Shown piece by piece: positions 1 to 24,392 of a stretch of 24,392 bases of DNA. A program made the position numbers and the translations under genes. The notes below the pieces were generated by a model. It worked only from the letters and a program-made list of their open reading frames with translations. It was not told the DNA's origin and made no database searches. This DNA comes from a virus. Location of the stretch: positions 1 through 24,392 of IMG/VR virus record IMGVR_UViG_3300025652_000528; one strand, written 5' to 3'. How positions within the stretch are numbered: position 1 is the stretch's first letter; each line of letters begins with the position of its first letter.

Positions 1-165
1 TTGTATTATTACAACACACTAGTTTAATACTACGATACTAAACTTTTATTATCGTTGCATCAGTAGCACTACATTAGCTCTCAGGGGTATTCTCGCTTTG
101 TTTTAGGGTTGAGTATAATTACCTCTTTCCCAAAGTCTACTCTCAAGTATATATTGGTTATTATA

Positions 166-182
166 CGCGCGCGCGGGCGCGG
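166..182. other. GC-only alternating run
   Basis: Seventeen consecutive G/C bases, mostly alternating CG, lie in otherwise AT-rich DNA. Such alternating purine-pyrimidine DNA can adopt Z-form or mark a structural boundary. No function can be assigned from sequence alone. Confidence 0.5.
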
Positions 183-215
183 ACATTATATGCCCCCCCG
201 TTGTTTAAATCAGAG

Positions 216-234
216 AATGTTATGTTATAACATT
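216..234. repeat. Inverted repeat, 8-bp arms, 3-base loop
   Basis: AATGTTAT and ATAACATT flank GTT and pair perfectly. It could be an operator or a small hairpin. Its sequence is unrelated to the AGTATC palindrome family. Confidence 0.5.
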
Positions 235-310
235 ACGTAGACCAGGTGCGATTAGTTTCGAGAATTGACGGCGCAAGTGTTCGGAATGGTCACACGTTCC
301 ACGACTTGAA

Positions 311-326
311 AAGTATCCGGATACTT
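311..326. promoter_or_regulatory. AGTATC-family palindrome, CCGG centre
   Basis: AAGTATCCGGATACTT is a perfect 16-bp palindrome. A degenerate copy (GTATCCAGATAT at 333-344) follows, so this may be a double site. Unlike the other members it lies about 50 bp upstream of a promoter rather than downstream of one. Confidence 0.7.
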
Positions 327-375
327 ATTGATGTATCCAGATATTTATTTATTTTAAAATAATTTATAAAATTGT

Positions 376-403
376 TTGACACCATGTACAGTTGCTGTAT
401 TGT
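376..403 (+). promoter_or_regulatory. Sigma70-like promoter of the first early gene
   Basis: TTGACA at 376-381 and TATTGT at 398-403 are separated by 16 bp. A 13-bp dyad, TACAGTTGCTGTA at 387-399, fills most of the spacer and touches the -10 box, where a bound protein would block polymerase. Confidence 0.6.
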
Positions 404-412
404 GTCTCTACC

Positions 413-430
413 GGTCGCACTATCGCGACC
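413..430 (+). other. Leader hairpin before the first early gene
   Basis: GGTCGC at 413-418 and GCGACC at 425-430 form a six-pair GC-rich stem with a six-base loop in the expected 5' UTR. It lies upstream of the AAGGA ribosome binding site at 441-445 and could stabilise the transcript. Confidence 0.5.
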
Positions 431-454
431 ATAACAACATAAGGAATTACAACA

Positions 455-985
455 ATGACTAAATTACTTAACGAAAAAATGATAAAACTAACCGCTAAAG
501 ATCAAGCGTCACAACTCGCTACACTTAATGATCTGTTTGATAAAATGGTAGCAGCAGATGACACCTTAGAGACATTATCCACAGCACGCCTAGCAAATAT
601 GCGTAAACTATGGAAGCTTAGCGCGTCTACTGGTTTGAAAGTCATACAAGATCACGGACGATATGTTCATAAGTACTGTAAAATTAACGCCGACAAGCAC
701 GGCGTGACCGGTTCACAACATAGACATTGGACTGGAACGGTTCACGCTTTACGCAAAGTCTCTGATTTTAAGAAGACTATGAGACTGGATGCTAAATCAG
801 GAAAAGTTAAGGTATTCGATAGCAATAGCAAGGACAAGCAAGCTTCAAAGGCTGTTAATGTACCAACACCGGATCAAGTCAAAGCGAATGATCCGGCTAA
901 TATGCTGAAAGAGATTAAAAAGGCTCTAGCAGCTTACAACAAACTAGCAGACGTGAAGCTTACACTTCAAAAGTCTAAGAAGTAA
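455..985 (+). CDS. Hypothetical early protein, 176 aa
   Basis: I do not recognise this protein. It is soluble, lysine-rich and predicted helical, with a His/Trp-containing stretch around residues 70-96 and a basic C-terminal tail ending in several lysines. There are no membrane segments and no recognisable DNA-binding motif. It is the first gene of the early arm and stands alone as a unit: a sigma70-like promoter, a leader hairpin and a good ribosome binding site (AAGGA) precede it, and a strong GC-rich hairpin follows the stop codon. In lytic phages this position usually holds a highly expressed host-takeover protein. That is inference from location only; a basic nucleic-acid-binding protein is another possibility. 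Confidence 0.85.
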   Translation: MTKLLNEKMIKLTAKDQASQLATLNDLFDKMVAADDTLETLSTARLANMRKLWKLSASTGLKVIQDHGRYVHKYCKINADKHGVTGSQHRHWTGTVHALRKVSDFKKTMRLDAKSGKVKVFDSNSKDKQASKAVNVPTPDQVKANDPANMLKEIKKALAAYNKLADVKLTLQKSKK

Positions 986-996
986 TATCACCAATA

Positions 997-1020
997 ACAG
1001 GCGGGTACTTGCCCGCCTGT
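997..1020 (+). terminator. GC-rich hairpin after the first early gene
   Basis: ACAGGCGGG at 997-1005 pairs perfectly with CCCGCCTGT at 1012-1020 around a six-base loop. It starts 11 bases after the stop codon. No run of T follows, so it may be a weak intrinsic terminator, an RNA-processing site or a 3'-end stabiliser. Confidence 0.6.
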
Positions 1021-1057
1021 ATCTATAAGAGCGTTCTTACAAAGTGCTTTTATAGAT
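1021..1057 (+). other. Second hairpin, 12-bp stem
   Basis: ATCTATAAGAGC at 1021-1032 pairs with GCTTTTATAGAT at 1046-1057 (one G-T pair) around a 13-base loop. It directly abuts the preceding GC-rich hairpin, giving a tandem pair between the first and second transcription units. Confidence 0.5.
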
Positions 1058-1066
1058 ACAGCAATA

Positions 1067-1080
1067 AGTATCAGGATACT
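1067..1080. promoter_or_regulatory. AGTATC-family palindrome, AG centre
   Basis: AGTATCAGGATACT lies 22 bases before the start of the 43-residue membrane peptide gene. The arms are six bases with a two-base centre. No clear -35/-10 pair is visible upstream. Confidence 0.7.
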
Positions 1081-1102
1081 TTTAACAACTAAAGGATACA
1101 CT

Positions 1103-1234
1103 ATGATTATATTAGAATTACTAACTGCTACTTTGATAGGAATATTGACAGCACCAATTCAAATTACTGGAATATTATCAATACTGATGATAGTATTATC
1201 AGTATCATTAATAATTAATTATGGGAGATCATAA
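1103..1234 (+). CDS. Small membrane peptide, 43 aa
   Basis: An ATG-started frame encodes a 43-residue peptide that is almost entirely hydrophobic (Ile, Leu, Val) from about residue 2 to 38, with Pro18 in the middle and a short polar end (NYGRS). It should be an inner-membrane peptide with one long or two short segments. AAAGGA at 1091-1096 serves as ribosome binding site and an AGTATC palindrome sits just upstream. The stop is one base from the start of the next gene, so the two are probably co-translated. Function is unknown; superinfection exclusion or membrane disturbance are options for such early peptides, but nothing in the sequence decides. Confidence 0.6.
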   Translation: MIILELLTATLIGILTAPIQITGILSILMIVLSVSLIINYGRS

Positions 1235-1235
1235 A

Positions 1236-1463
1236 ATGAAAAAAGCGTTTACAAATAAACATACGAATAAAAACGATCTATTCAATAAACTTGATCATAT
1301 AAATAATGTATTTGAGGATAATTTTGAATTAAATAACGCACCTATCTATGGCGGATGGCAATTAACTAAGAAATCAGGATATATTGTTAAACATAGAATT
1401 CCTGTAAAAGAGATGATCTCTTATCTTGACGGCATGATTAATGGCAAGATGTATGGAACATAA
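1236..1463 (+). CDS. Hypothetical small phage protein, 75 aa
   Basis: I place the start at ATG 1236 (MKKAF...) because GGGAGA at 1223-1228 is the ribosome binding site. The ATG at 1221 would overlap that site. The N-terminus is polar and rich in Asn and Lys. The second half has the pattern IYGGWQL...GYIV...PVKEMISYLDGMINGK, a small fold often seen in uncharacterised phage early proteins. It follows the membrane peptide gene with a one-base gap. An imperfect hairpin (GAACAT/ATGTTC, 1456-1474) overlaps the stop codon. Function is unknown. Confidence 0.7.
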   Translation: MKKAFTNKHTNKNDLFNKLDHINNVFEDNFELNNAPIYGGWQLTKKSGYIVKHRIPVKEMISYLDGMINGKMYGT

Positions 1464-1493
1464 TGATCATGTTCAAAATTATATCAAAATAAC

Positions 1494-1522
1494 TTGACTA
1501 TAATATCAATATAGTGCATAGT
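1494..1522 (+). promoter_or_regulatory. Candidate sigma70-like promoter
   Basis: TTGACT at 1494-1499 and CATAGT at 1517-1522 have a 17-bp spacer. The -10 match is modest. An AGTATC palindrome begins 20 bp after the -10, the same geometry as at two other promoters in the window. Confidence 0.45.
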
Positions 1523-1542
1523 TCAATCACTCAACAACAACT

Positions 1543-1556
1543 AGTATCATGATACT
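1543..1556. promoter_or_regulatory. AGTATC-family palindrome, no spacer
   Basis: AGTATCATGATACT is a perfect 14-bp palindrome 15 bases before the ATG of the 116-residue gene and directly before its GGGAG ribosome binding site. Confidence 0.75.
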
Positions 1557-1571
1557 TAGGGAGTTACAAAG

Positions 1572-1922
1572 ATGAACAACATTCAAACAATACACGAAAC
1601 AGGAACAGTAGCAGCAAAAAAAGCGGTATCCGATTATCTCGCGGAATGGACGGCAAAGACTGGCGGGAATCAATATGGCGAACCCATGTATTGCGGTTTT
1701 GCTTGGGTTGAAGTAGAAGTAACTAGAACAAACAGTAAGCAAGCGAAAGAACTTGCAAGCGTAGGTTTTAAGAAAAGTTACCTACCCAAAACCTTACAGC
1801 TATGGGATCCTGCAAATCATTGCGGTCAAAGTATGGACTGTAAAGAACAGGGAGCGAAAGCATACGCAAATGTATTACAACAGAACGGGATCGCGGCTTA
1901 TGCCTCAAGCCGTGCCGATTAA
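1572..1922 (+). CDS. Conserved phage protein of unknown function, 116 aa
   Basis: The protein has an N-terminal helical region, a central AWVEVEVTRTNS strand region and a C-terminal pattern, GQSMDCKEQGAKAYANVL followed by GI.AYASSRAD. I recognise this pattern (QSM..KE..A.A.A.VL...GI.A...SR.D) from uncharacterised phage and bacterial proteins, without a function. It is a single-gene unit: candidate promoter at 1494-1522, AGTATC palindrome, GGGAG at 1559-1563, then a perfect 9-bp hairpin 18 bases after the stop. No catalytic motif or membrane segment is visible. Confidence 0.8.
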   Translation: MNNIQTIHETGTVAAKKAVSDYLAEWTAKTGGNQYGEPMYCGFAWVEVEVTRTNSKQAKELASVGFKKSYLPKTLQLWDPANHCGQSMDCKEQGAKAYANVLQQNGIAAYASSRAD

Positions 1923-1929
1923 TAATTAG

Positions 1930-1958
1930 TTGATATTTATAGCGGATCAGTTTATGAT
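1930..1958 (+). promoter_or_regulatory. Sigma70-like promoter
   Basis: TTGATA at 1930-1935 and TATGAT at 1953-1958 are separated by 17 bp. An AGTATC palindrome starts 19 bp after the -10. The -10 and part of the spacer coincide with the hairpin at 1941-1963. Confidence 0.55.
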
Positions 1959-1963
1959 CCGCT
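1941..1963 (+). terminator. Hairpin after the 116-residue gene
   Basis: AGCGGATCA and TGATCCGCT pair perfectly around GTTTA. No T-run follows. The hairpin overlaps the promoter of the next unit, so one stretch may both end the upstream transcript and start the downstream one. Confidence 0.5.
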
Positions 1964-1977
1964 ACATAATATTAATT

Positions 1978-1992
1978 AGTATCATTGATACT
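1978..1992. promoter_or_regulatory. AGTATC-family palindrome, 7-1-7
   Basis: AGTATCATTGATACT has two 7-base arms and a one-base centre. It lies 22 bases before the ATG of the 52-residue gene, in its predicted 5' UTR. Confidence 0.75.
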
Positions 1993-2014
1993 TAACACAT
2001 GGGAGATTATAAAG

Positions 2015-2173
2015 ATGAAAAAATACAAATACATAAAAGACGATACAAAATTGATTCCCAATGATGACTGGCAAACTAAACAGCGAGGATCTAACAGTAA
2101 CGAATACGAAATTTATATTTCATTTACTGATGATAATCCTGTTAAATCTTTTGAAGAATGGCTAAATAATTAA
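2015..2173 (+). CDS. Hypothetical small protein, 52 aa
   Basis: The start is placed at ATG 2015 because GGGAGA at 2001-2006 is the ribosome binding site. An upstream TTG would start inside the palindrome. The product is a polar protein with a basic N-terminus (MKKYKYIK) and an acidic C-terminus ending FEEWLNN. It shows no recognisable domain, cysteines or membrane segment. It lies between an AGTATC palindrome and a 26-residue membrane peptide gene. Function is unknown. Confidence 0.65.
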   Translation: MKKYKYIKDDTKLIPNDDWQTKQRGSNSNEYEIYISFTDDNPVKSFEEWLNN

Positions 2174-2189
2174 TAAAGAGGGTATAACT

Positions 2190-2270
2190 ATGAATTTATT
2201 TTATGAATGTTTAATCTATATCGGTTTGAATTGTATATTATATTGTGCTTATTTAGTCGGTGTTTCGTAA
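2190..2270 (+). CDS. Very short membrane peptide, 26 aa
   Basis: A 26-residue frame (MNLFYECLIYIGLNCILYCAY to LVGVS) follows GAGGG at 2179-2183. The whole peptide is hydrophobic with three cysteines and would span the membrane once. The spacing to the Shine-Dalgarno and its tight fit between neighbours favour a real gene, but at this length it could be chance. Function is unknown. Confidence 0.4.
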   Translation: MNLFYECLIYIGLNCILYCAYLVGVS

Positions 2271-2274
2271 ATAA

Positions 2275-2303
2275 TTGACATTTCACATAAATTATTATAC
2301 TAT
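2275..2303 (+). promoter_or_regulatory. Sigma70-like promoter before the GP88-like gene
   Basis: TTGACA at 2275-2280 and TACTAT at 2298-2303 have a 17-bp spacer (TATACT at 2296-2301 is an alternative -10). This is one of two clear promoter gaps that lack an AGTATC palindrome. Confidence 0.55.
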
Positions 2304-2330
2304 TAATTAAATCAAATAGGAGTCCATATT

Positions 2331-3140
2331 ATGAAGTTAGATCCACATTCACTTGATCTGTATAATGCTAAACAAACAAAGGTTTTAAAATCAAAGTTTG
2401 AAAAACTAGCTAAACGTAAAAGAATTAAAGTATCAGGTCTTAAATTAATATCGGTAGGTAGTAATGCCAAAACAATAAAGGGAGATGGATCAGAGTTTTT
2501 AACAGCTATCATGTATTTAGCACCTGCTGATACAGTTAAAGGTATGAATAATTGTGCCTTTGCAGGTATAGCACGTTGCAAGGCACCTTGTTTATTCAAA
2601 TCTGGACAGGCTAAAGTTTTCCCAAATATAAACAAAGCTCGTATCCGTAAAACTATACTATTACGTGACCATAAAGATACGTTTTTAAATATGTTAAGAG
2701 CCGATTTAAAACGCTTTCAGGCTTATTGTGATAAGCGTGGGATTAAGGCTTGCGTTCGTTTGAATGGTACTTCAGATATTCAGTGGGAAAATGATGGTAT
2801 AATGTCAGAGTTTCCTAACATACAGTTTTATGATTATACAAAAATAGTAACAAGATTTCGTAAAAGTAAGCCTATGCCGGTGAATTATCATTTAACGCTT
2901 TCTTATTCTGGAGCTAATGCTAACTTTGCTAAAAAGGTTTTAGCGACTCAAAAGCGTACTGGATGTAACGTAGCCGTTGTATGGCGTACTACAGATGTTA
3001 TACCTAAGACCTTTCATGGGATTAAGGTTGTTGATGGTGATAGTACTGACCTACGTTTTACGGATGAACCTAATGTTATAGTCAGCTTGTATGCCAAAGG
3101 TGACGCAAAGAAAGATCAATCTGGTTTTGTTATTGATTAA
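2331..3140 (+). CDS. GP88-like conserved phage protein, 269 aa
   Basis: The sequence resembles the phage gene-product-88 family named after mycobacteriophage L5 gp88. Features that support this are the Cys-rich CAFAGIARCKAPCLFKSG segment near residues 75-92, RIRKTILLRDHKDTFL, VRLNGTSDIQWEN, FPNIQFYDYTK, NYHLTLSYSG, VVDGDSTDLRF and a C-terminal KKDQSGFVID. The conserved cysteines suggest metal or cluster binding; that is inference. The biochemical function of the family is not known to me. The gene has its own promoter at 2275-2303 and a good ribosome binding site (TAGGAG at 2317-2322). It is far larger than the neighbouring early genes and ends just before an AGTATC palindrome. Confidence 0.8.
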   Translation: MKLDPHSLDLYNAKQTKVLKSKFEKLAKRKRIKVSGLKLISVGSNAKTIKGDGSEFLTAIMYLAPADTVKGMNNCAFAGIARCKAPCLFKSGQAKVFPNINKARIRKTILLRDHKDTFLNMLRADLKRFQAYCDKRGIKACVRLNGTSDIQWENDGIMSEFPNIQFYDYTKIVTRFRKSKPMPVNYHLTLSYSGANANFAKKVLATQKRTGCNVAVVWRTTDVIPKTFHGIKVVDGDSTDLRFTDEPNVIVSLYAKGDAKKDQSGFVID

Positions 3141-3146
3141 TTATAA

Positions 3147-3161
3147 AGTATCATTGATACT
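3147..3161. promoter_or_regulatory. AGTATC-family palindrome, 7-1-7
   Basis: AGTATCATTGATACT starts seven bases after the stop of the GP88-like gene and lies 22 bases before the next ATG. No convincing -35/-10 pair is visible upstream, so it may sit inside a longer transcript. Confidence 0.75.
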
Positions 3162-3183
3162 TTTAACTTAACGGAGATTTATA

Positions 3184-3357
3184 ATGGATAAATTAAATAC
3201 AGCTTTTAACTGGGCTTTCGTAGACGCTATAGAAGAGGGTAGATTGTCGGAGTACATGTCCGATTGTAATTTTGCAGGGTATTATACTTTTTTAGGAACT
3301 GACTCTGAAGGGGTTGATCGATTTGAAAATATATATACTCACTTAACGGATGTTTAA
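3184..3357 (+). CDS. Hypothetical small acidic protein, 57 aa
   Basis: An ATG frame preceded by CGGAGA at 3172-3177 encodes 57 residues: MDKLNTAFNWAFVDAIEEG, then SEYMSDCNFAGYYTFLGTDS. It is acidic with one cysteine and several aromatics. It opens an operon of four short genes (to 4112) behind an AGTATC palindrome. I do not recognise a family. Confidence 0.6.
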   Translation: MDKLNTAFNWAFVDAIEEGRLSEYMSDCNFAGYYTFLGTDSEGVDRFENIYTHLTDV

Positions 3358-3377
3358 ATTAACAGGGGTAAACTAAT

Positions 3378-3596
3378 ATGAGTGAATTAATAGACCGAGT
3401 ACGAGAGTTAGAGATTAGAGAGATGCAATTAGAAAATGTTATATGGGAAGGCATTAGGGGGTTGGGTTCGTTCATAAAAGCATGGGACTCAAATGACCCT
3501 GATCAACTGCCAGTTAACCACGAATCTAAGATTAACGATGTGCGAGATATTTATAACTATATAGAGAGCCTACAAAATGAAAATTCAAACAACTAA
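3378..3596 (+). CDS. Hypothetical coiled-coil protein, 72 aa
   Basis: The N-terminal 25 residues (SELIDRVRELEIREMQLEN) have a heptad-like pattern that suggests a short coiled coil, and so a dimer. The remainder is polar with a second helix (INDVRDIYNYIESLQNE). AGGGG at 3363-3367 is the ribosome binding site. Its 3' end overlaps the next gene by 20 bases in another frame, which implies translational coupling. Function is unknown. Confidence 0.65.
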   Translation: MSELIDRVRELEIREMQLENVIWEGIRGLGSFIKAWDSNDPDQLPVNHESKINDVRDIYNYIESLQNENSNN

Positions 3597-3960
3597 AAAA
3601 GAAGATCAATTTATAACTGCATATATTGAGTGTGTTTTTTTCGCAGATCAAATTTTCCATACATTTACAGGCAAACCTGACGATTTCGCTTATGTAGATG
3701 ATCTGGACGAAGATTTTAAACGTGAATCAATCATAGATTGCCTAGCTTTCTATAACAGGATCGCGTGTTACTTACCTGATGAACATATTGAACAAGCCGG
3801 ACATGATTTCTATTTGACTAGACAAGGTCACGGAACTGGATATTGGGATCGTCCTGAAATATATGGTAGAATGTTGGGTGATAAGTTTACTAAAATGGCT
3901 GAGGATAGCGGTGAAGTTTACCCGTTGTTTCACGATGTGAGAACGGAGAAAATAAAATGA
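3577..3960 (+). CDS. Conserved phage protein of unknown function, 127 aa
   Basis: The C-terminal half carries the pattern QAGHDFYLTRQGHGTGYWDR (residues about 74-93), a combination I recognise from many uncharacterised phage proteins, usually as HDFWLTRNGHGAGFWDR. The conserved His, Arg and Trp residues look like a ligand or active site, but no activity is known to me. The protein is acidic. The gene starts inside its upstream neighbour and ends with an ATGA overlap with the next gene, so it lies in a tightly coupled operon. Confidence 0.75.
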   Translation: MKIQTTKKEDQFITAYIECVFFADQIFHTFTGKPDDFAYVDDLDEDFKRESIIDCLAFYNRIACYLPDEHIEQAGHDFYLTRQGHGTGYWDRPEIYGRMLGDKFTKMAEDSGEVYPLFHDVRTEKIK

Positions 3961-4112
3961 CTAAATTAATACCTGATAATTATATAACCGACATAATGTA
4001 TGAGGAATACCAAGTTTATAAATCAGAATCTAAGGCTTGTGGATATGAATATATATCTTTGACTGAATGGAAATTAAATTATGTCAGGGAACAACTTGAA
4101 GGGCTTTTATAA
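3957..4112 (+). CDS. Hypothetical small protein, 51 aa
   Basis: The ATG at 3957 overlaps the TGA of the preceding gene (ATGA). The 51-residue product is rich in Tyr and Glu (YEEYQVYKSESKACGYEY) and ends with a helix, VREQLEGLL. The middle, YEEYQVYK...ISLTEWKL, resembles small phage proteins whose role is unknown. It closes the operon; the next unit begins with an AGTATC palindrome ten bases after the stop. Confidence 0.6.
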   Translation: MTKLIPDNYITDIMYEEYQVYKSESKACGYEYISLTEWKLNYVREQLEGLL

Positions 4113-4121
4113 CAATTAAAT

Positions 4122-4136
4122 AGTATCAATGATACT
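4122..4136. promoter_or_regulatory. AGTATC-family palindrome, 7-1-7
   Basis: AGTATCAATGATACT lies 23 bases before the ATG of the 156-residue gene and before its AGGGGG ribosome binding site. No clear upstream promoter is visible. Confidence 0.75.
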
Positions 4137-4159
4137 TAACATAGGGGGAACTATACATT

Positions 4160-4630
4160 ATGAATATTTTTTATCTTGATCCGTGCGTCAAAAAGTGTGC
4201 AGAATATCACTGTGATAAACATGTCGTCAAAATGATATTGGAATCCGTTCAGATGTTGTCTACTGTAATCCGAGGATCAGGTATTGACGCAGGATATAAA
4301 GCAACGCATCCTAAGCATCCTTGCACTCTATGGGCGGGGCAAAGTTTATCTAATTATAAGTGGTTGTTATTGTTGACTAAATATCTAAATAAAGAATACA
4401 GGTATAGATATAATAAGAGTGTCAACCACAAGTCTTATGATTTAGCATTGACATTACCAACGCCTGATATTTTAGATATTGGATTGACTAAACACGCTCA
4501 AGCAATGCCCGATCAATATAAGAGTGATGATCCACTGACTTCATATCGTGATTATTACACTTTTGAAAAGTCAAATCTTCATAAGTGGACGAAGAGAGAA
4601 ATCCCAGTCTGGCTTGGGTTATGGGTATAG
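4160..4630 (+). CDS. Conserved phage protein with HCDKHVVKMI motif, 156 aa
   Basis: The N-terminus reads MNIFYLDPCVKKCAEYHCDKH, followed by VVKMILESVQML, a signature I recognise from a widespread family of uncharacterised phage proteins. Later matches are THPKHPCTLWAG (about 49-60), AQAMPDQYK and SYRDYYTFEKSNLHKW near the C-terminus. The conserved His, Cys, Asp and Lys could form a metal or catalytic site, but the biochemical role is not known to me. It forms a single-gene unit between two AGTATC palindromes. The next promoter (TTGACA at 4631) begins right after its stop codon. Confidence 0.8.
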   Translation: MNIFYLDPCVKKCAEYHCDKHVVKMILESVQMLSTVIRGSGIDAGYKATHPKHPCTLWAGQSLSNYKWLLLLTKYLNKEYRYRYNKSVNHKSYDLALTLPTPDILDIGLTKHAQAMPDQYKSDDPLTSYRDYYTFEKSNLHKWTKREIPVWLGLWV

Positions 4631-4659
4631 TTGACATCTATATTCTTACGTAGTAATAT
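4631..4659 (+). promoter_or_regulatory. Strong sigma70-like promoter
   Basis: TTGACA at 4631-4636 and TAATAT at 4654-4659 have a 17-bp spacer. The -35 abuts the stop codon of the previous gene. A tandem repeat (4664-4694) and an AGTATC palindrome (4693-4707) follow. Confidence 0.65.
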
Positions 4660-4663
4660 AAGT

Positions 4664-4694
4664 ACTGGTAATAGAAAGCACTGGTATTGGAAAG
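4664..4694 (+). repeat. Two-copy imperfect direct repeat, 16-bp period
   Basis: ACTGGTAATAGAAAG at 4664-4678 recurs as ACTGGTATTGGAAAG at 4680-4694 (13 of 15 identical). It lies between the promoter and the palindrome, in the predicted early transcribed region. Confidence 0.6.
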
Positions 4695-4707
4695 TATCAA
4701 TGATACT
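4693..4707. promoter_or_regulatory. AGTATC-family palindrome, 7-1-7
   Basis: AGTATCAATGATACT overlaps the end of the second direct-repeat copy and precedes the operon at 4740-5484. It begins 33 bp after the -10, further than at the other promoters. Confidence 0.75.
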
Positions 4708-4739
4708 TAATTAAATAATAATAAATGGAGAGAGTAATA

Positions 4740-4967
4740 ATGATTATAACTGAAACTGTGGACGTTAGGGTGACACCTATTAAAATATTGTTGATGGGTT
4801 ATCATTCATATTTCGGAAAGTCTTTACAAGATCGTATTCGCGAAGTCCACGAACACACAGATTTATACGACAATCCAGATAAACTTCTTGTCTCTGCTGA
4901 AATTTTACAAGACACAGGAAAGCCTTTATCATACTGGTTAGATACACTACAATGGAGGTCAATCTAA
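4740..4967 (+). CDS. Hypothetical protein, 75 aa
   Basis: I choose ATG 4740 over ATG 4725 because GGAGAG at 4727-4732 is the likely ribosome binding site and would be coding with the earlier start. The product (MIITETVDVRVTPIKILLMG... to YWLDTLQWRSI) has no recognisable domain. The central part is charged, with several His residues around 37-39. Its TAA shares a base with the next ATG (TAATG), so the genes are coupled. Function is unknown. Confidence 0.65.
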   Translation: MIITETVDVRVTPIKILLMGYHSYFGKSLQDRIREVHEHTDLYDNPDKLLVSAEILQDTGKPLSYWLDTLQWRSI

Positions 4968-5311
4968 TGTATAAAATACTAAAGGTTAAAGTAAGTAGCG
5001 ATGTAGACGTTAATGGAACGTGTTCACAGGGAGATATTTCGACTAATTATAATGATTTAGTAGATACTTTTGGCAAGCCAAGTCGTGAAGATCAGGATAA
5101 AGTTAATGTCGAATGGGATATATTATTTACAATAATCGACGAAGGATCGGATATAGAAAGGACAGTTGTGGCAACTATATACGATTGGAAGCTACCTTCC
5201 GCTCCTTTGGGTCAGTATCATTGGCATATAGGCGGGTATAGTCCAGAATCTGTAGACTTAGTACGACAATATTTGTATGAAATAATAACCAACGAAGGAG
5301 AAAGAAAATGA
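4967..5311 (+). CDS. Conserved phage protein of unknown function, 114 aa
   Basis: The start is placed at ATG 4967 because GGAGG at 4954-4958 is an ideal ribosome binding site; the ATG at 4952 overlaps it. The order of features is DLVDTFGKPS (about 31-40), VEWDILFTI, TVVATIYDWK and WHIGGYSPESVDLVRQYL. I recognise this FGKP...EW...ATIYDWK...WHIGG pattern from small phage proteins without known function. It is coupled on both sides: TAATG upstream and ATGA downstream with a zinc-ribbon gene. Confidence 0.75.
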   Translation: MYKILKVKVSSDVDVNGTCSQGDISTNYNDLVDTFGKPSREDQDKVNVEWDILFTIIDEGSDIERTVVATIYDWKLPSAPLGQYHWHIGGYSPESVDLVRQYLYEIITNEGERK

Positions 5312-5484
5312 GTAGATGCAAGGCATGTGATAGTGTATTCACTGAAGGTGAAATAATATGGGATGAATCAATCAAAGAGCATGAAACACTCTGTCGAGTG
5401 TGCCGTACCTCTTTGAATAATGAAGACGATGATTTTATTCTGTACTATTTAGATGAGATTGAAGAAGGTAATAATGGTTCATAA
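5308..5484 (+). CDS. Small zinc-ribbon-like protein, 58 aa
   Basis: Two CxxC pairs (C4/C7 and C29/C32) separated by a short acidic linker suggest a single zinc site, followed by an acidic helix (EDDDFILYYLDEIEE). Small proteins of this layout are common in phage early regions and are thought to bind nucleic acid or protein partners; the target is unknown here. The ATG overlaps the upstream TGA. An inverted repeat (5476-5510) overlaps its own stop codon. Confidence 0.7.
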   Translation: MSRCKACDSVFTEGEIIWDESIKEHETLCRVCRTSLNNEDDDFILYYLDEIEEGNNGS

Positions 5485-5510
5485 GAAACTATTTGTGGTT
5501 GCTATGAACC
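5476..5510 (+). terminator. Inverted repeat at the end of the early operon
   Basis: GGTTCATA at 5476-5483 and TATGAACC at 5503-5510 pair perfectly across a 19-base loop. The structure includes the stop codon of the zinc-ribbon gene. There is no T-run, so intrinsic termination is uncertain. Confidence 0.35.
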
Positions 5511-5527
5511 TATTTACCGTTAAGGTA

Positions 5528-5557
5528 TTTACAATCCTACTAAAAGTATGATAAAAT
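5528..5557 (+). promoter_or_regulatory. Candidate promoter of the replication operon
   Basis: TTTACA at 5528-5533 and TAAAAT at 5552-5557 are separated by 18 bp. No AGTATC palindrome follows, so this unit may be controlled differently from the others. Confidence 0.45.
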
Positions 5558-5596
5558 ATTATAGTAGTTGTAGTTTAAAAAGAGGTTTTAAATATT

Positions 5597-7195
5597 ATGA
5601 GCAATATAATTGGAGACGAAGCATGTCCTAATTGCAGATCAAAAGGACACGATAGGACTGGTAATCATTTGATAATATTCTCAGATGGTGGAAAGCATTG
5701 TAACAAATGCGGGTATACAGCTAATAAACAGGATAAAATAGAAATGCAGGTTAAGACAAAGAGTACAGATATAAAAGCTATTAAAGATTTACCGATAAAA
5801 GCATTGCAAGATCGTGGTATAGATCAAACAACTTGTGAATTGTATGGAATTCGTACAGCTTTCGATGAAAGTACAGGTAAACCTGACAGCTACTACTACC
5901 CAATCACTGTGAGAGGCTCTGTAGTCGCGTATAAGCAACGAAAGCTACCTAAGACATTCAGTATCATAGGTCAACCCTTAAAAGGGCAGCAAGTGGAGTT
6001 TATAGGACAATCTGTAGCAGTAGAGGGTAAGCGTCTACTAATAACCGAGGGACAGGATGATGCCCTAGCTGCATATCAGATGTTGTCTAAGTACAAGCAA
6101 GCGGTGGTGTCAGTACCCCACGGTGCTAATATAAATTGCTTTACAGATAATAAGACGTTCCTTAGTAAGTATGAAGAAATAATATTATGTCCAGATCAGG
6201 ATGAACAAGGTCAAAAGCTAGTAAATGACATAGTAAAATTGTTCCCTGATATTAAGATCATGGATATTACCGAGAAAGATCCCAATGATATGCTTTTGAC
6301 TGGAAAAGAGAAGTCTTTTGTAAACAGTTATTTCAAAGCCAAGTCATTCAAGCCTGATGGGTTCGTAACTGTTGATGATGTCTTTGATGAAGCCACAAGG
6401 ATGCCTGAATGGGGTAGAGCGTGGTGTTGGGATAGTCTTACTAAGCTGACGTATGGTAGGCGTGATGGTGAAGGTGCGTACTTTGGTTCAGGTGTTAAGA
6501 TGGGTAAGAGTGAAGCGGTCAATCAGATCGTACACTACGATACACAGGTACTAGGTGATAAGGTGGCGGTCTTTAAGCTAGAAGAAAAGCCTAGCATGAC
6601 AGTCAGAAAGATAGCGGGAAAGATAGCGCACAAGCAATTCCATAAGCCTGACGCTGACTTCACTCAACAGGAATTGATAGATGGTGTAGAGGCTATTGGT
6701 GATAGTGTCATCCTTTATGACAGCTATGGTTCTACTAAGTGGGATGATTTAAAGTTAGCGATACGTCATGCTGTAGTAGTGGAAGGTGCAAAGACTGTTA
6801 TCATTGACCCACTAACTCGATTGACCACTGGAATGGTGGCTTCAGATGCTAATACTGAACTGGAGCGTATAGCCGATGAAATCAGTAAGTTAGCAAAGGA
6901 TATTGGATTCTTTTATATCTTCTTCTGTCACCTGAAATCACCGCAGACAGGCAAGGCACATGAGGAAGGTGGCAAGGTACGGTCAAATCAATTTACAGGT
7001 AGTAGGGCTATGATGAGGGCGTGTTACTATATGATCGGGATCGAGAGAGACAAGACAGTAGACGATCCAATAGAAAGAAATACTTCTAGCTTTGTTTTAT
7101 TAGAGGATCGAGCTTTTGGTAATGTTGGAAGTTTTGATGTATATTATAACCGTGATACAGGTGACTACTTAGAACCCGTTCAGGAGTTTAAATGA
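5597..7195 (+). CDS. T7 gp4-like DNA primase-helicase
   Basis: This bifunctional replisome enzyme makes RNA primers and unwinds DNA ahead of the polymerase. Visible in order: a zinc ribbon (C10, C13, C35, C38); a TOPRIM primase core with E151 in LLITEGQDDA and D200/D202 in ILCPDQDEQG; a RecA-type helicase with a P-loop GSGVKMGKS (297-305), catalytic KLEE (328-330), Walker B VIIDPLT (D404), then CHLKSPQTGKAHEEGG and QFTGSRAMMRA matching the T7 H3/H4 region. The length (532 aa) is close to T7 gp4 (566). AGAGG at 5581-5585 lies upstream. It heads the replication operon and overlaps the following methyltransferase by four bases. Confidence 0.95.
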   Translation: MSNIIGDEACPNCRSKGHDRTGNHLIIFSDGGKHCNKCGYTANKQDKIEMQVKTKSTDIKAIKDLPIKALQDRGIDQTTCELYGIRTAFDESTGKPDSYYYPITVRGSVVAYKQRKLPKTFSIIGQPLKGQQVEFIGQSVAVEGKRLLITEGQDDALAAYQMLSKYKQAVVSVPHGANINCFTDNKTFLSKYEEIILCPDQDEQGQKLVNDIVKLFPDIKIMDITEKDPNDMLLTGKEKSFVNSYFKAKSFKPDGFVTVDDVFDEATRMPEWGRAWCWDSLTKLTYGRRDGEGAYFGSGVKMGKSEAVNQIVHYDTQVLGDKVAVFKLEEKPSMTVRKIAGKIAHKQFHKPDADFTQQELIDGVEAIGDSVILYDSYGSTKWDDLKLAIRHAVVVEGAKTVIIDPLTRLTTGMVASDANTELERIADEISKLAKDIGFFYIFFCHLKSPQTGKAHEEGGKVRSNQFTGSRAMMRACYYMIGIERDKTVDDPIERNTSSFVLLEDRAFGNVGSFDVYYNRDTGDYLEPVQEFK

Positions 7196-7656
7196 TGAAT
7201 AACGATCTAATGTTTAGCAGTAAGAAGGATGATTGGGAGACTCCTCAATGGTTGTTTGATGAGTTAGATGCAGAGTTTGGTTTTGACTTAGATGCTGCTG
7301 CTACTGAGGTGAACAGTAAAGCAGCAAGTTTTTATGGTATTGATGGAAAAGAACCAGAACTAACAACCGCTTTACATCCTGATCAAAAATGGTACGGCAA
7401 CGTATTTTGTAACCCTCCTTATTCAAGAGGACTACAAAAGAAGTTCATTAAGAAGGCTTACGAGGAATCAACTAAAGGCAATACAGAAGTTATTGTCATG
7501 TTATTACCATCAAGAACAGACACGCTAGCCTTTCACGAATATATTTATCACAAAGCAGAGATTAGATTCATTAAAGGTAGACTAAAGTTTGAGGTAAATG
7601 GTGTACCTGCTAAAGATGCTGCACCTTTTCCATCTATGTTGGTGATATACCGATGA
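7192..7656 (+). CDS. Phage DNA N6-adenine methyltransferase, copy 1
   Basis: This is a phage Dam-type enzyme (Pfam Dam family) that would transfer a methyl group from SAM to adenine N6, probably shielding phage DNA from host restriction. The catalytic motif is CNPPYSRGLQ (NPPY at 74-77). The N-terminal WETPQWLFDELDAEFGFDLD and C-terminal GRLKFEV...APFPSMLVIY are typical of the family. At 154 aa it is complete. Two ATGs are possible: 7192 overlaps the upstream stop, while 7195 is better spaced from AGGAG at 7182-7186. A paralogue lies at 12772-13233. The recognition sequence cannot be read from the protein. Confidence 0.9.
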   Translation: MMNNDLMFSSKKDDWETPQWLFDELDAEFGFDLDAAATEVNSKAASFYGIDGKEPELTTALHPDQKWYGNVFCNPPYSRGLQKKFIKKAYEESTKGNTEVIVMLLPSRTDTLAFHEYIYHKAEIRFIKGRLKFEVNGVPAKDAAPFPSMLVIYR

Positions 7657-8132
7657 GCGTATTCTGTTGGGATACTGAGGCTAATGGGTTACTAGACACA
7701 GTAACAAAGATACATTGTCTATCCTATAAGGCTTTAGATGAAGATGTTCAGACAGTTACCGATAATTATGGTGACGTTTTCAAAGAAGGTGATACATGGG
7801 TGGCTCATAATCAATACGGTTATGACCTCCCTTTACTTATAAAGTTGGGCATCATTAAAGACTTTACAGTCAATAGTGTTACAAACAATGATGGTACAGT
7901 TATAAATGTACAGTTTATAGATAGCCTTGCACTATCGAGGGAATGGTATCCAGACCTACCAAGAAAGCATGGATTACTTGCTTGGTCTAAAGAGCTAGGT
8001 ACTTATAAGCCTACTATTGATGATTGGGATAACTTAGAATTGAAGGAATATATTGAGAGATGTGAGGAGGATGTACTGACCACAGAAAAGGTGTTCTTAT
8101 TTTTAACTGATAAACTAGGGATTAAATTATGA
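7653..8132 (+). CDS. DNA polymerase 3'-5' exonuclease domain as a separate protein
   Basis: This 159-residue DnaQ-type exonuclease corresponds to the proofreading domain of T7 DNA polymerase. Exo I is CWDTEANGLL (Asp and Glu at about 7 and 9), Exo II is AHNQYGYDLPLL, and Exo III is the aspartate in CEEDVLTTEKVF. The tyrosine expected four residues before that last aspartate in T7-type enzymes is replaced by Arg, so activity may be altered. It overlaps the polymerase gene by four bases (ATGA) and the upstream methyltransferase likewise. It presumably works in trans with the polymerase subunit; reduced or absent proofreading is an alternative. Confidence 0.88.
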   Translation: MSVFCWDTEANGLLDTVTKIHCLSYKALDEDVQTVTDNYGDVFKEGDTWVAHNQYGYDLPLLIKLGIIKDFTVNSVTNNDGTVINVQFIDSLALSREWYPDLPRKHGLLAWSKELGTYKPTIDDWDNLELKEYIERCEEDVLTTEKVFLFLTDKLGIKL

Positions 8133-9592
8133 TTAACTTACCACAAAATGTAGACCTAGCAAACAAGACATACGAGGGTATGTGTAGACAGGAAAGGTAT
8201 GGTGTAGCTTTTAACTCTATAGCTGCTACTGAACTAACTCTTTGGATTGACAAGCGTATGGAAGAGATACGACTAGAGGTAGAGCCTAATCTACCCGCTC
8301 GCCCACTCAATACAGCAGAGATTAGGGCATGGACACCACCTAAGATACAGTTTAGAAAAGATGGAAGTGTCAGTGCTATATGTGAGAAATGGTTTGATGA
8401 GATAACATTAGCAGGAGCACATGCGGGTTACTGGGGCTTTAAAGATGGGGTTGGATTCTTATTACCGCATAATGAACCTGTAAAAGATAACCTTCCTAGT
8501 GAATTAAAGCACCAACATCACATTAAGAATTGGTTATTGACTAAAGGTTGGAAACCTACCCTCTGGAATCTCAAGAAGGATAAACACAACAAACCTATGA
8601 GAGACACTAGTGGGAAAGTGATAACTACATCCCCTAAGTTCCATGAAAACGGACGTATATGTCCTAACTTAAAGAGGTTAGGTAATAATGATAACATAAT
8701 AAAACCTATTATCGAATGGCTATCACTACGCAACAGACGCTCTGTACTGTTGAATGAGGGACGTAACACTGGATGGTTAGCAAACCCTAGATTAGCTACA
8801 GATGGACGATTAAGTGCAGCCTCTAGTGGTCTAACCAATACTAAGAGACAAAAGCATACAGTGGTGGCTAATGTACCTAGAGTAAGTTCACTGTTAGGTA
8901 AGGAGATGAGAAGTCTGTTTATTTCTAGTGAAGGTAGAGTGATGGTAGGGGCTGATGCTAGTGGGTTAGAGGCTAGGGTGAAGGGACATTATACATTTAA
9001 GTTTGATGGTGGTGAGTACGCTAATAAACTGCTAGATGATAACTATGACGAACACGCTGAAAATGCTGAACTGTGGGGATGCTCCAGACAGGATGCTAAG
9101 TCCCCTGCTTATGCCTTGCAGTACAACTGTCAACCTCCTAAATTCAGTGAGACATTAGGAGTACCTCTAAAAGTAGGTAAGAGGCACTATGAAGCATACT
9201 GGAATAAGAACTGGGCTTTAGCTAAAGCTATTGAAGAGGTTGAAAAGGAGTACGATAACAACCATCAGAAGTTTATCACTACTATTGATGGTGGAAAGAT
9301 TGTGACTAGAGCAAAGCATAGTGTATTCAATGCTAAATGTCAGAGTACAGGAGCTAAGATCATGGATATGGCGGGAGTTATAGCTGATGATTTTATAATA
9401 GAACGAAGTCTTGACGCTCACAGGGTAATTTATTATCATGATGAACTACAGTACGAGACAACACCTGAACTTGGTGATGAGGTTGGACGTATCTTAGTTA
9501 AGGCTATGAACCTTGCAGGAAAAGTCTTTAAACTGAACGTACCTATTACAGGTGATTACTCAATAGGTAAATCGTGGGCAGATACACATTAG
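8129..9592 (+). CDS. Family A DNA polymerase, polymerase domain only
   Basis: This 487-residue protein matches the polymerase half of T7 gp5. Its start, with CRQERYGVAFNSIAATELTL, aligns with the T7 sequence just after the exonuclease domain. Motif A is VGADASGLEARVKGHY, motif B is RQDAKSPAYALQY with the Arg, Lys and Tyr spacing of T7 (Tyr at the Y526 position), and motif C is YYHDELQYE with the catalytic HDE. No exonuclease domain is present; it is encoded immediately upstream with an ATGA overlap, so two coupled cistrons make what is one polypeptide in T7. It would be the replicative polymerase. Confidence 0.93.
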   Translation: MINLPQNVDLANKTYEGMCRQERYGVAFNSIAATELTLWIDKRMEEIRLEVEPNLPARPLNTAEIRAWTPPKIQFRKDGSVSAICEKWFDEITLAGAHAGYWGFKDGVGFLLPHNEPVKDNLPSELKHQHHIKNWLLTKGWKPTLWNLKKDKHNKPMRDTSGKVITTSPKFHENGRICPNLKRLGNNDNIIKPIIEWLSLRNRRSVLLNEGRNTGWLANPRLATDGRLSAASSGLTNTKRQKHTVVANVPRVSSLLGKEMRSLFISSEGRVMVGADASGLEARVKGHYTFKFDGGEYANKLLDDNYDEHAENAELWGCSRQDAKSPAYALQYNCQPPKFSETLGVPLKVGKRHYEAYWNKNWALAKAIEEVEKEYDNNHQKFITTIDGGKIVTRAKHSVFNAKCQSTGAKIMDMAGVIADDFIIERSLDAHRVIYYHDELQYETTPELGDEVGRILVKAMNLAGKVFKLNVPITGDYSIGKSWADTH

Positions 9593-9604
9593 ATTAAATA
9601 AAAA

Positions 9605-9633
9605 TAGACAGCACCAAAGATACGTGGTATAAT
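9605..9633 (+). promoter_or_regulatory. Strong sigma70-like promoter of the recombination operon
   Basis: TAGACA at 9605-9610 and a perfect TATAAT at 9628-9633 are separated by 17 bp. The AGTATC palindrome begins 19 bp after the -10. Confidence 0.7.
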
Positions 9634-9649
9634 ATACTATAGTTACTAA

Positions 9650-9669
9650 TTTAGTATCATGATACTAAA
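9650..9669. promoter_or_regulatory. AGTATC-family palindrome, extended to 20 bp
   Basis: TTTAGTATCATGATACTAAA is a perfect 20-bp palindrome, the longest of the family, placed between the promoter and the GAGG ribosome binding site of the first gene of the operon. Confidence 0.8.
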
Positions 9670-9685
9670 AATATGAGGTTATAAT

Positions 9686-9799
9686 ATGAATGATTTAGAT
9701 AATGAAGAATGGTATCAAACATATCAGGATGAAATAGACGATACTTGGTGGCAGTATTTAGATGAAGAATCACAATTTAATCAACAACAAGGAGCATAA
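9686..9799 (+). CDS. Short acidic protein, 37 aa
   Basis: An ATG frame behind GAGG (9675-9678) encodes 37 residues, MNDLDNEEWYQTYQDEIDD and so on, very rich in Asp, Glu, Gln, Trp and Tyr. The stop lies three bases before the ssDNA-binding-like gene. The acidic, DNA-mimic-like composition could suit a protein that binds a DNA-binding partner, which is speculation. It is the first gene of a strongly promoted operon, which supports its being real. Confidence 0.5.
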   Translation: MNDLDNEEWYQTYQDEIDDTWWQYLDEESQFNQQQGA

Positions 9800-9802
9800 A
9801 GC

Positions 9803-10345
9803 ATGAGTTTAGATAGAAAGATAACGACTAAAACTAGTAGCGATTCAGATTATCAAAGCCTAGAGGCGGGTGAGTATGATGCTCGATTGGTGTATGTGGC
9901 TGATTTAGGTGTACATCAAGATGAGTATAAAGGTGAGGTTAAGAATCCTGCTCAGAAGATAGCGTTAGGTCTGGAAATTGTAGGTAAGACTATTACTATT
10001 GATGGCGAAGAAAAGCCTCGATACTTATGGACTAGACCTTTTAACATCTTTAGTACACTAACACCTAAAGGTAATGAGCTAAAGTTCTATTCTGTATTTG
10101 ATTCATCAGCTACAGAAGGTGATGTACCTGATTGGGATGCACAGATAGGTAAGGCTTGTTCATTAATAATGAACCAGAATGATAAAGGTTATGATGATAT
10201 AACCACTATCGTTGCTATCCCTTCTAAATATCAGGACGATATAGCACCTGCTACCTTAGAAGGTGGTGTAGGTACTAGTGATAGTGTCATTAATGCTTTA
10301 TTTGGTCTAACCAGATGGGCTTATGATAACCGTCTACAAGACTAG
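9803..10345 (+). CDS. Putative single-stranded DNA-binding protein, 180 aa
   Basis: The pattern AGEYDARLVYVADLGVHQDE, KNPAQKIALGLEIVG, RYLWTRPFNIF, LTPKGNELKFYSVF and VPDWDAQIGKACSLI is one I associate with a phage family placed among replication genes and often labelled ssDNA-binding (T7 gp2.5 role). The alternating hydrophobic strands are compatible with an OB fold. The acidic C-terminal tail of gp2.5 is not obvious here, apart from a short DNRLQD end. The position between polymerase and 5'-3' exonuclease matches the T7 order of functions. The family assignment is firmer than the function. Confidence 0.65.
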   Translation: MSLDRKITTKTSSDSDYQSLEAGEYDARLVYVADLGVHQDEYKGEVKNPAQKIALGLEIVGKTITIDGEEKPRYLWTRPFNIFSTLTPKGNELKFYSVFDSSATEGDVPDWDAQIGKACSLIMNQNDKGYDDITTIVAIPSKYQDDIAPATLEGGVGTSDSVINALFGLTRWAYDNRLQD

Positions 10346-10356
10346 GAGATATAACC

Positions 10357-11253
10357 ATGCCATTGATCAGAGCTAAGATTAAGACTAAAGGAGAGAACGG
10401 ACGTACAGCCCTGATCGATGGCGATGTACTGGTATATTCTTGTGGATTTGCAAGTGATATAAGGACATACACTTGCTCCGATGGCTCTTCTTTTCAGTAT
10501 AAGAAAGAAGCTAAAGAACATTGCTCAGAGTTTCACCTAGATGTAGAAGCTATTAAAAAGAGGGTAAAAGCTGAACCTGTAGAGAACTGTTTACACTCTG
10601 TAAAGCTAATGATAAAAGACATTAAAGAAAAGAGTGAAGCATCTAATCATAAAATTTACTTAACAGGTAAGGGGAACTTCAGGCACGATCTCCCCTCCCC
10701 ATATACATATAAGGGTAACCGTAAGGACACACCTAAACCTTTACACTATCAAGCTATCAGAGTCTATATGGTATCTACTTGGGACGCTATAATAACTGAT
10801 GGACAAGAAGCTGATGACGCTATGGGAATAGCTCAAGTCAACAGTCCAGAGGGTACGACTACTATCTGCACAACTGATAAAGATTTAGATATGATTGCGG
10901 GACATCACTACAACTGGAATAAAAAAGAAAACTATACTATTGGAGAGTTTGAGGGCATCCTTAACTTCTATCAACAGATACTCAAGGGTGATAGAACAGA
11001 TAACATCTTTGGTATCAAAGGTATTGGAGATGTAAAGGCTAGACAAATCTTATGGAAGATGGATAATGAAAAAGAATTAAGTATAGAAACTCAACTAGCA
11101 TATGCTGAGAACGGTAAGACACCTGAAGAGTGGCTAACCAATGCTCGATTGTTATGGATTAGACGAGAGGAGGGTCAAATGTGGACTCCTGAACCTGAAC
11201 ATAGAACATCTTGGCTACAGGCGTATATGGAAACATTAGATAATGAAGTTTAG
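10357..11253 (+). CDS. T7 gp6-like 5'-3' exonuclease (FEN/PIN fold)
   Basis: The enzyme would remove RNA primers and degrade host DNA for nucleotides. Motifs in order: ALIDGDVLVYSCG with metal-binding D21 and D23; FRHDLPSPYTYKGNR, the substrate-gripping Arg/Tyr/Lys region; ITDGQEADDAMG; TTDKDLDMI; then the helix-turn-helix DNA clamp GDRTDNIFGIKGIGDVKA. The length (298 aa) matches T7 gp6 (300). GGAGA at 10346-10350 is the ribosome binding site. The last 11 bases overlap the endonuclease I gene in another frame. Confidence 0.93.
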   Translation: MPLIRAKIKTKGENGRTALIDGDVLVYSCGFASDIRTYTCSDGSSFQYKKEAKEHCSEFHLDVEAIKKRVKAEPVENCLHSVKLMIKDIKEKSEASNHKIYLTGKGNFRHDLPSPYTYKGNRKDTPKPLHYQAIRVYMVSTWDAIITDGQEADDAMGIAQVNSPEGTTTICTTDKDLDMIAGHHYNWNKKENYTIGEFEGILNFYQQILKGDRTDNIFGIKGIGDVKARQILWKMDNEKELSIETQLAYAENGKTPEEWLTNARLLWIRREEGQMWTPEPEHRTSWLQAYMETLDNEV

Positions 11254-11656
11254 AGGACGTAGTAAGTTTGAAACACGTATAGCTAAAAACTTAGAAGAAC
11301 GTGGCGTTAACTTTACCTACGAAACAACATCATACAATTATCAAATTAGACCATACAACGCTAAGTGTCAGGAGTGTGGTAGTAGTAATATATATGAAAC
11401 TAGGAAGTACACACCAGACTTCTTCTTGCCTAACGGTATAATAGTAGAAGCAAAAGGTAGGTTTAAACCTAGCGATAGGAAGTTAATGAAGGCTGTTATG
11501 AGTAGTAATCCAGAGCTAGACATACGTATGTTGTTTCAGAACCCTAACGTGTGGTTAACTAAATCAAAAAAGAAGAACTATGGTACTTGGTGTGATTATG
11601 AAAACATCAAGTGGGATAAGAAACTAATACCACAAGAGTGGTTGGAGGAAGTATGA
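11243..11656 (+). CDS. T7 gp3-like endonuclease I (Holliday junction resolvase)
   Basis: This structure-specific nuclease resolves branched DNA before packaging and helps break host DNA. The T7 active-site set is present: Glu10 in SKFETRI, Asp59 in YTPDFFLPNG, and Glu69 and Lys71 in IIVEAKG. The end, WDKKLIPQEWL, matches T7 gp3 DKLIPAEWI. Between the first helix and the catalytic strand it carries an insertion with CQECG (C42, C45) that I do not recall in T7 gp3. A single CxxC cannot by itself complete a zinc site. It lacks the basic C-terminal tail of T7 gp3. The stop overlaps the next ATG. Confidence 0.93.
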   Translation: MKFRGRSKFETRIAKNLEERGVNFTYETTSYNYQIRPYNAKCQECGSSNIYETRKYTPDFFLPNGIIVEAKGRFKPSDRKLMKAVMSSNPELDIRMLFQNPNVWLTKSKKKNYGTWCDYENIKWDKKLIPQEWLEEV

Positions 11657-11898
11657 GTGAACTATTCGCATTGCTTGTAGGAATATGTAGTATAAACTAC
11701 TGTTCATTTTCTATAGAACATCGGGTTACAGGAGACTGGTTAGCTGTTAATGTTTATGACAAACGGTCAGAGGTAATAGATAAGGTTCAGTTTGATATAT
11801 CAGCATTAGAATTTGATATTATTCTTCGTGAACATTTAAAGTTAAAGCCTATTCTTCCTAGTTGTTTAGGGAAGACAATGGTGACTAGTAATGATTGA
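11653..11898 (+). CDS. Hypothetical protein, 81 aa
   Basis: The start is placed at ATG 11653, overlapping the upstream TGA, because GGAGG at 11644-11648 is an ideal ribosome binding site; an ATG at 11638 would include it. The N-terminus MSELFALLVGICSINYCSF is hydrophobic and could be a weak signal anchor, followed by a strand-rich part. No family is recognised. Its end overlaps the phosphoesterase gene by eight bases. Confidence 0.6.
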   Translation: MSELFALLVGICSINYCSFSIEHRVTGDWLAVNVYDKRSEVIDKVQFDISALEFDIILREHLKLKPILPSCLGKTMVTSND

Positions 11899-12610
11899 CA
11901 CTATGATGGTACATAGTGTTAGTTCTAGCACTAAGAATAATGCAGCTAGATTCTCACACAATAGTATACAAGGACACTTCCATAGTAACTTTGAGATTAG
12001 CTATGCAGCAGACACTAATCAGATTAGATGGGCTATGACCGTAGGATGTTTAATGAATCCAGATGGTGTAGCAGCTAGGTATGGGTCAGGTATAATATTA
12101 AAAAGACCTATACTAGGATGTGGTGTAGTAGTAAGTAGTAAGGGTAACTATTTAATTATCAGTGACTTACACATACCGTACCACCATCGTGATGCTTTTA
12201 GTTTCCTAGAATCTGTGTCTGAGTATTATGATTGTAAAGTAATACTTAATGTAGGAGATATGATTGACCACCATGCGGGTAGCTACCATGAGTCTGAGCC
12301 TGATGCTCTTAGTCCAGAGGAAGAGTACTATCAGTCTATGGAGTACTGTAATGAGTTACAAGATATATTTCCTAGCATGATTATAACCGAGGGCAATCAC
12401 GACAAGATACCACAGAGGAAGCTAAAGACTTGTGGACTACCTGCGTCTATGGTGTATGATTACAATAAACTATATAAGCTAGATGCTAAGTGGAAGTGGG
12501 TAGACAAGTATACGTTTAATTCTAATGGAGGACAGCCTGTACTAGTACCTATGGTACTTAATCAGAAAGGGAGATGGAATAAGAAAGTACATGGGAGTAA
12601 AGTAGGATGA
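11891..12610 (+). CDS. Metallophosphoesterase with permuted domain order, 239 aa
   Basis: This is a calcineurin-like phosphoesterase by motifs: ISDLHIP (D92, H94), VGDMIDHH (D123, D126), TEGNHDK (N169, H170), plus VQ-type strand IQGHFH (G28, H29, H31) and an upstream His8. In family members the GHxH strand and the following VGC...RPILGCGVV come after GNHD. Here they form residues 1-82 and the DxH/GDxxD/GNHD half follows from 85, with PVLVPMVLNQKGRWN still near the C-terminus. All metal ligands seem present, so a permuted but folded enzyme is possible; a dead remnant or misassembly is the alternative. Starts at M1, M5 or M6 are all possible because no strong ribosome binding site is visible. 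Confidence 0.8.
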   Translation: MIDTMMVHSVSSSTKNNAARFSHNSIQGHFHSNFEISYAADTNQIRWAMTVGCLMNPDGVAARYGSGIILKRPILGCGVVVSSKGNYLIISDLHIPYHHRDAFSFLESVSEYYDCKVILNVGDMIDHHAGSYHESEPDALSPEEEYYQSMEYCNELQDIFPSMIITEGNHDKIPQRKLKTCGLPASMVYDYNKLYKLDAKWKWVDKYTFNSNGGQPVLVPMVLNQKGRWNKKVHGSKVG

Positions 12611-12765
12611 CTCTCACACTAGATGAAGTTAAGAAGTGCATCTCTAGTCAGTATGATCCAGACTTAATAGTAGAGATACTAGAGATTACCACGGAAGAAC
12701 TATTGGAAAATTTCCATGATAGACTAGTGGATAATTTAAATAAATTTGAGATAGAGGGAGACTAA
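12607..12765 (+). CDS. Conserved small phage protein, 52 aa
   Basis: The ATG overlaps the phosphoesterase stop (ATGA). The product, MTLTLDEVKKCISSQYDPDL then IVEILEITTEELLENFHDRL, has a pattern (YDP..L.E.L.I..EEL...F.DR...N...F) that I recognise from many phage genomes. It is helical and acidic and its role is not known. It is commonly found among nucleotide-metabolism or replication genes. Confidence 0.7.
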   Translation: MTLTLDEVKKCISSQYDPDLIVEILEITTEELLENFHDRLVDNLNKFEIEGD

Positions 12766-12771
12766 AGTACA

Positions 12772-13233
12772 GTGGCTATACACAACGCACTAAAAACCAG
12801 TAACAGTAACACATGGGAAACACCCAAGAGTTTGTTTGATGAACTAGACAAGGAGTTTAACTTTACTTTAGATGTAGCTGCGTCATATGAAAATAGAAAG
12901 TGTAAAGAGTATTACTGTGAAGAAGCTGAATCAATAGGAAAGTCAGGACTAGACCTAGATTGGCATGGTTCAGTGTGGTGTAACCCTCCTTACTCTAGGG
13001 GTTTACAAAACAAGTTTATTAAAAAAGCTAACCAAGAGTACTATGCAGGTAATGTAGAATCTATTGTAGTTCTATTACCTGCTAGAACTGACACGTTAAT
13101 GTTCCATGAGTATGTATACAAAAAAAGAAATGTAGAATTAAGATTCCTAAAAGGAAGGTTAAAGTTTGAGGTAGGCGGAGTAGCAAGTAAAAACCCTGCA
13201 CCATTTCCATCCATGTTAGTTATCTTTAAATAA
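12772..13233 (+). CDS. Phage DNA N6-adenine methyltransferase, copy 2
   Basis: This is a second Dam-type enzyme, started by GTG at 12772 with GAGGGAG at 12754-12760 upstream. It shows WETPKSLFDELDKEFNFTLD, the catalytic CNPPYSRGLQ (NPPY at 71-74) and the C-terminal GRLKFEVGG...APFPSMLVIF. By eye, well over half of the last 85 residues are identical to copy 1, while residues about 40-65 differ strongly. This suggests ancient duplication or separate acquisition, with possible divergence in target recognition. Both copies look intact. Confidence 0.9.
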   Translation: MAIHNALKTSNSNTWETPKSLFDELDKEFNFTLDVAASYENRKCKEYYCEEAESIGKSGLDLDWHGSVWCNPPYSRGLQNKFIKKANQEYYAGNVESIVVLLPARTDTLMFHEYVYKKRNVELRFLKGRLKFEVGGVASKNPAPFPSMLVIFK

Positions 13234-13237
13234 CAAA

Positions 13238-13252
13238 AGTATCATTGATACT
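13238..13252. promoter_or_regulatory. AGTATC-family palindrome, 7-1-7
   Basis: AGTATCATTGATACT lies between the stop of methyltransferase copy 2 and the ribonucleotide reductase start, 25 bases before the ATG and ahead of AGGGAG at 13263-13268. No good promoter is visible upstream. Confidence 0.75.
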
Positions 13253-13277
13253 ATTAAATATAAGGGAGAAGTAATTA

Positions 13278-15146
13278 ATGAAGTTATATGAAGATTATAT
13301 TCATCAAAGTAAATACGCACGGTACTTAGACGAACAACAACGTAGAGAATCGTGGGATGAAACTGTGTCTAGGTACGTAGATTACTGGGTTGATAAGGGG
13401 CTTATAGAAGGGGAGGATATAACAGACATAGTTACAGCTATATCTGACAAGAGAGTTATGCCTTCTATGAGAGCTATGATGACTGCGGGTAAAGCATTAG
13501 ACCGTGATAATGTAGCGGGATATAACTGTTCATACTTGCCAGTAGACCACCCTCGCGCCTTTGATGAAGCACTATATATACTGTGTTGTGGTACTGGTGT
13601 TGGCTTCTCAGTTGAGCGTAAGTTTACTGATAAGTTACCTGAAGTAGCTGAAGAGTTCCAAGATACTGATAGCACTATAGTAGTAGCAGATAGTAAACTA
13701 GGTTGGGCTAGTTCATACAAAGAGTTAATATCATTATTGTATAATGGTAGAGTACCTACATGGGATACTTCCAAAGTTAGAAAGAAAGGAGAGAGGTTAA
13801 AGACCTTTGGTGGTAGAGCTAGTGGTGCTGAACCTCTGATTGACTTGTTCCAATTCACTACTTATATATTTAAAACAGCAGCAGGGCGAAGGCTAACTCC
13901 GTTGGAGTGCCACGACTTGATGTGTAAAGTAGGAGATATAGTTGTAGTAGGTGGTGTTCGTAGGTCAGCGATGATTAGTTTATCAGACCTAGAAGACAGT
14001 CAAATGAGAACAGCTAAGTTTGGTAGATGGTGGGACGCTAACCCACACAGAGCATTGTCTAATAACTCAGTTTGCTATGAGTCTAAACCTACTATGGAGC
14101 AGTTCATGGAAGAATGGAAAGCATTATACATGTCACACTCAGGTGAGCGTGGTATATTTTCTCGTGCTGCTGCTAAAAAGCTATCACCTAGTCGTAGAGA
14201 TACTAACTTTGACTTCGGGACGAACCCTTGTAGTGAGATAGTTCTGCGTCCAAATCAATTCTGCAATTTAACAGAGGTAATTGTTAGACCAGATGATGAT
14301 CTTGATTCTCTCAAAGAGAAAGTTAGATTAGCTACCATACTAGGTACGTTACAGGCTACACTAACAGACTTCAGATACCTACGAGGTATATGGAAGAAGA
14401 ATACAGAAGAGGAACGCTTACTTGGTGTTAGTATGACCGGTATAAGTGACCACCCTGTGTTAATGAATGAGAAATCTATAGACCTACCTAGATGGTTGGA
14501 GGAACTAAAAGATGTTTCCATTAAGACTAATAAGATATGGGCAGATAAGTTGGGTATTCCTGAAAGTACCAGTATTACTTGCGTTAAGCCTAGTGGTACT
14601 GTTAGTCAGCTTTGTGATACTGCTAGTGGTATCCATCCTCGTTACAATAGCTACTACATTAGACGAGTACGACAAGATAACAAAGACCCTCTGACAAAGT
14701 ACATGGATAAGACTGGTATACCAAATGAACCGTGTTCTATGAAACCAGATACTACTACTGTATTTGAGTTTCCAATGAAAGCTCCTAAAGGAGCGTTGAC
14801 TAGAACAGATAAGTCTGCGATAGAACAGCTTGAGCATTGGTTAGTGTATCAAAAGTATTGGTGTGAGCATAAGCCAAGCATAACTGTTTATGTACGTGAG
14901 GATGAGTGGATGGAGACAGGTGCATGGGTGTATAGTCACTTTGATTATATGAGTGGAGTTTCATTCTTACCATTCGACAATGGGTCATACCAACAAGCAC
15001 CGTACACAGACTGTACAGAAAATGAGTACAACGATGCGTTAAAAGCAATGCCAGAAGATATACAATGGAGCAGTATGATTGAGATGGAAGATAACACAAC
15101 TAGCAGTCAGGAGTTAGCCTGTACTGGAGGAGCATGTGAACTATGA
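13278..15146 (+). CDS. nrdJ: Class II (adenosylcobalamin-dependent) ribonucleotide reductase
   Basis: The enzyme reduces ribonucleoside triphosphates or diphosphates to deoxy forms, supplying dNTPs for phage replication, with vitamin B12 generating the radical. Seen: C84 in GYNCSYLPV and C329 in NQFCNLTEV, the redox pair; N316, C318 and E320 in the active-site loop NPCSEIVL; CCGTGVGFSV; VKPSGTVSQ; and a C-terminal CTGGACEL with C615 and C620, the re-reducing pair. No R2 subunit gene or glycyl-radical motif is nearby, which supports class II. The 622-residue length is on the short side for monomeric class II enzymes. AGGGAG precedes the start, and the stop overlaps the DUF3310 gene. Confidence 0.92.
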   Translation: MKLYEDYIHQSKYARYLDEQQRRESWDETVSRYVDYWVDKGLIEGEDITDIVTAISDKRVMPSMRAMMTAGKALDRDNVAGYNCSYLPVDHPRAFDEALYILCCGTGVGFSVERKFTDKLPEVAEEFQDTDSTIVVADSKLGWASSYKELISLLYNGRVPTWDTSKVRKKGERLKTFGGRASGAEPLIDLFQFTTYIFKTAAGRRLTPLECHDLMCKVGDIVVVGGVRRSAMISLSDLEDSQMRTAKFGRWWDANPHRALSNNSVCYESKPTMEQFMEEWKALYMSHSGERGIFSRAAAKKLSPSRRDTNFDFGTNPCSEIVLRPNQFCNLTEVIVRPDDDLDSLKEKVRLATILGTLQATLTDFRYLRGIWKKNTEEERLLGVSMTGISDHPVLMNEKSIDLPRWLEELKDVSIKTNKIWADKLGIPESTSITCVKPSGTVSQLCDTASGIHPRYNSYYIRRVRQDNKDPLTKYMDKTGIPNEPCSMKPDTTTVFEFPMKAPKGALTRTDKSAIEQLEHWLVYQKYWCEHKPSITVYVREDEWMETGAWVYSHFDYMSGVSFLPFDNGSYQQAPYTDCTENEYNDALKAMPEDIQWSSMIEMEDNTTSSQELACTGGACEL

Positions 15147-15379
15147 GTAAAGATATAAACAGTAACTACTATGATGCAGGTGATATAGAAGTTTTAGATG
15201 TCATTAAAGCAAAACTTACACCCCCTCAGTATGAGGGGTACTTGCTAGGTAACTCTATTAAGTACAGCCTAAGACTTAACTGGAAAGGTAGTAAGGCTAG
15301 AGATGCAGAAAAGTTAAAGAACTACAGTGAGTGGTATTATCACTGCATAAACCAACCTATTAAAGAGAGAACAGAATAG
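15143..15379 (+). CDS. DUF3310-like protein, 78 aa
   Basis: The sequence (NYYDAGDIEVLDVIKAKLTP, QYEGYLLGNSIKYSLRLNWKG, ARDAEKLKNYSEWY) matches the DUF3310 family, which includes the C-terminal part of T7 gp1.7, a nucleotide kinase. A nucleotide-related role would fit its place directly behind ribonucleotide reductase, with which it shares an ATGA overlap. The catalytic assignment for such short forms is not established. Confidence 0.8.
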   Translation: MSKDINSNYYDAGDIEVLDVIKAKLTPPQYEGYLLGNSIKYSLRLNWKGSKARDAEKLKNYSEWYYHCINQPIKERTE

Positions 15380-15390
15380 GAGATATATAT

Positions 15391-15678
15391 ATGAATGTAG
15401 TTGACATAAGTGAAAAAAAAGATAATATAGAACTATATCGGGCTGTCATAAGAACCTCTTCTAAGGGAGAGTTAGTAACTTACTTTACAGGGTATTTGTT
15501 TGATAAAGAAGAAGGGCTACCTGATACCATTTTCTTTCTTTATAATGAAAAGATTAGTGAAACACCTCATCTTATGATTAACATGGCTAATATAGAGTTC
15601 ATCGAGATGGAGCTTATAAAGGATGATGATGAAGAAGATGATAACTACACTACAGAACAGGAAAGAAACGATGATTAA
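15391..15678 (+). CDS. Hypothetical acidic protein, 95 aa
   Basis: The strand-rich N-terminal part (ELYRAVIRTSSKGELVTYFTG, then GYLFDKEEG) is followed by a very acidic tail (KDDDEEDDNYTTEQERNDD). GGAGAT at 15380-15385 is the ribosome binding site. Acidic tails in phage proteins often contact basic partners, but no family is recognised. Its end overlaps the next zinc-ribbon gene by eight bases. Confidence 0.65.
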   Translation: MNVVDISEKKDNIELYRAVIRTSSKGELVTYFTGYLFDKEEGLPDTIFFLYNEKISETPHLMINMANIEFIEMELIKDDDEEDDNYTTEQERNDD

Positions 15679-15838
15679 AATGAGATGTGGTTTAAAGTGT
15701 CCTGAGTGTGGTAGTTGTAACACCGAGTACAGAGAAGGACATAGGCAAACTTCAGATACACCTGCTGAACTTTCTGGATGGGAGTGTGTTTGTGGTGTTT
15801 GTTTTGAAGAGGACAGTGTTAATTATGACGACTGGTAA
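15671..15838 (+). CDS. Small zinc-ribbon protein, 55 aa
   Basis: The start ATG 15671 has AGGAAAG at 15659-15665 upstream. Earlier ATGs in frame at 15623 and later lie deep in the preceding gene and lack a site. The protein shows CPECGS near residues 10-15 and CVCGVC near 39-44, a zinc-ribbon pair, with an acidic C-terminus. Such rubredoxin-like or ribbon proteins are frequent in phage operons; the partner is unknown. Confidence 0.65.
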   Translation: MIKMRCGLKCPECGSCNTEYREGHRQTSDTPAELSGWECVCGVCFEEDSVNYDDW

Positions 15839-15865
15839 GACTAGTCAAGGAGATAGGTAACTTAA

Positions 15866-16084
15866 ATGAGAGATGATCTATGTGATAATTGTCATAGGAA
15901 AGCACCTCTTAAACTAACAGTTGGGTTTCAGATGCTATGTGTTGTATGTATGCACGACCAGTTTCAATATCCTTTAATGGATGCTTTGGAAGAGAAAGAA
16001 GCGAATGATATGAAACAAGAAGCATTGAAGAAACTAGCAAAAGACTTTAATAAAAAACTAGGGAGAGATAAACCAGATGAATAG
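15866..16084 (+). CDS. Small protein with two CxxC pairs, 72 aa
   Basis: CDNC at residues 6-9 and CVVC at 25-28 would form one zinc-binding knuckle. The rest is helical and highly charged (EEKEANDMKQEALKKLAKDF). AAGGAGAT at 15848-15855 is the ribosome binding site. It ends with an eight-base overlap with the last plus-strand gene. A nucleic-acid or protein adaptor role is likely but not shown. Confidence 0.65.
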   Translation: MRDDLCDNCHRKAPLKLTVGFQMLCVVCMHDQFQYPLMDALEEKEANDMKQEALKKLAKDFNKKLGRDKPDE

Positions 16085-16217
16085 TATACCAGTTATCAAA
16101 GAGTGGAAGAGTATAGATGGTGCATTGCGGGGAGTTATTAGAAACGGTACGTTATTACTTGACAAGAATAGCCAAGTAATATTACGTACCGAGAATGTAA
16201 GACTACTTAAAACTTAA
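16077..16217 (+). CDS. Last plus-strand gene, hypothetical, 46 aa
   Basis: The ATG at 16077 overlaps the end of the preceding gene (ATGAATAG). The 46-residue product is MNSIPVIKEWKSIDGALRGV then IRNGTLLLDKNSQVILRTEN. A 17-bp hairpin (16145-16191) lies within its coding sequence, and its last 11 bases overlap the 3' end of the convergent structural gene. The reading frame may be real, or the stretch may mainly serve as a structured transcription boundary; coupling to the upstream gene favours translation. Confidence 0.5.
   Translation: MNSIPVIKEWKSIDGALRGVIRNGTLLLDKNSQVILRTENVRLLKT
16145..16191. terminator. Long hairpin at the convergence of the two arms
   Basis: CGGTACGT plus TATTACTTG (16145-16161) pairs with CAAGTAATA (16173-16181) and ACGTACCG (16184-16191), with TT bulged and an 11-base loop. 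This gives 17 base pairs on either strand. It lies at the 3' ends of both opposing transcription blocks, where a bidirectional terminator would be expected, although no T-run follows on either side. Confidence 0.55.
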
Positions 16218-19200
16218 ATTTAAAATCATCGTCCTTTAAATCAAACTCCATATCATCACTAAGTAAACCAAAGTTATCATTAGCATCTTCACCAAACATG
16301 TAGTACATTGCTTTTCCTGTTAGTGGAACATGTCTAGCAGCTTTCCAGAAACTAGCTTGCCCTGTTACTGCTTTAAATATATCCTCTCCGGCACTAACAA
16401 CTGGGGGAGCTAGAAAACCCGTTACAGCATCCTGTAACTCCCCTGTTTTTATTTTGTTATAAGTATATTTATTAGCACCTAGTATACGCATAGTGTTTAC
16501 AGCTAAAAACTCAGGAGCAGTTGTGTCCCCGTAATTTTCCTCAAAGTCACCTCGTATAGCAGACTTGGCTGCGTCAATAGCACCATTAGTACCACCAACC
16601 ATCAGTCCATATGCAGATAGTCTACTAATACCTTTAGCATAATCTCCTCTTTTAATATCTTTAAGTGCTGTGTTGCGTAACAAGTCCCACTGCTTCAACA
16701 TGAATGTCTTCATGGAATATAATATCCTAGCGTTAGGGTGGTTTAAATATGCAGCAGGTAGGTTTGATAGTGTTATAGGTTGTACTTGCATTAGTTCAGC
16801 GAAGGATACATAACGCATATCATCAGTTACAGTTTGACCAAACTTGCCGTAGTTTTTATATGACTCTACTAGTTTATTTAAATCAGTCTCAGTAAATGAG
16901 TTTTTAAATTTACGTCTAAACTTTCGTTCTCCCTGTTTAGTTAACACTGCTTTGGAGTGAGACAATAGTGAAGCAACTAGGTGAGAGTTTTTACCGAACA
17001 CATCAACAGCCCTAAATCCTGCTGCTTGTAATAATACATCCGTTGCACCACCTTGAGCTACTTGAAATGGGTTTTTTATTATTTTATTAATAGTTGAATC
17101 GAGAGCAGCCTGTGCTTTTGGTCTAATAGTATGACGTAACAGATCATCAATCCAACCAACTGAAGAGTTGTGCATTGAAAACTCCCCCGATAAATCCATA
17201 GCCGTATCATTATATTTTATAGGTGCTTTTCCTTTAGCAACCATAGCAATAGCTTTAGCTGCTGTTGTTACACCATGCACATACGCTACAGAAGGTAGAT
17301 CACCTATTTGAGTAGCAGTAGAGAATGGATTAGCTAGTGCTATAACATTACCAACTGCTCTTGCTTGTCTTATAACAGACATTGCTGCTTGTTCTCCCCC
17401 AATAAACCTAGCACGTAGCGCATACTCAAGGTCTTTCTTTTGTTTAACAGTAATCTTTTTACCTTCTCTTAACTTTCCAACTAAGTTAGATATTTGTAAA
17501 GTTTCATCTGCACCTCCTAGATAGGAAGTATCCATATTACCAAAAAAATTACGCTTTGCAATTTCACTATTAACAGAAGTTACATATTTTACAAGTGCAA
17601 CATCTGAGTTATGAAAGAACTGTTGCATATCTTCTGATACTGTCTTTATTTTTCTTGATTTTGTAAATGAAGGTTTAGACATTAAAGTTTTAATTTCAGG
17701 TCTAGTTATAAATTTACCCCACACCTCACCATATTGTTCTGGAGTTAAGTCATAGTGTTTATAGTTAGTACTATCATCCTCTTCTTTCTTTTTATTTTCT
17801 TTCTTTTTAGTAGGTGTTTTACTTTCTGATTTACCTACTTCAACTCGTTTTCTATCAATCATCTGCTCAAATAATCTATTAGAGGCTACTTCCTCACCGT
17901 TTAAATCTTTTAATTTGACTGATTGGAAATTAGTATTTACATATCTCATTAGTCCTTCAGAGTTTTTAACAGACCGTGGAAAATAGTTTGGTAGATAGTT
18001 AACATTTTCTCCCATATGAGCTACCTGATGTTTATATTTAGTATTAAGGAGTGGCTTAACTGCACCAACAAACTCACTTCTCATAGACTTAGGCATAAGT
18101 TTAGCTGCCTCATCTAGTTGTTGACTATTTAATAATGAATCTATTGCCTTTCTTTGGTCAGGAGGTAGTCCTTGCATATTTGATTGCCATCGTGCAAATA
18201 TATTAAAGTCTCTAGCGTTAGCTGTTGCTAATTCATATTCCATCCTAGTTACAGAAGCACCTAGTTTAGGGTGAATGTCGTTAGCAAAAGATACAAGAGG
18301 ACGTACTACTTTCCATATAGGAATATTAGAATTTAAAGTTCTAGCTATAGGGTCAACTGTATGATAATATGCTTTTTGTAATCCTGATAATTCTTTTCTA
18401 GGAATAAAAGAAGGTTCTCCAGTTAATTTATTATCTCTCCATTTAGTACGAACACCAAATGTTTCAGCCCAATCTGCAAGTATATCTCCATCTAATCCTT
18501 CTTTAGTAGCAGCTTGCCAATATGCAGAAGGAGCATCTAACTCACCTTCTTTAATAAGGTCAGCAGCCCTAGCTTCAACCTTTGCAACTTTCCGTTCTGC
18601 TTTTTTAGCTTTCATATTAAACAGTTTATCATTAATTTTAGTACTAGTAGTATCAATACTTTTCTTAACTAGGGTAGGTGACGACTTATAAAATAACTTA
18701 GCAGCAGGTTTTGTTACAGCACTTATCCCTCCTAGCGTTACGTATGTAGTGGGGTCAACGACAATATCACTTGTTAGACCAAGACTTACTGCCAAAGAAG
18801 CAGCTAGTTTTGGGTTTTTACCTATGTAAGAATACAGTGGATTCCTACGTTCAGCATCAGGATTGTATGCAGCCTCTTCAAACTTTCTAAATAAATTCTC
18901 TTGAAAGGAGGTGACTACTTCTGGATTACCCAACCATGCACCTTTGACAGCATCTATCCTAGACATAGGATCACTAGCTATTTTAGAAATTAAACTAAGA
19001 GGAGTCGTGGGTAGTAACTTACTTGCACCTGATAGAACAGCTTTAGCTCGTTCTACATTAGTAACAGAACTATCAGTAATTGAACGAGTATCGTTATCAG
19101 GATTGTATGTAGGTTTAGCTGCATCTCCTATATCATTTATTAATACTGCTCTAAGAACGCTACCAACCCGCATAACCCCCTCACCAAACCCATCTACAGG

Positions 19201-19419
19201 ATCAAACCCACGTTCATCTTTTTCATTGTTACCACCCCAGAACGAAAAAGACTCCTCTTCTTGTTTAACAGGTTTAGTATCATTGATACTAACACCCCCA
19301 CCGTAGTGCTTTTTCTTAATAAAAGCTATAGCATCTCCTTCAGTCTTTCCCTCTGGCACGGTAACAGAGAAACTGCGCCCGTCTTTTTTATTGTTTACAG
19401 TAAATGTGCGTTCAGACAT
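16207..19419 (-). CDS. Large internal virion (ejection) protein, 1070 aa
   Basis: As the last and largest gene of the late block, this occupies the place of T7 gp16, the core protein ejected to form a channel for DNA. The N-terminus (residues 1-39, RTFTVNNKKDGRSFSVTVPE then GDAIAFIKKKH) is a small domain often found at the start of phage ejection proteins. It is followed by a linker that contains an AGTATC palindrome in its coding DNA, long helical regions, a very charged segment near residue 540 (KKKENKKKEEDDS) and a hydrophobic stretch near 690-740. No lytic transglycosylase motif is visible, unlike T7 gp16. Its stop overlaps the convergent gene; its ATG shares a base with the upstream stop. 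Confidence 0.8.
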   Translation of the reverse strand: MSERTFTVNNKKDGRSFSVTVPEGKTEGDAIAFIKKKHYGGGVSINDTKPVKQEEESFSFWGGNNEKDERGFDPVDGFGEGVMRVGSVLRAVLINDIGDAAKPTYNPDNDTRSITDSSVTNVERAKAVLSGASKLLPTTPLSLISKIASDPMSRIDAVKGAWLGNPEVVTSFQENLFRKFEEAAYNPDAERRNPLYSYIGKNPKLAASLAVSLGLTSDIVVDPTTYVTLGGISAVTKPAAKLFYKSSPTLVKKSIDTTSTKINDKLFNMKAKKAERKVAKVEARAADLIKEGELDAPSAYWQAATKEGLDGDILADWAETFGVRTKWRDNKLTGEPSFIPRKELSGLQKAYYHTVDPIARTLNSNIPIWKVVRPLVSFANDIHPKLGASVTRMEYELATANARDFNIFARWQSNMQGLPPDQRKAIDSLLNSQQLDEAAKLMPKSMRSEFVGAVKPLLNTKYKHQVAHMGENVNYLPNYFPRSVKNSEGLMRYVNTNFQSVKLKDLNGEEVASNRLFEQMIDRKRVEVGKSESKTPTKKKENKKKEEDDSTNYKHYDLTPEQYGEVWGKFITRPEIKTLMSKPSFTKSRKIKTVSEDMQQFFHNSDVALVKYVTSVNSEIAKRNFFGNMDTSYLGGADETLQISNLVGKLREGKKITVKQKKDLEYALRARFIGGEQAAMSVIRQARAVGNVIALANPFSTATQIGDLPSVAYVHGVTTAAKAIAMVAKGKAPIKYNDTAMDLSGEFSMHNSSVGWIDDLLRHTIRPKAQAALDSTINKIIKNPFQVAQGGATDVLLQAAGFRAVDVFGKNSHLVASLLSHSKAVLTKQGERKFRRKFKNSFTETDLNKLVESYKNYGKFGQTVTDDMRYVSFAELMQVQPITLSNLPAAYLNHPNARILYSMKTFMLKQWDLLRNTALKDIKRGDYAKGISRLSAYGLMVGGTNGAIDAAKSAIRGDFEENYGDTTAPEFLAVNTMRILGANKYTYNKIKTGELQDAVTGFLAPPVVSAGEDIFKAVTGQASFWKAARHVPLTGKAMYYMFGEDANDNFGLLSDDMEFDLKDDDFKFKF
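19276..19290. promoter_or_regulatory. AGTATC-family palindrome inside a late gene
   Basis: AGTATCATTGATACT, identical to the intergenic copies, lies in codons 44-48 (S-I-N-D-T) of the 1070-residue protein, in a linker just after its N-terminal domain. It is the only copy seen in the late arm and the only one within a gene. Confidence 0.7.
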
Positions 19420-20648
19420 TATTTAATCTCTACTGCTGTAAAGCCATCATCACCATCACCACCAGAAACAATATCAACGCTTCCAGTGAGTGGAATAGGT
19501 ACACCAAAAAAGGATGCTTTACCGTATCTAACATTAGCATCCATAACATTTACGGTAGCTATTTCTATTGCATTTTCAGTAGAGATTCCTTTATTTTGCG
19601 CTGAAACTTGTTTAGTTGCTTGTGCTACTAAAAGTCTAAACTGCGCTAACTGCTTTTCGTTCATTTCTGAAACAGTCTCTTTGTAATTATCATTAGAATT
19701 AACAATCACATCAAGAGTACTGGCTACATTTTTTATCTCACTTAGCGAAGGCATGTTAACTTTTTCCCCTTGATCTGCAATTAGTGCTTCTATATCAACT
19801 CTCCTTGCTTTAATTCCAAGATCTTCATTAATTTGCCGTAAACGACTTTCATTATATCTAATAGTAGCCATATCAGTTAAATTTTGTCTTTGCTCTGCTG
19901 CTTTTTGTATATCTACCTTAGCACCTTCAAGGTCTGCTATCTGTTGATCTATCTTTAAAGCATCAGCTTCCCTAACTCCTGCTGCACGATCTAACTTTAG
20001 TTTTTCTATTTGATTATTAATACCTGCGTCCATTTCTCTAATTTTTGCTTTATTTAACTTTATTTCGCTATTCAGTATCTGAGGTAGTAATTCATTTCTA
20101 ATATCAATAGCTTTAGTTGAACTTAACAACTGTTCTATTTGTCCTTTTTTTAATTCCAGATCTTTGTTAAACAAATCATCAAATACTCCTACATTCTTAT
20201 CTATTAAATTTGACTCTGACTTTGTTTTTTCTGTTTGCGATTTCTTATAATTTGTATCTGCTAAAGTAGATTCAGTAGACATTCCTGTTTTAGCAGCTAA
20301 GTCAGATTCATCTTGGTAACCCGCTACAGATAACCTATCTGCTAAAGTAGAAAAGTATTCACCATCTCTAGGTTTACCTTTAAAATCATTTGCTAACTGT
20401 TGTCTAATTTGAGTAATCTTTCTAACTTTAACCATAGGGTTTTCACCAAATAAATCAGGTCTAGCTACCTGTGCTGCACCTGTTATTGCATTTCCAAGTA
20501 AAGCACCACGCTCATTAGCTCTCATTACTTTGTTTCCCAATAAGTTATCTATTGATCCACTACGAGTAAGTGTGTCTTTATTTGCGTTAGCAAGATCTTG
20601 GTTTTGTTGTGCTTGTACTTCTCGTACACCTTCAAATAAACTAGCCAT
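19419..20648 (-). CDS. Probable internal virion protein, 409 aa
   Basis: The protein is highly charged and mostly predicted helical, with long coiled-coil-like stretches (about residues 140-290, rich in Lys, Glu, Gln and Leu). It has no cysteines or membrane segments that I can see. Its position between the 281- and 1070-residue genes matches T7 gp15 between gp14 and gp16. Function is inferred from order and composition only. It starts 12 bases after the upstream gene and its stop shares a base with the next ATG (TAATG). Confidence 0.7.
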   Translation of the reverse strand: MASLFEGVREVQAQQNQDLANANKDTLTRSGSIDNLLGNKVMRANERGALLGNAITGAAQVARPDLFGENPMVKVRKITQIRQQLANDFKGKPRDGEYFSTLADRLSVAGYQDESDLAAKTGMSTESTLADTNYKKSQTEKTKSESNLIDKNVGVFDDLFNKDLELKKGQIEQLLSSTKAIDIRNELLPQILNSEIKLNKAKIREMDAGINNQIEKLKLDRAAGVREADALKIDQQIADLEGAKVDIQKAAEQRQNLTDMATIRYNESRLRQINEDLGIKARRVDIEALIADQGEKVNMPSLSEIKNVASTLDVIVNSNDNYKETVSEMNEKQLAQFRLLVAQATKQVSAQNKGISTENAIEIATVNVMDANVRYGKASFFGVPIPLTGSVDIVSGGDGDDGFTAVEIK

Positions 20649-20660
20649 ATTTTTTAATTC

Positions 20661-21506
20661 CTATCCATTTAAACCGGCAAACTTACCAAATAAATTATTA
20701 TTAGATAATGGATTGCCACCTTGAGCAAATCCAAAAGCTCCTTTAGTAGCACCTAGTGACCCTAGACCACTAAACCCTGCTCCTGCTGCACTACTTGCTC
20801 CTAGACTACCTCCTAGACTACCCCCACCAGTATAATAAGCCATACCTAAGTTTACTGCTGTTCCTAATATATTACTAAAAAAACTACCCTCTGCTTCTTG
20901 TGAAGCTAGGTCAGCTTGGTATTGTTGATTTGCTTGATTTGCCATTATTGCTGCTTGATTAAAATAACCGGCTTGATCTCGATTAGCTACGTTTTCACCA
21001 CCGCCTAAGAAGTTTTGATAATTACCAAGTGCAGCATTTTGATTTCCAAAAAGTTGCTGCTGTTGTGCGTCCCCTGCATTAAGTAGATTTAAATAGTTAG
21101 TGTCTCTGTTTAACTCTCGTTCTCCTGCAAACAAAGCGTTTTGTTGTCGTTGTCCAGAAGTTACACCAACACCACCTCCTGTTGCAGCTTGAGTAGCCAT
21201 TAGTCTATTAGTAGCTAACAGATCATCTCTGTTTAATCTATTACGCATTAACTTTAATCGTTCATCTGCAAACGTAACTGGACTAAATTCATTATACTGA
21301 TCTCTAGTGTTGTCTGCTATTCCTAAAAACCTATTTCGTATATCAGATCCATCTGGAGATAATGTAACATTAGTAACACCATCTTTATTATAAGATGTGT
21401 TATACAAAAGCCCATCTGTTCTTGCACTGTTTGGTCTTAATTGATCTAGTGTCGGTGCTTTTACATCACTACCGCCACCACCAAATAAACTACTTAAAAA
21501 CCCCAT
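20661..21506 (-). CDS. Probable internal virion protein, T7 gp14-like position, 281 aa
   Basis: The N-terminus MGFLSSLFGGGGS is a motif typical of small phage ejection proteins. The middle is rich in Asn, Gln, Ala and Arg (ATQAATGGGVGVTSGQRQQN, NAGDAQQQQLFGNQ), and the C-terminus is glycine-rich and mildly hydrophobic (FFSNILGTAVNLGMAYYTGG, GSLGGSLGASS). T7 gp14, the first ejected protein, has comparable size and place. The ATG shares a base with the upstream stop. Confidence 0.7.
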   Translation of the reverse strand: MGFLSSLFGGGGSDVKAPTLDQLRPNSARTDGLLYNTSYNKDGVTNVTLSPDGSDIRNRFLGIADNTRDQYNEFSPVTFADERLKLMRNRLNRDDLLATNRLMATQAATGGGVGVTSGQRQQNALFAGERELNRDTNYLNLLNAGDAQQQQLFGNQNAALGNYQNFLGGGENVANRDQAGYFNQAAIMANQANQQYQADLASQEAEGSFFSNILGTAVNLGMAYYTGGGSLGGSLGASSAAGAGFSGLGSLGATKGAFGFAQGGNPLSNNNLFGKFAGLNG

Positions 21507-21763
21507 TATACTATCCCCTGTTTTGTTAGTTGTAACATTTGGTCATTCTGTTTAGCCATTGTATTTCTAAACGATTCTACTGCTGCACCTGTCTGTCTAG
21601 CTTGTTGTGCGTTCTCTATAAGCAACATTGGCATAAAAGTCATAGCACATCCAAAGTTATCTACGTCTTCTCCAGACTGTGGATTTTTACCTATGATGTG
21701 TGTGTACCACTGACACCCATGTTCTAAACATTCATCTCCAATTAATGGACATATCTTTTTCAT
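21506..21763 (-). CDS. Small Cys-rich phage structural-region protein, 85 aa
   Basis: The N-terminal half has CPLIG, CLEHGCQWYTHIIGKNPQSG and FGC, giving four cysteines in a CPL...C...C...C arrangement that suggests a zinc or iron-sulphur site. The C-terminal half is an amphipathic helix (LLIENAQQARQTGAAVESFR). I recognise this pattern from the tail-gene region of marine podoviruses, without known function. It lies two bases after the collar protein gene and is coupled to the 281-residue gene by TAATG. Confidence 0.75.
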   Translation of the reverse strand: MKKICPLIGDECLEHGCQWYTHIIGKNPQSGEDVDNFGCAMTFMPMLLIENAQQARQTGAAVESFRNTMAKQNDQMLQLTKQGIV

Positions 21764-21765
21764 TG

Positions 21766-22371
21766 TTAATCCTTAGAAGCTATGATTAAATCTAAATACT
21801 TTATGTTCATAGTTAGATCATGATCATGCTCTGCATTACCACCAGTAGACCCTGATGTAGCAGCAGCAGGTTGAACATTTCTATTGACACCCCCACCACG
21901 TTCTTGTAAAGCTCCATTAGGGTAGTCATAAGAGTGAGTATGTGCGGGTAACTCAGACACAGTTAGAGCATGTCCTTGTGTTGATATACTAGAACCAAAC
22001 ACAGAAGTAAATGCAGTAGCACCATGTGTCCCATCAGACCATGAACTGCTAGTAACAACACGCAATGCGTGGTCATTAAGACTTGCCGTTGTTACTCTAG
22101 TCCACCCTGTAGGGGCTGCTGTTTGATAGAACACCATCTTAGTACCAGAAGGAAATCCACCAACTCCACCATCTTGTAAGTCACCTGTGGCAGATAGAGT
22201 TGCGACATTACCAGCAGAACTAGGTACTGCTTTATTAGCTTTACTTCCTACTGCTGTAACTATAGCGTCAAAGTCATCATCGACCTCACTTCCCTTTATT
22301 AGTTTACTAGGATTACCAGTACTTAAACTGTCTTTTGCACTAAAATCATTAACCCTTGAATAATCCGTCAC
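21766..22371 (-). CDS. Phage tail-collar-like fibre protein, 201 aa
   Basis: The N-terminus (KLIKGSEVDDDFDAIVTAVG, SKANKA) is the attachment segment seen in many phage fibre or appendage proteins. The domain FPSGTKMVFYQTAAPTGWTR, followed by LPAHTHSY and NAEHDHDL, matches tail-collar domains, in which the HxH motifs bind metal in the trimer. It would be a short tail fibre or tip used in host recognition. The start codon is GTG (22369-22371) and overlaps the upstream stop (GTGA). Confidence 0.82.
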   Translation of the reverse strand: MTDYSRVNDFSAKDSLSTGNPSKLIKGSEVDDDFDAIVTAVGSKANKAVPSSAGNVATLSATGDLQDGGVGGFPSGTKMVFYQTAAPTGWTRVTTASLNDHALRVVTSSSWSDGTHGATAFTSVFGSSISTQGHALTVSELPAHTHSYDYPNGALQERGGGVNRNVQPAAATSGSTGGNAEHDHDLTMNIKYLDLIIASKD

Positions 22372-24338
22372 GTTGCTGAACCCCTTGCTAGTCTACCTAG
22401 CTTAATATATATTATAACTCTGGATATACAAAAACCAGAGCCATCTATGTTAACATCTAATCCTAATTGCATTGTGTCACCACTACCACCGTGCTGCACC
22501 ATAGCAAATCTATTTTCAGTATCACCAGACCACTCAGCTAAACCCCACTCACCTGATGACCACTCCGAGCCAGATGAAGCAGTTAGTGTTTTTGTTCTTC
22601 GATGTACACTATCTTTAAAGTCATATCCTATTGTAAAATCTACGTCATACCCAGTACCACCTAGAAAGTAGGCGTTATACTTTTTAACAAACTTAACTCT
22701 ACTTCTAAGTGATGGGTCAATTTCTCCCATGTCTATCCAAGCAGACCTCCAAGACATTAGGTATGGTTTATTTATAATGAACTCACCCTGTTCTAAACCA
22801 TACTCATTGTATCCAGAATATACTCCAATCGCACCTGCTTTAGCTAAGTTAAGTTTACCAGTTCTAGTAAGTGCCATACTTTGTGCATTTATTGCAGTCC
22901 AAGTTGTAACTCTAGGTGGACTAAATCCTTTTAGTTCAGTAGAACTTTGATATGATTTCTTAAAATCAAAACAATAAATCAAGTCTCCTACTTTTACTAC
23001 GTACATTCCTAACTCAGGAACATACTCAGATTTAATAGCTGTGTCATCTATAGCAGACGGTAAATTACTACGAACTTCATTTATTAATTCATCTCTTATA
23101 AATACAGATAACTCTTGTAGAGGTACTTTTTCTAAAGATACTGTTCGGCTTAAAGCTCTCAGTCCTTGAAAAGATAAAAATATTAAATCATCACCAATGT
23201 TTTGAACAGAGTCTCTAGCAACACAACCAGTACCAACAACTTGGTCAACTATAAGTAAGTTATCAGGATCGTTTATTCCACTAAATATTAAAGTATTAAA
23301 TCTTGAGAATATAACTAAGTTGTTATTAAAAGTTGCTATTGAAGTTATAAAGTCATCGTTTCTTGCAAACACTAAACTAGTGTCTATTGACCCACCGCCA
23401 TTAAGAGTGTCAAACCTGTGAGGAAACGCTAACGAAGAATAGTCTACTGTTGTTCTATCTTCACGTAGAGCAAACAATCTACCATACGCTGACAAAACAT
23501 CCCTTCCTTTTGGCATAAGTACAGTAGTCCATACTGCTGTATTGTCTGATGTACTTGCTCCTTCAGTAGTACCCCATGATGGCTCAGAACTACCAGATGT
23601 TCCTGCTGTCTTACATACTAGATAGTAATCAGTAGTAGGTGACGCTGCTGCTTTAACTGTTGCTCCTAACGCATAAGCTGTTCCTGTTGCATATGCTGCA
23701 TGTTTACTATGTAGCGTAGCAAAGTCAGTAGCTGACCCATTCCAATATATAGGGTCTTCTCCTTGTGCAAACCCTATTACTTCTCCTTCAAAGTTTTGAA
23801 ACTTCCAATGTGTTTCTGAAACAGCTATAGCACCATTCCTTTCTACTAGAGTACCATCCCCTGTACATATTCTACCTACTAGTACAGTTGTCCATCTAGC
23901 AGTATTGTCTGCTGTAACTGCTGCATCAGCAGCGTTCCAACTAGGCTCAGTTCCGGCTGATGTACCCGCAACACTACAAACTAGAAAGTAAGCTGTAGTT
24001 GGTACTGCTGCTGCTCTGACTACATCTCCTACTGCATATGCTTTAGATGCAGCCCAGTTAGTGCTAGTTCTAGGCTCACCTGTTACTGAAATCATATGAG
24101 TTGTTGTTGTGTTTTTAACATATTCAAACAAAGTATCTACACTAGGGTGTCCTAATACTGGGTTTGTTGTTGTTTTCTTAAATGCTTCTCTAGCACACAG
24201 CCTACCAAAAGCATCAAATACAGCATTGTCTGCTGTCTGCGCCCAAGCTCCAGACAAACCACCGGCATACGCTTCTGAATTAATTCCGTTACTAGCAGGT
24301 AAATCTATATTTAATGGTACAAGAGGTTGGCTAGGCAT
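22368..24338 (-). CDS. Tail nozzle/tubular-like protein, 656 aa
   Basis: I place the start at ATG 24338 (MPSQPLVPLNID) because it shares a base with the upstream stop (TAATG), as at two other junctions of this operon; a frame-internal ATG at 24353 would overlap the upstream gene more. Two tandem copies of an about 57-residue module (AYAVGDVVRAAAVPTTAYF to TARWTTVL, then AYALGATVKAAASPTTDYY to TAVWTTVL) lie in the N-terminal third. The remainder is strand-rich with FDTLNGGGSIDTSLVFARN and GCVARDSVQNIGDDLIFLS, like beta-propeller tail-tube proteins of podoviruses. Size and order suggest a T7 gp12-like role. The repeat modules may bind carbohydrate. Confidence 0.72.
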   Translation of the reverse strand: MPSQPLVPLNIDLPASNGINSEAYAGGLSGAWAQTADNAVFDAFGRLCAREAFKKTTTNPVLGHPSVDTLFEYVKNTTTTHMISVTGEPRTSTNWAASKAYAVGDVVRAAAVPTTAYFLVCSVAGTSAGTEPSWNAADAAVTADNTARWTTVLVGRICTGDGTLVERNGAIAVSETHWKFQNFEGEVIGFAQGEDPIYWNGSATDFATLHSKHAAYATGTAYALGATVKAAASPTTDYYLVCKTAGTSGSSEPSWGTTEGASTSDNTAVWTTVLMPKGRDVLSAYGRLFALREDRTTVDYSSLAFPHRFDTLNGGGSIDTSLVFARNDDFITSIATFNNNLVIFSRFNTLIFSGINDPDNLLIVDQVVGTGCVARDSVQNIGDDLIFLSFQGLRALSRTVSLEKVPLQELSVFIRDELINEVRSNLPSAIDDTAIKSEYVPELGMYVVKVGDLIYCFDFKKSYQSSTELKGFSPPRVTTWTAINAQSMALTRTGKLNLAKAGAIGVYSGYNEYGLEQGEFIINKPYLMSWRSAWIDMGEIDPSLRSRVKFVKKYNAYFLGGTGYDVDFTIGYDFKDSVHRRTKTLTASSGSEWSSGEWGLAEWSGDTENRFAMVQHGGSGDTMQLGLDVNIDGSGFCISRVIIYIKLGRLARGSAT

Positions 24339-24392
24339 TAAACTACCACCCAATCACCTTCAGCACCGTCATCTGCTGAGTCATAGTGAGAT
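24338..24392 (-). CDS. 3' end of an upstream late gene (partial)
   Basis: The minus strand at the right edge reads in frame as SHYDSADDGAEGDWVVV and then TAA at 24338-24340, with the A shared by the next ATG. Only 17 residues are in the window, too few to identify the protein. Its position before the nozzle-like gene matches T7 gp11, the tail adaptor, which is inference. Confidence 0.55.
   Translation of the reverse strand, partial: SHYDSADDGAEGDWVVV

Follow-up and report, generated by a model that had tools for sequence, protein, structure and literature searches.

Probable ancient non-circular permutation of a phage metallophosphoesterase

Given that the ligand motifs of the calcineurin-like metallophosphoesterase (MPE) superfamily usually run DxH, GDxxD, GNH, H and GHxH along the chain, we questioned how a phage gene in which H and GHxH come first should be understood, as an old rewiring of a working enzyme or as an error. 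The gene encodes a protein of 239 amino acids and lies in a virus record of 24,392 bases, the whole of which was analysed (hereafter, the window; Table 1). Segment A denotes the first half of ordinary MPEs, B their second half and C their last strand, such that ordinary proteins read A-B-C and the window protein B-A-C.

Table 1. Location of the permuted MPE gene, its segments and its syntenic neighbours in the window
Feature	Position	Strand	Evidence or remark
Permuted MPE gene, order B-A-C	11891..12610	+	blastp, PHROG_221 profile, profile from A-B-C proteins only
Segment B, residues 1-83, second half of ordinary MPEs, now at the front	11891..12139	+	blastp, six canonical MPEs
Segment B ligands H8, H29, H31 (VHS, GHFH)	within 11891..12139	+	residue conservation
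B/A junction, reads VVVSSKGNYLII	12125..12160	+	predicted loop between strands 75-81 and 86-91
Segment A, residues 85-214, N-terminal half	12143..12532	+	blastp; Pfam Metallophos 87-214, E=4e-7
Segment A motifs DLH (92-94), GDMID (122-126), GNHD (168-171)	within 12143..12532	+	D92, H94, D123, D126, N169, H170 invariant
Segment C, residues 215-233, last strand PVLVPMVL and GRW, C-terminal as usual	12533..12589	+	blastp, homologue comparison
Tail HGSKVG, private to the window protein, outside the conserved enzyme	12590..12607	+	other B-A-C proteins are without it
Endonuclease gene (PHROG_945), upstream of the MPE, in the syntenic block	11243..11656	+	
Ribonucleotide reductase gene (PHROG_367), downstream of the MPE, in the syntenic block common to A-B-C sister phages	13278..15146	+	

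Order of segments in the window protein

Aligned by blastp with six ordinary phage MPEs, the window protein fell into three pieces in each case, always in the order B-A-C: residues 88-217 resembled the first half of the ordinary enzymes, residues 5-83 the part after it, and residues 214-233 their last 20 residues. Against MEP301, the A piece gave E=1e-34 and the B piece E=1e-12, while the short C piece was recovered at 53%-73% identity over 15-20 residues in five ordinary MPEs other than MEP301. The PHROG_221 (phage metallo-phosphoesterase) profile matched the window protein (E=2.8e-40) in two separate stretches, as it did four other B-A-C proteins, whereas it matched the A-B-C proteins L143 and L209 in one continuous stretch. 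A profile made from A-B-C proteins alone matched the window protein with, in chain order, profile positions 133-212, 3-127 and 211-230, and Pfam PF00149 (Metallophos) scored above its cut-off but was confined to residues 87-214.

A sequence-only reading of this DNA had proposed that the second half of an MPE was moved to the front, and had staked the proposal on residues 1-82 being homologous to the C-terminal half of phosphoesterases; such homology was found (residues 5-83), and with each segment separately homologous and some 20 divergent homologues in the same order, the proposal holds. Residue positions and blastp likewise agree that GHFH (28-31) and the segment with RPILGCGVV (72-80) precede GDMID and GNHD, and that PMVLNQKGRWN (220-230), taken in that reading for the unmoved C-terminal segment of phage versions, corresponds to the C-terminus of ordinary MPEs. 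The C-terminal VHGSKVG, which had been likened to an HG motif, is a coincidence, as no other B-A-C protein has it.

Because each segment is homologous to its ordinary counterpart, the window MPE still belongs to the calcineurin-like superfamily, as a permuted variant, even though its H and GHxH motifs lead the chain. Wherever a protein of the clade is complete, C follows A and never B, which is not the order of a classical circular permutation (B-C-A). Judged from sequence comparison, then, the gene product is a calcineurin-like MPE of the PHROG_221 family in which the A-B unit is circularly permuted and C unmoved, making the permutation non-circular as a whole; retention of the fold is a matter of prediction.

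Metal ligands, selection and predicted fold

All ligand motifs of the superfamily are present in the window MPE and invariant across the B-A-C clade. In the B-A-C alignment, H29, H31, D92, H94, D123, D126, N169 and H170 are identical in 21 of 21 rows; one row does not reach H8, which is identical in the other 20, bearing out the earlier impression that no ligand had been lost. The B/A junction is kept as G/K-N-x-L in most B-A-C proteins. Diverged pairs that yielded an estimate had dN/dS of 0.03-0.09, with synonymous sites near saturation in some, and one nearly identical pair, too close to judge, gave 0.27. Such strong selection, together with about 20 phage versions in the same order, looks like an old, working rewiring and not an error.

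AlphaFold modelled the window MPE with confidence (pLDDT 88.0, pTM 0.89) similar to that for the A-B-C control L143 (88.6 and 0.88), from an input alignment that combined B-A-C proteins with A-B-C relatives entered as separate A and B fragments. Once the blocks were reordered, the secondary structure elements corresponded nearly one to one: in the window model, block B comprises E4-6, H14-21, E24-27, E35-40, E45-50 and E75-81, block A E86-91, H102-112, E115-121, H142-159, E163-166, H173-181, H191-194, E201-204 and E207-209, and block C E215-220; in the control, block A comprises E2-7, H18-29, E33-38, H44-47, H58-75, E80-83, H91-96, H107-110, E118-120 and E122-127, block B E130-135, H142-149, E152-155, E163-168, E173-178 and E203-209, and block C E212-217. 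Members of the superfamily have a two-layer fold whose halves flank a di-metal site. The suggestion that the enzyme may still fold is consistent with a confident model that has the canonical set of elements in permuted order.

A Foldseek search of the PDB with the control returned 61 matches at E<=1e-3, including VPS29, MJ0936, LpxH and Mre11, and the same search with the window model returned none at that threshold (best, Mre11, 3.5e-3 over 130 columns). Since Foldseek depends on chain order, weak and partial matches are expected of a permuted protein and are not positive proof of permutation. Among viral proteins in BFVD, A0A516M849 (62% identity), whose structure was predicted independently, matched the whole window model over 237 columns with a TM score of 0.94.

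Other BFVD viral matches (A0A2I4Q1Y4, A0A2I4Q1Z7, D6PG06, D6PG07, A0A514CY74, A0A8S5LBG5 and A0A8S5P6X8) include short fragments as well as long proteins, and two are named Hint (intein); the enzyme fold may often be split or interrupted. A natural family split at the A/B boundary had been suspected from the BFVD fragments and was set aside when the gene proved intact in the one record checked, that of K1E.

Distribution, phylogeny and gene neighbourhood

Six other IMG/VR contigs carry the whole window protein and a seventh nearly all of it, and an eighth contig begins inside A. These contigs represent two haplotypes, one near-identical to the window and the other ~99.2%-99.7% identical to it outside a block at 12766-13274, which it lacks. 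A further 19 distinct full-length B-A-C proteins (L018-L023, L101, L103, L106, L186, L187, L189, L191, L192, L194, L197-L199 and L202; L208 is partial) are 48%-71% identical to the window MPE, and pairwise identity among B-A-C proteins is as low as 43%. That the order arose as an assembly or chimera artefact of a single metagenome contig is therefore wildly improbable: the protein recurs in other contigs and in both haplotypes, and the divergent homologues, found in varied gene contexts, already refute an artefact in practice. The B-A junction, where an assembly error might have been feared, is very probably sound.

Counted as distinct cores, 21 proteins were B-A-C, including one shortened copy of the window protein, compared with 122 A-B-C and 11 A-B. 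Among isolate phages, the best 40 of 636 matching records fitted the window protein in two pieces ending before its C-terminus, implying that B-A-C occurs in no isolate phage among the matches listed; the A-B-C sister L143 had 637 matching isolate phage records, and the 60 listed each matched it in a single piece. One scan of genome contigs gave three relatives, each A-B-C. A plasmid search with the window MPE gave no match, and a PDB search found no sequence relatives of it. No second, ordinary MPE was found elsewhere in 14 B-A-C records, which may be incomplete.

In trees built from A and B concatenated in one common order for all proteins and rooted by midpoint only, the B-A-C proteins formed one clade (FastTree 0.963; IQ-TREE UFBoot 95). 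The clade was also recovered by IQ-TREE from A alone (99) and, for 17 of 19 proteins only, from B alone (94). It lies inside the A-B-C family, joined with combined support of 100 to a sister group of A-B-C proteins (L143, L209, L236, L235, L116, L108, L121, L230, L233 and L175). These closest relatives share the GNH and VHS...NA...QGHxH signatures with B-A-C proteins (in L143, for example, 'STGNHDLLPKRKA', 'CLLVHSVSANTRNNATKYSYCSVQGHHHS' and 'KRPILGCGVILDGVPYTVPMMLNSKGRW'), but, unlike the window MPE, keep the canonical order. Several sister and related loci (L230, L116, L121, L233 and L236 among them) come from metagenome 3300032212 in contigs near 49 kb, which opens the A-B-C sister lineage to study in near-complete genomes.

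The window gene stands in a block of primase-helicase, polymerase, exonuclease, endonuclease, MPE and ribonucleotide reductase. The order polymerase-exonuclease-MPE-ribonucleotide reductase is common to the window, B-A-C locus L103 and A-B-C loci L209, L235 and L236, which suggests that the change happened in place, inside the gene; the remaining B-A-C loci have other neighbours within the stretch examined. Other PHROG_221 phage MPEs (for example, Vibrio phage AS51 gp17 and enzymes of phage Phi NF-1 and of Pelagibacter and Methylophilales phages) have the same segments and metal motifs as the window MPE and a similar neighbourhood, with exonuclease and endonuclease, but are ordered A-B-C, and Autographiviridae examples add an N-terminal extension absent from the window MPE.

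Several other features of the window were observed. A second gene for a Dam-type methyltransferase (12772-13233, PHROG_111) follows immediately after the MPE operon; it is a relative of the one at 7192-7656 and occupies the block that is cleanly missing in the other haplotype (L002, L003, L004, L007 and L008). Two genes with a 4-base overlap appear to encode the family A DNA polymerase, one its exonuclease part (7653-8132) and one its polymerase part (8129-9592); these match PHROG_17 positions 670-827 and 838-1233, and the relative L103 has one longer ORF there. Ahead of the first gene, a CG-rich alternating run (CGCGCGCGCGGGCGCGG) is found within positions 1-450, along with short palindromic repeats, GTATCCGGATAC among them.

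Route of the permutation and predicted function

All cut points of the permutation fall in loops between strands. In A-B-C sisters, A starts with M-x-N-T/C-L-I-I-S-D, and at the B/A junction most B-A-C proteins have G/K-N-T/F/Y/I-L-V/I-I/V-S-D; this resemblance suggests that A was joined at its original start. B begins in the loop ahead of the strand that bears the ligand histidine ('KDTDVLMVHS' in the sister L209, 'DTLMVHS' in B-A-C proteins), and C in the loop ahead of 'PVLVPM'. We propose that an A-B-C coding sequence was permuted once, in the ancestor of a phage clade known so far only from metagenomes, such that the A-B unit became B-A and the final strand C stayed in place. A partial tandem duplication (A-B-A-B-C) would have created the B/A junction, and the first A and second B would then have been lost. 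In the rewired chain, B and A would pack as they do in the ordinary enzyme, retaining a metal site formed by D92, H94, D123, N169 and H170 from A and H8, H29 and H31 from B.

Excision of A-B and its reinsertion as a circle, or template switching, could have given the same outcome, namely a circular permutation of A-B with C in place, and duplicated A-B-A-B intermediates were not found among the loci fetched. Such a route is possible but seems the less likely one, for there is no scar or repeat at the ends: GTACAT, put forward in the sequence-only reading as a microhomology, occurs at chance level (19 in the window vs 19.3 expected), and none of six diverged relatives checked had it at either end of the gene. 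The DNA no longer records an event of this age. As for its direction, midpoint rooting would leave room for B-A-C as the ancestral order, with A-B-C derived from it, yet A precedes B in all isolate phage MPEs listed and in the solved structures matched by the control, and the B-A-C clade sits within the tree next to just one A-B-C subgroup, which makes that polarity most improbable. VPS29, one of the structures matched by the A-B-C control, belongs to the MPE superfamily and serves mainly as a scaffold. With some superfamily members acting in this way, the permutation could be genuine and catalysis lost in favour of another role, such as binding of a partner or nucleic acid. We regard this as unlikely, as loss of catalysis is not expected where every predicted metal ligand is invariant across about 20 B-A-C proteins, and dN/dS is low. 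One ancient non-circular permutation of a working PHROG_221 phage MPE, with fold and metal site kept, is thus the reading we favour on sequence comparison and modelling, at a probability of roughly 85%.

The permuted MPE would cut phosphodiester or phosphomonoester bonds with two metal ions. We consider it a predicted metal-dependent phosphoesterase whose targets are probably DNA or nucleotides, because its gene neighbours form a block of DNA and nucleotide metabolism; the searches made found no evidence on the substrate of PHROG_221 enzymes. Another phage MPE, gp48 of mycobacteriophage A10ZJ24, is an active phosphodiesterase that disrupts the DNA of the host and acts against its defence (PMC12287305). 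Activity has been shown for gp48 and is predicted for the window MPE, for which a counter-defence role may be a live alternative.

Natural permutations of other folds are known in phages. The capsid protein of Bordetella phage BPP-1 is a non-circular permutation of the HK97-like fold (PMC3863775) and, like the window MPE, a natural phage protein with swapped segments and one segment unmoved, but it concerns a capsid fold with a solved structure and not a predicted enzyme fold. Jumbo phages carry circularly permuted DNA adenine methyltransferases (PMC7824862), in which, as in the window MPE family, permuted and unpermuted forms of a phage enzyme coexist, but the permutation is circular and the fold and enzyme are different. 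No published report of the B-A-C order in an MPE was found in the literature searched, nor any literature on circular permutation together with metallophosphoesterases, which is weak evidence of absence as subscription journals fell mostly outside the search. With the enzyme family and permutations of other folds already known, the B-A-C MPE is a real, conserved and new variant. It is likely that this is a non-circular permutation of the MPE fold, new as far as the literature was searched, that arose in one ancient event without loss of the active site, with A-B-C and B-A-C forms at equivalent gene positions in related phages.

Swaps in which a further segment stays unmoved are rarely documented and have usually been recognised from solved structures alone. 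As profile searches and order-dependent structure searches split or under-score permuted proteins, these are easily missed or misannotated in metagenomes. Here, with a permuted clade beside an unpermuted sister in comparable places among their neighbouring genes, one can examine directly where the cuts fell, in what order events took place and what the change costs in function. If our reading is true, a phage enzyme, in a form not previously described in the literature searched, would have been rewired by a single ancient event without losing its active site.
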